From a virus: a stretch of DNA of 48,266 nucleotides. Location of the stretch: the IMG/VR virus record IMGVR_UViG_3300036980_000753, positions 1 to 48,266 of that record. The stretch is one strand, 5' to 3'. The position numbers and the translations under genes are program-made. Of the stretch, positions 1 to 48,266 are shown piece by piece. The stretch's first letter is position 1, and each line of letters starts with the position of its first letter. The notes under the pieces are model-generated. The model was not told the DNA's origin, ran no database searches, and saw only the letters and a list, made by a program, of their open reading frames with translations.

Positions 1-2220
1 ATATGCACCATACAGGTAGGCATTCTGGGTCATAAATCCTGAGATGCCTTCTAGTTGATGTTGCCATGTGGTCCCACCATCTGGAGAAAGCTGCAATTGA
101 ATTACGTCAGTAGCTTGAATTGGCGTCTGAAATACAACCCGCACTCTGGAGCGGGCAGCACTAGTTGTAGAGTTGAAACTAATGAAGCCGACACCCTGCG
201 GCCCGTAACCAGTGACTGAAGTTGTATCATCAAAGTTAGCTGATGTGTCTGCAGTAGTGCTCCAAGCATACTCAACATCGTTAGCGCCGAGGTTGACGGT
301 GCCGCTGCCTGCCCATTCGGCGACAGGAATTAAGGCCCGGATGCTGAATGATAGTGCGTTGCCGAAGCCAGTGTAGGTGCTTGCGCTGCCGAAGAAGGTC
401 CTTGCCCTTGCAACGGCGTCGCCGGTGATTGCGCTCTGGACAATCGCAAAGTGTGTTGCGTCATAAGCCACGACGATACATGGCACCGTCGACTGCACTA
501 AACCGTCAGCGCCAGTATTGAATGTACCACTGCCAATTTCTGAATCTGCAGCCGATCCGCCAGTGAGTGTGGCTTTGGTTGTGTCTACCGTGAGACCTAA
601 CGGAATCGTAAATAAGTAAATACCAGAGCCGCCGCTGCCTGCTCCCTGCTCAAAGTCCCATTTGATTTCCATGGAATCGCCAATGCGTTTCCATGTGGAG
701 AGATTTCTTACAATGGTCCCCACAGTCGGGTTGGTTGTCACAGCGGTAATAAGCTGAGTGTAGGCTGTCGCAGGCGAAATCGCAGCACCCTGCACAACCG
801 TGCCAGGCCCAACCACGATGTTATCCAGCTTCACCGTCCAAGCAAGCGCACTCACAGTCGCAACATGGAGTATCAAGCGGTAGCTTGTCGATGTGGTGCT
901 ATCAAAAGTCACCTGAAATGTGCCCGAGGCTGCTGGCACAGAGACCGACGAAGGCGTGATGAGAACCGAGTTGGTGACGTCATAGACGTAGACCGTGAGA
1001 TCGCCAGCGACGTAGTTCGCATCTGTCGCGAGCAGATCGAATTCGATTTTCAGCTTCTTGGATTTGTCTGGCGCATCAATTGAGAAGTTGTAGCGAGCGC
1101 CTTCGCCCTGGCCGTTGACAGCGGACTTGGCAATGGAGAAGTCGTAGCTGCCGCGCATAGGAGACGTTGGGTTCGCGCTCAGAGTGATAGTCGTCGGAGA
1201 ACCGCTGTCGCCATCGACTGGTGTGCTTCCGGCTGTGTCTTTGTAAGCAGCCCAGCCTGTCGTAGTGCCGCGCTCAAAGTCACTGTTGGCAATGTAGTTG
1301 ATGTCATTGCGCGGCTTGTTCAGATTCGCATGCCGACGAACCGAGAGGTTCGAAAAGACGGTCGTCACGTAGTCCGACGAACCATCGGTTTTCACGGCAT
1401 ATAGCGGCACGTACCTAAGCAGATCAATCTGCGCTGGCGTGTTAGCGAAGACAATGAACTGCCCGCTCGTACCAGACGAGATCGCGTATACCTTGCGGTC
1501 AGCGCTGCCCACGCTCGTCTGCGATGGCAGGACGCCAGTGTCTAAGTAGACATAGTAGGCAGTCGAAGCAGCTGGGGAGATGACGCCCGCAGTATTGACG
1601 GCAGATTTGAGGTTGAAACTGATGTCAGATGCGAGGTAGAGCTCACGGCCATCATCCAAGAAGATGGAGCCAGCTTTAACCGACGCAACGTTAGTGGCGA
1701 TTCCCTGCAGTTTGAATGAAGAGTCTCCCGAAGCCCCTGGGATAAAGATCTTACTGCTGTTACTGAAAACCAAAGCCTGCCCATCTTCTGGTGCAGTCGT
1801 CGTAATATCGATGTCTTTGATGTCGCCCTGCGACAGATACAGCGGATCGAATTTAACCGCGACGGCAAAGGTTAGATTGTTCCCGCCAGAGTTGTTGGTA
1901 ATCTGAAGAGTCGTGCCCTCGAAACCGACCTTCTCAATCACGGTAAAGGCACTACGAGCTGGCGTAGTGTACGGCGTAAGGGATACCCACTCGCCGCCCG
2001 TGAAGTTCAGGAGCTCGTAGTTTAGAGATGTGATGTCGGTATAGAAGTTGTGTAGAAGGTCTACCGTCTCAGTCTGATCAAAGTCCGCAATCTCAAACCA
2101 GCGGCTATTGATAGAGTCGCCGATCTTTTTATAGAGAGCCTCGATGGAGGCATGCAGACCAGCTCCGCCAGTCGTGCCTAGTGCGGGATGGTCTAACTGT
2201 AGTCTAGAGATCACGGCCAT
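1..2220 (-). CDS. Tail fibre / receptor-binding-like protein, 3' end outside window
   Basis: An open frame runs from ATG at 2220 to the left edge without a stop: 740 residues visible, C-terminus missing. An AGGAG ribosome site lies 8 nt before the ATG. The sequence is rich in Gly, Ser, Thr and Asn and largely beta-type. The N-terminal part (about 20-130) has KKIGDSINSRWFEIADFD and is followed by repeated beta-rich segments. Near residues 305-325 is NYIANSDFERGTTGWAAY, a motif I associate with carbohydrate-binding-like modules of phage fibres. Around 455-500 is VVGPGTVVQGAAISPA followed by WKRIGDSMEIKWDFE, echoing the N-terminal KKIGDS pattern. It is the last gene of the leftward tail operon, where receptor-binding proteins usually sit. 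Function is inferred from position and composition. Confidence 0.7.
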   Translation of the reverse strand, partial: MAVISRLQLDHPALGTTGGAGLHASIEALYKKIGDSINSRWFEIADFDQTETVDLLHNFYTDITSLNYELLNFTGGEWVSLTPYTTPARSAFTVIEKVGFEGTTLQITNNSGGNNLTFAVAVKFDPLYLSQGDIKDIDITTTAPEDGQALVFSNSSKIFIPGASGDSSFKLQGIATNVASVKAGSIFLDDGRELYLASDISFNLKSAVNTAGVISPAASTAYYVYLDTGVLPSQTSVGSADRKVYAISSGTSGQFIVFANTPAQIDLLRYVPLYAVKTDGSSDYVTTVFSNLSVRRHANLNKPRNDINYIANSDFERGTTTGWAAYKDTAGSTPVDGDSGSPTTITLSANPTSPMRGSYDFSIAKSAVNGQGEGARYNFSIDAPDKSKKLKIEFDLLATDANYVAGDLTVYVYDVTNSVLITPSSVSVPAASGTFQVTFDSTTSTSYRLILHVATVSALAWTVKLDNIVVGPGTVVQGAAISPATAYTQLITAVTTNPTVGTIVRNLSTWKRIGDSMEIKWDFEQGAGSGGSGIYLFTIPLGLTVDTTKATLTGGSAADSEIGSGTFNTGADGLVQSTVPCIVVAYDATHFAIVQSAITGDAVARARTFFGSASTYTGFGNALSFSIRALIPVAEWAGSGTVNLGANDVEYAWSTTADTSANFDDTTSVTGYGPQGVGFISFNSTTSAARSRVRVVFQTPIQATDVIQLQLSPDGGTTWQHQLEGISGFMTQNAYLYGAY

Positions 2221-2235
2221 TTGGGTAGCTCCTAA

Positions 2236-2643
2236 TCAGATTCCGTAGGTAGCAAAATTGATATTATGGGCTTCGAAAGGTGCGCGATGGAGTGTCCCAT
2301 CATCATACACGGATACTTCCTCATCCCTCGTCTGGATCTTTAAGCCGACCACCTGAGACATCGGTTGGAGTTTGCCGCCCGCTACTGACATAGGTACTGA
2401 TGCTACAGCAAGCCATTGGAAGTTTCGAAAATCCTGTCCTGGAACCCGCACGACTGGCTTAACCTCTCGCGTCTCTATGTTCTTAGCCTCGATGATCGCA
2501 CTAACAAGGCCTTCGTGGTTGTGACACCAGGCTTTGGTGCTCAAGTCATCCTGCGAGCCTTGGTTAGACCACATCCCAAATTTCGTCGGTCTATCCGCCC
2601 ACTCGTAGCGCCAGCGTAATAAGTATTTCTTTGGTTGGCTCAT
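2236..2643 (-). CDS. Small tail-module protein, unknown function
   Basis: 135 residues, between the fibre gene and another tail protein and separated from both by only a few bases, so surely co-transcribed. It is soluble and mixed alpha/beta with no signal peptide or membrane segment. The N-terminus reads KKYLLRWRYEWADRPTKFG, followed by a His/Cys patch (AWCHNHEGL, about 38-46) and a C-terminal DDGTLHRAPFEAHNI. I do not recognise the family. Its place between hub/distal genes and the fibre suggests a minor tail or fibre-attachment component, which is inference. Confidence 0.6.
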   Translation of the reverse strand: MSQPKKYLLRWRYEWADRPTKFGMWSNQGSQDDLSTKAWCHNHEGLVSAIIEAKNIETREVKPVVRVPGQDFRNFQWLAVASVPMSVAGGKLQPMSQVVGLKIQTRDEEVSVYDDGTLHRAPFEAHNINFATYGI

Positions 2644-2646
2644 TGG

Positions 2647-3315
2647 TCAAGCTGTGTAGCTATAGTTGAAAACGAGCTCCCACTGAATGTAACCGCCTTG
2701 GCTGAAGCTGTTTGGGATGTAGAGTCGAGTTTTGAGATGAGCAGCATCGCCCAAAACCGTGTCCGCAGCTTTGCCGATCTGTCCTGCTACAGGGCTGCTA
2801 GCTGCCGTTTCTCCTGGTAGATTGTAGACCATTGCCGATGCTGCAATAGTGAACGTGCTAGCAAGGCTGATGCCGTCTGTGAGTCCATCACCATAGATTT
2901 TGACGACGCTAGGAAAGCCCGACTGGTCGAATTGATTGGTAGTGCTTGCATCCCAGTCCATGTCGATCCAAAAACCGCCGCTCAAACCGTCTGCGTTATT
3001 TTTGGATGAACCAGAGGCATTGGCTAGGTTCTTTAGGGCAGTAAAGTCATTGGCAGCACTATCAGCGCCCCCGTATGTGAAGCCAGTTCCCACGCCATAG
3101 GTCTGAATAAACGTACCGCAAGACGTGATTGGATCGATTGTCGCGTTATGTGACACAAATAGTGGCTGGCTGCCGGTATTCGCGCTTTTCAGGATCACGG
3201 GACAATAGCTGTTATTAACACAGCTGCCCAAGTCGCACCCCGTTCCGCCTGAGGCCAGAGCATCAGCTACTGCTGAACCATCTAGAGTCTCACTAATTGT
3301 CAGAAGGACAGCCAT
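2647..3315 (-). CDS. Putative minor tail protein, unknown function
   Basis: 222 residues starting at an ATG preceded by AAAGGGAG. The composition is Gly/Ser/Ala/Asn-rich and beta-type, like phage tail surface proteins. Several cysteines lie in the first 70 residues (GCDLGSCVNNSYC, then TSCG near 64), unusual for a cytoplasmic virion protein. A central stretch has GGFWIDMDWDAST, and the C-terminus ends in an aromatic beta strand (YIQWELVFNYSYTA). No family is recognised. It is tightly packed in the tail operon with its neighbours (3-12 nt gaps), so a virion role is likely. Confidence 0.6.
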   Translation of the reverse strand: MAVLLTISETLDGSAVADALASGGTGCDLGSCVNNSYCPVILKSANTGSQPLFVSHNATIDPITSCGTFIQTYGVGTGFTYGGADSAANDFTALKNLANASGSSKNNADGLSGGFWIDMDWDASTTNQFDQSGFPSVVKIYGDGLTDGISLASTFTIAASAMVYNLPGETAASSPVAGQIGKAADTVLGDAAHLKTRLYIPNSFSQGGYIQWELVFNYSYTA

Positions 3316-3327
3316 GCTAATCTCCCT

Positions 3328-5049
3328 TTAAGTTTCTTCTGCGATAGTTGCCGCTGTGCCGCCAGTGATGCCAGTAAAAGTTGGATTATGCCCCGGAAAA
3401 GGCATCATCTGAAAAGACCAGACCTTGATCGGTATCTTTATTCCTACGGGATCGTATCCAATCTCTCGGATCATAGCAGGAACATCATTAAACTGAGACC
3501 CCTGTATATTAACATTGATTCGGACAAAGTCCCCAATATCCAAAAGCATGCCGCGCCAAGTTAGCGCCATATCGATGACTTCTAGATAGGCAGAGGCTAT
3601 CCTGAGGATCTCCTTTAGTTGATTGACCACAGAAGATTCTTCATAAAGATTCGGAAATACTATTCTTTTTGAGATTTCTTTGCTTGCCTGCAAGATTGCA
3701 GCTGCATTCTTGTAGATTTTGGTCTCGCCAAAGTTCTCATTCGCATTAGGCAGAAAGTTAAAGGAGGCTCTCGCCCTGTTAAAGTTGTTACGATCATCCA
3801 ATTTTGGCACAAAAGAGTCCGCAACTATGTCCCAGTTCTTCACAGGAAAGGTAGGCACAGCCACAAAGTCGTCTAGGTGGAGCGAGTTGATCTTTAGCTT
3901 AAGGTCGCGATCTACAAAAGCCTCTAGTCTCACCTGCTCAAGCATAGATAGGACGTAAGTTAGGGCTGGCTGTGGCTCTTGGATCCATGCTCGTGACTTG
4001 ATGGAGGCTATGGCGGACTCAGAGGGGCTGTTCTTGTCACGGTAAGTAGCCCAAGAGCTATCAAAATCGCCACTAACTACCGCGCCATTCGTGTAATTAA
4101 GCAGGATATCTTGAGCCTGGGAGATCAAGTTATCGTCGTATGAGCCCAGATCCTTGCCTTTGACCTGCACAAAGAACTTGTCACCGCTCTTATACTCGAA
4201 CAGAGCTCCATCCATAAGTGTTAGGCAGGGAGGACTAGTCCCAGATTGCCTAAGTTGGAAGGCTCGATTGTTAATAATCCCGACTACGTCGGCACCATCG
4301 AAGTTGAAATAGGTCTGGCCCCGCAGGCAATACACCTTAGTGATATCAAATAGCGTGTTGTCATTATCAGATATGACTAATTCTAGCAGCGTATTGAATG
4401 CCGCTACGCCGCCATTCAAGCCGTTGACGACATAGGCTGGAATCGAGGCACCCTGCTCTTGGACGTTTACAGTCCAGTCCCCGTATACCAGCGGAACAAT
4501 TGTATTCTCTACATCGCCCTCTATGTCTGGGTAATCCGAGGCTTTGAAGACAGCCTTGGGGAATTCGACATTGATCTTCTCAAAGTCGTTTCGCGCGACT
4601 AGCGTAAAGCTATTAACCGTTCGCCCAAAGCCACCCTGATCCGTGACCTGGCCACTAAAGATCTCTTTGTATGTAGAGGCCACATCACGCAGCCCAATCT
4701 TCACGGATACCCGCTTGCCTATCCATCCGCCAAAGTCGTCACCAGCTGGAAGTATGTTGTTGTAATACCCATCAGCGTTATTAATTTCTAAAGAAACCTG
4801 GCTGAATTCTAGCGTAGGAGATAAAAAATCACCGACAGTCCGAGTGACAACCGGGAAAACTAAGCGAGCTTCGTAGTAGGTATCTCCTACGTATTTGTTC
4901 CGGTCTGATAGATGCAAGGTCCCAGAGAATGCCGTATCTATATCAACGATCATCTCTAGCTGATTTACCAAGTTGTCATGGCAATCATCTAGAAAGTCTT
5001 GATCTAAAACCGTAGCGGTTTCGTAGGGCTTTCTATCCGAAGTTGCCAT
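3328..5049 (-). CDS. Baseplate / tail hub-like protein
   Basis: 573 residues directly downstream of the distal-tail-like gene, the usual position of the tail hub or tail-associated protein. After a short N-terminal helix region it has strands resembling the first hub domain (RLVFPVVTRTVGDFLSPTLE and VSLEINNADGYYNNIL, about 60-105). These are followed by GKRVSVKIGLRDVASTYKEIFSG (about 112-133), a pattern of gp27/hub-type proteins. A later region (about 355-520) has a second-hub-domain feel, with LRLEAFVDRDLKLKINSL and WRGMLLDIGDFVRINVN. Assigned from order and these patterns. It could also be classed as a Gp27-family or siphovirus tail-tip protein. Confidence 0.6.
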   Translation of the reverse strand: MATSDRKPYETATVLDQDFLDDCHDNLVNQLEMIVDIDTAFSGTLHLSDRNKYVGDTYYEARLVFPVVTRTVGDFLSPTLEFSQVSLEINNADGYYNNILPAGDDFGGWIGKRVSVKIGLRDVASTYKEIFSGQVTDQGGFGRTVNSFTLVARNDFEKINVEFPKAVFKASDYPDIEGDVENTIVPLVYGDWTVNVQEQGASIPAYVVNGLNGGVAAFNTLLELVISDNDNTLFDITKVYCLRGQTYFNFDGADVVGIINNRAFQLRQSGTSPPCLTLMDGALFEYKSGDKFFVQVKGKDLGSYDDNLISQAQDILLNYTNGAVVSGDFDSSWATYRDKNSPSESAIASIKSRAWIQEPQPALTYVLSMLEQVRLEAFVDRDLKLKINSLHLDDFVAVPTFPVKNWDIVADSFVPKLDDRNNFNRARASFNFLPNANENFGETKIYKNAAAILQASKEISKRIVFPNLYEESSVVNQLKEILRIASAYLEVIDMALTWRGMLLDIGDFVRINVNIQGSQFNDVPAMIREIGYDPVGIKIPIKVWSFQMMPFPGHNPTFTGITGGTAATIAEET

Positions 5050-5070
5050 CTTTAGCCCCCCTGGTAAGTC

Positions 5071-6822
5071 TCATAAGCTCTCATCAATATCGGCTGTAAA
5101 GCTAACGTAGTCCTGGCTAGGACCCTTATTGTTGTGGCGCTCTGTGGGGATCACCGACAGTTTACCGTAAACCGCAAAGCGTGCGGTAACGTCCTGCAAG
5201 GTTGCGTCTGGCGTAGGAATCCAAAGACACTTATTAACCGTGCGGTCGCGCTCAAACATGTCGCGCATAATCGTAAAGTTGCGCTTTTCGAAGCTAAGAG
5301 ATTGAAATTCTAGTTTCAGCTTGCGCTTCTGTGACCTTGAGTTAGTGACGTTCGTGAAGCCCTCAGTACGGATTGTATCCGAGTAATCTTTGAGCTCGAA
5401 GTCTATCTGGTCGATAAAGCACTCGCCCTGGAAGATGTCCGCGGCGCCGAAAAGCAAGGTCCCAATCTCTAGATAACTGCTCGAATTGGTAGCGTCATCG
5501 ATATTGAATCTCCAATATCTATAGCCAGCATTCGGCAATGTCGGAGCTATATAGAACATGTTGTTAAGACGAGCTTCTAGAGTGATCGTGACCCCAACGG
5601 TAGAGAAGGTCGGATCATTAGAGCCCAGCATGGTCACTAGAGCAGATTTGGTTAGGTTATGGTTTAGAATCGCTAAGGTATCTAGGAAGACACCCTGCGG
5701 CAAACCGGTATCGGTAGTCAGGTTGATCCCAGAGGTCACATTGTTTGACCGCCAGACCTGTTCCGTAACGTCGGTATCCAAATTCTGTACAGAAAAGTCA
5801 CCTGCCATGGTGCTATTTGCAGTCCAGTTTGTGTTATTTACTCCTCTAGACGGGAAGTTGCACAATATACGTAGGTTGGTTGTGTTGTAAATAGTTGCTA
5901 AAGCCTGCATCCCAAGCGCAGTTTGACGTACTACGGTGGCCTGAAAGCCAACCGGTTTAAGAGCGTCAGCAATCCTAATCTGCGATTGGATTCCGATGGT
6001 CTTAGTAGCATCAACAATAGAGACCCGAGCTTGAAAGCCTTTCTCGTACTGAAAGTTCGTGCGGATCTCGGCCTGCATGCCTGGTCGTGTACACCAGATC
6101 TCGGTTAGATAGGGCTCGATTAGATAATCGAATTCTAGATAGCCGCCTTCGCCCGGGCAAACCGAGGTTGGATATCTGTCGACTCGTACCTGGAAGCCCA
6201 TAGATCGCATGTAATTGACGATGCTGACCTGAGATTGGATACCGGATTGATCCAAGATATCTAATAGGCTAGTCAAAGCCTGCAGTGCCGTAGCTTTGAC
6301 AGAGTCGGTGATCGTGACCATGACCTGCATGCCACGAGCCGTAAGCGAATCGGTAACTGTTACGAAAGCTTGGATGCCCACTGACTGCTCAGAGTCGACG
6401 ATCTGAACTCTAGCCTGCATCGCTATAGGCTTAAGAGCATCAGTTATTGTGACGCTTGCTTGAACCCCACGAGCTGTCACGACGTCGGCAATCGTCAGGG
6501 AGCTTTGAATGCCAGATGTCTTCAGCGAGTCAAGTATCTGCACGACGGCCTGGAACCCGATAGGCTTGAGAGCATCGACTACCGTTACGCTTGCCTGCAT
6601 ACCGCGAGCTGTAACCGTGTCCTGAATCGTGACCCGCGATTGCAGGCCTACTGGCTTCAGGGCATCGACTATCTGAACTCGGGATTGTAAGCCATAGGCT
6701 GACTCTTTTTGGATGACAATCAGGGCTTGGCAGCCCATCGAGCCTTGAGCCAATGCGGCAAGATAGTCTGCCTCAAGGTAGCTGCCTTCTAGATAGCCAG
6801 GAGCCGACGTTGTTACTGTCAT
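5071..6822 (-). CDS. Distal tail-like protein with N-terminal 15-residue repeats
   Basis: 583 residues. Its ATG overlaps the tape-measure stop codon (ATGA), indicating translational coupling. The N-terminus has the short YLEGSYLEADYL motif, seen again as GYLEFDYLIEPYL near residue 222. Residues about 30-320 are tandem 15-residue units of the form [GA]-hydrophobic-Q-[AS]-x-V-x-I-x-D-x4-5. The C-terminal third (about 320-583) is non-repetitive: a beta-sandwich-like region (NTNWTANSTMAGDFSVQNLD, then GYRYWRFNIDDATN) and a final region with DQIDFELKDYSDTIRTEG and RDMFERDRTVNKCLWIPTPD. The latter resembles distal-tail proteins that dock on the tube. Position between tape measure and hub supports this. 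The repeat domain is not typical for the family. Confidence 0.55.
   Translation of the reverse strand: MTVTTSAPGYLEGSYLEADYLAALAQGSMGCQALIVIQKESAYGLQSRVQIVDALKPVGLQSRVTIQDTVTARGMQASVTVVDALKPIGFQAVVQILDSLKTSGIQSSLTIADVVTARGVQASVTITDALKPIAMQARVQIVDSEQSVGIQAFVTVTDSLTARGMQVMVTITDSVKATALQALTSLLDILDQSGIQSQVSIVNYMRSMGFQVRVDRYPTSVCPGEGGYLEFDYLIEPYLTEIWCTRPGMQAEIRTNFQYEKGFQARVSIVDATKTIGIQSQIRIADALKPVGFQATVVRQTALGMQALATIYNTTNLRILCNFPSRGVNNTNWTANSTMAGDFSVQNLDTDVTEQVWRSNNVTSGINLTTDTGLPQGVFLDTLAILNHNLTKSALVTMLGSNDPTFSTVGVTITLEARLNNMFYIAPTLPNAGYRYWRFNIDDATNSSSYLEIGTLLFGAADIFQGECFIDQIDFELKDYSDTIRTEGFTNVTNSRSQKRKLKLEFQSLSFEKRNFTIMRDMFERDRTVNKCLWIPTPDATLQDVTARFAVYGKLSVIPTERHNNKGPSQDYVSFTADIDESL
5865..6735 (-). 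repeat. 45-bp coding repeats (about 17-18 units)
   Basis: Within the distal tail-like gene the translation shows about twelve consecutive units and, after a 25-residue break, five more. Two unit variants alternate irregularly: one ending D-A-L-K-P and one ending T-V-T-A-R or S-L-T-A-R. Units are diverged at DNA level but keep Gly-x-Gln at position 1-3 and Asp at position 10. A 15-residue period with alternating hydrophobics suggests a stacked beta-strand or beta-helical rod. The structural reading is inference; the periodicity is seen directly. Confidence 0.8.
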
Positions 6823-9800
6823 GTTGTTCTGAGCCCTCTGTCACTTAGGAGGAAGTCGCCGCGTAAAGAGGCTTTCTTGAACTCGTCTTTAACTGCAGGG
6901 ATCAGTTTAGTCCTGATATAGGTCTCGTCCAAGCTCTGGGAGGAGGCATTTATCGCTACTTTGATATCCATGTTAACCGTAGTTGCCTGAGAAGCCGACC
7001 CGCCCGAGTTCAGCCCATTCAGGAAGTCGCCACCGAGCCTATTGGTAGCCTTGCGGCTCATGACAAACTCACCAGACTGAAGCATCGATGGGACTTCCCC
7101 GCCGAATGCAAAGGATGGGACCATACCGCCGCTGTGAAACTTAGGCATATTATCGAGGAATCCCTTAAGATTGTCCCACGCTTTATCGGTCGCTATCTTC
7201 CACATGTCTTGGACGCTAGGCAGATTCATGCTTGTTATGTTGTCCGCACCGATGCCTGTAATCCCATCTACGCCGACGCCGATATTGTTATTCTTGTCCT
7301 TGTAGGTCACGCCCTTGGTGCTAATCGTTAGTCTAGCGAAGGCTGGCAGCATCTTCTCAATAGAGCCATCTAGGATCGCATCGACGTAGGGCTTCATCCT
7401 TGGATCTTGGGAGATCGATCTAGGGATGATTGCCTCGCCTGGTGACACTAGAGCCATGACCCTGTCGTTCACCAGAGAGTCTCCAGGCACCGCACCCATA
7501 CCAGGTACGATACCGCCTTGAGCAAATTTGACCCATGGCACGTCGATGTTCAGAGCATTCTCTACTGGCCCCTTGTTTTCTGGTGGCATCTTGAACATTT
7601 TCGATAAGAGATTTGAAGGGCTAAGGTCGTCCATGAGCTTCTGAAATTTCGCACCGAGATCAGGAAAGGCATCCTTGAAACCTTCGGATATCTTGCCGCC
7701 AAGCTTCTTGAAAAAGTCTCCAGCGCCCTCTACGCCCTCTTTTAGGCCAGACCAGACCTTTTCACCCAAACCTTTTAGGAAGTCTCCAGCGGCATCTGCA
7801 GCTGCCTTCAGACCGTCCCAGATCTTAGTGCCTAGTTCACCAAGGAAGTTGGCAATTTTCTCTAGGCCTTCTTTGACCTTGTTCCACATCTCCTTAAAGA
7901 ATTCGACTGCCTTGGCTGCAACCTCTATTAGGTAGTTGAAGAACTCAATGAACTTGGTCCCGACCTGTGTAACAACGTGCAGGAGGCCCTGCCAGACTTC
8001 TGCAAACAAGGCTCCTACAGTGTTTAGGACGTTGAGAACAACCTGCCACAAGCTAGAGATGATGCCCCAGAACACGCGCCAGACAGCCGTAGCGCCCGCT
8101 AAGATCCGCGTCATCAAACCGCCAAATTGATCTAATAAGGATTTGCCACCTTCTTTTTGTTTCTCTATGGATTGCTTCGTTGCTTCTCCCAAAGCTTTGA
8201 CAGGATCTTTTGTGAAGCTAGCTTTGCTTCCTTGTTTCTCTAGGTTGAGCACTGCGAAGATTTTAGAAGCTTCCTTCTTAGCGCCATCAGTTAGCTTCTT
8301 AACGCCTTCTTTGAATTTGTCGGCTATCTTCTCTGCGCCCTCAGTAACCGTAGAGATCTTGAGGCCTGAGAAGATCTTGCTAAAGGCTTTAAATATTCTC
8401 TTGAGACCGTTGCCAATGCCGCTTACGAAAGCCCAGACCAGCTTAGGAATCATTTTTAGGAAGGATTCGGTTAATTTCATGTGATCCGTGTTAGCTATCT
8501 CTTCAACTAAAGCCGCTGCTATCTCGCCTAGAGCCCCAATGATCCCTGAGACCAAAGACTGCACAATCGCGGGGATATTTTGAACTATGGCCATGAGTAT
8601 CTTGGGCACAGCTTTTACGAATTGAATTATGATCTTGGGGATAGCTCGCAAAATTGCATCTATGACCCTTGGCAGTGCAGCTAATATGCCGTCTATAATT
8701 TTAGGCAGCGCATCAAATATCTTGCCGGTCAGATCCGGCAGCTTGTCAAAGAAGTTGACCAGAGCATCAGCCATCTTCGAGATCATCTCGGGCAACTTTG
8801 AAATGATCTTATCTAGCATCTGACCAATGTTATCCATCAACTTGTTGACGGTCTCAGGCAGCTTGTCAATGATCTTGCCCATGGCGTCTACCAAGGCATT
8901 GAACGCTTCCATGAGCGCATCAGGCAGCTTCTCGACCAGATTAGTGAGCCAGTCTGCCATGCCCTTGATAGCTTCAGGATCGAAGAGCTTAGCAACGCCA
9001 CTCATGACGCCGTCAAAGACTTTGCCAACAGTACCTGCCACCTTGGAGAGAACCGTAGAGAACTTGCCAGCGCCTTCCGTAAATGAAGTCTTAAAGAGCT
9101 TATCGGTTAGCATGGCAGCGCCGACGATACCGCCGCCAACTATGCTGCCTGCTCCAGCCATGAAGCCCTCGAAGGAGTCAAAGAACTTGCCTGATGCTAG
9201 TGCAAAGGCTGCGATGGTTTCCGATGAAAACTTCTCGATGCTCCAGCCTAGGCCTTTACTGAACACGTGGTTGAAGGCTGGAACTACGACTTTGTTAAAG
9301 GCTACGCCAGCATCTATGCCCAGGTTTCCGGCAACTTTGGCTACTGAACCAAGTTCGTCAACCTGTTGCCGACCAGCCTGCAGAATCTTCTGCTCGGTTA
9401 TGGCCTTCTCAAGCTTTAGGTGCTCACCTAATTGGTAGGCCATGAAAGAAGAGGCTTCATATTTAGCGGCTTCGAGCTTCAGCTTGCGCTCAGTGAACTT
9501 CAGATCTTGTTTCAAAATCTCAATGGAGCTCATCCCCATTGCCAATAGGTCGCCCTGAAGCCTTCTGTTCTGTAGTCCTACCTCAAGAGCTTGCTCTTGA
9601 ATCTTCTTGCGCTCTTCGTCAGCCTCTAGAGCTTGCTTGGCAAAGGCTGCATCTCTAGCTGCATCGAGAATCTTTTGGATCTCTTGGTTCAGCTGCTTGG
9701 ATTTGGTCTGCCTTTTAATCAGCTCTTCGAAGTTCTTGATCTCTAAGAGCTGTTGATACAGCGTTATCTTGGAGATCTCGGCATTACTCAAGCCGTTTTT

Positions 9801-12800
9801 CTTAGCCTCAATACCAGCGTTTTTAGTCGCATCTATGTATTGCTTCAGGCCCCCGATGGTCTCATCGTTCAGGTTCTTAAAGGATTTAACACTCACGTTG
9901 AGCACTAGAGCTAGGTTTTTAGAGGCTTCAGATGCTTCATCTGTCTTAATCGTGTATTTGTCTAAGTTTTCGGCTGCTATTTTAGTCGCTATCCCTAGAA
10001 CTTCCTGTTGAGTTTGTGCATAGGCGGTACTATCACCGAGAGAAAGTAGGCCAAACCCCGCTTCTATGCTTTTCTTCTTTAAGTCTTCCATATAACCAAG
10101 AAGTTTATTTATCCGCACATCTACATCGGCAGCGCCTTCCTTGGTTTCAAGAGCTTGCTGCAGCTTTAATAAGCCAATCGTAGCACCGATCGCACCAGCC
10201 GCTACTTGATTGATCAATACACTAGCTATCAATTTCAATGATGTTAAGAACTTAACAAATAGATCTAGCGTAGGCGAGTCAACCTCTTCAAATAGGCTTT
10301 TGAATGACTTGGTTACAAAGTCAACTCCTACCTTTAAGGCTATAAGGATGTCTTGTCCCACCTTGGTAGTCTTAAAAAATGAGCCTAGGCTTGAACCGAA
10401 TGCGTACAAAGCTGATGCGGCTAAAGCTAAAGACAAGACTACAGGCACTATTTTTACAGCTATTCCGCCGATGATTAGTCCGAATTGCAGGAACATCTTA
10501 CTTATTGCTCCAACCCCTTGGAACAACACTGTTTTGAACAGGTAAGCTAAGTTTTTGAAGATGGCGCCGACTCCCGTAACCTGAACTAGGGAAATACCGA
10601 GTGTAGCGTTTAGGAAGTTAATTGCCTTAGCTACAGCTACGATCACTTTAGGACTCTGTCCAAGGACGCCATTTAAGAATTGCCATCCTATGGTAATACT
10701 CGAAATTAGCATCGTAGCTTGCAATAGCTTGCCAATTACCATCAGCAGCACACCAGAGAAATCTAGAAAAGCACCAGCTGCCCTCGTAACCTCTTGCGGA
10801 ATTTCTACTAGAGTATTGGCCAGCTTTAGTAGAATCTGTCTGTAAGCTTTTGTAGTTACGCCGTTTTGGCCAAGAGTGTTCTGTAACTGCTTGATCTTTT
10901 TATCGAACATCTCTGTTGAGCCAGATATGGTGTCAGTTGCATTGGCAGCAGCGCCAAGAATCGGAGCTGTTTGCTCAAATATTGCCGCTACTCTCGCAAC
11001 AACCTTACCTTCATCTGAGAGGTTCTTTATAGCTACGCTAGACGCCTTTGCCAGAGCAGTGTGACCTACAGCTGTCTCACGTAAGTCTAAGCCGAGAGCT
11101 TGAACCGCATTGCTATTGCCTGATAAACCGCTCAAAAGAGCTTGCGTAGCGTCAAAAATATCTATCCCAGAGTTTGCCGCAACATCGGCAGATATCCTTA
11201 GCAATCTTGTATTCTGCTCAAGTGTCAGGCCTAAGCGAGTTCCTTCAGCTACTAATACCTTTATGCTTTTTGTGATGGAATCCTGAGAATAGACAGTGCT
11301 ATCAGCCATCTGCCTCATGACAACATCCCAGTAGTTCAGAGTCCCTGCCGCTGCCGCTCCCATCTCTCTGGAAAAGCCATTAATAGCAAACTTAAACCTG
11401 GCTTGAATGTCTTGGCTCTTTTGCTCTGCATCGGAGAACTTTGACATCATAGAGAAGACTGCTTGTCCTACAGAATAAAGAGAAGAGCCAATAACTTTAA
11501 GAAGTCCGGTAGCTAAAAGCGAAAAGCTTGACATTGCTATACCGACTGCGATGGCTGCCTTAGCGGACCAACTTACAATCTTCTTCTCAGAGTCTTGGAA
11601 TTTTGCACCCAACAATCCTAAACCTAAGCCTAGCAGACCGATCTTGTCGATGATCGTGATGGCATTCATGTCTCTAAGGCTCTTACCAAAACTCTCAAAT
11701 AAGCTTTGTGCTACAAAAATAGGCTGATTCGTAGCATTAAATCCTTGCTTTAATGCTATTAGAACCTGATTGGACTTGTTAGCTTCCTCAGTAAATGCCC
11801 TTAAGTTACTAGGCGCAGCTCTCAAAGTATCTGATAGAACCGCGATAGACTTGGACATCCCAGATGCTGATTGCTCGATTAATGACTTACTCTTCTGGCC
11901 AAAAACCGTGAACTCTTCAAGAGCGGATTTGAAAGCTTCTTTTGGATTGAAACTCTCATAGGATAAGGTAAGTATCCGTCTAATGCCCGTGTATGAGTCG
12001 GTTATGATCTTTTTGCTTTGTATGCCAAATGTCTCAAGATCATAGATAGATTCATTAAGGATCGACTTAGTATCAATCCCTTTCATACCTCTATTGACGG
12101 CTTCAGCTATCAGATCTAGATCTTTCTCAATCCTCTGTGGAACACGTTGCACTCCTTCCACTATGTCCATAAAGATATTAGACAGGCCCACTCTAAAAGC
12201 AGGCAGTCCATCTGCAATCTTAGATAATCCAGCATCTATTCCCTTAGGGATGCGTTGCAATCCCTCTACCATATCCATAAATATATTAGGAAGATCGGCC
12301 CTGAAAGCTTTCAGGCCATCTACCATCCTAGATAGCCCAATCTCTATTCCCTCTTTTGCCAAGAGAAAAAGCTTTTTGAATCTACCTATGGCTTGTTCGG
12401 CGCTGCCTGTGTCTATGTCTATCTTTGGCTCGAAGTCGATCTTCGGAGTTACCTTGATTGCCTGATCTGCTTGGGCTTTGAGAAAAGCCTCGTAAGCCCT
12501 CCAGAGCTTACCACCTGGAGTCTCAATTGGTGTTGGGACAGTTACCCTAACAGCCTTAGGCACAAACTGTTTGTCAAATATCTTAGCTAGTTTCTCGTTA
12601 GTCTTATTCTGTACGGACGTAGCTGAGTTTACTATCTTGTCCGAGAACTTGAAGAAGTTGTTTTGAACGGAGTTTGCGATTGCTTCGTTAAACTCACTAA
12701 GCCTTTTACCCTGAGTTAAGGCGATATCAAAAAGCTTGTTACTTCCTTTGTTAAAGTTTTTAGCAAAAGCCTCTATGTTCTCATCCCCATCTCTCAACAG

Positions 12801-14837
12801 AACCGTAAAAACGTCGCCTACCATCTGCCCAGATTTATCAAACAAGTAATCTAAAGAATCTAAGAATGTTTCAAAGTTTGTCTTAACATTTGCAGCTTGT
12901 TGCTTAGTCAGCTTGTCTATTAAGAATCCGCGTTGTTCACCAAGCGTAGTCCAGTCGGCAATCTGCTGCTTTGATAGGTGTTGCATTTTGCTAAGGTCGG
13001 CTTTTACGACCTGGAAAGCCAAACCTGGCGTGTTCATATCAGGGACTAAATTCTTAGCCCAGTTTGAAATCACTGGACCAGTATCTTTTACCTTCCTAAT
13101 GGAAACTATAAACCGTTCGAAACCGTTAATAGAATCGGTAACTTGTTGATCAAGAGCCTTAAAAGAAGAAGCCAATACCTTAATTGGTCCTTGCTCTACC
13201 AAGCTTGAAAATAGAGCTTTAGATCCGGCTGCTGTCCTGGTGAAGGCAGCTGTAGCCTCTTCAGCAAAGCCTTTGATGGTAAAAGTTACTTCCATGATGG
13301 CAGCTTTTACGTTGCTAACATCGTGATCAAACTTAGACGCAAAGGTCCCGAATGAAGCGCCTACGTCGCTGTATTGCTTTTTAAAGTATTCAAAGTTTTG
13401 GCCAAGTGTTGCGAATATCTTTCCTGATTTTGCTAGCTTATAAAAGTCATTTGCTGTATTAGCAGCATTGATACCTACTGATTTTATAGCGCCATCAAGC
13501 TCCAATAAGCCGGGACTGCCTTTGATAGTCTGGAATAATTGCTGAATACTCGATCGTAGTTCTACTGAACTTACTGATAGTCCTTTGAATATTGAGCCTG
13601 ATTTTGATAATTTTTTAAACTCATCGAATGTATGCGCAGCATTTATACCGATTGACTTTATCGAACCATCAAGCTGATCTAAGGCTTTTCCTTCTTTTAG
13701 ACCCTTAACGAAGTCACCAATACTAGTATTTAATATTTCTGCGCTCGCACTTAGTGCTTTAAATCCCTCTCCTTTTCCGGAATTTACAAACAACGACTTT
13801 GCTGAGTCAGCCAACTCATTTAGTGCGCCAGTGTTCTCTTCGAAAGCCTTGACGCTCAAGATCAAAGCTGTTCCAACATATGCGGAGAAGCCTTTTGCTA
13901 TAACTTCCGTTGTATCTCTCGCTATATCTTTTACTTCATGAGTTACTTTCTGTAGTAATATCATCTTATCGGTTACATCTTCAATCTTGCCTTTCCATAA
14001 CCCAAACTCATGAACGCTATTTCTGATGTTCTTTGATAGCGTTAATAGGCTATCTCCTATCAGATCCTTACCGAAGATCTTAGCTATCCTAGCCATGATT
14101 TCTAGCATGCGGATTAAGGCTTCGAGTGTTGCCGGATCACTCAACTTTTCGAAAGCTATCTGCAAGCTTTTTACGGCTGTATTCGCAACCAGAATTGTCG
14201 CTGTTACTTTCTGAGCAAAGTTTTCTGGCTGCCTATTTAGGTTTGCTTGCTCTGCCCTGAACTCCTCTAGCGATCTAGAGGCTATGTTTATGTTCTTTGT
14301 TAGGTCGATTAAGCCAGAACTAACCCGATCATAGCCTTTAATCTTGGCTATTTTAGATAGAACCGAGAAGACAAGAGTAAGCTTCTGAACCGTGTCTGGA
14401 TCAGAAAGATATCTTAAGGCCTGGACTAGTAATAAGGCTCCAGACCTAGTCGTCATAAAAGCTGAAGTTAAGCTACGGCTAGCACTAACTACGTCGCCCA
14501 TCTCCGAGTTTTGCTCTCGTAGTGCGCCTGTAGACCTTTTAACTGATACCGCTAGTTCTCTATTCTCAGAAGCGATGTTATTCAAACCAGCATCTACGGT
14601 TTGCATGATCTTATTTGATAACTTAAAAGCTTCGTTTTGCTTTTGTACAGCGTCAGCTAACTTCAAAATTGGCTTTGCTATCTCAGCAATTGACTTGGCA
14701 AGGGCTTCGGTTTCCGCGCTAGTTTCGGCACTAGCTCTAGAAACCTCTTTTATGGCGCTAGTCATCTCTCCCAGCGACTTCGCGCCTTTAGATGTGTCGA
14801 CTTTGATCGAGACTAGGAGATCTTCGCTAACTGCCAT
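6819..14837 (-). CDS. Tape measure protein
   Basis: 2672 residues, the largest gene here. The ATG overlaps the upstream chaperone stop (TAATG). Long tape measures set tail length at roughly 1.5 angstrom per residue, which would give about 400 nm; this is a family rule, not a measurement. Visible features are an alpha-helical N-terminal half with internal duplications (for example LSDPDTVQKL near 145 and LSDPATLEAL near 232; SIGINAAHTFDEFKKL and SVGINAANTANDFYKL; LPNIFMDMVEGLQRIP and LSNIFMDIVEGVQRVP). Hydrophobic membrane-like helices lie around 1130-1180 and 1370-1500. A Leu/Pro/Ile helical repeat tract (DKLPE, DALPK, AIPK units) lies near 1930-2070, then WDGLK/WSGLK amphipathic repeats. The C-terminal region is Gly-rich. 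Role: scaffold for tube polymerisation and DNA ejection. Confidence 0.93.
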   Translation of the reverse strand: MAVSEDLLVSIKVDTSKGAKSLGEMTSAIKEVSRASAETSAETEALAKSIAEIAKPILKLADAVQKQNEAFKLSNKIMQTVDAGLNNIASENRELAVSVKRSTGALREQNSEMGDVVSASRSLTSAFMTTRSGALLLVQALRYLSDPDTVQKLTLVFSVLSKIAKIKGYDRVSSGLIDLTKNINIASRSLEEFRAEQANLNRQPENFAQKVTATILVANTAVKSLQIAFEKLSDPATLEALIRMLEIMARIAKIFGKDLIGDSLLTLSKNIRNSVHEFGLWKGKIEDVTDKMILLQKVTHEVKDIARDTTEVIAKGFSAYVGTALILSVKAFEENTGALNELADSAKSLFVNSGKGEGFKALSASAEILNTSIGDFVKGLKEGKALDQLDGSIKSIGINAAHTFDEFKKLSKSGSIFKGLSVSSVELRSSIQQLFQTIKGSPGLLELDGAIKSVGINAANTANDFYKLAKSGKIFATLGQNFEYFKKQYSDVGASFGTFASKFDHDVSNVKAAIMEVTFTIKGFAEEATAAFTRTAAGSKALFSSLVEQGPIKVLASSFKALDQQVTDSINGFERFIVSIRKVKDTGPVISNWAKNLVPDMNTPGLAFQVVKADLSKMQHLSKQQIADWTTLGEQRGFLIDKLTKQQAANVKTNFETFLDSLDYLFDKSGQMVGDVFTVLLRDGDENIEAFAKNFNKGSNKLFDIALTQGKRLSEFNEAIANSVQNNFFKFSDKIVNSATSVQNKTNEKLAKIFDKQFVPKAVRVTVPTPIETPGGKLWRAYEAFLKAQADQAIKVTPKIDFEPKIDIDTGSAEQAIGRFKKLFLLAKEGIEIGLSRMVDGLKAFRADLPNIFMDMVEGLQRIPKGIDAGLSKIADGLPAFRVGLSNIFMDIVEGVQRVPQRIEKDLDLIAEAVNRGMKGIDTKSILNESIYDLETFGIQSKKIITDSYTGIRRILTLSYESFNPKEAFKSALEEFTVFGQKSKSLIEQSASGMSKSIAVLSDTLRAAPSNLRAFTEEANKSNQVLIALKQGFNATNQPIFVAQSLFESFGKSLRDMNAITIIDKIGLLGLGLGLLGAKFQDSEKKIVSWSAKAAIAVGIAMSSFSLLATGLLKVIGSSLYSVGQAVFSMMSKFSDAEQKSQDIQARFKFAINGFSREMGAAAAGTLNYWDVVMRQMADSTVYSQDSITKSIKVLVAEGTRLGLTLEQNTRLLRISADVAANSGIDIFDATQALLSGLSGNSNAVQALGLDLRETAVGHTALAKASSVAIKNLSDEGKVVARVAAIFEQTAPILGAAANATDTISGSTEMFDKKIKQLQNTLGQNGVTTKAYRQILLKLANTLVEIPQEVTRAAGAFLDFSGVLLMVIGKLLQATMLISSITIGWQFLNGVLGQSPKVIVAVAKAINFLNATLGISLVQVTGVGAIFKNLAYLFKTVLFQGVGAISKMFLQFGLIIGGIAVKIVPVVLSLALAASALYAFGSSLGSFFKTTKVGQDILIALKVGVDFVTKSFKSLFEEVDSPTLDLFVKFLTSLKLIASVLINQVAAGAIGATIGLLKLQQALETKEGAADVDVRINKLLGYMEDLKKKSIEAGFGLLSLGDSTAYAQTQQEVLGIATKIAAENLDKYTIKTDEASEASKNLALVLNVSVKSFKNLNDETIGGLKQYIDATKNAGIEAKKNGLSNAEISKITLYQQLLEIKNFEELIKRQTKSKQLNQEIQKILDAARDAAFAKQALEADEERKKIQEQALEVGLQNRRLQGDLLAMGMSSIEILKQDLKFTERKLKLEAAKYEASSFMAYQLGEHLKLEKAITEQKILQAGRQQVDELGSVAKVAGNLGIDAGVAFNKVVVPAFNHVFSKGLGWSIEKFSSETIAAFALASGKFFDSFEGFMAGAGSIVGGGIVGAAMLTDKLFKTSFTEGAGKFSTVLSKVAGTVGKVFDGVMSGVAKLFDPEAIKGMADWLTNLVEKLPDALMEAFNALVDAMGKIIDKLPETVNKLMDNIGQMLDKIISKLPEMISKMADALVNFFDKLPDLTGKIFDALPKIIDGILAALPRVIDAILRAIPKIIIQFVKAVPKILMAIVQNIPAIVQSLVSGIIGALGEIAAALVEEIANTDHMKLTESFLKMIPKLVWAFVSGIGNGLKRIFKAFSKIFSGLKISTVTEGAEKIADKFKEGVKKLTDGAKKEASKIFAVLNLEKQGSKASFTKDPVKALGEATKQSIEKQKEGGKSLLDQFGGLMTRILAGATAVWRVFWGIISSLWQVVLNVLNTVGALFAEVWQGLLHVVTQVGTKFIEFFNYLIEVAAKAVEFFKEMWNKVKEGLEKIANFLGELGTKIWDGLKAAADAAGDFLKGLGEKVWSGLKEGVEGAGDFFKKLGGKISEGFKDAFPDLGAKFQKLMDDLSPSNLLSKMFKMPPENKGPVENALNIDVPWVKFAQGGIVPGMGAVPGDSLVNDRVMALVSPGEAIIPRSISQDPRMKPYVDAILDGSIEKMLPAFARLTISTKGVTYKDKNNNIGVGVDGITGIGADNITSMNLPSVQDMWKIATDKAWDNLKGFLDNMPKFHSGGMVPSFAFGGEVPSMLQSGEFVMSRKATNRLGGDFLNGLNSGGSASQATTVNMDIKVAINASSQSLDETYIRTKLIPAVKDEFKKASLRGDFLLSDRGLRTT

Positions 14838-15277
14838 TATCGCCCTCTTGTTTTTCTAGTTGCAGGGGCAGGCAAGTTGCTCTTTTTATCGTTGCTGCCA
14901 CCTAATATCATATCGGCTTTCTTAAGGAACTTCATGAAGTCATATGCAGGAAGGAACCAGGCTAAAGTCTCGACGGCCCATGTTGGCTGCTCGTATAGAC
15001 CACCAGCGTATGGCAGGCACTTTGTCTCGGCCATCACCACGAGCTCCTGAAATAGTGCCTGTATACTATAGTCCCATGTGGCTTTGGCAGGACAGAAATC
15101 ATAGAGCTGTCCGCCCTTGTGTACGTACATAGGCCAGATAGGCCCGTCAGCCGCCGTAAAGTCTTCCCTGTCCTCTCTGCATCGGCGCATTTTTTTAACC
15201 GCCTCAGGGCAAGTCTGGCAGTTAAAGGAACGGCCCTCCTTTTGGAGAGCCGCTTGGTCGACCATCGATAGTTCCAT
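14837..15277 (-). CDS. Tail assembly chaperone, frameshift (T-like) region
   Basis: 146 residues if started at its own ATG, but more likely translated as a C-terminal extension of the preceding gene through a -1 frameshift. The -1 frame is open from the slippery site (K-L-I-A-L) straight into this ATG. It lies directly upstream of the tape measure, the universal place for lambda G/GT-like pairs. Cysteines at NCQTC (about 19-23), RRC (about 33) and FCPAK (about 61) suggest a metal-binding site. A basic, Pro-rich tail ends in RKTRGR. In lambda the T domain binds the tail tube subunit and the G part binds the tape measure; the same division is inferred here. Confidence 0.75.
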   Translation of the reverse strand: MELSMVDQAALQKEGRSFNCQTCPEAVKKMRRCREDREDFTAADGPIWPMYVHKGGQLYDFCPAKATWDYSIQALFQELVVMAETKCLPYAGGLYEQPTWAVETLAWFLPAYDFMKFLKKADMILGGSNDKKSNLPAPATRKTRGR

Positions 15278-15282
15278 TAAAG

Positions 15283-15726
15283 CTATGAGCTTTTTTTTGG
15301 AACTCCGGCTGACACTGCCGCTTGGCGGGCTTGGTAAAGCTGCTGAGCAATCCCGTAGGCATCAAGTTTTTCAATCAGGACTTTAGAGGCAAAGCCATCT
15401 AGGTCCTTTTTGAACTCCAAGCCGGAGCCTGGATTTTTGATGCCAGTGAGAGAGAACCGCACGTCGTCCAGAATGAAGCCAAGACGGATCTCCATCTCGC
15501 CATCACGATAGCCGACTTGCTGGTTCTTGATCTTGCGTGAAGACTCGTAAGAAAGAGCTTTGGTCAGGACAAACCGAGTAGGCTCAACACCTTCTTTGAG
15601 GTTGAGCCTATGCTCACCTAGGTCGCTTAGGTATTCATTGAACTCCTCGGGAGTACACTGAACAGCCTCGTCCTGTGAGCAAATTACTTCGATGGTAGAC
15701 TTGCCGTCTTCTATGGAGAATGCCAT
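15283..15726 (-). CDS. Tail assembly chaperone (G-like)
   Basis: 147 residues, acidic N-terminal half (MAFSIEDGKSTIEVICSQDE; then EEFNEYLSDLGEHRLNL), ending in VPKKSS at the slippery A8 run. It follows the tail tube gene and precedes the T-like region and the tape measure, so the assignment rests on gene order plus the frameshift. The frameshifted product would join about 145 residues of this protein to the downstream frame (about 296 residues total). It is not part of the mature virion in characterised phages. Confidence 0.75.
   Translation of the reverse strand: MAFSIEDGKSTIEVICSQDEAVQCTPEEFNEYLSDLGEHRLNLKEGVEPTRFVLTKALSYESSRKIKNQQVGYRDGEMEIRLGFILDDVRFSLTGIKNPGSGLEFKKDLDGFASKVLIEKLDAYGIAQQLYQARQAAVSAGVPKKSS
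15291..15298 (-). promoter_or_regulatory. -1 ribosomal frameshift slippery site (A AAA AAA)
   Basis: On the minus strand the 0 frame reads CCA AAA AAA AGC TCA TAG, an exact X XXY YYZ heptamer (A AAA AAA) three codons before the stop. A slip of -1 gives AAG CTC ATA GCT TTA ATG, in frame with the next gene. Context between tail tube and tape measure is classic for this mechanism. I saw no decisive stimulatory pseudoknot. Confidence 0.8.
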
Positions 15727-15770
15727 ATATACCCTTTTCGCCGCTGAAGTGAGTCAATCACGGTTATGAT

Positions 15771-15789
15771 ATGGCGATCTTCTCGCCAT
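15771..15789 (-). other. Stem-loop between tail tube and chaperone genes
   Basis: Perfect 7-bp stem ATGGCGA/TCGCCAT with a 5-nt loop in the 90-bp gap after the tail tube gene. No U-run follows on the minus strand, so it is more likely a weak attenuator or an mRNA 3'-end-stabilising hairpin than a full terminator. It would help explain high tube-protein expression relative to downstream genes (inference). Confidence 0.4.
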
Positions 15790-15816
15790 CGTCAAGACCC
15801 GTATCGTTCACTCAAT

Positions 15817-17049
15817 TTAGAGGTAGGATATGGTGATCTCATCGCCCAAATCGAGTCCACTCTGGTAGCAGTTTCCGCTGAAACTGATAGGGATTGTGCC
15901 GGAATCACCGACTGGAATCTCTGGTACGTTAAAGATAACTTTTGGCATCTCAATCTGAAGGTGACGGCTAGAAGAGTCGCCAAGGATCAGAGTAATATCT
16001 TCGCCAATGAACGACCTTTGTGCGTTCAGGAAGCCAACCAAGTCTCTTGAGAGGTTTATCTCGAGTGAGACTTCGGCTGTGAACCGGCCACCTGGAGTAA
16101 ACAGAGCCCCGCCTAGGCCTTCTTCGCCGTAGCAGAAGTCTTGAACTTCATGGGAGTTGGTGCAGTTCAGTGAAAAGCTACGAACGCAGTTATCAATCGT
16201 ACCGTAACCAGCAATAGTAACGGAGCCTTTTAGGCCAGTTTGCGGATTGTTAATAGCGGTAGCACCCTCTGGCTCGTAATAGACCAGATAGACTGGGTTC
16301 ACAGTACCGTTGGAATCCGTCAAGACTGCGCCGCTAACCGTGACAATATCGCCGCTAACCGACACCACATTCCGTGCGGTACCAGCAGGAGTGTCCGAAG
16401 ATTTGGTATTGTCGTTTTTAACGACCATGACCTTAGCGCCGACGGGAAACCTTTTGCCCTCGCCTGCTGCCAAGGTGATTGCGTTAGCTGCGTTCGCAGT
16501 AACAGACTTTCCGATCCCGACCAGCAAACTGGTCTTTGCCATGCCGCTGAACTCACACTGGGCTTGTCCATCCCCTGGGAAGCTCATGTTAGCGCCTTCA
16601 ACAAAGCAGCCTGGTGCTTGCTTTGCCCAAACATCGCCAACTTCCATGATCGTGAAAGTCACATCAGGAGGTACGCTTGCGTCATAGATTGGCGAAGTAC
16701 TAATGTCTTCATAACCAAACATCGATTTGTGCAAGAGCTTGATGCCAGTATCAATCTCGCCAGGGGCGGCAGCCCCTAAGGTCGTGTCGATATGGAAGTG
16801 AGTTGGGAGAGTCCAACTAGTTGAGGTCTTTTGTTTGATCACAGAATCATGATGGCGACCTGTCTTGCTCATCGAGCTTTCGATGGCTTGCGTAAAGTTG
16901 ACGCTAGCCCCGCCGAGAGTATAGATGAAGTCAGTGCCAGCAGGCAGTGCCATGGTGCCACGCACAGTCTCGAGCTTCAGGAAGATCTTTTGCTCAAGAG
17001 CAATGGAATCGTTAGAACTTGCGTATAAACTTGGGTAATTCTTCGCCAT
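15817..17049 (-). CDS. Major tail tube protein
   Basis: 410 residues with AGGAG 10 nt before the ATG. It is the subunit that polymerises around the tape measure to form the tail tube. The N-terminus has LEQKIFLKLETVRGTMALP and DFIYTLGGASVNFTQAIE, typical of tail tube proteins. The middle has a beta-sandwich insertion (about 175-275: AITLAAGEGKRFPVGAKV, VVSVSGDIVTVSGAVL) that looks like an Ig-like or decoration domain. Tube-fold strands then resume (SFSLNCTNSHEVQDFCYGEE; GRFTAEVSLEINLSRDLVGF). The inserted domain explains the large size; tube proteins are often near 200 residues. Position after the tail terminator and before the chaperones agrees. Confidence 0.82.
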   Translation of the reverse strand: MAKNYPSLYASSNDSIALEQKIFLKLETVRGTMALPAGTDFIYTLGGASVNFTQAIESSMSKTGRHHDSVIKQKTSTSWTLPTHFHIDTTLGAAAPGEIDTGIKLLHKSMFGYEDISTSPIYDASVPPDVTFTIMEVGDVWAKQAPGCFVEGANMSFPGDGQAQCEFSGMAKTSLLVGIGKSVTANAANAITLAAGEGKRFPVGAKVMVVKNDNTKSSDTPAGTARNVVSVSGDIVTVSGAVLTDSNGTVNPVYLVYYEPEGATAINNPQTGLKGSVTIAGYGTIDNCVRSFSLNCTNSHEVQDFCYGEEGLGGALFTPGGRFTAEVSLEINLSRDLVGFLNAQRSFIGEDITLILGDSSSRHLQIEMPKVIFNVPEIPVGDSGTIPISFSGNCYQSGLDLGDEITISYL

Positions 17050-17083
17050 TTTTCTAATGCTCCTGAGTTGATTAGCCTAAATT

Positions 17084-17518
17084 CTAGCATGAGCCTGTAA
17101 GATCATCATAGAATTGAACGTCGAAATCTAGCCGTGATATATAATATGGCTCAATTGAGTGTAGGTCAGTAATGTTTCCAGTGTAAACCATATGGATTAC
17201 ACCAGGTACGCCTAAGTTAGGCTGGTCCCATAGGGCTCTCTGGATCGTTCGCCTCAGCTCCCATAGATCCTTCTGGACTACTGACCCAGCCGTCGTGGTC
17301 TTCATGACTAGCTCGAGAGATAGCGACCATGTCACGAGTATCCTGCCGCGCTGATGCTCCATGGATTGCGCGACGTCCCACAGCTGTACGGCTGGGAGCT
17401 CGAAGTCTCTAAAGTCAGCAGTTGCGAGTAAGACTTTGTCAAAGTTTACGGTCTTTAACTGCGTTACAGTACCAACTTTAGCGATTATCGCATCGGCAAT
17501 TGACGATTCTATCCCCAT
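17084..17518 (-). CDS. Tail terminator / tail completion protein
   Basis: 144 residues. The start overlaps the previous stop (TAATG). It has an alpha/beta pattern of the tail-terminator fold: N-terminal helix (IADAIIAKVGTV), FELPAVQLWDVAQSMEHQRG, then a helix QKDLWELRRTIQRALWDQPN and strand pair IHMVYTGNITDL, DFDVQFYDD. It sits between the gp10-like neck protein and the tail tube, the standard order for the protein that caps the tube and joins it to the head. Family called from order and pattern, not a strict motif. Confidence 0.65.
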   Translation of the reverse strand: MGIESSIADAIIAKVGTVTQLKTVNFDKVLLATADFRDFELPAVQLWDVAQSMEHQRGRILVTWSLSLELVMKTTTAGSVVQKDLWELRRTIQRALWDQPNLGVPGVIHMVYTGNITDLHSIEPYYISRLDFDVQFYDDLTGSC

Positions 17519-17991
17519 TATTCGCCTCTATAATACGCAGAAAGCAGAGCGAGAATCGCTGTTGTCTTCTTCTCAACCGCAGGCTTTAGATATGCCCTTT
17601 TTCTAACATGCAGCCATCTACTGTGGCTAGGTACCTGATAAGTCCTGGTAGGCTTGCCAAAGGCAGAGCTTCTACTGTGAGACTTGACCTGTACACGTCC
17701 GCTAAAACCGAACTCATGAGCTGCCGCATAAGGGACACCAAAGGAACCGACCTGGACTACTGAAGCACTTCCCTGTCTTATGATCCGATAGCGGATGGAG
17801 TTCAGCAGTGTGCCCGTATCAATGATGCGCTTTCTACGAATGTTCAGCTTTGCTTCGCCTTCGATCATCATCCCAATCCTAGTCAGCACTTCTACCGCAC
17901 GCGGATCATTAGGCTGCAGCCGCAGCAGCCTTTGCTGAATCCGCTGCTCCAGAATACTCCCTAGATCTCCGATCTTGACAACCTTGGCCAT
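17518..17991 (-). CDS. HK97 gp10-like neck protein
   Basis: 157 residues, basic. It has the hallmark pattern of the HK97 gp10/minor tail family: RIGMMIEGEAKLNIRRKRIIDTG (about 46-68) leading into GTLLNSIRYRI, then VQVGSFGVPYAAAHEFG (about 82-98), the conserved Y-A-x-x-x-E-F-G segment. It ends in a basic linker and a C-terminal helix. Stop and start codons overlap with both neighbours. Role: head-tail joining, between the connector and the tail terminator. Confidence 0.75.
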   Translation of the reverse strand: MAKVVKIGDLGSILEQRIQQRLLRLQPNDPRAVEVLTRIGMMIEGEAKLNIRRKRIIDTGTLLNSIRYRIIRQGSASVVQVGSFGVPYAAAHEFGFSGRVQVKSHSRSSAFGKPTRTYQVPSHSRWLHVRKRAYLKPAVEKKTTAILALLSAYYRGE

Positions 17992-18623
17992 CAGTAGTTC
18001 CTGACGCTTCTGTAGGCTAGAGGTATCTCAGTCCGACGATAGGGATCGATCATATTCTGTACGAACTCAGGCAGCTGAGACCTGTAGGTTATGTTCTCTT
18101 CGTTCTTAGACTTGGTTTGTGTTCCTATCCGACGGTCCTGCCGCATCGTGTACATGAACTCGATATGGCAAAGGCAGGACTCTAGGATGATATAGGGAGC
18201 GGTAGCATAACCGGCCACATAGATGACCTTGATGTTACGAGTACCTTTGCCAAATCTCAGCCCCTTAAGAACTATGCCGATCGCCGTATCCCCATCTCCA
18301 TCAACCTCGTAGTCGGCAAGGCTGATTAGATTAGAGCTGTCCGTGAACTCGCTAGAGCTGTCATCCCACAGTTCAGTAGGTTTCGTTACTGGCCAGTTGC
18401 TAAGCAGCATCCTGTCGTTGCCCCGGCCATCGTAGTACTCAGTGTAGGTCCTGGTTAGGATCTTCCTGTCGATGTATTCTTCAATCAGGGCAGACGAGGC
18501 ATTGATCATCCTCTTTAGGATGTTGTCCTGGGTAGTATCGGCTTCTGGGATGTTCAGATGTTCCTTGGCCGTTCCAAGGGTCGTAAGGCTATTGCTATCA
18601 AGCGTAAATGTTGGGTAGGCCAT
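17991..18623 (-). CDS. Head-tail connector (gp6-like adaptor)
   Basis: 210 residues. The N-terminus TLGTAKEHLNIPEADTTQDN followed by ILKRMINASSALIEEYIDRK is the signature helical region of HK97 gp6-like/QLRG-type connector proteins. A beta insertion follows (TEYYDGRGNDRMLLSNWPVT, DYEVDGDGDTAIGIVLKG), then NIKVIYVAGYATAPYIILES, the conserved Y-x-A-G-Y motif, and a C-terminal helix. It would form the ring below the portal. Adjacent gp10-like and terminator genes confirm the connector block. Confidence 0.82.
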   Translation of the reverse strand: MAYPTFTLDSNSLTTLGTAKEHLNIPEADTTQDNILKRMINASSALIEEYIDRKILTRTYTEYYDGRGNDRMLLSNWPVTKPTELWDDSSSEFTDSSNLISLADYEVDGDGDTAIGIVLKGLRFGKGTRNIKVIYVAGYATAPYIILESCLCHIEFMYTMRQDRRIGTQTKSKNEENITYRSQLPEFVQNMIDPYRRTEIPLAYRSVRNY

Positions 18624-18633
18624 GGTATTCCCC

Positions 18634-18903
18634 CTATGCCTTCTCTGCGTCTACAGCCAAATCTGCCAGCGCCCTTTGGTGTGCCTGTGCCATTTTGTTT
18701 ATTGGAGATGCCGCGAACTTCACTTCGTAGGCTGCGATCTCTAGGATATCAGCATTGGCCGAGCATAGTTTGTATGCAAACTCATTTTCGAGCTCCTGGG
18801 ACACATCGCCGATCTTCTCAAGAACGATAGGATCTCCATGCGGATTGCGGAAAGTAACCGGATCGTTGCCTGAAATGCGTCGAGCCTTTAGCTTAATTTT
18901 CAT
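18634..18903 (-). CDS. Small virion-module protein, unknown function
   Basis: 89 residues, mixed charge. It opens with KIKLKARRISGNDPVTFRNP and has a helical C-terminal half (INKMAQAHQRALADLAVDAE). It overlaps the upstream gene by 11 nt and lies 10 nt before the connector gene, so it belongs to the same transcript. No recognised family. Its position suggests a small head or connector accessory protein, which is inference. Confidence 0.55.
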   Translation of the reverse strand: MKIKLKARRISGNDPVTFRNPHGDPIVLEKIGDVSQELENEFAYKLCSANADILEIAAYEVKFAASPINKMAQAHQRALADLAVDAEKA

Positions 18904-19138
18904 CGGACCCTCTAGAAATGAAAGTAGCTCGCATACCGTTTGTATTGATCAGAAGAAGACCATCACAAACAAGCCAGCCATGGTTTACTTGCGGATCGCA
19001 AGTATCTGATTCAGCCACAGTATAAGCCCTACTTTGGAATATTATCTCGCTAAAGTATTGGGACTTGCCATCTTCTCCGATGACTCTCCATGGTAGGTGG
19101 CTAGGATCTCTGGTGTTAAGGCTGATTTTGTAGTGCAC
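18893..19138 (-). CDS. Small protein in head module, unknown function
   Basis: 81 residues beginning MHYKISLNTRDPSHLPWRVI, with a beta-rich core (YFSEIIFQSRAYTVAE; HGWLVCDGLLLINTNGMRAT). It overlaps the upstream gene by 23 nt and the downstream one by 11 nt, typical of tightly coupled small phage genes. No family recognised. Confidence 0.55.
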   Translation of the reverse strand: MHYKISLNTRDPSHLPWRVIGEDGKSQYFSEIIFQSRAYTVAESDTCDPQVNHGWLVCDGLLLINTNGMRATFISRGSDEN

Positions 19139-19664
19139 ACCAGATCCTTTCGTCGTTAAACTGGCCTGTGCTGAGCAGACGTTGATAGAGGGATTCAGGC
19201 CCGATCATCTCGAGGTCTATAAAGCTCTCCTGAGCCCAGCCAGCTATCCAAGGCACTCCGGCAGCAAGACCTGTACATAGGTTGTACCCTGCCTGCTGCC
19301 AGGCATTCTGACGGGAAATTGGCAGCTTCAGAAGACGATGCCCTATAACCTGCAGCACCCAATAACCTAGGGCTCTCCAGTCGTAACCTTGCCCCGAGTA
19401 TTGAGCTAGTATGCTCTGATAAATCGACTCTTCAGCCTCTAAGTCCATTGGCTCATTGAACGATAGTGCATGAATGAGGTAATGAGTCTTCTTGAAATGG
19501 CCGAACCACGATAGCTCAGCTCCTGAAGCCTTGCTCTCAAAGACAATGCCTGAGCCCTTAGCCTGGTCATCAAAGCATATAGCGAAATACGAGCACTCTT
19601 CTTCTAGTCCCCAGCGGATCAGTCTTGAGCCAAGCAATTGCGAGCGGACGAAAAGTAGCTTCAC
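19116..19664 (-). CDS. Possible papain-fold (permuted NlpC/P60-like) protein
   Basis: 182 residues from a GTG start. The layout LIRWGLEEECSYFAICFDD...GIVFESKASGAELS near the N-terminus, and QQAGYNLCTGLAAGVPWIAG near 125-144, resembles the strand-His and Cys-helix halves of permuted NlpC/P60 or YiiX-like hydrolases. The expected His after the first Ser is Tyr here, so catalytic activity is doubtful. Phages often encode such proteins between capsid and tail genes. The family call is tentative; it may be a non-enzymatic structural protein. Confidence 0.4.
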   Translation of the reverse strand: MKLLFVRSQLLGSRLIRWGLEEECSYFAICFDDQAKGSGIVFESKASGAELSWFGHFKKTHYLIHALSFNEPMDLEAEESIYQSILAQYSGQGYDWRALGYWVLQVIGHRLLKLPISRQNAWQQAGYNLCTGLAAGVPWIAGWAQESFIDLEMIGPESLYQRLLSTGQFNDERIWCALQNQP

Positions 19665-19736
19665 GTCTTCACTTCATTCATCATAAGGTTAATGCCTACA
19701 GTCTTAGCCGAGACAGATGTGTAAACAGTGCTGTGG

Positions 19737-20174
19737 TCATGCTAAATGATCTAACTCGCAATTTTCTATATAATAACCCATAAGAGTGAAGTAAACGCTA
19801 TTGTCACTAACCTTGACGTTCACCCAACTCCCGGCGCGCACTAACAAATTAAAGCCGATGAAATCCCTCGCCTGCTTATCAGTGCATATGGTCGTTAGCA
19901 AAGTATCTTGAACAGTAGTCGAATTCGGTGAATCTGCAGTATATAAATCTATAGTCGCGCCATTTGCACTCACTCCATTTGCGTAAATCAAAATTGAAGT
20001 AATGACAAAGCAATTTTCGGCTCGTGGCGTAACTAAATTGTATCCTACGTTGCTAACTGTCGCAGTCGCATTAGACGCCGAAGAAAAAGCAAGGCTGCCG
20101 ACAACCAGCTCGCCCCGCCCCGTCACCCTAGCCGAAATATCGGACTGCAAATCTATGATGTTTGCTTTGATCAT
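19737..20174 (-). CDS. Virion-associated beta-rich protein, unknown function
   Basis: 145 residues, Ser/Thr/Asn/Ala-rich and beta-type: ELVVGSLAFSSASNATATVS, then CFVITSILIYANGVSANGAT and LLVRAGSWVNVKVSDNSVYF. The composition and hydrophobic alternation match the next two upstream proteins, suggesting a family of surface or decoration proteins. The 72-bp gap after it contains no convincing gene. No catalytic motif is visible. Confidence 0.5.
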   Translation of the reverse strand: MIKANIIDLQSDISARVTGRGELVVGSLAFSSASNATATVSNVGYNLVTPRAENCFVITSILIYANGVSANGATIDLYTADSPNSTTVQDTLLTTICTDKQARDFIGFNLLVRAGSWVNVKVSDNSVYFTLMGYYIENCELDHLA

Positions 20175-20177
20175 TCG

Positions 20178-20771
20178 TTACGTCGCCAAGGTTTGCAGGA
20201 ATCCTGAGATAGCAAATTGACACCTTTGAGAAGTGTTGCTTGTTTGCGGAGTGTATTTAATGCCAATTGACGAACCTTTTGGCATAACGATTTCCCCTAG
20301 AGTCAGAGCAATCCTTCCGTTAGATGCAGATCGGGTAGTCGTGAAAACCGAACCGTCTGTGAGCGTATAGCCTTCCGCGCCCTTGTAAACAGAGGCAGTC
20401 AAATCTAATGCCGAACCAAAGTTGAAATTGCTGTTAACAGCTATAGCTAAGGCGTTAGAAACAATCGTTCCGGTCGTTGGGTTTTTGATTATGTCCATTA
20501 CCGAATCACCAGTGCCGCCAGTCGATGTCCCAATATTGAAAACCACTACCGTCACATGAAAGTCTCGATCCTCATTGTTTTTGAAATAAAAAACCGCACT
20601 AGCAGATGCGCTAGTAAGCTGGATGTCGCCGGTGTTCAAGTTGAAACGTCGCCCGACTTCACTATGATGATCCGCTTGGGTTTCTGAGATTGATTGTGTG
20701 AGCAGTTTATTGCCATCTGTAACCTTGACGCGATATCCAAACCCTGTTCCATCCTGAATCTGTGTTGACAT
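20178..20771 (-). CDS. Virion-associated beta-rich protein, unknown function
   Basis: 197 residues. The N-terminus GFGYRVKVTDGNKLLTQSIS is followed by SAVFYFKNNEDRDFHVTVVV and GRIALTLGEIVMPKGSSIGI. The latter pattern (induced alternate strands plus a Pro-Lys-Gly turn) recurs in phage head-decoration or head-fibre proteins I have seen between capsid and connector genes. No enzymatic motif. Four bases separate it from each neighbour. The call is by composition and place only. Confidence 0.5.
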   Translation of the reverse strand: MSTQIQDGTGFGYRVKVTDGNKLLTQSISETQADHHSEVGRRFNLNTGDIQLTSASASAVFYFKNNEDRDFHVTVVVFNIGTSTGGTGDSVMDIIKNPTTGTIVSNALAIAVNSNFNFGSALDLTASVYKGAEGYTLTDGSVFTTTRSASNGRIALTLGEIVMPKGSSIGIKYTPQTSNTSQRCQFAISGFLQTLAT

Positions 20772-20774
20772 TTT

Positions 20775-21452
20775 CTAGTCCTCTTCTTGTTCTGTGATAA
20801 AAATTAATTGTTCTAGAACGAGTCTTAGCGTTTTATTCATAGCCTCAAACTCGCTTTTTAGTTCGTACATCTTAAAAACATCTGATTGGTCGCTTGACAA
20901 GACGACCGGCAAAGATGCCGCCATACCCACTTGACCCAGTCTAATAGCAGTTCCGTTCACTTCATTCAAAGATACCGGGTTGTTATTTAGCTGAGTCGCA
21001 CTTGGTATTGTACCGTATGCTATATCCAACTTAAGCGTTGTTGTGGTGGCTAAACCCGTATTTTTGTACGCGGTCTTAATGTAGTTGCCGTTAATCACGC
21101 CACTTCTGGCGATAGGAATACCGGCCAAATGGTCGATAACAAGCGTTTGAATTAGCTGCGTCCCGCCTGCGTCTATGTACTGGAGTATCGTCAAGGTGCC
21201 GGCTTGGTCTGATACAAGCAATACAGAAAATGACTGTTGATTGAAGGCGGTTTCAACTACGCCTGTGAATGTCTGAGATACAGCAAGTTGTGCGTCTGTC
21301 GAGTTAACTGTTGACGCAAAATAATTCGTGGCGCTCTGCGCTACCATTAAAGTGTCGGCGATGTTCCCAATGACGGTGGAATCAGTGCCGCCCTTGATCT
21401 TGATGTCGTCTTGACCGGCATTAAGGTCGCTGAAGTCTTGACCGAATCCCAT
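20775..21452 (-). CDS. Virion-associated protein with C-terminal helix
   Basis: 225 residues. A beta-rich body (SFSVLLVSDQAGTLTILQYI; NYIKTAYKNTGLATTTTLKL) and a motif GTAIRLGQVGMAASLPVVLS are followed by a charged amphipathic C-terminal helix (KSEFEAMNKTLRLVLEQLIF). The start overlaps the upstream stop. The arrangement, globular beta body plus coiled-coil tail, fits a trimeric fibre or decoration protein, but this is inference. Confidence 0.5.
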   Translation of the reverse strand: MGFGQDFSDLNAGQDDIKIKGGTDSTVIGNIADTLMVAQSATNYFASTVNSTDAQLAVSQTFTGVVETAFNQQSFSVLLVSDQAGTLTILQYIDAGGTQLIQTLVIDHLAGIPIARSGVINGNYIKTAYKNTGLATTTTLKLDIAYGTIPSATQLNNNPVSLNEVNGTAIRLGQVGMAASLPVVLSSDQSDVFKMYELKSEFEAMNKTLRLVLEQLIFITEQEED

Positions 21453-21691
21453 TAGTCACCCTTCGCTACGGCGTCCGCTGGCTGCACCATGCGAGCAGTC
21501 GACATGTCAAAGACGTTGTCCTTGATCTTTTGCAGCATCTGCTCAAGCCAAACGAATGCTGCTGCAGCTTCCACAATGGCAGCAGAGTTGAGCCCTTTGA
21601 AAGATTCAACTCTGCTGAGGAGGCCGACGATGACGCGGGCTTTACTCACATCATCATCAGTGAAAGTCAGGCCCTGTCCGGTCGACAGCAT
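21452..21691 (-). CDS. Small helical protein, unknown function
   Basis: 79 residues, mostly helical: VSKARVIVGLLSRVESF, then AAIVEAAAAFVWLEQMLQKI. No signal peptide. It overlaps the next start by one codon. Possibly an assembly partner of the adjacent virion proteins. No family recognised. Confidence 0.55.
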   Translation of the reverse strand: MLSTGQGLTFTDDDVSKARVIVGLLSRVESFKGLNSAAIVEAAAAFVWLEQMLQKIKDNVFDMSTARMVQPADAVAKGD

Positions 21692-21700
21692 ATTGCATCC

Positions 21701-22498
21701 TTAGCTTAGTTCTAGAATCCGAAGGTCGCCTGTGCCAGATGCCATAACGTGGCGCAGCGTGATTGCAGGACCAATTCTGAGGCCCTCAAGCATAGCACCT
21801 GAGGCAAGGCGAAGGCCAGTCGATGCTGTAGCGGTCGAGCCACCGACAAAACAGTTGCCGTTGAGATTCTGAAAGGTCAGATACTTCCGGTTAGCAAGAG
21901 CCGCTGGAAAGTTTGTAGCCGAAGTAGTCGGAGCAACCGCTGTCGAAAGCGCTGCTGTGTTTGCCAGCGCTGCATCGTTAACCGTAGCAGTGATGTTCTC
22001 TAGTGCTGCCAGCGTGGTGGCACCGAGTTCAACCGAAGATCCCGAGACGTCTACTTTGTCATCGGCAAAAACAAGATTGCGAATGTCAAAGTCGGTAGCA
22101 GTAACGGTTATGGATTCAAGCGCCGCAAGAGTAGTTGCGCCGAGCTCAACCGAAGATCCGCTGACATCAACTTTATCCGTAGCAAAAACAAGGTTGCGAA
22201 TGTCCAGATCTGTAGCAGTGACTGTGATTGTCTCAAGAGCAGCAAGCGTAGTCGCTCCAAGCTCGACCGATGAGCCGCTAACATCAACTTTATCCGTAGC
22301 AAAAACAAGGTCGCGAATGTCAAGATCGGTCGCTGAGATTGGCAGCGAAGCGTTTGTGAAGTTGACCTTAAGCGCGTCAGAGACCGCGCCAATTGCCACG
22401 CCTGCGCCTGAATGGGTATATGCACCCACTGTGCTGGATGCTGCCAAAGAGTTTGCATCGGTTGGATCAAATGTCAGTTTGTCTACGCCAATACCCAT
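21701..22498 (-). CDS. Virion protein with three 39-residue repeats
   Basis: 265 residues. Residues about 56-172 are three near-identical repeats built on ATD(L/F)DIR(D/N)LVFA and DKVDVSGSSVELGATTLAALE. The C-terminal part (about 190-265) is a distinct beta domain with KYLTFQNLNGNCFVGGSTAT and GAMLEGLRIGPAITLRHVMA. The latter reads like the small beta-sandwich found in phage head or tail accessory proteins. The repeat stalk plus globular tip suggests a short fibre on the capsid, since the gene is near the major capsid gene. Enzymatic motifs are absent. Confidence 0.6.
   Translation of the reverse strand: MGIGVDKLTFDPTDANSLAASSTVGAYTHSGAGVAIGAVSDALKVNFTNASLPISATDLDIRDLVFATDKVDVSGSSVELGATTLAALETITVTATDLDIRNLVFATDKVDVSGSSVELGATTLAALESITVTATDFDIRNLVFADDKVDVSGSSVELGATTLAALENITATVNDAALANTAALSTAVAPTTSATNFPAALANRKYLTFQNLNGNCFVGGSTATASTGLRLASGAMLEGLRIGPAITLRHVMASGTGDLRILELS
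21983..22333 (-). repeat. Three 117-bp in-frame tandem repeats
   Basis: Three consecutive 39-codon units. Protein identity between units is above 90 percent by eye; DNA differences are mostly at third positions. The units differ at D/N, L/F and T/D positions. Repeats of this kind expand or contract by recombination, so copy number may vary among relatives. Confidence 0.85.
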
Positions 22499-22521
22499 GC
22501 TACACCCCTAGAATGTTAGAC

Positions 22522-23334
22522 CTAAGTCCAAGACACTAGCTCCACGCGCTGGCTCGGATTAGGCGATTGCATATAGATTGTAACATTGACGGACAAAATC
22601 CCATCCTCTTCGGCTGTGCCATTTGGATATAAACTTGCGTAGTTCGATCCTGATTCTGTCGGTAAAAAGCTGTATTTTAAGATAGCATTGCCGCGATTTG
22701 TGATTCTGAATCTTTTGACTGCAACGAGCGCAACCGAAGTCTCGGTCCCTGGCGTAGCTGATGTGATGGCGGTCGTATTTTTTGGCGTGGTTACACCACC
22801 AGCAATGGTAGTCACCGTACCAGTAACCTTTAAAGCGCCGTTCTCACAGGGTATGAAGTCTAGCTCGCCAGTAATGCGGTCTAGACACATGACAGCAAGA
22901 CCTTTGTCTACTGCAGGCTCCCATACTGCCCCGTCTAGATTCAAAGCTGAGTCAAGGTCAGAAGCTGTAGAAGAGACAACCGTAGCGTACAGGCTGAAGT
23001 CTATAGCTCCGCCCGTAACAATAGCCTCGGCAACAATCTTATGATGGATGCGAGTAACAAGCGTTCTGAGCGTACTAAGGGCTGGTGTGCTGTCGGTGAT
23101 TAGATCATGACCAGCAAGGTTAAACCGTTGACCAAGCTCTGGGCTCGTCGTCGTGTCGTAGTAGTTGATCTTAAGAGTAGCGCCAGCAGCGATTGTATTG
23201 ATGAACACGGAAGAGAGGATCGAGTTACCCTTGATCTCGGCAACTTGGATATACGTTCCAGCTGCTCTCGACTCCCGTTCGAATAGCTCTCCTGATTGAA
23301 ATTCTATTAACTGGACTACCCTAGGTAGAGCCAT
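22522..23334 (-). CDS. Virion-associated protein downstream of major capsid
   Basis: 270 residues. Two beta-rich halves: residues about 1-130 (RAAGTYIQVAEIKGNSILSS, GATLKINYYDTTTSPELGQR) and about 150-270 (TVTTIAGGVTTPKNTTAITS, VKRFRITNRGNAILKYSFLP). It is the first gene after the capsid gene's terminator-like hairpin, a slot often used by head decoration or head-fibre proteins. No enzymatic motif seen. The family is not recognised. Confidence 0.55.
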   Translation of the reverse strand: MALPRVVQLIEFQSGELFERESRAAGTYIQVAEIKGNSILSSVFINTIAAGATLKINYYDTTTSPELGQRFNLAGHDLITDSTPALSTLRTLVTRIHHKIVAEAIVTGGAIDFSLYATVVSSTASDLDSALNLDGAVWEPAVDKGLAVMCLDRITGELDFIPCENGALKVTGTVTTIAGGVTTPKNTTAITSATPGTETSVALVAVKRFRITNRGNAILKYSFLPTESGSNYASLYPNGTAEEDGILSVNVTIYMQSPNPSQRVELVSWT

Positions 23335-23354
23335 CTATCACCCCGACAAAGACC

Positions 23355-23389
23355 AAGAGGGGAGCTGTATTACTATACAGTCCCCTCTT
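23355..23389 (-). terminator. Strong hairpin after major capsid gene
   Basis: Near-perfect stem-loop: AAGAGGGGA/TCCCCTCTT (9 bp), then a one-base bulge, CTGTAT/ATACAG (6 bp) and a 4-nt loop. It starts about 30 nt past the capsid stop. On the minus strand it is followed by TTGGTCTTTG, an imperfect U-rich tail, so partial termination or 3'-end protection of capsid mRNA is likely. Confidence 0.7.
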
Positions 23390-23420
23390 GATTGGATCGA
23401 CCTAATCAGTCGGAACTTTT

Positions 23421-24827
23421 TTAGACGATGTTGTAACCAACAACGACCGAGACGTCTGCACCCGAGGAGATAGCTCCTTGAGTGTGACCCTTGAAGTCGC
23501 CGCGCCACCAGCTAGCAACCAGCCATTGGTCAGCAGGAGGAGTTGGATCCATCAGTGCCTTGACTTGGATTGGACGACGGGTAGCCCAGTAGAACCGCGT
23601 GCGGTTTACGAGAGCAATCCGGCTAAAGGTGTTAGGTCCTGCCATGGTGTTGAAGCCGCTGGCAGCAACGTCATCACGCATATATTCGGAAATCACGATG
23701 GGAATCCCGTCGAACGCTCCGAGCTGGCCGGAAAGAACCGTTGCAAGTTGCCCCATCTTTTCCACTGTAACAACATTAGAAAGGCTAAGGAACTCGTTGT
23801 AGACCTTGGTGCTCAGCAGCCACATTAGCTCTTTAGGATTAACGCCGTATTTGCCCATCTTCACGCGCATATCGCGAAGAGGAGTCTCGGTAACTGCAGC
23901 GCCTGAGAAGGACTTGTTGCCGCCGTTTGCGCTGTTAGCCATACCCAATTTGATCAAACCGTTCCAGCATTTAACAGCGAGGTCAGCACCACCTTGCTCC
24001 GAATCGTAATCTTGATGAGTACCGTCCGAATCGCCATTGATGATAGAGGTTTCTACCGCTCTGATATTTGACTCAATAACTTCCGACCTAATTAGGCCAA
24101 GGATATCAGGGGCACTATCCTCATTTAACTCAGAGCTTAATGGCATGAATTCGCTGAGTTTTATCGCGTCAAACTGTATTTTTGAAGTAGTAAAATTAGT
24201 TCCAGTAATGGTTCCGCTCTCTGCCTGCTTACGGGCAATCGTGCTGCCGCCCTTTGTAGTCAGGTTGTAGGGATCGGAAGGCATGTTGATTGCCTTGAAC
24301 TTAGAGGCAACTTCGCGATTCAGCTGATACTCGTCGACGTATTGAGCCGAAACGGCTGTGGGTACCCACTCGAGGCCAACTCCAGCGCCTGTCGACGAAA
24401 AAGCCTTGAGACGAGGAGCCAAGACGTTGCGAGCATAGCTGCTGCCTTCTAGGACGCCTTTAACGTGACCAGCTTTTGTCTCGGTATCAAGAGGTTCGCC
24501 GCCGAGGATTTGCTGCGCCATGCGGCAGACGTCAACATCGCGCTTAAGTTCAAGTACTAGATACTTCAACTCTGCAGGTACTGAAGCAAAGCGAGCTGCG
24601 CCCGTATTGACTTGCAGCAGATCTTTGACATTGGAAACGCCAAAGTACATCAGAGCCTTGGATTCGTCAGAATTACTCCGATGTCCTACTGGTGTCATAG
24701 ATCTATCCCCTTTGGTTTGTGAATTGAATTTATCAGCGTCGTTATCTTTTTGGCGTTGCTCGACCTTGGTAATTCGGTCCTCTAACGCCTTTGCTTCTGC
24801 TTCGAGATTCTCTGTCTCAGCTAACAT
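23421..24827 (-). CDS. Major capsid protein (HK97 fold)
   Basis: 468 residues with GGAG 7 nt before the ATG. Residues 1-30 are a coiled coil (ETENLEAEAKALEDRITKVE) followed by a Gln/Asp/Lys linker, the delta domain removed by the protease in HK97-type heads. The body has the family's N-arm and E-loop pattern (VLAPRLKAFSSTGAGVGLEW; REVASKFKAINMPSDPYNLT), spine helix (PDILGLIRSEVIESNIRAVE) and A-domain (AVKCWNGLIKLGMANSANGG; GIPIVISEYMRDDVAASGFN). It directly follows the protease-scaffold gene and precedes a strong hairpin, fitting high expression. Confidence 0.92.
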   Translation of the reverse strand: MLAETENLEAEAKALEDRITKVEQRQKDNDADKFNSQTKGDRSMTPVGHRSNSDESKALMYFGVSNVKDLLQVNTGAARFASVPAELKYLVLELKRDVDVCRMAQQILGGEPLDTETKAGHVKGVLEGSSYARNVLAPRLKAFSSTGAGVGLEWVPTAVSAQYVDEYQLNREVASKFKAINMPSDPYNLTTKGGSTIARKQAESGTITGTNFTTSKIQFDAIKLSEFMPLSSELNEDSAPDILGLIRSEVIESNIRAVETSIINGDSDGTHQDYDSEQGGADLAVKCWNGLIKLGMANSANGGNKSFSGAAVTETPLRDMRVKMGKYGVNPKELMWLLSTKVYNEFLSLSNVVTVEKMGQLATVLSGQLGAFDGIPIVISEYMRDDVAASGFNTMAGPNTFSRIALVNRTRFYWATRRPIQVKALMDPTPPADQWLVASWWRGDFKGHTQGAISSGADVSVVVGYNIV

Positions 24828-24842
24828 GCTTGCTCCAATTTG

Positions 24843-26699
24843 TTACCCAACTTCGAGAGCGCAAAGACGCGCTTTCATATTTTCCAGGCGTTTGCGGGTT
24901 GAGTCAAGTTTCTTCTGATTTGAATTAATCAACTTATCTTTTATTGGCTGAGATAGCAAGCCGTCCAGCGGATCCTGCTCATCGTATTCAGCCTTGGAGC
25001 CGTACTCTAGTTGCGCACTCATGATGCGATCATGAATGGCAGCCTTAGAACTATCTTCTTTGTACTGTGCAGCGTCTTTCTTGAATGCGACTCGCGCTGC
25101 ATCAGCAGCTTCCGCAGTGTCAATTGCATACAATATGTTAACAGGATCTCCGTACTTCGCCAAATCTTGCGGCCCACTTTCAGCAAATGTGAGCGCAGCA
25201 TCTGCCAAAGCTTCAATCCCGAACTCCTTTACCCTCATCTCTTGTGCGGCTTTGAGATCTTCAGGGCTCATTCCGGCCTCAGGAATGCCGTTAGCCGCTG
25301 ACTTACTAGCGTCTTCGCCTTCTGCCATTGGTGCCATAGCATCCTCTTCGCCTTGGCTCTCAACGACTTCAAAGGCCTGCAGGGATATGACAGCTTTCTG
25401 CAGTGCCTGCAGCTCTGCGACTACTTGCCCAAGCAGCACATTAGTCTGCATCTGAGCATGGAGATATGGATTGCCGTTGTCAGCTTCGGCAGCGTCCGTG
25501 CGGTCTACAGTGATTTCTGTAGTCGGTGGCTGTGTCACGCCTTGGTCAGCTTGCTTAATCTGCATGCTGATTGAGTCTGCTAGCTTAAACCACTTGGCAT
25601 ATTCAGCTCTCGATGGCTTCTGGCACTTGCCCTCAGAGCAGCCTGAGATAGCCTCAGCTACCGCTGCGTTCTGGTCCTTGCCTTCTTGCATAAGCTTAGC
25701 GATTGAAGAAGCTACGCAGTCTTGGAAGGCAGATGCTGTAGAAACTGCTTCATCTTTACCCGCATCTCCCGCAGCCGCGCTGCCATTGTCAGCTCCTCCT
25801 GCCTTGCCTCCTTCCGCAGCTCCCGGCGCTTCAGCTGCTTGGTCTGCTTCCGCTGGGACTTCTTCTTCTGGCTTTGCTTGCTCTGCTTGACTTGCCGCAT
25901 CTTCTACCTCTTTATCACCAGCGTCTAGTTTAGTTAGGGCGGCGAGGTCTAGGCCTAGGAGCTCTGATGCTGCAGCTAGCACAGCCTCAGGAACCGGAGT
26001 GATATTACCCGCAAGGATGTCCATCAGAGCCCCTTCCTCAAGATCAGCTTTCTCAGCCATAGCTTCGAGGATGTCATCACGCGATAGCTTCTCAGTCTTC
26101 TGCTTCTCATACATGGCGTTATGGATAGCGGCAGCTACCCAGGCTCCTTTGCGAGTCAAGATGTCGTGCCGCAAGGCATCAGGATCCATCGACTTCAGCA
26201 TTTTTCCTGTGACTTCAAATAACGAGTCCTGATTCATGGGCACCCCTACGATCGAAATTTCAAACAATTCCGCTTTGGTAATTGTCTTAACGCCAGTCTT
26301 GGCATCCGTCAGCTGATCGATAGCATTGAAGCCAACCGAGAATGCACGAAGGATCTTCTCCTGTACCAGCCCTCTAATCCGATTGATCAGAGGATCATCC
26401 ATACTGGACAGTTGAGCTTTGACCCACAGACCCTGAGGCGTAGGCTTGACCTGCAAGGCTTTGCCTACCGGTGTACTGCCTAGCTGAGGATCGAAACCGT
26501 GATTATATAAAATCACAGGATTGCTCTCAAAGTTCTTTAGCTCCCAGGCATCTACAGCAATGATGTCATTGCCTCGATCGACTACTGCCTTGTTCGCGAA
26601 GCCCTGAATGATCAGGCCCTCAGTCGTCATCTTGATTTCGCCGACACCGACTAGGCTAGTTGTCTGTTTTGGCACAGTTCGTTTAGTGATCGTTTCCAT
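24843..26699 (-). CDS. Prohead protease fused to scaffold-like domain
   Basis: ATG at 26699 (GGAG 6 nt upstream) is preferred to an upstream GTG: 618 residues. Residues about 15-185 are an HK97-type serine protease: GFANKAVVDRGNDIIAVDAW, catalytic His in YNHG, catalytic Ser in LRAFSVGF, and the third conserved acid in ELFEISIVG. The remaining 400 residues are an acidic, Ala/Glu-rich scaffold-like tail (for example AEQAKPEEEVPAEADQAAEA) with a Cys-containing helical segment (FQDCVASSIAKLMQEG, EGKCQ) and C-terminal helices (KDKLINSNQKKLDSTRKRLE). Protease and scaffold in one chain is known in several phages. The self-cleavage sites are not identifiable here. Confidence 0.88.
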   Translation of the reverse strand: METITKRTVPKQTTSLVGVGEIKMTTEGLIIQGFANKAVVDRGNDIIAVDAWELKNFESNPVILYNHGFDPQLGSTPVGKALQVKPTPQGLWVKAQLSSMDDPLINRIRGLVQEKILRAFSVGFNAIDQLTDAKTGVKTITKAELFEISIVGVPMNQDSLFEVTGKMLKSMDPDALRHDILTRKGAWVAAAIHNAMYEKQKTEKLSRDDILEAMAEKADLEEGALMDILAGNITPVPEAVLAAASELLGLDLAALTKLDAGDKEVEDAASQAEQAKPEEEVPAEADQAAEAPGAAEGGKAGGADNGSAAAGDAGKDEAVSTASAFQDCVASSIAKLMQEGKDQNAAVAEAISGCSEGKCQKPSRAEYAKWFKLADSISMQIKQADQGVTQPPTTEITVDRTDAAEADNGNPYLHAQMQTNVLLGQVVAELQALQKAVISLQAFEVVESQGEEDAMAPMAEGEDASKSAANGIPEAGMSPEDLKAAQEMRVKEFGIEALADAALTFAESGPQDLAKYGDPVNILYAIDTAEAADAARVAFKKDAAQYKEDSSKAAIHDRIMSAQLEYGSKAEYDEQDPLDGLLSQPIKDKLINSNQKKLDSTRKRLENMKARLCALEVG

Positions 26700-26730
26700 A
26701 GGCACTCCAATGACTCAAGCATGTTGACAA

Positions 26731-29700
26731 TTATACGTCCAGTTTCTCGCCAGGCGGTAACATGATCAGGGTACAGCGGCAGTTGTGGCTCACGAATCCT
26801 TCTGCTATATAGTAACCACCAACCGTCTGGAGGTTATATACATGGCCCTCGAAAGAAGACCGGACATCGACACTGACCACATCATCAAGCTCCACTTCGA
26901 GGAGAAGCTCTCCGTCGCGCAGATCAGCAGGATGCTTAATGTCTCTAGAACTACCATCCTGGGACGTCTGAATAAATGTGGGCTCACTCAACGCGGAAGA
27001 TCCGAGGCTGAATTTCTCAAATGGAGCCGAATGGATAGGGAGCAAAGACTGGCCCAGGTTCGCGCTGCTAATACCAGGATGCGTGGCTCCGACCCCACCA
27101 AAAGACTGCTTATCTCCGCCAAGACTAGGTCTATCACCATGAGCAAAGTTGGATTCGGCGAGGCTGAAGTCCATGCCCACTTGAAAGCTCTTGGTTTCAA
27201 TTCCATTCTTCAGGGAGTCTGGGACACCTACAATATTGACATCATGTGTGGAACCGTCGCGGTGGAAATCAGCGCGTCCTCCGTCTACCCTCATAGGTGC
27301 AAAAGAAGACTTAAGCATCGAACTGAAAACTTGATCAATGCCGGATTTAATGTGATTTACGTCTCGCTGCGTAGTAGCCGCAGTATCGAACCCGCCTGTC
27401 TTGAATACCTTGGAGCCTTCGCTAAGGCTTCCCAGTCCGATCCAGCCTTTATCCGACAATACAGGATGATTAGGAGTTGCGGTAAGTTGCTTGCCGCTCT
27501 TGAATTTGACGGTAACCATTGGTCCCCTGTAGAACCTTTGGAATGATTTTTCCATACCAAGAGCTTCAACATTTGTGCCAGCTGGGAAACAGTTGATGAC
27601 CTCGTTAGCTGGCCCGCCTATGTCTCTAGGCCAGCGCAGGCCATTGCTGAAGTCATCTTCTGCCGCAACAGTTTCAGCCTGCAGCTCAACGTGAGAGTCA
27701 CGGACCCTAGCATCACCAGCGTTTAACCAGGCTTTGCGCAGTCCAGGTATAACTTTCTGTGCGTTCTTGAGAGCTGCACCCTGACCAATGGAGACAGCTG
27801 TTAGCGTCTCAGTCCTAGCTATTGTCTCTGCCTTGCCATTCGTAGCAGCAAAGTCGCCAAGCTCTTTAGCTACGCGAGTGATGATCTCACTGATGGATTC
27901 ACCCCGCTTAGTGCCTTGAGTGATTGAAGCCATAATAGATTCTGTTCTGGTGTCGCTGATCCTATCGAAGCTCTCGATGCCTCTTTCCACTAGGATCTCG
28001 CGGCGACCCTCTGCATCTTTCTTTCTAAGCACAGCAATCTTTTCTTTGTCTCTGTCGTTGATCACAAACTCTATCTGCGAGTCATAGCCGAGCTCAACCG
28101 TGCTAAGAAGAATATCGGTGTAGGCTTCTTTCCATTGCGTCTCTAGCTTAGCGAAGGCTTGGCTAAGCTCTCTTCGCAGCTGTGTCTTAGACTTAGGCTC
28201 TGCTGCCTTAGTCTCTATCAAAGATCTCTTGATTATGGGTTCAGCCAACTCAGCCATGCTTATTAGAGTATCTAGAGCAAGCTCATAGACCGCCTTGCCT
28301 TCATTGTCCTTTACGGTTTCTTCCATGCTTTTGACGTATCGATCTACCCAGCCAGCACTACGCTCATGCACGAAAGCTAGCAGGGTAGCTGCCTTGTCAA
28401 TCGTAGGTTGCTCTATAGATTGGACAGGCTCAACTTGCGGAGGTTGCTCTACAGCTGGAGCAACAGAACCGGGTTCAGGAGTCGGACTAAAGCCAGCTCC
28501 AACCGCACCCATGATCGCCTCAGCATCTTCTACACTAAGCGAGAAGGCTACCCGTAAGATCTGCACCCCAGTTTCGCGCGGGATCGAGCCTTGGGCTACT
28601 TGGTTAACGACGTCGACTAGGCTAGTGACCTGTGCGCCGTTGAGAGATTGCTGAGGAGTCGTGGAGGCTTGGTCTGCTACCTCTTGCGTGATGTCAGTCT
28701 CAGCTGCTGGTGCTGCTGGTGCTGCTGTCGGCTCGGCTGCCGGAAGAGCTAACAGAGGATTAGTGACAATGGCAGGAGCTACAGATGGGAACTTTGGAAC
28801 CGAGATGAAGGGAGCATCGTCGGCAGGAAGGCTGCTGGGCTTCAGATCCCAGACCTTCGACCTGACTTCATTAACTGACATGCCGCCATTGAGCATCTCC
28901 TTTGCTAGGAGAGCCTTAGATAGCTGGTCATCCTTAAGAGACTCAACATTCTCTAGATCAAACTTAAACGAGAAGTTTGAGCCTAGCTGCTTAGCAAAGA
29001 ACTTATTTAAGCCGCCTTCAATCATGCGGCAGGTGGGGATTAAAGTAGCTTCCCAGAAGTTCCTGAGAGCTGTCTTGTATTCCTCTGAGCCTAGAGAGCC
29101 TCCGGTCTGCAAACCGACTTCATGCTTAGGCACTTTGAGCAAGCTAAGGATGGTTTCCCTGTTGCTATTAATGAGATCTGTCAGCCGTTGATCTGCAATA
29201 GAATGCGAGACTGTCGTAGCCTTCATGCCCTTAGGCAGCCAAAGAGCTCGTCTAGCATTGCTTCTACCGGTATGAGCAAGCTCAAAAGACCGCGTCATTC
29301 TTAACGCCTGGTCTTCGTTAACCTGCTTATCCATCTCAATGATCATGCTTGGAGTAGCTTGTTTTAAATAAAACTGATTCAAATAGTCCTGGCTGTACCG
29401 ATTAAACAAAATGCTTTTTCGCCCAGCTAGGAATGGCGAGAGCCCGTGTATCAGGGAACCCGGGTTCGGTCTACGGATATGTATGATCGAATCAACAAGG
29501 TACTCAATGACCTGTTTCTTCTGCTCTTTGTCCTGGATATCACTATCGCCTGTCGCGAAGTTATAGGCTCTGATTGAGCCATCGCGATCAAAAGCAATGT
29601 CAGCCATAGATGCACGCAAAGAGACTAGCCATTGATTAGACTTTGAATACCAAAGGATGGCATTGCCGAGCAGTGCATAGTTGACGACGGTATTATACAT

Positions 29701-30072
29701 CCATGAGTGATAGTCCTGCATGGGATTCGGAGCCTGCACTAGATCATTTAGAGGATGCCCATCAGCATAGGCAATGGTCTCGACGCCATCCTCTAAGGTC
29801 TTGCGCACGACGTTTAAAGGCTGACTGCTGATCTTGTTGGCGATTAGGTCAACGACAATATAGACCCAGTCTTCAGTAAAAAAGAGTGATTCAATGGTGG
29901 ACATGTCAGCCCAGGCTTGAACCTCTTCTTTCCATAGATCGTTTACAGCATGGCTGGGATCAGCATCTCGAGAGAAGTTATAGCCTTTAAATTGCAGATC
30001 CTGCTCATCTGACTTGTCAGTTGCGATGTTGATATACTCATGCAGTTTGTTTTCGATGTCTTTATCACTCAT
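26731..30072 (-). CDS. Portal-MuF fusion protein interrupted by an intein
   Basis: 1113 residues before splicing, 843 after. AGGGG lies 7 nt before the ATG. Residues about 20-420 are an HK97-type portal: WVYIVVDLIANKISSQPLNV, YHSWMYNTVVNYALLGNAIL, IHIRRPNPGSLIHGLSPF and VPKHEVGLQTGG. A Pro/Ala/Thr-rich linker (about 430-570) and a helical region lead to a MuF head-morphogenesis domain (about 715-827): ISEIITRVAKELGDFA, IARTETLTAVSIGQGA, KAWLNAGDARVRDSH, then PANEVIN joining CRCTLIML across the intein. The intein starts at Cys828 and ends at Asn1097, leaving Cys1098 as the +1 nucleophile. Role: DNA entry ring plus an internal head protein. The order terminase, portal, protease, capsid is canonical. 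Confidence 0.92.
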   Translation of the reverse strand: MSDKDIENKLHEYINIATDKSDEQDLQFKGYNFSRDADPSHAVNDLWKEEVQAWADMSTIESLFFTEDWVYIVVDLIANKISSQPLNVVRKTLEDGVETIAYADGHPLNDLVQAPNPMQDYHSWMYNTVVNYALLGNAILWYSKSNQWLVSLRASMADIAFDRDGSIRAYNFATGDSDIQDKEQKKQVIEYLVDSIIHIRRPNPGSLIHGLSPFLAGRKSILFNRYSQDYLNQFYLKQATPSMIIEMDKQVNEDQALRMTRSFELAHTGRSNARRALWLPKGMKATTVSHSIADQRLTDLINSNRETILSLLKVPKHEVGLQTGGSLGSEEYKTALRNFWEATLIPTCRMIEGGLNKFFAKQLGSNFSFKFDLENVESLKDDQLSKALLAKEMLNGGMSVNEVRSKVWDLKPSSLPADDAPFISVPKFPSVAPAIVTNPLLALPAAEPTAAPAAPAAETDITQEVADQASTTPQQSLNGAQVTSLVDVVNQVAQGSIPRETGVQILRVAFSLSVEDAEAIMGAVGAGFSPTPEPGSVAPAVEQPPQVEPVQSIEQPTIDKAATLLAFVHERSAGWVDRYVKSMEETVKDNEGKAVYELALDTLISMAELAEPIIKRSLIETKAAEPKSKTQLRRELSQAFAKLETQWKEAYTDILLSTVELGYDSQIEFVINDRDKEKIAVLRKKDAEGRREILVERGIESFDRISDTRTESIMASITQGTKRGESISEIITRVAKELGDFAATNGKAETIARTETLTAVSIGQGAALKNAQKVIPGLRKAWLNAGDARVRDSHVELQAETVAAEDDFSNGLRWPRDIGGPANEVINCFPAGTNVEALGMEKSFQRFYRGPMVTVKFKSGKQLTATPNHPVLSDKGWIGLGSLSEGSKVFKTGGFDTAATTQRDVNHIKSGIDQVFSSMLKSSFAPMRVDGGRADFHRDGSTHDVNIVGVPDSLKNGIETKSFQVGMDFSLAESNFAHGDRPSLGGDKQSFGGVGATHPGISSANLGQSLLPIHSAPFEKFSLGSSALSEPTFIQTSQDGSSRDIKHPADLRDGELLLEVELDDVVSVDVRSSFEGHVYNLQTVGGYYIAEGFVSHNCRCTLIMLPPGEKLDV
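26783..26811 (+). promoter_or_regulatory. Possible sigma70-type promoter for antisense nuclease
   Basis: TTGTGG (26783-26788), 17-nt spacer, TATATA (26806-26811). It starts one base inside the intein edge and lies 31 nt before the nuclease ATG. Matches to consensus are 3/6 and 4/6, so it is weak. The -35 hexamer is antisense to the block G Ser-His-Asn codons and the -10 to Tyr-Tyr-Ile. Confidence 0.4.
26829..26833 (+). promoter_or_regulatory. Ribosome-binding site of antisense nuclease (GGAGG)
   Basis: GGAGG ends 8 nt before ATG 26842. This favours the ATG over an earlier in-frame GTG at 26785, which lacks a good site. The same bases, read on the minus strand, encode Leu-Gln of the intein block F motif NLQT. 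Confidence 0.8.
26842..27546 (+). CDS. HTH + Vsr/EDxHD-like homing endonuclease nested antisense in intein
   Basis: 234 residues encoded wholly within the intein DNA on the opposite strand. Residues about 10-45 are a helix-turn-helix (HIIKLHFEEKLSVAQISRML then NVSRTTILGRLNKCG). Residues about 105-180 resemble very-short-patch-repair/EDxHD nucleases: GFGEAEVHAHLKALGF, YNIDIMCGTVAVEISASSVY (acidic Asp, then V-E-I), Pro-His-Arg, and INAGFNVIYVSLR. The E...D...E...H pattern is consistent with this PD-(D/E)xK-related fold; exact catalytic residues need alignment. Codons are in register with the intein frame, so TTA, CTA and TCA are excluded throughout. Likely role: cleaving intein-free portal genes to drive homing. 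Strong RBS and coherent domains argue that it is real. Confidence 0.88.
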   Translation: MALERRPDIDTDHIIKLHFEEKLSVAQISRMLNVSRTTILGRLNKCGLTQRGRSEAEFLKWSRMDREQRLAQVRAANTRMRGSDPTKRLLISAKTRSITMSKVGFGEAEVHAHLKALGFNSILQGVWDTYNIDIMCGTVAVEISASSVYPHRCKRRLKHRTENLINAGFNVIYVSLRSSRSIEPACLEYLGAFAKASQSDPAFIRQYRMIRSCGKLLAALEFDGNHWSPVEPLE

Positions 30073-30081
30073 CGCAATCCC

Positions 30082-32511
30082 CTAATTAAATGGGCTGTCA
30101 TTGTCAGAATCACTGATTAAATCTCTGTAGTATCTGTCTAGGTCCATAAGCCTACGATCCTTTGGCAGATCGTCTAAGAAGCCTACTTCAAATGTACCTT
30201 GGTTATACTCTGACGCGGCAGCATTGGCTAAAGCTAAGGCGATCACAATATCATCATGGGAACCGGATGAAGCATTATAGCGCATCATCCCGGTATCGGA
30301 GACTGTTACCTCATATGAGGCTAACTCTGAAAGTAATAGAGGCCAATTAGGTAGCTCTATCTCTTTCTTTTCGAAGGTCAGCCCCAGGCCATTGATGACA
30401 GAGGCTTTAGACTGATTTGAGAAAGTGAAGCCCTGAAAAGGCATAGGGAAATGGCCAAGCATGTCATCTAGAGCTTCACCTACACCAGTCTTGTCATGCC
30501 AGATGGTGCCAATAGATTTGAAGTTCTTGCTGAATTGAAAGAGCTCTTTCACAGCTGTCACGTAAGAGATGCCATGGAACCGTTGGAAGCCTACAACCTT
30601 CCTTGGCATCGTGTTGTAGTCGATGGCTAGGAAGACTGCGTAATCCCGCTGCTTAGCCCAGTCTACGCCTATCACAACGTCTGCGTTCTTAGCCGACTGG
30701 TGTATCCAGTGCTGGCTAGTAGAGCCATCGAACTCTAGCTCTAACCCTCTAACGCAATCAGGGACTCCCAAGAATACAGATGACTCTTCGCAGAACTCAG
30801 CTAAATAGAATTGGCGAAACAGTCTATCTGGTAAATCTCTGCGAGCAGCATCTATGACGCTCTGATGAACCATAGGGTTGGCTGTCGTGGGAGCATGGAT
30901 AGCCAGGTACTTGGGATTCTTACCAGCTTTCAGAGCCCACTCCATCTCTGCCTTGCATTCCATGTACCGCTTGTAGAACCAGTTCTTTCCTAGTGGCGTA
31001 CTAATCCACATAGAAGGACCACGGGTAAAGGTCTGTGTAGTCCTAGCTGAGACGTAGGCTTGGTAAGGCATCTTAGCTGCCTCATCCCCTATCTGCCCGT
31101 GAATGGCTGAGCCCTCTAGATCCATTGGGTTCTGCGTGTGCATGAACTCAATCTCTGAATGGAGATAGGGGAATTTGACAACCATCTTTGTCTGCAGGAA
31201 TTCAGAGTGAGGAGCTGGCGGTACGATCTTACCGAAGTAGTCCATACCGATCTTAGCCTGCCGATAGATGGGAGCTAGCCATCTCCACTTAGCAGAGCGC
31301 TTGAGCATAGCGGCGTTAGTAAGACAGGTAGCAGCCCCTATCGAGTTGTGGGTAGGTATGCAGGCTTCTGTAGTGAGGAAAAGATGGCTAGGGTTCTCTA
31401 CCTGTATGCACATCACAGGAACCGATGAGATCTTTTCTACGTTTAAGATAGTGCGCTGCTTAGACTTAAGCCCTGTAGTCTTTCGCAGCCTGTCTGCTTT
31501 GCGCTTCAAGCGGAACACTGGAAAGTCTGTACTGAACCAGACCCGGTAGCACCACTGCTTATCTACGCCGTTTAAGCGCCCGATCCGTCCAGCCCTGTTG
31601 ACCTTGATACCTAAGCTCATTGCCAATAGAGCGACAGCATCAGCAAGGCTTTTGTTAGTATTGTCAAAGCAGCAGTTCCCACGCTTATCAACCGTGCCTT
31701 CAGTGTCCATCAAGGCTTGTAGCAAGGCTATACGGTCTTTGACGCTTGAGACTAAATATTCTTGAGGCACATGTTTATTGCCACACAATCTATGTTGATT
31801 GAGTAGCGTAGTTAAACCTTTAACTCTCCATTTCCAAAGGTCCCCGACTTTATCGACAGTAAAACCTTCATCCCTAATATAGTCAGCTAGTTCATGGTCT
31901 GGTTTAGTATAGGAACCGCCACCAGTATCGCCATCCCCGAGCCAGACGCCTAGAGTATATGGCGGGATAGGCAGCTCTCTCTTAGTAAATTCAAGCGGAG
32001 CTGACACATTTGTAACAGCGTGGTTAGGCCTGGATGTTCCACCCATTGCAATGGTCTGAGTTTCAAAAATTTCTAAAGTCGTGCGTTTCCTTGGTTTCGC
32101 TTCTGTCGTCTTGCAGCGGTCGTTAGGCGAGAGAGCTCTAGCCATATTCTTCCGCTCTGTATGCGTAGTAGTCACCCAATCATGTTCAGCATCTGCAATG
32201 ACTTCAGTACCGTCTGAAAAGGTCAGCTTGTAGCAATCGTGGTCATACATGAGATCGGTGGCGTATACGACGCGGGTAGGCTTGCCATGCTCATCAAAGA
32301 CAAAGTCACCTTTCTTAATCTCGCAGAGTGGGATATAACCTCTATCGGGAGTTGGGGTAAGTGTCTGATAATATTCGGCTTTCCCAAATTTTGTGCCGCA
32401 TGCCACAAAAGTTTCTGCCACATCGCCATAGAGAAAGGCTCGCATGATGAGCTCTTGCTTACGACTGTGTGGCTTAGGCGGATGGATCTTGACCTGTGCT
32501 ATATCGCTCAT
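30082..32511 (-). CDS. terL: Terminase large subunit interrupted by a class 3 intein
   Basis: Start chosen at ATG 32511, which overlaps the small terminase stop (ATGA); an in-frame ATG exists at 32535. 809 residues, about 464 after splicing. The Walker A motif CGTKFGK/SIGAATC is split by the intein immediately after its Lys. Downstream are LEGSAIHGQIGDEAAKM (Walker B with Asp-Glu), a motor segment ISTPLGKNWFYKRYMECK, and an RNase H-like nuclease with DVVIGVDWAKQRDYAVFLAI, TIWHDKTGVGEALDDML and SGSHDDIVIALALANAA carrying the acidic triad. It uses ATP to pump DNA into the prohead and cuts it. Without splicing the ATPase would be dead. Confidence 0.93.
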   Translation of the reverse strand: MSDIAQVKIHPPKPHSRKQELIMRAFLYGDVAETFVACGTKFGKAEYYQTLTPTPDRGYIPLCEIKKGDFVFDEHGKPTRVVYATDLMYDHDCYKLTFSDGTEVIADAEHDWVTTTHTERKNMARALSPNDRCKTTEAKPRKRTTLEIFETQTIAMGGTSRPNHAVTNVSAPLEFTKRELPIPPYTLGVWLGDGDTGGGSYTKPDHELADYIRDEGFTVDKVGDLWKWRVKGLTTLLNQHRLCGNKHVPQEYLVSSVKDRIALLQALMDTEGTVDKRGNCCFDNTNKSLADAVALLAMSLGIKVNRAGRIGRLNGVDKQWCYRVWFSTDFPVFRLKRKADRLRKTTGLKSKQRTILNVEKISSVPVMCIQVENPSHLFLTTEACIPTHNSIGAATCLTNAAMLKRSAKWRWLAPIYRQAKIGMDYFGKIVPPAPHSEFLQTKMVVKFPYLHSEIEFMHTQNPMDLEGSAIHGQIGDEAAKMPYQAYVSARTTQTFTRGPSMWISTPLGKNWFYKRYMECKAEMEWALKAGKNPKYLAIHAPTTANPMVHQSVIDAARRDLPDRLFRQFYLAEFCEESSVFLGVPDCVRGLELEFDGSTSQHWIHQSAKNADVVIGVDWAKQRDYAVFLAIDYNTMPRKVVGFQRFHGISYVTAVKELFQFSKNFKSIGTIWHDKTGVGEALDDMLGHFPMPFQGFTFSNQSKASVINGLGLTFEKKEIELPNWPLLLSELASYEVTVSDTGMMRYNASSGSHDDIVIALALANAAASEYNQGTFEVGFLDDLPKDRRLMDLDRYYRDLISDSDNDSPFN
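31345..32379 (-). mobile_element. Class 3 intein (345 aa) with LAGLIDADG endonuclease in terL
   Basis: Begins at Ala (AEYYQTLTPTPDRG), not Cys or Ser, and ends P-T-H-N before Ser+1. It carries the class 3 Trp/Cys/Thr triad: Trp68 in DAEHDWVTT (block B, also lacking the usual Thr), Cys324 in VPVMCIQVENPSH (block F), and Thr343 just before His-Asn (block G). The endonuclease motifs are LGVWLGDG (143-150) and LLQALMDTEG (219-228), with likely acidic residues Asp149 and Glu227. In class 3 inteins Cys324 would form the first branched intermediate. Insertion is in the ATP-binding P-loop, a typical conserved target. Confidence 0.9.
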
Positions 32512-32984
32512 TGGTCGTCCACGCTGAGCAGGCATTGCAGATCTTCAATTGGATCTATCTCAGCTTCACATGCTTCAGCTTCAATCACTTCCGGCTTAAG
32601 TAGATCCTGTAACAGCCTGCCGTCTTCCGTCATAGACGTAACGTAGACAGTCTGAGTAGCTACTGTCACATCAATCTTGTCCTTGACCTTGCCGATGCGG
32701 CTGCGATCTAAGATGAAGTTCAGCTTGCTGTGATCGCCTTCTGTGTAAGCCTTGAGCCATATGGAGATGACAGACTCTTCTAACAGCGTTAGATGTCCTG
32801 ACTCTTTTAGCTCCATGATCTGAGATAGCGGAAGGTCTGCCAGCTTATCGATCATATCCTTCAGCACTCTCGGCGATAGCTGTCTCAGCTTCTGAATTTC
32901 TGGTGGCGCTTTTGGTCTACCGAGGGGATTCAAGACCTGTCCTGGCTTGATATCTCTGCCACCTGTTTTGATTCCCTTAGCCAT
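32508..32984 (-). CDS. terS: Terminase small subunit
   Basis: 158 residues. The N-terminus GGRDIKPGQVLNPLGRPK is the signature of a phage small-terminase/DUF5681-like family. It is followed by helices KLRQLSPRVLKDMIDKLADL and TLLEESVISIWLKAYTEGDH, LNFILDRSRIGKVKDKID, and an acidic C-terminus (EACEAEIDPIEDLQ). It precedes and overlaps terL. Role: DNA recognition and loading of the motor. A ribosome site is weak. Confidence 0.8.
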   Translation of the reverse strand: MAKGIKTGGRDIKPGQVLNPLGRPKAPPEIQKLRQLSPRVLKDMIDKLADLPLSQIMELKESGHLTLLEESVISIWLKAYTEGDHSKLNFILDRSRIGKVKDKIDVTVATQTVYVTSMTEDGRLLQDLLKPEVIEAEACEAEIDPIEDLQCLLSVDDQ

Positions 32985-33047
32985 AATATCGTATATCCAT
33001 CGCGTTAATATTATTAATATACATAAGTTTGACTCATGTAAGGTGCG

Positions 33048-33072
33048 GGCTCCTTCTGCAATATCAGGAGCC
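33048..33072. other. Stem-loop upstream of terS
   Basis: GGCTCCT/AGGAGCC, 7 bp with an 11-nt loop, in the 190-bp gap between the small genes and terS. No U-run follows on either strand. It could be an mRNA-processing or attenuation hairpin. The gap also holds an AT-rich palindromic stretch (TTAATATTATTAATA near 33005-33020) close to where a terS promoter would be expected. Confidence 0.35.
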
Positions 33073-33173
33073 TGTATGGGTAGTTATATGTAGTCTTCTT
33101 CGGACTTGTCATCTTTTCTACCCCTGCAATAACATTTGGGAGCACTAAACAATCATACGCATTGACAGATTCT

Positions 33174-33482
33174 TCAGCTAGGGACAGCGACACCCCAAGC
33201 CATAAATGTTTTGTCCCAACCGCCTACAACTGGCTCAGCTTTACCGTCTGGATGGATCACCCAGGAGCAATTGAGCGAGCAGGACACCTTTGTAGCAGTC
33301 CAAAAGATGCCGTTTATCTCCCAATCTCCGAACTCATAGCCTGCTATCCGCATACGCATGACCTCGTAAGAGCGGAGCATCCTGCCTTTGATCGGATCAA
33401 GGAACTCGCCGATGTTGTAAAGGCTGATGGGACGCTCTGTAATCGCAATCTGCACGCCACCGATGAGCTCAAAAGTTGGCAT
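33174..33482 (-). CDS. Small protein, unknown function
   Basis: 102 residues from ATG 33482 (GGGGTG just upstream); a TTG four codons earlier is possible. Sequence is beta-rich with many aromatics: ELIGGVQIAITERPISLYN, YEFGDWEINGIFWTATKVSC, then CSWVIHPDGKAEPVVGGW. No family recognised. It overlaps the previous gene by 14 nt. The opposite strand also has an open frame, but this one has the more protein-like composition and fits the operon. Confidence 0.55.
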   Translation of the reverse strand: MPTFELIGGVQIAITERPISLYNIGEFLDPIKGRMLRSYEVMRMRIAGYEFGDWEINGIFWTATKVSCSLNCSWVIHPDGKAEPVVGGWDKTFMAWGVAVPS

Positions 33483-33681
33483 CCTGCACCCCAAACTTTG
33501 ACGATTGAACCGTGATCTTAGACTGCTGCTGGGGATAGTTCAGGAAGGCTTGCAGAGCTTCAGCAGCCGTTATGAAGTTATTAACGAGCTTCATTAGCGG
33601 CTCCTCCTTTGAATTCTGCATGTACGCAACGAGAAACCGAGCAGCGAGTTCTCGCATCTCAAGGTCAGATCGATTCGTCAT
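33469..33681 (-). CDS. Small helical protein, unknown function
   Basis: 70 residues from ATG 33681 (GGCAGG upstream). Helical first half: SDLEMRELAARFLVAYMQNS then LMKLVNNFITAAEALQAFLN; polar C-terminus. It overlaps both neighbours. No known domain; probably a small regulatory or accessory protein. Confidence 0.55.
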   Translation of the reverse strand: MTNRSDLEMRELAARFLVAYMQNSKEEPLMKLVNNFITAAEALQAFLNYPQQQSKITVQSSKFGVQDANF

Positions 33682-33820
33682 GGACCTGCCTGCCGGTCTC
33701 AAGGTTCAAGATGCCGATGATCTTGCAACCGTCCGCGACATAAACCGAACGGGATAACGTACTGACTTTTGCGTCTTCAGGGAACTTCATCAGCCACTCT
33801 ACAAGCGCGCTCAACTCCAT
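33665..33820 (-). CDS. 51-residue protein, unknown function
   Basis: A short gene with AAGGGAG 5 nt before ATG. Sequence ELSALVEWLMKFPEDAKVS then RSVYVADGCKIIGILNLET. The stop overlaps the next gene's start region by 17 nt. The N-terminal helix-strand layout resembles small phage proteins that begin LxxLLxWLxxFPxDAxV. First gene of this small cluster. Confidence 0.6.
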   Translation of the reverse strand: MELSALVEWLMKFPEDAKVSTLSRSVYVADGCKIIGILNLETGRQVHDESI

Positions 33821-33859
33821 AGAACTCCCTTAGCATCGGCTTGTTATGGAAAGCCTTAG

Positions 33860-33888
33860 TTGATTTGGGGACTTATGTAGTATATATA
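33860..33888 (+). promoter_or_regulatory. Promoter for candidate small RNA
   Basis: TTGATT (33860-33865), 17-nt spacer, TATATA (33883-33888), followed within about 10 nt by a compact two-hairpin sequence ending in T5. No coding frame follows. Confidence 0.5.
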
Positions 33889-33894
33889 CGCATT

Positions 33895-33958
33895 ATAGAA
33901 CGGCGCAATGTCGATTGCGTTCCACTCCTGGCAGCCCTTACAAGAGGGGCTGCTTTTT
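33895..33958 (+). ncRNA. Candidate small RNA with intrinsic terminator
   Basis: On the plus strand, opposite to all nearby genes: hairpin CGCAAT-GTCG-ATTGCG (33904-33919), an 11-nt single-stranded linker, then GCAGCCC/GGGCTGC (33931-33953) directly followed by TTTTT. The second hairpin is a textbook intrinsic terminator. With the upstream promoter it defines a roughly 65-nt transcript antisense to the 3' end of the neighbouring minus transcript. It could simply be a terminator for stray plus-strand transcription. Confidence 0.45.
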
Positions 33959-34058
33959 ATTCAGATGGCTTGTATTGATTTGCTGGCGGATATTTCATGC
34001 CTTCGTCCTCAAGCTGCTGCCATGCTAGGAACTTAATCAGGGCACTTTGAGGTCCAGA

Positions 34059-34364
34059 CTAGACTGACATCGGCTCGAAGTTCGGATCGAGTTCGTCGGG
34101 CATCTCCGCCGTGATCTCTGGCCATAGCGTATCGTCGCGATCAGCTTCGTCCATCCGAATCGTGGTTAGCAAGTCGCGAGCCTGCCGAACAGCCCAGATC
34201 ATTGTATCCGTATGATAGAGCTTTGAACCTTGAGACACGTAAATTGCCAGCGTCGCTTGCAACAGCTGTGGCTCAATTGGCTCTTTCGATTCCCTATACC
34301 ATGCGTTCTGCAAGTTATAGCTTGTCTGCAGCTTGTGTTCGTCCTTCATTCCATCCCCATCCAT
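34059..34364 (-). CDS. Small protein ending at an in-frame amber with open extension
   Basis: 101 residues; start at ATG 34364, or ATG 34349 with GGGG upstream. Helical: HKLQTSYNLQNAWYRESKE, QLLQATLAIYVSQGSKLYH, MIWAVRQARDLLTTIRMDEA, then an acidic tail. No known family. After the TAG the same frame stays open for 32 more codons (to TAA at 33957) with protein-like sequence (ALIKFLAWQQLEDEGMKYPP). The amber may be a recent nonsense change or a readthrough site. It follows the glycosyltransferase by 3 nt. Confidence 0.6.
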   Translation of the reverse strand: MDGDGMKDEHKLQTSYNLQNAWYRESKEPIEPQLLQATLAIYVSQGSKLYHTDTMIWAVRQARDLLTTIRMDEADRDDTLWPEITAEMPDELDPNFEPMSV

Positions 34365-34367
34365 TAT

Positions 34368-35312
34368 TTATTCTAAGTCTACGGAATCTTCATTCCGACT
34401 CCGAAAGTAAGCCCTAATCTCATCGCGCAAACGAATACTGCGTAGCGTCATATCATCATGAAGCTGATAAACGCCATAGCTATTGCGTTTGAGATCACCA
34501 TCTGGACGATAGTCGTTGTTGATTAGGATCTGCCAGCGGTCCCAATACCTTCTGTCTTTCTTCTTGCCATGGAACATATGCATCAAGCTACCTGGCACAT
34601 ATCCAACATCACGACGAAGCGAGCTCCAGCAGCGATCTTGATAGTCCATGATGCTTTTCTGATACGCGGAACTTGTTTTCGGATGAAACGACAGCTCTGC
34701 TTTTCCGCAAAATGAGAGCGCCATATGTCTGTCACCAGCCCCGAGGACGCCTTTGTCAAAAAGGCCACCGATGTCGTCAATTGCCTCACGCCTTGCCGCC
34801 CAGGCATAGCCCGGATGCCACACGCCGTATGCTGTTTCGGGATGGATCGCGCCCTTCTTAATGTACTGTCCCATAAAAGATTTATGCATCTGTAGGACTT
34901 GGTTCTCCGGACCAAGATCAATTGCCGTATCAAACATTTGTACGATCTTGTAGACCTGCAGCTGGTGGAGTGTGTCGCTGATCCAGTCTTTCTGCAGGAA
35001 TTCTACGTCTGCGTCAATCCACGCAACCGTTTCCCAATCGTCTGGAAGCCTTGATATGGCTATGTTGAGACAGTTCTCTTTATGCCAAAGTTCGTCCCAA
35101 TGCCGCAGCTGAATGTGCCTAGGATTGTTTGCGTCTGTGATAGCAAAAGGCCTGTCACCGAGCTGGAGCTCACAGACCCATAGGTTAGGAGTGTGCTGAT
35201 GGATGTACTTTTCAAAGTTTTTGAACAACCTGTACCTTGAAGAGAACATAGCCGGGTTGCTAATCATCGTAACCACATTGAACTTGTCTCTATCGAAGGA
35301 CTCAAAACGCAT
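34368..35312 (-). CDS. GT-A-type glycosyltransferase
   Basis: 314 residues from ATG 35312. The N-terminus FNVVTMISNPAMFSSRYRLF and ENCLNIAISRLPDDWETVAW lead into the metal- and sugar-nucleotide-binding DxD in WIDADVEFL (about 99-107). Later there is GVWHPGYAWAARREAIDDIG (about 165-184), GAGDRHMALSF (a typical Asp-His acceptor-side motif), and HMFHGKKKDRRYWDRWQIL. This matches phage-encoded glycosyltransferases of large siphoviruses. Substrate unknown: virion glycoprotein, host surface or modified DNA are all possible. It is transcribed towards the terminase cluster. Confidence 0.8.
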   Translation of the reverse strand: MRFESFDRDKFNVVTMISNPAMFSSRYRLFKNFEKYIHQHTPNLWVCELQLGDRPFAITDANNPRHIQLRHWDELWHKENCLNIAISRLPDDWETVAWIDADVEFLQKDWISDTLHQLQVYKIVQMFDTAIDLGPENQVLQMHKSFMGQYIKKGAIHPETAYGVWHPGYAWAARREAIDDIGGLFDKGVLGAGDRHMALSFCGKAELSFHPKTSSAYQKSIMDYQDRCWSSLRRDVGYVPGSLMHMFHGKKKDRRYWDRWQILINNDYRPDGDLKRNSYGVYQLHDDMTLRSIRLRDEIRAYFRSRNEDSVDLE

Positions 35313-35405
35313 CAAATCACCCCAAGGTTCGAACTATTTAGCCACCTAACTGACTTTTGATATGAACGATAAGCGCAGAAACCGATTGGGATTTGATTCG
35401 TAAGT

Positions 35406-35582
35406 TCAGGCTTCTCCACGGGATTCAAAGTAGGCGAGGAGGATCTTGCAGATTACGGCTGATTGGTTTGTACCAGGATACTGTGCGACAATGGCTTTAA
35501 CCTTATCGACTATTGTCTGAGTTAAGACGACACATTTGATCACTCTTAGATCCTTGTCGTCATCTACAAATTCGATTGCCAT
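35406..35582 (-). CDS. Ribbon-helix-helix (CopG/Arc-like) regulator
   Basis: 58 residues, AGAGGG 5 nt before ATG. A strand RVIKCVVLTQ is followed by helix TIVDKVKAIVAQYPG and helix NQSAVICKILLAYFES, the strand-helix-turn-helix plan of ribbon-helix-helix DNA-binding dimers. It lies divergent from the plus-strand cassette, across an AT-rich 107-bp spacer with repeated TATA(T)ACC words, which may be its operators. The family is inferred from pattern. Confidence 0.65.
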   Translation of the reverse strand: MAIEFVDDDKDLRVIKCVVLTQTIVDKVKAIVAQYPGTNQSAVICKILLAYFESRGEA

Positions 35583-35689
35583 CGAACCCTCTAGAACTTA
35601 AAAGATGAGTCATCTCTATATACCACCATATATATTGCTGTCTATACCAACTTGCTATATAAGGTCATATATACATTAAGGAGCGAACT
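35583..35689. promoter_or_regulatory. Divergent promoter/operator region
   Basis: AT-rich intergenic region. It contains the inverted word TATATACCACCATATATA (35618-35635 area), a second CTATACC and GCTATATAAGG, and a third CATATATAC. Such repeats beside a ribbon-helix-helix gene suggest autoregulation of both directions. Minus-strand promoter candidate: TAGACA, 16 nt, TATATA. Confidence 0.45.
35635..35663 (+). promoter_or_regulatory. Promoter of plus-strand small-gene cassette
   Basis: TTGCTG (35635-35640), 17 nt, TATAAG (35658-35663), about 15 nt before AAGGAG and 27 nt before the first ATG, giving a short leader. Confidence 0.6.
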
Positions 35690-35857
35690 ATGCTGAAAAT
35701 TGACCGTGTTGCTTTGATTAAATGCCGACTTGGCTTTATTGAGGCACAGAAATTTCGGACTACTACCTCCGAGTATCTTGTTATGTTTGGCATTTTATTC
35801 TCTAGAACCCTTGCAAAACTAGGCGGATGGCTTCATGAAGCTAAACGGTTTCATTGA
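35690..35857 (+). CDS. 55-residue protein, first of plus-strand cassette
   Basis: AAGGAG lies 6 nt before ATG. Sequence KIDRVALIKCRLGFIEAQKF then TTTSEYLVMFGILFSRTLAK. The C-terminal half is hydrophobic (YLVMFGILF) but too short and polar-flanked to call a membrane helix firmly. Overlaps the next gene by 23 nt. Unknown function. Confidence 0.6.
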   Translation: MLKIDRVALIKCRLGFIEAQKFRTTTSEYLVMFGILFSRTLAKLGGWLHEAKRFH

Positions 35858-36257
35858 CTTTTACTTTATAAAGACTGGTCGACTAGTAGACGTTGGCAAG
35901 GTGGTTGAACGGCCACACTATTTTACGTTCGAATACCAAGGGCGTGAATACCTAGTTTTAACCGATGAGGAAGCGGACGAGATGGTGCATAGCCGTTTAA
36001 TAGAGACCCTCCATCTGATGCGACCTTTGTATTTTGCGCAAGAAACCGACATGCCGGAATACATCTTCGCCCACATATTAAAGTTGTATGAAGACGCAAC
36101 CGAAATACTTGAAGCAGTCATCCAGCGTTATGCCTCCGGCGGAATGGCTGGTTTCATGAAAAGAATGATGCAATCTCTAGGACGCGGCCAAGTCCTAGCA
36201 TCCTACAACCATCAAGAAGAATTTCACGCAGATCTGTTTTTTTATAGGATTTCTTAA
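35835..36257 (+). CDS. Plus-strand cassette protein, unknown function
   Basis: 140 residues. N-terminal alpha/beta (NGFIDFYFIKTGRLVDVGKV; HYFTFEYQGREYLVLTDEEA) and a C-terminal helical part (YIFAHILKLYEDATEILEAV; GFMKRMMQSL). No domain recognised. Two bases separate it from the next gene. Early host-takeover proteins are often of this size and orientation, but that is only a suggestion. Confidence 0.6.
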   Translation: MKLNGFIDFYFIKTGRLVDVGKVVERPHYFTFEYQGREYLVLTDEEADEMVHSRLIETLHLMRPLYFAQETDMPEYIFAHILKLYEDATEILEAVIQRYASGGMAGFMKRMMQSLGRGQVLASYNHQEEFHADLFFYRIS

Positions 36258-36259
36258 CC

Positions 36260-36499
36260 ATGAACCTTTTAACCAGTGTTATGTGTGACCTAGTCATCAG
36301 CGAGATCTTGACGACTCATAGCGTGCTGAACCAACCGAAGGTGGTCGAGCAACAGTTTAACCGATTGGTATGTTCACTCATCCTTAAGCTGCCATACGCC
36401 GTGCAGAGGCAGGCAAAAACCGTGTTGGAGAGTATCGATTGGGACAGGGTACTTCTAGCGGCTGCGATGAGAAAGAGGTCTGATCATGAGGGATACTAA
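36260..36499 (+). CDS. Small helical protein, unknown function
   Basis: 79 residues: LLTSVMCDLVISEILTTHSV, QQFNRLVCSLILKLPYAVQR, AKTVLESIDWDRVLLAAAMR. Entirely helical prediction with two cysteines. Its 3' end overlaps the zinc-ribbon gene by 14 nt. Confidence 0.6.
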   Translation: MNLLTSVMCDLVISEILTTHSVLNQPKVVEQQFNRLVCSLILKLPYAVQRQAKTVLESIDWDRVLLAAAMRKRSDHEGY

Positions 36500-36698
36500 C
36501 TTCTTCGCAGGCATTGGCATTCGAGACAAAGACCGCTGCGGGACGCCGTTTGCTGACTATGATTCCATCTGCCCCAGATGTGATGCAAGACACGGCCCAC
36601 CTGGGCATGAGCTCGAGATCAAGAAGTGTCAGCATTGCGCCAAGCGTGCGGTCGTTAAAAGCAGAAACGTCAAAATTTATCGAAAGAGCGAATTCTAA
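36486..36698 (+). CDS. Small zinc-ribbon protein
   Basis: 70 residues. Paired motifs C-P-R-C (SICPRCDARHGPPGH) and C-Q-H-C (KKCQHCAKRAVV), separated by about 17 residues, form a four-Cys zinc ribbon. Basic C-terminus (KSRNVKIYRKSEF). Probably nucleic-acid or protein binding. The stop TAA overlaps the next ATG. Confidence 0.65.
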   Translation: MRDTNFFAGIGIRDKDRCGTPFADYDSICPRCDARHGPPGHELEIKKCQHCAKRAVVKSRNVKIYRKSEF

Positions 36699-36919
36699 TG
36701 GAGCCGTCTGAGCTAATCGAATTTCTGGAATCGATGGTCAAACAGATCATCCAGAATGTAGCTTGGCTGGCAATCGAGTTAGCAACGACAGCCTGCCAGC
36801 AATTGTCATATTACCTAGAGACTTGGCTGACCTTGCTCCGGGATCTACTGCAAGCTTTCGAGAAGTTCATCTTAGACCTAGTGGCTATCTCAGCGCCCAT
36901 CGATGTCGAGCTTACTTGA
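36698..36919 (+). CDS. Small amphipathic helical protein
   Basis: 73 residues: ELIEFLESMVKQIIQNVAWL, ELATTACQQLSYYLETWLTL, DLLQAFEKFILDLVAISAPI. Rich in Leu/Ile with regular acidic residues, so a helical bundle or peripheral membrane protein. Last gene of the cassette; it runs 8 nt into the convergent minus gene with no terminator visible between them. Confidence 0.55.
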   Translation: MEPSELIEFLESMVKQIIQNVAWLAIELATTACQQLSYYLETWLTLLRDLLQAFEKFILDLVAISAPIDVELT

Positions 36920-37235
36920 TCCAACCACGGTCCGTTGACCCGTGTGCAAGGATGCCCGAAGGCAGCTCGACCCAGCTAGAACCGCACGCTGGATCTAAGT
37001 CGTAGGCCCCAAGGAAGCCGGTGAACCGATGGCCGAGAAGGCTGTTGTTGTAGAAGACCGGATGCCCGTTGATCCCCTGTGACTCTGCGTGCGGTGTCGG
37101 TCTTGCAGCTCTAAGCCGTAGCGGTGGAATCTCAGGCTCTTTCAGATGCGCAATCGCGTCTTGCATCGCATTGATAGTGGTGCCATCAAAGTCATGCGGG
37201 AGCATGAAGCGGAAGTCAGCTCTTAAATATTTCAC
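36912..37235 (-). CDS. Small protein, unknown function
   Basis: 107 residues from GTG 37235 (GAGGAT 9 nt upstream), overlapping the upstream gene by 20 nt. It begins KYLRADFRFMLPHDFDGTTI and contains AMQDAIAHLKEPEIPPLRLR, FYNNSLLGHRFTGFLGAYDL and DPACGSSWVELPSGILAHG. No family recognised. It ends 8 nt inside the convergent plus-strand gene. Confidence 0.55.
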   Translation of the reverse strand: MKYLRADFRFMLPHDFDGTTINAMQDAIAHLKEPEIPPLRLRAARPTPHAESQGINGHPVFYNNSLLGHRFTGFLGAYDLDPACGSSWVELPSGILAHGSTDRGWIK

Positions 37236-37536
37236 CCGTGAGATCCTCGTGCCGCATTGCGAGAGCGATAAGTGAGTAGCCGATGATGTCCATGAAGGCA
37301 TCGTCTACGCTCTCATTCTTAACCTGACACTGCCCGCTCTTTGCAAACGACTTCACCCTTGCGACTTTGTCGAGCAGCCGGATGATGAGCCCATTGAGCC
37401 GATCGATACCAATTTGCTCGCAAGCTTCAAAGTTTGAGAAGCATGAACCGCCCGCTGTGTAGTCATTGCCCTTTGCTTCGAGGAGCTCATCGAGCTCGGC
37501 GAATATGCGCTGACGATATTCTTTGAAGCTAGTCAA
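37216..37536 (-). CDS. DUF1599/Nmad1-like (MazG-type helical) protein
   Basis: 106 residues from TTG 37536, chosen because GGAGGT lies 6 nt upstream; the longer frame has no good start. Sequence: YRQRIFAELDELLEAKGNDY, SCFSNFEACEQIGIDRLNGL, IIRLLDKVARVKSFAKSG, then NESVDDAFMDIIGYSLIALA. The K-x-x-D-Y, F-x-N-F, R-x-x-D-K and E-S-x-x-D-x-x-x-D motifs match the DUF1599 family, related to all-alpha nucleotide pyrophosphohydrolases. Likely role in nucleotide pool housekeeping or modified-base metabolism. It is common in phages with small-gene clusters. Confidence 0.65.
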   Translation of the reverse strand: MTSFKEYRQRIFAELDELLEAKGNDYTAGGSCFSNFEACEQIGIDRLNGLIIRLLDKVARVKSFAKSGQCQVKNESVDDAFMDIIGYSLIALAMRHEDLTGEIFKS

Positions 37537-37678
37537 CCGGTAACCTCCGTTGATCGCCAGACTTGTCTGGCTCGGGATCGTAGAAGATGCAACACGTACA
37601 AACCAGTGTCGGTTTGCCGTCGATAAGCCCATTGATCAACACGGTGTTACATTTAGGACACGTTCTCAGTTCAGGCAT
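37529..37678 (-). CDS. Small zinc-finger protein
   Basis: 49 residues from ATG 37678 (GGAGCTG 7 nt upstream). C-P-K-C (ELRTCPKCNTVLINGL) and C-T-C-C (TLVCTCCIFYDPEPD) give a short Restriction-alleviation/Lar-like or rubredoxin-knuckle arrangement. Overlaps both neighbours by 8 nt. Function unknown. Confidence 0.6.
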   Translation of the reverse strand: MPELRTCPKCNTVLINGLIDGKPTLVCTCCIFYDPEPDKSGDQRRLPVD

Positions 37679-37886
37679 CTGGTGGCCAGCTCCAACAACC
37701 GTATGCGTAAATGAGCGAATGAGGGACGTTTTCTTGAACCCAGTTTGCTTGCTGTGCGTGCGTGCCAAAGATCTGTAATGAGACACAGGGCTTAACCGAA
37801 ACGACAATTGCGCAATGAATGACCCCGGTAGATGCAGAGCAATAATGAACTATTCTGCCGAGTTCTATCTTCAAAGTTGAGCTCAT
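37671..37886 (-). CDS. Conserved small phage protein, unknown function
   Basis: 71 residues from ATG 37886. LGRIVHYCSASTGVIHCAIV, VSLQIFGTHAQQ, then ENVPHSLIYAYGCWSWPP. The sequence has a shape I recognise from many actinobacterial and proteobacterial phages (G-R-x-V-H-Y ... H-x-A-I-V ... V-x-L-x-I-F ... V-P-H-S ... W-x-W-P), of unknown role. A small beta-barrel is plausible. Confidence 0.6.
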   Translation of the reverse strand: MSSTLKIELGRIVHYCSASTGVIHCAIVVSVKPCVSLQIFGTHAQQANWVQENVPHSLIYAYGCWSWPPDA

Positions 37887-37998
37887 GTGATGGCTGATGA
37901 TCCAAGGTGGCCAGGATCGATCCTGATGCGTCATGCTTCATGATCGCACCCACGCCCTTGGTTGTCATCATTCAGCCATCAGATGACTTGATTTGGAG

Positions 37999-38220
37999 CT
38001 AGAAGCAGACCTTGGCTTGTGCTGTTAATGTTCGCACTTTGCCGCGGAAGGCCCAGATAACGTCGCCAGCGGCATGCCCTTGAAGAGCTGCTTCAAGACG
38101 CTTCTTGCTGCTCTCTTTGATGATCACGGGCTTGTGGCTGTCGCCCTCTGGGTTCGTAACGACAGCCCAGAATTCACTGTTCTTGCGCGCCTTTTTCTCG
38201 ACTACTAGCTCATCCGCCAT
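37999..38220 (-). CDS. Small basic protein, unknown function
   Basis: 73 residues; GAGG 8 nt before ATG. ELVVEKKARKNSEFWAVVTN, PVIIKESSKKRLEAALQGHA, GDVIWAFRGKVRTLTAQAKV. Basic, alpha/beta, possibly nucleic-acid binding. First gene of the leftward cassette and immediately downstream of the palindromic operator-like region. Confidence 0.6.
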   Translation of the reverse strand: MADELVVEKKARKNSEFWAVVTNPEGDSHKPVIIKESSKKRLEAALQGHAAGDVIWAFRGKVRTLTAQAKVCF

Positions 38221-38302
38221 TGCTAAAACCTCGTTGGCTTAGTGTAAGCAAGCAATATACCTACCCGACTAGCCAATAAGCAATTGCAAAGGAGCTCTTG
38301 CG

Positions 38303-38384
38303 TATATACGGAATCCAAAAGTTCCGGCGCAAAGTTCCGGCGCAACCTGCGTGATCCTTGCTGCACATAGACAAAGTTGCGCCG
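38303..38384 (-). promoter_or_regulatory. Promoter with repeated operator-like boxes
   Basis: Two direct copies of AAAGTTCCGGCGCAA (38318-38332, 38331-38345) and an inverted copy GTTGCGCCG (38376-38384) of CGGCGCAAC (38338-38346). On the minus strand TTGCGC within the first repeat, an 18-nt spacer and TATATA (38303-38308) could form a promoter for the leftward cassette, so a repressor on the boxes would cover the -35. Confidence 0.5.
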
Positions 38385-38399
38385 AATGAATTAACTGCC

Positions 38400-38862
38400 T
38401 AGTGGTTCTAAGTTGTATTGTTTTTATAACGTTGCTCAGCCTACTCTTAGTAGAGACATATGAAAAACACATTTAAACACAAAGCGGTGTGTTGAAATCT
38501 ACACAGCACTATTTTGATTATTAACAATGACTTAAGTATCATCTGTGTTAGCTGTGTTTATCGGTGTGTTTTTGAAATCGTTGGGAGAGTAGGGAAGACC
38601 CCCTCTACACACACACACACACCTTTATTTAAATAAATATATATATAGAGAGATGTCTATTTTTGTATATTATAGTGTCTTAATATCTTTTAATATATAA
38701 AATTGTATCTCTCCTTATATATCTCTCAAGCTGGTGTGTGTGCCGTGTTTCTGTGTAGTCCCTAGTGCCGCAAGGGTTTCGCTCACACAGCACAAACACA
38801 CCTACACACCCGCGTCTGTGTGTGTACAGGCAGGCATGCAAGTGTGGGGCTTTGGAACTAGC
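38400..38862. other. AT-rich, GTGTGTT-rich gene-free region; candidate replication origin
   Basis: This is the only long stretch without a gene. It has clusters of GTGTGTT/AACACAC words on both sides of a strongly AT-rich core (about 38627-38725: TTTATTTAAATAAATATATA, then long A/T runs). Two direct copies of CGGTGTGTT followed by GAAATC occur near 38485 and 38562. GAGAGAT (near 38648) faces ATCTCTC (near 38721) across the core. There is also an (AC)n run at 38607-38622 and a second GT/AC-rich cluster at 38730-38828. Iteron-like words plus an unwinding element next to the primase gene fit an origin. No gene is seen on either strand. Confidence 0.45.
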
Positions 38863-41316
38863 TTAGCTCAGGCACTCCGCATCAATGAGAATGCCGCGCG
38901 TGCGGATGCGCTTACCCTGGTGATGATGCCGTTTAGCATTTGGGAGACGAATCAATGATCTGTTCCAGTCAGTCCAGCGGGTATCTTTGTAGATCCTGCC
39001 CAACTCAGCATTGCGGGTAGGCACGAAGAGCTTGCCGTTATCAAGCATTAGACCATATGTCGGCAAATGATCCAACTCCCAGGCATTCCGTTCCCTAACT
39101 ATCTCGCCAATCGAACGTTTTAGAGGCCCATGCGGCCCTTGTAGCGTCATAACCTGGGTAAGAAGATGGTCCAGGCATTCTCGCTCGTCTGTGACTAGGT
39201 CCTCGTGCGCCACGGTAAGATCGAACCGTTCCACGAGCTCGGTGGCATCGTCCTCAGTCATCTCAAAATCGCTGATCAGAGACCAGTATCCAGCCAGCAG
39301 CATGCCCGTCTGATCGCCGTACCTTTTGTTTACATGTCTTGCCAACACAAGTCCGAGAGTTTCCGCGCTAGCTCGTACTTGACGTACCCTATTGATCATC
39401 CGAGCGTACAGACGTTCGCCGAATTCCTCGGTGATCTTAGCCAGCAGACTTGTTACTTGCCGCCACTGCTGCTCGTCGTTCCCATGCGGCTGAAGCTCGA
39501 TAACGGAGAACCGGCTACGGTCTGCGTCATTGTCGAGGTTAACCCGGATGCTTGCTACGATAGCTGCAAAGCAAAGGTTGTAGACTTCTGCGCTTCCACC
39601 TGGGCTTCCCTTAAGAGTAAGAGCATGGCTCTCGCTCCAGGCTTGTCGCAGCATCTCCACGACGATCTGCACACGAGCTTTGTTAGATTCGCTGTTCGTT
39701 TCGAACTCGTCCCAGATGAGCGGTATCGCCGAGCCTCTGGACTTCTGTCGTACTCCTGCCTCTGTAGAGCCACCTTGCACGTAGAGCTTGCCGTTCTGCG
39801 ACCCTAGCGCATTTCTAACAAGACGTTCCATGATAGTAGACTTGCCGGTACCAGACCCGCCTGTCACCCAAACGTGTGGTCTAACGGGTAACGCGCCAGC
39901 AATCCTCGCGACTGCCAGCCAGCCCGCAATAAGATAGCCGCTTTTGGGATCGAGCCATCGCAGCGTCTGACACACCTGGACTAGTGGCAAGCATTCTTCC
40001 GCAGTCAATGGATTCGGCGCTATCTCTTGAATGATGGCTTGAGTACTGATGTAGATGTACTGAGACTTTAACGAGCTCATAGGAGACTTTTTGCCATCTA
40101 CCAACAGCGTATTGCCGGTATTGACGACTACCCGCTTGCGGTCCATCCATACACCTGGACCACGCACACGGGTAGAATCGAATCGCCCTATGGTCTGGCT
40201 TGCATCAACAAGAGCCGTCTTTGCATCTTCCCATGATATCCCCTTAAGCCCGGGATACATCTCATCCCAATAGGCTTTGGGAGCTAACTGGTAAAACTGG
40301 TGACTCGCCCAATTGCTGATCTTGATGATGTCCTTTATCTTGGCCACAAAGAAATAGTGGCCTGACGCATCGTAACCAATCGGCGTGAAGCCATTAGCTT
40401 GCTCAACGACGGGATCACACAGCTGCTTCGCGACAGCTTCGAGACCTTCTTCTAGATGAACGTCGTTGAAGTCCGTTCCCTTGCTCGCCGGATCTTTGAA
40501 CGCAGGCATTACGAACGTGCCGCCACAGACCATTGCAGCCTTAGTAGCTGCCTCTCTGCCTGCGTTCTTGCCTTCTACTCCGTGACGATCATCGTCCCCA
40601 GCCACGGTTATGGTTAGCCCCGGTCGCTCTTTGATCAGAGCCTTTGCTACTGACAGCAAGTTACCCGCGCTAAAGGCTATATAAACCGTGAGGCCTGTCG
40701 CCATGTGGACAGTTGCGCCAGTAGCAAAACCTTCGCAGAGGTAGACGCTAGACGTATCAGGATCGCCGATAAGGTGATGGCTACCATCCACACGTTGACC
40801 CGGGCAAAATCTTTTGTTGCCACTCGGATCGATTCTTTGGTATCCAAGCATCCGGTTATCGTGGATGTCGCGCATAGGCACTACCAGCGTAGTGCCTTCT
40901 TCGCCAAAGATGCATTTAGTACCGTATGTTTTGTCTATTCCCTTCCGCCTCAAATACTCGTTGTTCGATGAGTCTAGAAATCTCTCCCATCTCTCAGCTG
41001 CCAACACAGCTGCAGCCTCATTCTTAAGGCGTCTCTCCTCTTGATAAGCCTTCTCACATTGAGCCGTTCGCAGTTTCGCGGCAGCGCTGTCCTCACGAGA
41101 CAGCTTGCCACTACTGACTTTATGATAATCATTAGTCTTCCAGTCGCCTATTAGGCCTACTTGATAGACCTGGCCGAGCTTGGAGCTTTGATTTTGAAAC
41201 CCTATGTACCAACCGTTGCCTTTGCCGTTGCGGTCGAACCTATGTATCTTGCCGTCTAATTGAACATCGCTAAGGTGAAAGCCTTTTGCGGACAGCTGCG
41301 CCAAAAATTCCTGCAT
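38863..41316 (-). CDS. Primase-helicase (Toprim plus P-loop)
   Basis: 817 residues. N-terminal domain (1-100) with RFDRNGKGNGWYIGFQNQ resembles the front part of phage/plasmid primases. A Toprim domain follows: VYLCEGFATGATVH (Glu about 195) and ITVAGDDDRHG (Asp-Asp-Asp about 240-243), then FNDVHLEEGLEAV. The C-terminal half (about 340-720) is DUF927-like: Walker A VTGGSGTGKST (485-494), Walker B IPLIWDEFETNSE, and SRFSVIELQPHG. It would unwind DNA and lay primers. It lies between VRR-NUC and the candidate origin, 10 nt after the nuclease gene. Confidence 0.82.
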   Translation of the reverse strand: MQEFLAQLSAKGFHLSDVQLDGKIHRFDRNGKGNGWYIGFQNQSSKLGQVYQVGLIGDWKTNDYHKVSSGKLSREDSAAAKLRTAQCEKAYQEERRLKNEAAAVLAAERWERFLDSSNNEYLRRKGIDKTYGTKCIFGEEGTTLVVPMRDIHDNRMLGYQRIDPSGNKRFCPGQRVDGSHHLIGDPDTSSVYLCEGFATGATVHMATGLTVYIAFSAGNLLSVAKALIKERPGLTITVAGDDDRHGVEGKNAGREAATKAAMVCGGTFVMPAFKDPASKGTDFNDVHLEEGLEAVAKQLCDPVVEQANGFTPIGYDASGHYFFVAKIKDIIKISNWASHQFYQLAPKAYWDEMYPGLKGISWEDAKTALVDASQTIGRFDSTRVRGPGVWMDRKRVVVNTGNTLLVDGKKSPMSSLKSQYIYISTQAIIQEIAPNPLTAEECLPLVQVCQTLRWLDPKSGYLIAGWLAVARIAGALPVRPHVWVTGGSGTGKSTIMERLVRNALGSQNGKLYVQGGSTEAGVRQKSRGSAIPLIWDEFETNSESNKARVQIVVEMLRQAWSESHALTLKGSPGGSAEVYNLCFAAIVASIRVNLDNDADRSRFSVIELQPHGNDEQQWRQVTSLLAKITEEFGERLYARMINRVRQVRASAETLGLVLARHVNKRYGDQTGMLLAGYWSLISDFEMTEDDATELVERFDLTVAHEDLVTDERECLDHLLTQVMTLQGPHGPLKRSIGEIVRERNAWELDHLPTYGLMLDNGKLFVPTRNAELGRIYKDTRWTDWNRSLIRLPNAKRHHHQGKRIRTRGILIDAECLS

Positions 41317-41325
41317 TGATAGGCC

Positions 41326-41796
41326 TTAGTCAGAGGTGTTGTCAGAGGCAAATTGTGGCAAAAGGATGGTAGCTGGAGAGACGACAAGACTCTCCACGCT
41401 GGCCGGCGCTGCTACCATGAAGCAGAAACGTAGCGCATCAAAGACACTGCGCGCAACAAAATATCGACCACCCATCCGGTTAACCGCTAATTCATATTTT
41501 ATCTGCTGCTCTGATTGCACGCCTTTTCCAGTTTTCACTTCAATACTAATGAACGTGCCGCCTCTGGCGACGCCGATTATGTCTGCTGAGCCTATAAGTC
41601 CGTACCTAATCCACTGTCCATTACGTTCCGCCGTGCCGGTAGGATGTGCCCAAACCATAGCTAAACCGCTCTGGGAGATGGCTACAAGGATCTCATCCTG
41701 CAGTTTGTTGTGCCGCTTCGTTGCCTCTATCAATTGCCGTTTTGATATGGTGCCAGACCGAGTTTGCGTAGCGACTTCCGTATTTCGTTTTGACAT
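41326..41796 (-). CDS. VRR-NUC nuclease
   Basis: 156 residues. The core LIGSADIIGVARGGTFISIEVKTGKG followed by SEQQIKYELAVNRMGGRYFV is the VRR-NUC (PD-(D/E)xK) signature: Asp in SADI, E-V-K, then Q-x-x-Y. It probably acts on branched DNA or flaps during recombination and packaging. The first 35 residues overlap the helicase 3' end by 104 nt, longer than usual; no later start is available before the catalytic core. Confidence 0.8.
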   Translation of the reverse strand: MSKRNTEVATQTRSGTISKRQLIEATKRHNKLQDEILVAISQSGLAMVWAHPTGTAERNGQWIRYGLIGSADIIGVARGGTFISIEVKTGKGVQSEQQIKYELAVNRMGGRYFVARSVFDALRFCFMVAAPASVESLVVSPATILLPQFASDNTSD

Positions 41797-43141
41797 TGTG
41801 GTATACCCAGCCCGCTTTAAAGTTTTTTAGAATGGCTATCCTAATCAAGCCCGGAAGCTCTTTAGTAAGGGATTCTAAAACTTTAATATCGTATTGTAAT
41901 ACCGTCAAAGCGCCGTCTTGCTCTAAAGCATCGCGGTTTCTGGGAGTCAGGTTCGTCACCATGCCGCGCATATCCTCGCCGCATGATGGGCATTTGGTGC
42001 GGTTTTTGTCATAACCGAACAGCATGTAGCAGTGATGGCACATGCTAGGTTTTGTATAGCTTTCGACAGCCGTCTTGCCCTTCTTACCGTCCAGGTGACA
42101 CTGCCGCTCAGCCTCTACAAAGCCATGAGTTTCGATGTTATTCGCATGGTCCAGAACGATAAAGGACTTCTTACCAGGAACAATCCTGGTCCCCCTGCCG
42201 ACACACTGGACATACAAATTATATGACTTTGTCGGTCTCGCCAGTATGACTACCTTCAGAAAGGGAATATCGACGCCAGTTGTCAGAATGCCAACGTTAC
42301 AAATAACCTTAATTTTACCTGATTCTAGGTCTGCTATCGCTTGGTCCCGCTCGGCCTTTGGTGTCTCAGCATCTACGTGAACCGCTGGGATTCCAGCAGC
42401 CTCGAACCGTTCGACAAATGTCTTGCTGTGCTTGACGTTCACAGCGAACAGAACGGCAGGCTGGCCGTCGCAGATCTGCTTGTAGTGCTTTGGCACATCT
42501 CCATAGACCGGAGACTTTTCGACGGCAGCACTCAGCTCAACCGGGTTGTAATCGCCAGTTCTGCTATCAAGTCCGACACCGTCCAAATTGATATGGGTTG
42601 GTGCATAGCAAATAGGCACAGCTAGGAAGCCTTCAAGCATGAGCTGCCCCATCGTTATCGGGTACACGACAGCATCGGCTATATGTCGGAGTCCGCCTTT
42701 GACGTGCGGTGTTGCGGAAACGGGTAAGAAGAATGCATCGGGATAGCTCTTGACGAGCCATTTAAATGAAGCACTAGTTGCGTAGTGGGCTTCGTCAATG
42801 ACGACCAAGTCAGCGGCTGGTAGCATACCTCGTCGGTATAAGGTATCAATACTACAGATCTGAATTCTGGCATTAGGTTGATTGTTCCAATGACTACCCT
42901 GGATGCAGCCATGTGGGACATTCTCCCGCATCAGACGCTTTGAAGCTTGATCTACAAGGTCTTTGCCACGGACAACCATTATCGCAGACTTTCCCTTGCC
43001 ATGTGCGGATTTCAGAACTTCACTGAAGACTACTGTTTTGCCAGAGCCAGTCGCAGCATGAAGTAAGCACTTCTTAGTGCCTGCAGCAAAGTGAGCACGG
43101 ATCTCATCAATGGCTTTCTGCTGATACCATCTAAGTGTCAC
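41693..43141 (-). CDS. SF2 DNA/RNA helicase with C-terminal zinc ribbon
   Basis: 482 residues from GTG 43141 (AGGAG 9 nt upstream). Motifs: LRWYQQKAIDEIRAHF (Q-motif region), ATGSGKT (30-36), VVIDEAHYAT (DEAH), LPVSATPH (motif III), VNVKHSKTFVERFEAAG, GILTTGVDIPF and QCVGRGTRIVPGKK (motif VI). A zinc ribbon C-H-H-C ... C-P-S-C lies at about 373-396. This is the RecG/UvsW-like DEAD-superfamily helicase common in phage recombination modules. A degenerate second copy of its first 20 codons lies upstream. Confidence 0.9.
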   Translation of the reverse strand: MTLRWYQQKAIDEIRAHFAAGTKKCLLHAATGSGKTVVFSEVLKSAHGKGKSAIMVVRGKDLVDQASKRLMRENVPHGCIQGSHWNNQPNARIQICSIDTLYRRGMLPAADLVVIDEAHYATSASFKWLVKSYPDAFFLPVSATPHVKGGLRHIADAVVYPITMGQLMLEGFLAVPICYAPTHINLDGVGLDSRTGDYNPVELSAAVEKSPVYGDVPKHYKQICDGQPAVLFAVNVKHSKTFVERFEAAGIPAVHVDAETPKAERDQAIADLESGKIKVICNVGILTTGVDIPFLKVVILARPTKSYNLYVQCVGRGTRIVPGKKSFIVLDHANNIETHGFVEAERQCHLDGKKGKTAVESYTKPSMCHHCYMLFGYDKNRTKCPSCGEDMRGMVTNLTPRNRDALEQDGALTVLQYDIKVLESLTKELPGLIRIAILKNFKAGWVYHNVKTKYGSRYANSVWHHIKTAIDRGNEAAQQTAG

Positions 43142-43170
43142 TTTGCTGGCTCCTGGTAGTCAGTGCTTCC

Positions 43171-43311
43171 TCAAAAATGCTTCGATGAAACGGTCTTCAA
43201 TGTTCCGCAATCGCATCTGCATAACCAAGCGGAGCTGTTTCCTCTGAACCCATCTTGTGATAAGACTGTCAGCCTGCCGAAGACGTGACCAGATAGATCT
43301 TTAACCTTCAT
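43171..43311 (-). pseudogene. Truncated HNH/AP2-type homing endonuclease N-terminus
   Basis: 46 codons: VKDLSGHVFGRLTVLSQDG, then AWLCRCDCGTLKTVSS and a stop. D-L-x-G-x-x-F-G-R-L-T-V followed by W-x-C-x-C-D-C-G is the hallmark start of phage AP2/HNH endonucleases, which continue into S-G-x-T-x-S-C-G-C and a nuclease domain; those are absent here. Its ATG overlaps the stop of the upstream helicase fragment. It ends 30 nt before the intact helicase gene, so it is a remnant, though the short peptide may still be made. Confidence 0.7.
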
Positions 43312-43394
43312 CTTGTCTCCGTCCAGGATAGCTCTGGTCTAGCAAAGTGTTGGCGGATCTCATCGAGAGCCTTCTGCTGATACCAGCGGATCAT
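43308..43394 (-). pseudogene. Remnant copy of helicase 5' end
   Basis: 28 codons beginning IRWYQQKALDEIRQHFA, matching the first 18 codons of the intact helicase (LRWYQQKAIDEIRAHFA), then unrelated sequence to a stop. DNA is also similar, but many third positions differ, so it is an old or foreign allele rather than a fresh duplication. Its ATG overlaps the stop of the upstream membrane protein gene. Confidence 0.75.
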
Positions 43395-43519
43395 TCGTTA
43401 AGCCAAAAGACCAGGGCAGCAGCGAGCACAACCGTGACTATTGCGATAATGACGCCAGCTATCGGTATAGCTGGGACTTCAAGGGCTGAGAACGTAGCAG
43501 GCCAAGGCAAGTCGCTCAC
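43391..43519 (-). CDS. 42-residue single-span membrane protein
   Basis: GTG start 43519 with AGGGG 8-9 nt upstream. After a short polar N-terminus (SDLPWPATFSALEVP) comes a hydrophobic helix IPIAGVIIAIVTVVLAAALVF and a C-terminal WLNE. Could be a small inner-membrane protein such as a holin-like or superinfection factor, but no motif decides this. It is translationally coupled to the remnant downstream. Confidence 0.6.
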   Translation of the reverse strand: MSDLPWPATFSALEVPAIPIAGVIIAIVTVVLAAALVFWLNE

Positions 43520-43548
43520 GATGAGATCCCCTAAAAACAATGTTTAGG

Positions 43549-43863
43549 TCATAAAGGTTCTGGTCCTATTATACTCTCAAGTTCCTTTTCAAAGACATGC
43601 TGAGCAAGTTCTACCTCCTTCACGAGCTCCTGGTTCATCGCGTCCGTGTTCCCTAGCATGTACCGCTTAGCCACAGATTTGAGAGTTCGGACAAAGAGAT
43701 GCTTTCTCCACTTGAATCTAAGGAAGGCAATCAGCCCAACTCTGTGGAGGATAAGCACACTTAGGTCGTAGGTGTTCTCGTCCAATAGTGCGAATCGTTC
43801 AGCTTTAAAACTGTTCATCCGCCGCCTAAAGGCGCGTTCTTCCTGCTTAGTTGGCCGCGTCAT
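43549..43863 (-). CDS. Basic helical protein, unknown function
   Basis: 104 residues. The N-terminus RPTKQEERAFRRRMNSFKAE is highly basic, followed by YDLSVLILHRVGLIAFLRFK and helices SVAKRYMLGNTDAMNQELVK and ELAQHVFEKELESI. No recognised domain. Basic, helical and small, so possibly DNA binding or a regulator of replication genes. Confidence 0.55.
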   Translation of the reverse strand: MTRPTKQEERAFRRRMNSFKAERFALLDENTYDLSVLILHRVGLIAFLRFKWRKHLFVRTLKSVAKRYMLGNTDAMNQELVKEVELAQHVFEKELESIIGPEPL

Positions 43864-43867
43864 GCTG

Positions 43868-44050
43868 CTATTTCAAAGGCCCGAGAGCTGGAAAACCGTG
43901 ATCTCCATCGCCACAGAAAAACATGAGCTGTGCATTAAAGTAACCGCCACCCTCAGTTACTGCGTATTGCATCTCGCGTAAATAAGCTGACAGCCAAGCC
44001 TCAACCTCGTCTTTAACTCTTATCTCAATTTTTATCTGTGAAAGTGACAT
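43868..44050 (-). CDS. Small protein, unknown function
   Basis: 60 residues from ATG 44050 (AGGA 8-9 nt upstream), overlapping the upstream gene by 26 nt. Sequence SQIKIEIRVKDEVEAWLSAY then MQYAVTEGGGYFNAQLMFFC and GDHGFPALGPLK. No family recognised. Confidence 0.5.
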   Translation of the reverse strand: MSLSQIKIEIRVKDEVEAWLSAYLREMQYAVTEGGGYFNAQLMFFCGDGDHGFPALGPLK

Positions 44051-44198
44051 GCTCTGAATCCTTTGCTTCATCGGTCTGTTTTGCCTGCGACATGACTAGC
44101 TCGCGGAACTCTTCTAGGTCGCAAAGCAATTCAGCCATAACCCTAGCGGGAAGATGGATTGCAGTCGCCTTGATAATCCTGATTAGGATTTCATCCAT
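44025..44198 (-). CDS. 57-residue helical protein
   Basis: ATG overlaps the upstream TAA (TAATG). DEILIRIIKATAIHLPARVM, LLCDLEEFRELVMSQAKQTD. Helical, acidic C-terminus. Its 3' end runs into the following gene's start. Function unknown. Confidence 0.55.
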   Translation of the reverse strand: MDEILIRIIKATAIHLPARVMAELLCDLEEFRELVMSQAKQTDEAKDSEHVTFTDKN

Positions 44199-44389
44199 TA
44201 GATCGTCTCTCCATCAAAATCTTTGTTGAAAGCATCAATGTCTTTCCACATTTGCTGGTACTCGACCCAATTTTGAGTCTTTGGAAATTTATGGCTGTGG
44301 TCTATCAAATCAGCAACAAGCTCTATGAACTGTTCACGCGGAATGTGCTTAGACATGCTCGCCAAAATTTTGATAACTTCGTAGTTCAT
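44198..44389 (-). CDS. 63-residue helical protein
   Basis: NYEVIKILASMSKHIPREQF, IELVADLIDHSHKFPKTQNW, EYQQMWKDIDAFNKDF. Coupled to the SSB-like gene by an overlapping stop/start. Possibly an accessory factor of the recombination module; no known domain. Confidence 0.55.
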   Translation of the reverse strand: MNYEVIKILASMSKHIPREQFIELVADLIDHSHKFPKTQNWVEYQQMWKDIDAFNKDFDGETI

Positions 44390-44931
44390 CAGAACGGCAT
44401 CTCCGTATCTGGAGTTACCCAGCGAGGAGCTGGTGCTGCCGCAGCTGGCATTGGAGCTTGATGCTCCACTGGCCGTTTCGCCTGTAGCGCCCGGCCTGCA
44501 CCCAAGACGTCAATACCTGTGAACATAACTTGAACTTGCTCAGGCTTAAGTAGATTGTTGAATCTTCCGCTATTGCCAGAGTTGATCCATTTGATCGTCG
44601 GTATCATCCTATCTTCGAAAGGCTTATTTTCAACGACAATAGACAGAGTCTTTTCGATGTCTAGGACTTGAGACATAGTCCCCATAGCTAGATCAGCCCA
44701 CCTGGTCATAGCTTGCGGATGGTTGAAATCAAAGCCACAGGTTGTCAATGCCTTCAGCGTAAACTCTTTAGCCTTTTCAATATTGAAAGTCCCGGTCCAG
44801 TCCAGGACATGGAACTCACCTGGCGCAACCTCTACATTAAACACGAGGACCAGCATAGGATCGCCCTGTTTCGTGGTCCTAAAGCCATAGTCTTTTAGTT
44901 TAGCTGGGTAGGTGCCGTTATTGATTTCCAT
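44389..44931 (-). CDS. Single-stranded DNA-binding-like protein
   Basis: 180 residues. The N-terminal half is beta-rich (YPAKLKDYGFRTTKQGDPML, VLVFNVEVAPGEFHVLDWTG), matching the DUF669-type or phage SSB-like fold, with KAKEFTLKALTTCGFDF. A flexible Pro/Ala linker (QAPMPAAAAPAPRW) leads to a C-terminal tip DTEMPF, close to the SSB tip DDDIPF that docks partner proteins. It overlaps the Sak4-like gene by 14 nt, a common pairing. Likely role: coating ssDNA for annealing. Confidence 0.7.
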   Translation of the reverse strand: MEINNGTYPAKLKDYGFRTTKQGDPMLVLVFNVEVAPGEFHVLDWTGTFNIEKAKEFTLKALTTCGFDFNHPQAMTRWADLAMGTMSQVLDIEKTLSIVVENKPFEDRMIPTIKWINSGNSGRFNNLLKPEQVQVMFTGIDVLGAGRALQAKRPVEHQAPMPAAAAPAPRWVTPDTEMPF

Positions 44932-45862
44932 TTGGTAGCTCCTTAAATGCTGTGATGACTCTAAATTCTAAGCCCATTAACTGCTTTACGTTACTCTCGC
45001 ATAACTGAATGCTTTGAGTAATCTTTTCTCTTCTATCTTCGTCGAATGACTCTAGCATTGTATTGATCCGACCAATGATGTCTTTAGCTGACTCTGGTTC
45101 CCCCTTTTCTGCAGCTTTTGTAAAGATGTCCCAGCTATCTTCCGCGATGCTTGATAGCAAAATCATGAAAGGCAAACCGTAACGATTCTTAGCCTCAAAA
45201 GCTGGTCTACGTTCCGTGTAAATTACCCTCTGCCCGTGCCCATAGGCTCTTGTCTTGGCATTCGGAGCATCGCTATCTTTCCTTGTCGTAGTCAAGAACG
45301 AGCAGAACAGAACCGCGTCGACATACTCGCGAAACATAGAGCTAGAATTCTTTTGTAGCTTAATCTCGAATCGCTCATAGCTGACATTAGTCTCAGGATC
45401 ATTGAAGTTCACTATGCGAGCATGTGCGATCAAAATGATATTCATACCGCGTTTCTCACGCAGCTCATTGAGTTGGTCCTTGAACCCTAGAAACCCGTTC
45501 AAAGCTTCAACGTATCCCTTGCCGTATCCGCCTGCTGCTTTTTCAATCGAGTTCACTCTATACCGATTGCATATGTCTTGGTGCAGCAATGGTTCTAGCC
45601 AGTCCAGCGAATCAATAACCAAGGTTTTATGGTTATGCTGCGCTGTTAACAGCTCCTTCAGCGCCAGCTTTACATCATCCCAGGTTTTAGGCGTCGGAAA
45701 CCGTTCCACATCTAAAGTGTTTGTCCCCTGCTCGGGACCAAGAAAGATGGGATTCGGAGCTCCTGATCCTAAGGTTGTCTTGCCCACGCCGTCAGCACCA
45801 TAGACCAAAAGTAGATACGGCTTCTTCACTTTGCCCCTAGTCACTCTAGCTAACATGCTCAT
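44918..45862 (-). CDS. Sak4-like RecA-fold recombinase ATPase
   Basis: 314 residues. Walker A GADGVGKTT (about 22-30), Walker B HKTLVIDSLDWLEPLLH (about 78-94), and a third RecA-like strand GMNIILIAHARIVNFNDPET. It lacks DnaB or RadA zinc features, fitting AAA_24/Sak4 proteins that catalyse single-strand annealing with an SSB partner. It starts the leftward replication operon after the Cro-like gene, overlapping it by 4 nt. Confidence 0.8.
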   Translation of the reverse strand: MSMLARVTRGKVKKPYLLLVYGADGVGKTTLGSGAPNPIFLGPEQGTNTLDVERFPTPKTWDDVKLALKELLTAQHNHKTLVIDSLDWLEPLLHQDICNRYRVNSIEKAAGGYGKGYVEALNGFLGFKDQLNELREKRGMNIILIAHARIVNFNDPETNVSYERFEIKLQKNSSSMFREYVDAVLFCSFLTTTRKDSDAPNAKTRAYGHGQRVIYTERRPAFEAKNRYGLPFMILLSSIAEDSWDIFTKAAEKGEPESAKDIIGRINTMLESFDEDRREKITQSIQLCESNVKQLMGLEFRVITAFKELPNGNQ

Positions 45863-46044
45863 GCCGTGAGCTCTCTGACCTTGGCGATATGCCGTTCTGG
45901 GATGTTCTTAGCCTTGAACCATTGCTGGATTGCTGAACTAGTCTTGAGCCCTAGTGCTGCAGCAAGGATAGCTGGGCTATTGCCTTCTTTCTTGAGCCAG
46001 CGTTTTACCGCGCTCAGCTCTTTCGGTGTTTCTCTTTGCGCCAT
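45859..46044 (-). CDS. Cro/YdaS-like HTH regulator
   Basis: 61 residues. LSAVKRWLKKEGNSPAILAA, ALGLKTSSAIQQWFKAKN, then IPERHIAKVRELTA: a four-helix Cro/YdaS-type fold with recognition helix in SSAIQQWFK. It is the first gene of the leftward early operon, divergent from the exonuclease across 85 bp, so it likely represses one or both promoters there. Confidence 0.75.
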   Translation of the reverse strand: MAQRETPKELSAVKRWLKKEGNSPAILAAALGLKTSSAIQQWFKAKNIPERHIAKVRELTA

Positions 46045-46058
46045 TGTGTCGATGTCCT

Positions 46059-46087
46059 TTGTCAGTGATTGGTTTGAATGTTATAAA
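46059..46087 (+). promoter_or_regulatory. Promoter of exonuclease gene
   Basis: TTGTCA (46059-46064), 17-nt spacer, TATAAA (46082-46087), 5/6 matches in each hexamer, 42 nt before the exonuclease ATG. It lies in the divergent gap next to the Cro-like gene, so that protein is the likely regulator. Confidence 0.65.
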
Positions 46088-46129
46088 ACCATCCGTAGAG
46101 AGATGCAACGAATTTATAAGGAGCAAAGA

Positions 46130-47008
46130 ATGAACCGTGAACAATGGCTTGAATGGCGGAAGTTAGGCATCGGCGCAAGTGATGCAGCTGTGATCATGGG
46201 AGTGAGTCCATGGAGCACTCCATATCTGTTATGGAAGGATAAGCTGTGTATCGACACCCGGCCTAACGTAGGGAACTGGGCAACGAAGCGAGGCAACGAA
46301 CTAGAACCAGCTGCACGAGCGCTATACGAGCTAGAAACCGGCCGAGAGATGCCGCCTATACTTTGTATCCATGCGGAACACGATTGGCTCAGGGCTTCGT
46401 TAGACGGCTACAATGCGAAGGATCGCATAGTCCTCGAGATCAAGTGTCCGGGAGCAGCTGATCACAACAAGGCTCTGTGCGGTGAGATACCGGAGAAATA
46501 CTACCCACAGTTGCAGCATCAGCTGATGGTTACTGGTGCAACGTGTGTTCATTACTATAGCTACGACGGATCCGATGGATGCTTGATAGAGGTATCGCTG
46601 GACCCCGCATACATCGAAAGACTGTTTCTTGCTGAGCAGGCCTTCTGGCAGTCCGTTATAGCTAAGGTCCCCCCTGAACTGACGCCAAAGGACCAATTTG
46701 TGATCCGAACCAAATACGCTACCGATCTAGCGACCCAATACCAGGAAGCAGTCTTGAAGGCTGCTGAGGCTCAGTCTCACTCTGATGCTTTGAAGGCAGA
46801 GCTGATCGCCTTAACTAAGGGAAATGAGCACCCGAAATTTAGTATTGGTGCGGTAAATATAACAAAAAGTTGGAGGCAGGGACCGATTGATTACAAAGCG
46901 ATCCCGGAGCTGGCTAGTGTAGAATTGGAGAAGTACCGCAAGAAGGGCAGTGAGGTCGTCACCGTGAGGATTGCCAAACCTGATGAAGTTGACCCCTTAC
47001 GAATTTGA
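46130..47008 (+). CDS. YqaJ/lambda-type exonuclease
   Basis: 292 residues from ATG 46130 with AAGGAG 6 nt upstream; longer upstream frame lacks these signals and covers the promoter. LEWRKLGIGASDAAVIMGVS is the YqaJ N-terminal motif. RGNELEPAARALYELETG provides the conserved Glu. WLRASLDGYNAKDRIVLEIK carries Asp and E-x-K, followed by KYYPQLQHQLMVTGA with the Gln-x-x-x-Gln motif. C-terminal coiled helix and YRKKGSEVVTVRI. It would resect dsDNA 5' to 3' for annealing by the Sak4/SSB pair. Confidence 0.88.
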   Translation: MNREQWLEWRKLGIGASDAAVIMGVSPWSTPYLLWKDKLCIDTRPNVGNWATKRGNELEPAARALYELETGREMPPILCIHAEHDWLRASLDGYNAKDRIVLEIKCPGAADHNKALCGEIPEKYYPQLQHQLMVTGATCVHYYSYDGSDGCLIEVSLDPAYIERLFLAEQAFWQSVIAKVPPELTPKDQFVIRTKYATDLATQYQEAVLKAAEAQSHSDALKAELIALTKGNEHPKFSIGAVNITKSWRQGPIDYKAIPELASVELEKYRKKGSEVVTVRIAKPDEVDPLRI

Positions 47009-47183
47009 CTACTACGTTGAAGAAGACGGCGGCTTCTGCTCTACCTGCAATGACTTCACGATTGAAGGCAACATAGCGCAGGACGCCGAGTTTCTTACTT
47101 GCCCCGAATGCCGCAATCGCACCCTGGAAGGTGTTTACTCAGCTCTGCACAATGGTCACGTCTTTGTACTGATCGAACACTGA
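46983..47183 (+). CDS. Small zinc-ribbon protein
   Basis: 66 residues starting in the 3' end of the exonuclease gene (26-nt overlap). C-S-T-C (GGFCSTCNDFTIEGN) and C-P-E-C (FLTCPECRNRTLEG) form a zinc ribbon; YSALHNGHVFVLIEH ends it. Likely co-transcribed with the exonuclease. Function unknown. Confidence 0.65.
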   Translation: MKLTPYEFDYYVEEDGGFCSTCNDFTIEGNIAQDAEFLTCPECRNRTLEGVYSALHNGHVFVLIEH

Positions 47184-47209
47184 ATAGGTGCAATGTCCAT
47201 TTGATGGCA

Positions 47210-47242
47210 TCTAGCGTCAGGCAACCGAGTATCTGCGCTAGA
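47210..47242. other. Inverted repeat between convergent genes
   Basis: TCTAGCG/CGCTAGA, 7 bp with a 19-nt loop, in the 68-bp space between the zinc-ribbon stop and the endolysin stop. On the plus strand AAAA follows rather than a U-run. Weak candidate for a bidirectional terminator. Confidence 0.35.
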
Positions 47243-47251
47243 AAATTCACA

Positions 47252-47860
47252 TTAAGATCCTCGCTCAGCGGCGAGCCGAAGGCGTAAGTCCTTCATCGTG
47301 TAAGGCAGCACGCCACCGGGATCGGTCTTCCGGCCTTTGGGTAGCGCGCACTCGTCGTGACCACAGATATTTTTGGGATTAATGTTAAAAGTCTTGATTG
47401 CCCAATGGATAAAACGCATTAGCTCAATTTCTTGAGGCGCTGTAGCCGCATCCCACCAGGCCATGGTTCCATTGTTAGCTGGTCTATGAGCACCCTCAAC
47501 AGCCGGTATAACCGTGCCGACCCATGACTTCAATACCTTATCTTTGTCATACGCAAGCTCACCCCAGGACAGCAACGAGACCGCAAGGTGGTTCCGATTC
47601 GGGCTGAAATTGTTCCACATGGCTTCGCCAGCGTGGTTCACAACGCGGTCCATGTAGGCTGTTTGATGTGCAGTCCCATCTCTAGCTATCAAAATGTGAT
47701 AGCCAAGCTTCGTGCGTACCATGCTCTTCACGGTTTTGACCAGCCCGCGTTCGGCGCTGTGATGAATCGTAATGCCGAGGGGCATGCCGTGCTCCCACCT
47801 GCCAACATTGAGGATGTCAGGCTGGACTATTGTCTTCACAAATTCGTAGATCTTTTCCAT
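47252..47860 (-). CDS. N-acetylmuramoyl-L-alanine amidase (endolysin)
   Basis: 202 residues, Amidase_2 type. MPLGITIHHSAERG holds the first zinc His pair region, GYHILIARDGTAHQTAYMDR the conserved core, NHAGEAMWNNFSPN the second, and ICGHDECALPKGRKTDPGG the last His plus Lys-Thr-Asp-Pro-Gly. No signal peptide or separate wall-binding domain, so it needs a holin for export. Cleaves the amide bond between muramic acid and the peptide stem. Confidence 0.92.
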   Translation of the reverse strand: MEKIYEFVKTIVQPDILNVGRWEHGMPLGITIHHSAERGLVKTVKSMVRTKLGYHILIARDGTAHQTAYMDRVVNHAGEAMWNNFSPNRNHLAVSLLSWGELAYDKDKVLKSWVGTVIPAVEGAHRPANNGTMAWWDAATAPQEIELMRFIHWAIKTFNINPKNICGHDECALPKGRKTDPGGVLPYTMKDLRLRLAAERGS

Positions 47861-47868
47861 GGCGCCCT

Positions 47869-48135
47869 TCAGTGCAGCAGCGCGGCAACCAATGCCGTGC
47901 CTGCCACCATTGCAAGGTCGATGATCTGTTTAATCTCGGCTGCATCGAGGTCGGCAACCTCTAGCGCAATCTTCTCAGAGCCGCGCACCGCTTCAATGGA
48001 AGCTGGGATCATATCGCGCACTTCACTCGAAAGAAGGTCGCGGAAGTCGATGGCGCCGTCTTCCTTGGCTGCTTTGATTGCCTCAGCGCATTCCCGTAGC
48101 AGGATAAAAAGATCGGTTGTTTCCTTGATTCCCAT
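47869..48135 (-). CDS. Small conserved phage protein near endolysin
   Basis: 88 residues. IKETTDLFILLRECAEAIKA, EDGAIDFRDLLSSEVRDMIP, IALEVADLDAAEIKQIIDLA, ending MVAGTALVAALLH. M-x-I-K-E-T near the start and a D-L-D-x-A-E motif occur in small proteins beside phage lysis genes. The last 15 residues are hydrophobic but too short for a confident transmembrane helix; a holin role cannot be claimed. Confidence 0.6.
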   Translation of the reverse strand: MGIKETTDLFILLRECAEAIKAAKEDGAIDFRDLLSSEVRDMIPASIEAVRGSEKIALEVADLDAAEIKQIIDLAMVAGTALVAALLH

Positions 48136-48165
48136 GATTCGTCAGCTCCCGTCTGTGTGAACGAT

Positions 48166-48266
48166 TCAAAACATTCTTTTCAACAGGTCCAGCTTCTCTT
48201 GATTAACGGTCTGCCAATTATCTCGTAGTATGCCGCCTGTGTCCCCGGAATTTGGGTTCAGAGACC
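48166..48266 (-). CDS. 3' end of a gene running off the right edge
   Basis: 32 visible residues: SLNPNSGDTGGILRDNWQTV then NQEKLDLLKRMF and a stop. The frame is open to the edge; N-terminus absent. It is not in the same frame as the fibre gene leaving the left edge, should the molecule be circular. Function unknown. Confidence 0.5.
   Translation of the reverse strand, partial: SLNPNSGDTGGILRDNWQTVNQEKLDLLKRMF

Follow-up and report, generated by a model that had tools for sequence, protein, structure and literature searches.

Evidence for a putative two-in-one homing intein in a phage portal-MuF gene, with the endonuclease encoded antisense to the intein

Inteins that contain an endonuclease within their own reading frame are already known, and so are homing enzymes of the EDxHD type. 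In the canonical large inteins a Hint domain and an in-frame homing nuclease (LAGLIDADG or HNH) form one mobile unit that lies in a conserved motif of an essential gene. The locus analysed here resembles them in this arrangement, except that in them the intein polypeptide itself includes the nuclease domain, whereas here the nuclease is inferred to be a separate protein from the opposite strand with start signals of its own. With I-Bth0305I and the Vsr-like nucleases our predicted homing endonuclease (HEN) shares the catalytic domain, as judged from a sequence profile and a predicted fold, along with extra DNA-binding regions; but I-Bth0305I belongs to a group I intron of a phage, while our HEN gene lies antisense to an intein. 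The fractured genes of split inteins have a free-standing gene of Vsr/EDxHD type between the intein halves, and thus also combine an intein with an EDxHD-type nuclease gene outside the intein polypeptide, the difference being that our intein is contiguous and is overlapped by the gene in antisense. Some nuclear group I introns carry endonuclease genes opposite to the host-gene strand, as in our case, but no second open reading frame is needed there, whereas here two proteins would be read from the same bases. The closest published case found is that of the ShiLan domain and the Pacc40 gp60 insertion, in each of which an HNH endonuclease lies out of frame within a methylase gene of a phage (PMC11855218). 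There too a HEN is hidden in another frame of an insertion that is open in the host frame, but it is proposed to be read from the host transcript, i.e. from the same strand, and the insertions are not identifiable as inteins; an antisense case is not mentioned in that paper. A full-text search of the published literature, with limited coverage and few subscription papers or preprints, found no description of an antisense intein endonuclease. Provisionally, we regard as new an intein whose homing endonuclease is antisense to it and, by inference, translated separately.

The stretch of DNA analysed (hereafter the window) is the IMG/VR virus record IMGVR_UViG_3300036980_000753, of 48,266 bases. 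Its minus strand contains a portal-MuF fusion gene of 1113 aa (26731-30072) with matches to Phage_portal (E 1.4e-49), Phage_Mu_F (E 8.5e-10) and Intein_splicing (E 3.2e-5). Near the C-terminus of this protein, leaving a C-extein of only 16 residues (CRCTLIMLPPGEKLDV), lies an intein of 270 aa (26782-27591, minus strand), identified by its splicing motifs, the boundaries in aligned relatives, the ends of the predicted Hint domain and Foldseek. It is inserted in the conserved MuF motif N|CRC, directly ahead of the Cys. Its junctions read NEVIN|CFPAG...FVSHN|CRCTL. The portal-MuF protein and the intein form a single uninterrupted open reading frame and not two separately translated split halves. 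The splicing motifs comprise Cys1, block B (T39-P-N-H42), block F (GHVYNLQ), H269-N270 and Cys+1, of which Cys1, block B, block F, the terminal Asn and Cys+1 are kept across 26 relatives, the penultimate His being replaced by Ser in many family members. No match to a LAGLIDADG, HNH or other endonuclease was found within the intein frame, and the intein/endonuclease region gave no Rfam match. In the predicted structure, the mean pLDDT per 10-residue block is 87-96 over residues 1-60 and 88-93 over residues 231-270, and the top Foldseek matches are inteins (Mtu RecA, RadA, DnaB and GyrA, probability 1.00). By this model the intein has a Hint fold, with a middle of low confidence. The N-terminal splicing part (residues 1-69, 27385-27591) overlaps the 3′ end of the endonuclease gene and the C-terminal part (residues 229-270, 26782-26907) its 5′ end, while a linker predicted to be disordered (residues 129-228, 26908-27207, pLDDT ~32) is antisense to the helix-turn-helix and middle of the endonuclease.

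From the intact splicing motifs and the predicted fold we infer that the head protein would be restored by splicing of the intein. It can be argued instead that the endonuclease is functional but the minus-strand polypeptide is no splicing intein, and that MuF tolerates an unspliced insertion, as the Ser in place of the penultimate His in many members and an intein starting with Ala in Rhodococcus phage REQ3 might suggest. We hold this to be highly improbable, given the conservation of the other splicing residues listed above, the match of the predicted fold to inteins, the purifying selection on the intein frame, strongest over block B (omega 0.19), and the fact that the insertion interrupts a conserved MuF motif. 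It may be noted that the gene for the terminase large subunit in the window (30082-32535, minus strand) has an apparent intein near the Walker A region with an in-frame LAGLIDADG domain (PF14528, E 3.2e-6), apparently a conventional homing intein in the same genome.

The HEN gene runs on the plus strand from an ATG at 26842 to a TGA ending at 27546, encodes 234 aa, and is wholly antisense to and inside the intein; an alternative GTG start at 26785 would give 253 aa. The codon edges of the two frames coincide (mirror phase), HEN residue k being opposite intein residue 251-k. A Shine-Dalgarno sequence, GGAGGT (26829-26834, plus strand), is found 7 nt before the ATG, and on the minus strand these bases are part of intein block F. 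The ATG itself is the reverse complement of the His codon in block F, for which CAT gives ATG and CAC gives GTG. In the window, as in most loci, it lies within the intein at exactly 60 nt from the C-terminal edge. The HEN start is ATG in 40 of 42 loci as against 22 expected from codon usage, and over these 42 loci the pairing energy with the anti-Shine-Dalgarno is -6.4 kcal/mol, compared with -2.7 kcal/mol when the codons are redrawn. The start codon and the Shine-Dalgarno are thus kept beyond what intein coding needs. A promoter scan found no sigma-70-like site upstream of the HEN reading frame in the window. In the Salmonella record PK1, an antisense reading frame across the intein stretch is annotated as a hypothetical protein.

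The plus-strand protein has a helix-turn-helix at residues 11-45 (26872-26976), supported by GcrA, Sigma70_r4 and HTH matches and predicted as three helices with pLDDT 92-94, followed by a catalytic domain of EDxHD/Vsr type at residues 104-199 (27151-27438) in which E107, Y130, D133 and E142 are conserved. On comparing the family profile with solved structures we obtained I-Bth0305I (3r3p) at E 4.6e-6 (2.7e-6 in a second run) and a Vsr-like protein at E 1.5e-6; 12 of the 18 HEN members matched MTES_1575 and 5 of 18 DUF559, at E up to 1. The predicted HEN structure (pLDDT 82) is also closest to I-Bth0305I (3r3p; Z 10.4 over 93 residues, rmsd 3.3), with Vsr (Z 10.3) and Ngo0050 (Z 9.9) as further matches. 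As to the full E-D-x-H-D motif, E107, D133 and E142 are conserved; a later His (VEVFGGGWH) is present in some members (L064, L066 and L068) and absent at that place in the window. The profile and fold matches support an HTH plus EDxHD/Vsr-type nuclease, from which DNA cleavage is inferred. The initial annotation of this DNA had described a 270-residue minus-strand Hint intein without a LAGLIDADG or HNH core and a 234-residue plus-strand protein with an HTH and a Vsr/EDxHD-like domain, and its lengths, strands and coordinates all hold. Four lines of evidence bear out its further claim that the endonuclease is not part of the intein polypeptide but its antisense: homology, predicted structure, selection acting on both frames and the conserved translation signals.

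An open mirror frame is by itself weak evidence, because in this phase only TTA, CTA or TCA codons close the antisense frame. The antisense reading frame could then be a by-product, open because mirror frames stay open easily and alike between loci only through kinship of the inteins. We therefore consider this permissiveness together with a shuffle test in which the intein protein was held fixed and its codons were redrawn 1000 times from the gene's own usage, the antisense translation being scored against a HEN profile built without the locus and its near kin (leave-one-out). Such redrawn codons still average 28-80 bits to the HEN profile at most loci, as a by-product would have it, but the observed scores at the fully scored loci (144-271 bits) exceed the null maxima (66-134). 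In the window, 187.5 bits were observed as against 47.3 +/- 13.6 in the null (maximum 94), and the plus-strand frame was open in none of the 1000 synonymous draws. Elsewhere z was 9-13 at 12 of 13 other loci, the remaining one being that of E. coli phage KMB36 (z 1.7, with only 111 residues scored). Across the HEN match the mirror frame is free of stops in 67 of the 69 loci examined (some phages being counted twice because two collections contain them); stops are usually numerous in the other two antisense frames. TTA, CTA or TCA occurs at none of 17,905 HEN codons, compared with 12 of 292 in a free-standing copy from Acinetobacter phages, and the strand opposite that copy contains stops. The by-product explanation is also at odds with the HEN being conserved better than the intein and with its independent homology to HTH families and I-Bth0305I. 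A chance or mirror-image origin is ruled out by the synonymous shuffles and the free-standing copy, and we give it practically no weight. In two IMG/VR contigs (L065 and L066), a single stop falls inside the HEN frame and the intein frame is open, which we infer to be a pseudogene state of the HEN that fits the gain-and-decay cycle usual for homing elements.

Selection on the two frames was counted over 14 pairs (3,788 codons) with a simple mutation model. Some pairs share ancestry, so the omega values are rough, and as related sequences are not independent the p-values are optimistic. Of the single changes with an effect on the intein protein, 77% leave the HEN protein unchanged as against 32% expected (omega_HEN ~0.14), and of those with an effect on the HEN, 62% leave the intein unchanged, again against 32% expected (omega_intein ~0.28). 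The order is reversed at the end of the HEN that lies over intein block B (HEN omega 0.27, intein 0.19). Both frames are under purifying selection, and the direction of this result is not in doubt. As to how two proteins may share these bases, most of the nuclease is antisense to the linker of the intein predicted to be disordered, where the intein frame would need little beyond the absence of stops, and the two nuclease ends, which overlap the folded Hint domain, are truly dual-coded. The HEN strand VAVE (residues 139-142, 27256-27267) is, by the alignments, the mirror of an FH(G/R)D motif in the intein frame; FHGD resembles an intein signature but is probably set by the nuclease since it mirrors this strand. 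The initial annotation had suspected that this gene is also hidden in other portal/MuF inteins whose middle is rich in Gly, Asp and His, and it was right. Collecting MuF inteins and reading their opposite strands, as proposed there, gave the positive count of open mirror frames reported above, and omega for the plus-strand frame lies below 1 as was expected of a selected gene. A broken HEN frame with an intact intein was observed in one pair of loci, L065 and L066, as expected of occasional HEN decay. The pair is widely distributed, deeply diverged and fully overlapping, with both folds recognisable and both frames selected, and would make a good test case for the evolution of overlapping genes.

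A tblastn search with the plus-strand protein matched 125 phage records at E<=0.01, mostly antisense to annotated MuF or head morphogenesis genes or to unnamed genes in the same position. The hosts of these phages include Salmonella, Escherichia, Pseudomonas, Klebsiella, Gordonia, Mycobacterium, Vibrio, Edwardsiella, Cronobacter and Aggregatibacter. The intein as query matched 123 phage records. Alignment scans added 48 loci from IMG/VR and 3 from bacterial genomes, one of the latter in an Ignavibacteriota MAG; a scan of viral contigs with the window HEN as a single protein gave no match. Vibrio phage 1.113.A, taken up as a candidate for a short mini-intein without a HEN, was rejected, as its full sequence contains the antisense HEN. 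A second MuF position, ahead of CTIDGKTRPSH or CRARDG, is occupied by an element of this kind in phage Sejanus and in E. coli phage KMB36, which implies at least one change of site. In Rhodococcus phage REQ3, the minor head protein gene (1134-2912, a Phage_min_cap2 gene) has the putative intein starting with Ala (HPN|AVLEG), and its antisense reading frame keeps the EDxHD core and lacks the HTH.

In closely related phages the whole intein is a precise in-frame presence/absence element, observed in relatives and not in the window's own lineage. Of 38 Pseudomonas phages matching the MuF gene, 14 match the query over its full length and 23 match it in the exteins alone, at 95-98% identity, and occupied and empty genes differ by exactly 807 bp in frame. 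For a Salmonella MuF gene, 56 of 379 matching records contain at least 80% of it and most of the others among the matches listed contain only the exteins, with an in-frame difference of 816 bp. This agrees with the earlier proposal that nuclease and splicing element move together as one unit, cutting and homing remaining inferences. Taking homology, dual selection, conserved start signals and clean presence/absence together, we consider it very likely that the locus is a two-in-one homing intein, an intein on the MuF strand with a separate HTH-EDxHD endonuclease on the opposite strand, whose transcription, splicing, cleavage and homing we infer. The negative promoter scan and the loss of the HEN frame in L065 and L066 speak against it. 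On the late-gene strand the intein would be translated within MuF and splice out at the conserved NC(R/K)C motif, between its N and the Cys that follows, while on the opposite strand the ribosome-binding site and ATG of the HEN gene would give the endonuclease as a separate protein. During an encounter of two phages, or of a phage with a prophage, this enzyme may bind and cut an intein-less MuF at that motif, and repair from the occupied copy would then install the whole intein.

Some phage homing enzymes exclude competitors. The antisense protein might accordingly be real but no longer homing, acting as a regulator, a repair nuclease or a superinfection-exclusion nuclease that favours the resident phage, and both that general precedent and an HTH with a Vsr-like fold, compatible with several DNA roles, leave some room for this. 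We rate it as improbable, as a gene within a self-splicing element whose presence varies between phages has the pattern of a homing element, and the top match in sequence and in fold is a homing endonuclease. If the homing intein reading is right, an intein may carry its endonuclease as the opposite strand of the same DNA and not as a domain, and mini-inteins judged immobile for want of a nuclease domain may carry an antisense one, so that surveys of mobility may undercount. Homing can be tested directly, as phages of Salmonella, Pseudomonas and Gordonia that carry the element and others that lack it are in culture.

A free-standing HEN is found in three phages of Acinetobacter, IME285, BUCT629 and P1068, where it is convergent with a MuF gene that has no intein and ends PMCKCRAKL...; it is missing from related phages. 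Such a copy next to the empty target gene, like the presence/absence of the intein at one site, bears on cleavage and homing only indirectly. In IME285 and BUCT629 it occupies 455-1348 (L008) and 2830-3723 (L009), annotated only as a hypothetical protein. The HEN tree places this copy among the intein-antisense HENs, within a clade of 99/99 support. This suggests that it escaped from an intein, with the reservation that the tree is unrooted.

A different intein of 275 residues is present at the same MuF site in the Gordonia phages Nordenberg, Lennon, Sitar and relatives. In Nordenberg (L077, MH976514.1) the intein occupies 1869-2693 (plus strand) and its mirror antisense frame, 1980-2570 (minus strand), encodes a protein of 196 residues with AAYVAAFIDGEGTV, of LAGLIDADG type. 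The assignment is based on matches to phrog_5046 (E 2.2e-15) and I-MsoI (E 0.0013), on sense-strand homologues that are homing endonuclease genes of Caulobacter phages, and on the shuffle test (36.1 bits observed, null maximum 21.1); the reading frame has no Pfam match. As this intein is unrelated to that of the window, antisense endonucleases have entered inteins at least twice. Whether they are a recurrent solution of phage inteins, with EDxHD and LAGLIDADG enzymes in unrelated inteins at the same MuF site, and whether the opposition of strands times the system, can be put forward only tentatively, at somewhat under an even chance; the nuclease would be made while the late MuF strand is silent and be shut off once late transcription runs through. 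Separately, Vibrio phage 1.238.A (L079) has two Hint-domain genes, one in the terminase large subunit and a short one nearby, possibly a split or decayed intein.

Follow-up and report, generated by a model that had tools for sequence, protein, structure and literature searches.

In the usual inteins the nuclease is a domain of the intein itself, as set out in the available text of PMC11855218; the same text describes the ShiLan domain, a hidden, out-of-frame HNH homing nuclease in a phage methylase. Homing endonuclease genes located on the antisense strand of nuclear group I introns are described in the available part of PMC9548176, and the available part of PMC8425127 reports an intein for the capsid morphogenesis gene of Salmonella jerseyviruses. 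Among the papers listed in literature searches, no title or abstract describes an antisense nuclease in an intein, with the reservation that the preprint of Gosselin et al. 2025, on actinobacteriophage inteins of non-canonical architecture, may report such a layout and may include the Gordonia and Mycobacterium phage members of the group considered here.

The window, namely, the whole analyzed stretch of viral DNA (48,266 nucleotides, positions 1 to 48,266 of IMG/VR record IMGVR_UViG_3300036980_000753), contains a gene for a portal–MuF fused head protein (26,731–30,072, minus strand), with Pfam matches to Phage_portal (1.4e-49) and Phage_Mu_F (8.5e-10). This gene hosts an intein of 270 amino acids (26,782–27,591, minus strand), supported by an alignment of 43 inteins and an AF2 model, which runs from Cys1 to His269-Asn270 and is followed by Cys; its edge (Asn/Cys) lies between 26,782 and 26,781, and the +1 Cys is present in the window. 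Block F, GHVYNLQT (26,824–26,847, minus strand), and block G, EGFVSHN (26,782–26,802, minus strand), were placed by the 43-intein alignment, with coordinates obtained by arithmetic. At the N-terminus, C1 and N41 are invariant, and T39 and H42 of the block B motif TxNH are present in at least 90% of the 43 inteins; at the C-terminus, N270 before Cys is invariant, partly by construction, since Asn-Cys also served as the anchor defining intein ends. The Pfam Intein_splicing match of the host gene (3.2e-5, 24.2 bits) is below the curated cut-off of 35.8. The AF2 model of the intein has a pLDDT of 70.8 as a whole, with ten-residue blocks at 89–98 for residues 1–60, 93–95 for residues 231–270 and 40–58 for residues 121–230. 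Accordingly, splicing blocks are found at both ends, the middle is predicted to be poorly ordered, and the insert is classed by its sequence blocks as an intein, with protein splicing predicted.

Two further features of the window were recorded. The adjoining gene for the large terminase (30,085–32,535, minus strand) contains an intein-like insert with matches to LAGLIDADG_3 (3.2e-6) and Hom_end (1.7e-4), so that two adjacent packaging genes have inserts of different nuclease design. A frame of 315 amino acids (34,368–35,315, minus strand) has no PHROG match at E 0.1.

On the opposite strand, entirely within the intein, lies a gene of 234 codons (26,842–27,546, plus strand) for a homing-type nuclease with an HTH and a Vsr-like domain, recognized by its open facing frame, its AF2 model and fold matches. 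The two frames are in codon-to-codon register, each antisense codon being the reverse complement of one sense codon, so that the third position of a sense codon is the first position of an antisense codon. The antisense protein is predicted with a pLDDT of 91.9, against 40–58 for intein residues 121–230. In the fold search, the best match was Vsr 1cw0 (Z 9.4, 3.1 A, 111 residues), followed by 1vsr (Z 9.2), 3r3p (Z 9.2, 93 residues) and 3hrl (Z 9.0); the next matches were two unrelated mitoribosome chains (Z 8.3 and 7.3), which makes the structural margin modest. The N-terminal part of the model aligns with resolvase HTH domains (Z at most 6.8). The profile search detected 3hrl (4.3e-7) and 3r3p, the catalytic domain of I-Bth0305I (6.8e-6). 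Taken together, the model suggests a nuclease fold resembling Vsr and I-Bth0305I, located behind an HTH. Pfam assigns the window nuclease to HTH families, with GcrA barely over the cut-off (27.2 against 26.9 bits, residues 15–85), while Pfam MTES_1575 is found in 4 of 10 of its relatives; matches in PHROGs and NCBIfam are weak or of the HTH type only.

Residues E107, D133 and E142 are invariant in 45 nuclease sequences. The EDxHD motif consists of a first E and D and a later H and D. The first two correspond to E107 and D133 in these sequences, and after E142 no His or Asp is conserved at the level of 90% or more; the nuclease is not placed among the EDxHD members here. From the coordinates, the residues opposite E142 and D133 are Phe109 and Val118, respectively, of the sense motif DFHRDG...V, which thus mirrors the antisense active site at least in part. 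At 27,256–27,270 (both strands), the conserved sense motif DFHGD is opposite the invariant Glu of the nuclease, and the second Asp of DFHGD is present in at least 90% of the 43 inteins although it faces an antisense Val for which other codons are usable, hinting at some constraint on the sense strand too.

The preferred reading, to which we assign a probability of roughly 0.86, is a mobile intein with a homing nuclease encoded on its own opposite strand, the start codon and ribosome-binding site of which are placed in the codons of block F. The plus-strand gene would start inside block F, where the His codon CAT gives ATG and the Asn-Leu-Gln codons give a Shine–Dalgarno sequence, usually 7–9 nt before the start. 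The protein with the HTH and Vsr-like domains would cut intein-free MuF genes at the Asn/Cys-Arg-Cys codons, and repair of the cut MuF gene would copy the intein in. The minus strand must presumably encode a splicing intein, and the middle of the intein would be mostly filler shaped by the nuclease gene. Sequence comparison shows two coding frames, purifying selection on the antisense frame, selection on its start codon and ribosome-binding site, empty sites in close relatives and signs of horizontal movement; from these we infer transcription, translation, cutting and splicing.

A single-protein scan of viral contigs with the window nuclease revealed no relative, and subset alignments were needed; with these, 127 loci came from three viral scans and 3 from one genome scan. 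Two alignments contained no stretch of sufficient conservation for scanning. Plasmids contain one relative. The loci of the scans, the phage loci and the window were collapsed to 80 distinct nucleases, of which 77 anchored loci were used after removal of L099 and L115, with stops in the facing frame, and of L051, without a findable Asn-Cys. The enlarged set comprised 157 records collapsed to 134; L141 was omitted, and L199, L200 and L223 failed anchoring. Loci with fewer than 120 sense-only codons were omitted from the energy null of the first set (3 of 77) and from the codon nulls of the enlarged set (11 of 134). The main codon null is based on the codon usage of the exteins, from which intein usage may deviate, and the analysis was repeated with codons pooled from the other columns of the region; this region-matched null covered 125 of the 134 loci, namely, those with a 60-nt spacing between edge and start. 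The sense-intein scan included some contigs already found in earlier scans. Since the later scan was selected on GH[VI]YNL, the frequency of His is quoted from the 77 nuclease-selected loci only. Salmonella phage GE_vB_HIL, considered as a mini-intein, was rejected as an unverified record with shortened frames.

All elements proposed in the earlier note, that is, TTGTGG, 17 nt, TATATA, GGAGG and ATG, are present on the plus strand in this order, and the sense codons read as proposed there, with ATG opposite the CAT His codon of GHVYNLQT, GGAGG opposite Asn-Leu-Gln and TTGTGG opposite Ser-His-Asn. In its full form, the proposal has a promoter of blocks F and G (taken here as sigma70-type), whose −35 is TTGTGG and whose −10 is TATATA, driving expression of the antisense gene and moving together with the intein, a view that we consider doubtful. 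The proposed −35 (26,783–26,788, plus strand) matches TTGACA at 3 of 6 positions, as weak a match as described. The possible −10, TATATAGT (26,806–26,813, plus strand), can be read as TATATA (26,806–26,811; 4 of 6 to TATAAT), with TGn before it, or as TATAGT (26,808–26,813). By three measures the TTGTGG/TATATA pair of the window is at chance: the highest promoter score in the window, 6.8, lies below the mean of the codon null, 7.6 (p = 0.70), a pattern scan of 26,600–27,700 revealed 0 promoters, with an average of 0.8 in shuffles, and a match as good as that of the window occurs in 89–100% of null recodings. A terminator-like site at 27,479–27,497 is also at chance (1 found against 0.8 in shuffles).

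The family gives the promoter view more room. The weight-matrix score exceeds the codon null at p 0.05 in 32 of 56 loci with block F His and in 11 of 18 others; TATAAT shows the largest excess of 20 words of the same composition (33 loci against 7.9 expected, n = 123), and TTGACA the largest of 180 such words (16 loci against 2.1). Both words remain enriched under the region-matched null (TATAAT 34 against 11.9 and TTGACA 14 against 1.3, n = 125), with the limitation that the intein edge, being richer in AT than the gene (0.57 against 0.45–0.50), favors words of this kind. The main TATAAT site is at −51 from the start (17 exact against 1.8 expected), with TGn before 26 of 49 near matches (13.7 expected), and is, as a sequence prediction, an extended −10 facing two hydrophobic residues of block G. 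At the offset proposed earlier, −36, fewer than 6 of the 134 loci carry TATAAT with at most one mismatch. The position of TATAGT in the window, −34, is not enriched under either of two nulls (18 against 17.5 and 18 against 22.4), and the enrichment at −32 is small (13 against 4.2). Exact TTGACA at −58, one base downstream of the place of TTGTGG in the window and across the terminal Asn and Ser codons, is present in 7 of 123 loci, and a subset, for example L076, L080 and L081, combines TTGACA at −58 and TATAAT at −34, a spacing of 18 nt. If the −10 lies at −51, the −35 would fall near −74, in the extein, so that an expression unit traveling intact with the insertion, as the earlier note had it, is not general. 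Promoters embedded in the splice blocks are thus likely in many members of the family, whereas the particular pair proposed for the window does not stand out.

The start signal is a different matter. In the window, the start codon ATG (26,842–26,844, plus strand) is opposite the block F His codon CAT, and the ribosome-binding site GGAGG (26,829–26,833, plus strand), 8 nt before ATG, is opposite Asn-Leu-Gln (AAC-CTC-CAG). The ribosome-site energy is −10.0 kcal/mol, a value reached by 8.7% of 300 synonymous recodings, which for the window alone is only suggestive of a ribosome site beyond chance; the RNA around the start shows no unusual structure (z −0.24). Across relatives, block F His is present in 58 of the 77 anchored loci (window included), facing ATG in 50 and GTG in 8. 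Of the 98 His loci with sufficient codon usage in the enlarged set, 85 use CAT, against 41.3 expected (sd 4.2), and where CAT makes up less than 40% of usage it is found in 39 of 49, against 10.3 expected. The block F Leu codon, four residues further on (n = 90), is CTC in 73 loci, CTT in 14, CTG in 2, TTG in 1, and CTA and TTA in none, while the genes' own usage would give 20.5, 13.5, 25.5, 13.2, 9.1 and 8.3, respectively.

Controls for the start signal were the codon nulls and the other alignment columns of these inteins. Anti-SD pairing at loci with block F His averages −6.98 kcal/mol, against −3.22 for the synonymous codon null (t −13.1; since the loci are related, this and the following t values overstate independence), and in 25 loci lacking this His the energy is −2.41 against a null of −2.31, which is no excess. 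A strand scan of 56 His loci places the peak of SD energy in 12-nt windows beginning at −21 to −12 (t −9.1 to −11.9); two lesser SD-like dips, a weaker one within the coding sequence between +48 and +57 (t −6 to −8) and a small one around −69 (t −3.2), show that the energy statistic also responds to other constraints. Region-matched codons predict GGAG or GAGG in 8.2 of 101 His loci and in 1.3 of 24 non-His loci, and the observed numbers are 73 and 6, respectively, so that by this measure an excess exists in the non-His loci as well; three of the loci counted as non-His (L158, L161 and L210) are mis-anchored, with GGAGG, 8 nt and ATG at another offset, and this control is therefore slightly contaminated. 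In the same-region control, Leu is encoded by CTC in 82 of 105 cases at block F and in 1 of 17, 2 of 11 and 2 of 14 cases in three other Leu columns, with TTA in 12 of 17 in the column at −30; His is encoded by CAT in 86 and CAC in 15 cases at block F, and by CAT in 31 and CAC in 39 at block G.

The ribosome site is thus, by codon choice across relatives, far beyond chance, and the start codon and ribosome site of the antisense gene are under selection. The claim that the conserved block F string also specifies the translation start is borne out in the family. The check proposed with it, whether the Leu-Gln codons are fixed to CTC-CAG-like forms that preserve GGAGG, shows a strong preference with exceptions. 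Salmonella phage TS6 (L230) represents, in a milder form, the refuting homologue described in the earlier note: the block F protein is identical and the antisense frame is open, and the synonymous Leu codon CTA turns GAGG into TAGG. No recognizable SD core was found in 9 of 107 His loci. The ribosome site is therefore strongly preferred and not fixed.

Selection on block F DNA could also reflect a binding site, for autoregulation by the nuclease or for homing recognition, in place of a ribosome site. The third positions of blocks F–G are indeed slow (0.109 against 0.429 in the C-extein, for eight MuF genes described below), and the HTH could bind its own promoter region, but the codon signal consists of Shine–Dalgarno letters at Shine–Dalgarno distance, and loci that lack the block F start codon also lack the energy excess. 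In 18 of the 27 non-His loci, a different candidate start is accompanied by an SD energy of −5 or better, three of these being the mis-anchored standard starts, so other starts often have an SD of their own; a binding site as the sole explanation is improbable.

Still less probable is a real antisense gene that starts upstream, for example, at GTG 26,785, or further inside, with block F being incidental. The frame of the window is open back to 26,761, but in 45 of the 77 loci the antisense frame is interrupted by a stop on the stretch from the intein edge to the block F codon, which prevents translation from beginning upstream there, and codon choice favors ATG and the SD at block F.

That the antisense gene is real is seen from its conservation. 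The facing sense frame is free of stops across the whole nuclease in 78 of 80 distinct loci (window included), and in these 78 either other sense phase has at least three stops; the exceptions with stops are L115, a weak match, and L099, a freestanding nuclease. A tblastn search with the antisense protein matched 124 of 50,697 phage records, all at less than 60% identity among the 40 matches listed. In nine phage records inspected, the match is antisense to one annotated gene, with a head or capsid name in six and a hypothetical one in three, and antisense-strand ORFs are annotated only in Salmonella phage PK2, as hypothetical proteins. The sense-intein scan (best 80 of 359 relatives), together with four phage records, gave an antisense nuclease match in 84 of 84 loci, partial in L141. 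MuF inteins without a nuclease, sought as an outside control, were not found among these 84 loci, the ranking of the best 80 by full-length similarity favoring nuclease-bearing loci.

In pairs with at least 45% nuclease identity, divergence at antisense third positions exceeds that at first positions in 85 of 88, and antisense identity exceeds mirror-sense identity in 88 of 88, with alignments built on the antisense protein and therefore leaning towards it; the exteins of the same pairs show ordinary sense periodicity in 66 of 67 comparisons. An unbiased check was made with eight ungapped MuF genes of equal length, six from phages labeled Guernseyvirinae and two unplaced. Divergence at sense positions 1, 2 and 3 is 0.201, 0.128 and 0.494 in their N-extein and 0.212, 0.055 and 0.121 in the overlap, and mean identity is 0.853 for the antisense and 0.760 for the sense protein, the antisense being higher in 27 of 28 pairs. 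By these comparisons the antisense frame, proposed in the earlier note as a nuclease gene inside the intein, is a real gene under purifying selection; since the window nuclease has no relative at 45% identity or more among the 77 loci, selection on the window gene is deduced from distant relatives. That the antisense ORF is an accident of intein codon bias, with conservation mirroring the intein, is scarcely credible: conserved sense DFHGD does lie opposite the putative active site, and the second codon positions of the two frames coincide in the facing phase, but the greater antisense conservation in all 88 pairs and in the ungapped genes, the periodicity following the antisense frame, its confident model opposite a disordered sense middle, the profile and fold matches to homing endonucleases and the freestanding copy in L099 contradict it unless the alignments are systematically wrong.

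Some loci deviate from the common arrangement. The antisense frame of L101 is short, at 171 aa, that of L017 runs into a stop when read from the block F codon, and both loci have an open sense intein; these possible decaying copies were excluded from the list of intact nucleases. In L209, the sense intein match (1069–1956) and the best antisense nuclease match (2083–3111) are separate parts of one long sense frame, so this gene might perhaps hold two such inteins.

Mobility of the intein was assessed from empty sites and incongruent identity. The joined MuF flanks of LSPA1 match intein-free phages contiguously, at up to 97.3% (fFiEco03), and Escherichia phage fFiEco03 has the empty junction ...PPAHPN/CRSTT, with 86.7% nucleotide identity over 450 nt. 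Removal of the intein leaving an intact host protein, together with existing intein-free alleles, was found for Guernseyvirinae and not for the phage of the window. In 26 of 67 pairs, likewise aligned on the antisense protein, nuclease identity exceeds extein identity by more than 0.15; in L056/L050 the nuclease is 84% and the extein 51% identical, and in L077/L074 the two are alike (65% and 68%). These are signs of horizontal movement of the intein, and, with the empty sites, point to cutting of the intein-free allele. In L099 (2456–3316, plus strand, and 3254–3802, minus strand), the related nuclease is a separate gene that converges on an intein-free MuF gene with an intact GCRC site; such a freestanding nuclease is a possible source or by-product.

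Probably, though with less assurance than for the reading of the locus itself, a widespread class of phage inteins represents two-strand mobile elements, in which the codons of blocks F and G carry the ribosome site and start of the nuclease and, in many members, its promoter. If this reading is true, the splice motif is under three constraints at once. The antisense nuclease is mostly missed by annotation, as the single record with ORFs there among the nine inspected illustrates. Two frames facing each other codon for codon offer a clean natural experiment on overlapping genes and on the way in which a conserved protein motif may hold the start signals of a second gene, and the presence of intein-bearing and intein-free phages within one subfamily, Guernseyvirinae, makes homing directly testable.

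Among known systems, inteins with nested endonucleases share blocks A, B, F and G, insertion in a conserved host motif, a homing-type nuclease and empty alleles with the present group, whereas here the nuclease is a separate, fully overlapping gene of the opposite strand with its own start. I-Bth0305I and the Vsr-like (EDxHD) endonucleases are similar in fold (Z 9.2–9.4) and in profile matches to 3r3p and 3hrl, but the nuclease described here has invariant E107, D133 and E142, no His or Asp at 90% or more after E142, and an antisense position within an intein. The intein reported for jerseyviruses is located in the capsid morphogenesis gene of phages of this group; an antisense nuclease is not mentioned in the available part of that report (PMC8425127). 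Antisense genes of group I introns likewise place a nuclease opposite the host gene strand inside a self-splicing element, but they belong to an RNA intron in rDNA with eukaryotic expression, and no second overlapping protein frame is mentioned in the available part of the source (PMC9548176). As far as the available text of PMC11855218 goes, the ShiLan domain differs in using a different reading frame of the host gene, no antisense position being claimed, in lacking intein blocks and a detectable ribosome site, and in being of the HNH type; according to the same text, it is similar in being a homing nuclease hidden in an alternative reading frame of a phage insertion that itself continues the frame of the host gene; the product in the host frame resembles no nuclease and is poorly predicted.

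Follow-up and report, generated by a model that had tools for sequence, protein, structure and literature searches.

The terL gene and its insert

The window, by which we mean the whole stretch of 48,266 nucleotides that was analysed (positions 1 to 48,266 of IMG/VR virus record IMGVR_UViG_3300036980_000753), contains a gene for a terminase large subunit (TerL) that is identified by its single open frame, its matches to PHROG TerL families and its intein-free relatives. The gene, its parts and the gene that overlaps its start are as follows.

30082-32535, minus strand: terL, encoding a precursor of 817 aa (472 aa without the intein)
32380-32535, minus strand: N-extein, TerL residues 1-52, ending in the Walker A residues GTKFGK
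31345-32379, minus strand: intein of 345 aa, Ala1-Asn345 (TerL residues 53-397), assigned to class 3 from its translation, alignments, masked profiles and PDB matches
30082-31344, minus strand: C-extein from Ser+1 (SIGAATC...), with the remaining ATPase domain, the Walker B-type QIGDEAA and the nuclease domain
32508-32984, minus strand: 158-aa gene overlapping the terL start, a TerS candidate by position

The ends of the gene at 30082-32535 matched PHROG terminase large subunit families (E 3.5e-36 to 1e-4), and the joined 472-aa extein matched TerL structures of the Thermus phage P74-26/G20c group. When the joined extein was aligned with four TerL proteins, G47, G51, K52, D139, E140, D280, D416 and D417 were invariant. 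On this alignment and the structure matches, the joined extein has a Walker A motif, a DE-type Walker B motif and the acidic residues of the nuclease. The 158-aa gene at 32508-32984 gave a weak DUF5681 match (E 0.068) that lies below the cut-off.

A sequence-only reading of this DNA had placed an intein at 31345-32379, and translation of these coordinates gave exactly 345 residues, Ala1 to Asn345, beginning A-E-Y-Y and finishing P-T-H-N. The flanks read ...GTKFGK and SIGAA..., so that the insertion separates the Walker A Lys from the Ser that follows it (GTKFGK^S). The same reading was thus correct that the insert splits the TerL Walker A motif, and fair in proposing that the ATPase would be inactive before splicing.

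Assignment to class 3

The key residues of the intein are Ala1, His66, Trp68, Cys324, Thr343, His344, Asn345 and the flanking Ser+1, and the codons of its internal and C-terminal blocks lie at these positions.

32176-32184, minus strand: block B codons for His66 (B:10), Asp67 and Trp68 (B:12, W of the WCT triplet)
31408-31410, minus strand: Cys324 codon (F:4, C of the WCT triplet), the predicted branch-point nucleophile
31345-31353, minus strand: Thr343 (G:5, T of the WCT triplet), His344 and Asn345

We compared these residues with the class 3 features defined in PMC5050341, PMC3196547 and PMC7891396. Position 1 is Ala and lacks a Cys, Ser or Thr nucleophile, the WCT triplet W68/C324/T343 aligned with those of 26 relatives and of the PDB entries 6rix and 6bs8, and block B His66 (B:10), the terminal Asn345 and a Ser nucleophile at +1 are all present. 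The block B string DAEHDW occurs as the sequence-only reading had written it. Among the 26 class 3 relatives that we fetched and aligned, His66, Cys324, Thr343 and Asn345 were kept in every one, Trp68 in 25 and Ala1 in 20. Residues 2-5 (within 32365-32379, minus strand) are EYYQ while most relatives have L[AS]LD, making the N-terminal junction divergent.

In sequence searches of the PDB the top matches were the class 3 inteins MchDnaB1 (6rix, 4.5e-23) and MsmDnaB1 (6bs8, 2.2e-20), with the wild-type class 1 intein gp41-1 far behind at only 0.37. We then built leave-one-out profiles for class 3 and class 1 in which the A1, W, C and T columns were masked in all rows, with the class 1 references Npu DnaE, Mxe GyrA and gp41-1 checked against their PDB sequences. 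The terL intein scored 124.8 bits on the masked class 3 profile versus 50.4 bits on that of class 1; on the class 3 profile, class 3 rows scored 81-193 bits and class 1 rows 12-68 bits. A tree of the splicing blocks that included the diagnostic columns placed the terL intein within class 3 (split support 63/95). When the four diagnostic columns were taken out, class 3 did not come out as one clade, in part because of a misalignment of the MuF inteins, whose N-terminal blocks were shifted against those of the other rows. For that reason we used the masked profiles as the class test, to which the tree adds little.

The resemblance to class 3 could in principle be convergence at W, C and T in a class 1 or class 2 intein, and the class 1 intein gp41-1 does also end in THN and reaches 68 bits on the class 3 profile. 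We regard this as vanishingly unlikely, as the masked profile, the PDB matches and the whole-length similarity, nuclease included, all favour class 3, and position 1 lacks a Cys or Ser. Clustering with class 1 inteins had been named beforehand as the outcome that would overturn the class assignment; the comparison was run, and class 3 held in the PDB ranking, in the tree with diagnostic columns and in the masked profiles. With the class residues, the PDB matches and the masked profiles in agreement, the terL intein is, as judged from its sequence, well supported as a member of class 3.

The generic intein profiles PF14890 and TIGR01445 miss the terL intein and detect the neighbouring MuF intein weakly. 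Annotation pipelines that rely on these two profiles may label such genes plain TerL.

The nuclease domain

The sequence-only reading had also recognised a LAGLIDADG nuclease within the intein, and Pfam matches above the gathering scores (LAGLIDADG_3, 3.2e-6; Hom_end, 1.7e-4) bore this out, together with two motifs and a structure model.

31456-32007, minus strand: LAGLIDADG homing endonuclease domain, intein residues ~125-308
31930-31959, minus strand: LAGLIDADG motif 1, YTLGVWLGDG, with predicted catalytic Asp149
31696-31725, minus strand: LAGLIDADG motif 2, LLQALMDTEG, residues 219-228, with the acid Glu227 (31699-31701)

Each of the two motifs carries a predicted catalytic acidic residue, D149 in the first and E227 in the second. 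The first is Asp in 26/26 relatives, and the position of Glu227 is Asp in 24/26. In the structure model of the intein, which has a middling pLDDT of 62.7 and falls below 50 at residues 65-126 and 332-345, residues 125-308 matched the PI-SceI nuclease (Z 14.4). With respect to the HINT fold, the splicing halves of the model, over residues 3-339, aligned with MchDnaB1 (6rix) with Z 7.8 and 42% identity, model confidence being low near the active site. Glu is known at the second LAGLIDADG acid of active enzymes, for example Glu117 of I-DmoI, and the I-DmoI E117A mutant structure was among the structure-comparison matches of the intein model. Since Glu occurs there in active enzymes such as I-DmoI, the nuclease of the terL intein may well be active.

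The divergence at residues 2-5 and at Glu227 is what might be expected if the intein were past splicing, decayed like that of Arthrobacter Arth_1007, with TerL either dead or supplied by a co-infecting phage; inactive class 3 inteins are on record (PMC3196547). We consider such decay very improbable. All catalytic splicing residues of the terL intein are intact, whereas Arth_1007 lost Cys F:4 and His B:10, and the 817-aa frame is open with the invariant acids of the C-extein retained.

Relatives without the insert

Extein relatives were gathered from viral and genome contigs, yielding 159 loci with a TerL match. The junction was uninterrupted in 140 of these, 19 did not reach the site and none held an insert, counts that do not amount to an insert frequency for this lineage because loci were ranked by their best continuous match, which favours intein-free copies. 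The 11 nearest relatives (L039-L049; 37-51% identity) have VACGTKFGK^S or a near variant of it there, without the gain or loss of a single residue. The intein-free terL with the target sequence that the sequence-only reading had called for was thus found. As the relatives run through GK^S unbroken, the intein can be delimited to the residue, and its occurrence is sporadic. The intein had no match when searched against the records of the 11 nearest relatives, mostly short fragments. Among the viral and genome contig relatives, an empty terL allele above 51% protein identity was not found; of 40 bases around the site, the closest empty alleles have 21-29 in common with the terL flanks. Whole-length similarity to other inteins and the empty sites in relatives rule out chance or artefact as the origin of the intein call.

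The exteins that carry the relatives of the intein match this TerL extein weakly or not at all. Extein relatives without the intein, and intein relatives with distant or unrelated exteins, form the pattern expected of a mobile element. No donor composition signature was found: G+C is 0.474 in the intein versus 0.484 in the extein, and GC3 is 0.478 versus 0.520. Given this similarity, there is no compositional sign of recent foreign origin.

Inteins at the same site in other phages

Relatives of the intein were found by tblastn in 503 of 50,697 phage records, with E values of whole-intein matches going down to 2e-50 (38% identity across 99% of the intein). A class 3 intein lies at the TerL P-loop Lys^Ser/Thr junction in at least 19 of the 26 loci that we read, some of them near-copies of each other. 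The hosts of this junction are phages of Escherichia, Synechococcus, Microcystis, Clavibacter, Mycobacterium, Gordonia, Vibrio, Stenotrophomonas and Klebsiella, along with IMG/VR contigs.

Closest in kind are the TerL Walker A class 3 inteins of Escherichia phage kvi, Synechococcus phage B23, Clavibacter phage CMP1, Microcystis phage Mwe-JY05, mycobacteriophage Eureka, Vibrio phage 489E54-1 and Stenotrophomonas phage SOVA965. They share with the terL intein the GK^S/T junction, the WCT triplet, a two-motif LAGLIDADG nuclease and a similar length, at ~31-39% identity over 96-99%. The present copy differs from these seven in its EYYQ at residues 2-5 and its Glu227, and their TerL exteins are distant from this TerL or unrecognisable by BLAST. 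The DnaB1 inteins of Mycobacterium chimaera and M. smegmatis (6rix, 6bs8) also have the WCT triplet and a PTHN end, with a splicing domain ~40-45% identical to that of the terL intein; unlike it, they are nuclease-free mini-inteins in a replicative helicase.

Inteins of this kind have been described before. Mycobacteriophage TerL inteins TerL1-a to -e are described in PMC5050341 (2016): TerL1-a separates the Lys of Walker A from the Thr, TerL1-c, -d and -e are class 3 at other TerL sites, and splicing and cutting were demonstrated for some of the mycobacteriophage TerL inteins. TerL1-a to -e share the TerL host with the present intein and differ from it in TerL family and phages. The TerL intein sequence of the cluster E phage Eureka shows the WCT triplet. 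In phiCbK TerL, a 341-aa intein with Pro1 and a His-Asn end lies between adjacent conserved Lys and Ser residues (PMC3556154, 2012); compared by description, it has the same Lys/Ser position and no Cys or Ser at residue 1, and differs in its Pro1 and its Caulobacter phage. A count made in 2020 gave 1701 class 3 inteins, 82.5% of them with LAGLIDADG motifs (PMC7891396). Both inteins of Microcystis phage Mic1 TerL (L036:1-2859) start with Cys and sit elsewhere, and are by sequence class 1, a different kind from the terL intein.

The sequence-only reading had suggested that class 3 inteins mostly belong to helicases and that a copy in the P-loop of a terminase would stand out. The data support neither view: TerL is the host of most of the class 3 relatives that we fetched, the intein has the same junction in at least 19 of the 26 loci, and TerL P-loop cases are published, in PMC5050341 among others. 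We had considered the P-loop terminase intein as a novelty, which the same-site relatives, PMC5050341 and PMC3556154 rule out. Inserts of the same kind at the same site are already known in many phages, and the terL intein is an ordinary one.

Neighbouring genes and possible regulation

The terL gene is adjoined by a portal-MuF fusion gene (26731-30072) that carries an intein of its own, recognised by its Cys1, TPNH, His-Asn and Cys+1.

26782-27591, minus strand: second intein, class 1, 270 aa, in the N^CRC motif of the MuF part of portal-MuF

No LAGLIDADG match was found in this MuF intein. Phages of Salmonella, Escherichia and Gordonia carry similar MuF inteins, and the one in phage Snoke is annotated as an intein. 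A search of the viral contigs with single-sequence patterns returned no whole portal-MuF relatives, yet portal-MuF lies beside terL in the 11 nearest relatives, in which the gene pair is kept and both inserts are missing. At 34368-35315 (minus strand) the window encodes a 315-aa protein with a WIDADVEF stretch and the look of a GT-A glycosyltransferase, without a Pfam or PHROG family match; in Tunturiibacter phage Tunturi_4 an annotated glycosyltransferase also adjoins terL.

As both inteins break packaging or head genes, we asked whether the terL insert might be retained as a regulatory switch, the speed of its splicing, perhaps redox-sensitive via Cys324, timing the start of packaging, possibly with the MuF intein. 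A class 3 DnaB intein is reported to act as an oxidative stress sensor (PMC6195587), and a regulatory role has been proposed for the Mic1 TerL inteins (PMC7156551). Both inserts are missing from the 11 nearest relatives, which shows that such phages can do without either, and no regulatory feature was found; a switch is therefore improbable in our view. Highly unlikely, too, is a joint post-translational checkpoint in which the class 3 TerL intein and the class 1 portal-MuF intein would delay docking of the motor on the portal until both had been spliced. We found no evidence of a joint function of the two inteins. The presence of a class 1 intein in the gene next to terL suggests instead that different inteins accumulate in packaging and head genes independently of one another.

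Discussion

The insert in this phage TerL is very probably a class 3 intein that is mobile and encodes a LAGLIDADG nuclease of its own, seated between Lys52 and Ser of Walker A. We infer splicing, DNA cleavage and homing of the terL intein by analogy. By comparison with studied class 3 inteins, His66 would activate Cys324, which would attack the Lys52-Ala1 peptide bond to give the block F branched thioester; the acyl group would pass to Ser+1, and Asn345 would then cyclise. Joining of the exteins would give GTKFGKSIGAA and restore the ATP-binding loop. The nuclease would cut insert-free terL alleles, into which repair would copy the intein. The P-loop is a favoured site because the DNA is conserved there and because imprecise loss of the insert would destroy packaging.

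The finding opens no new question. Class 3 inteins in the TerL P-loop form a widespread family, to which it adds one copy, from a lineage of uncultured phages in which the closest sequenced relatives are free of the insert. It agrees with phages being a main reservoir of class 3 inteins and the P-loop a recurrent target.
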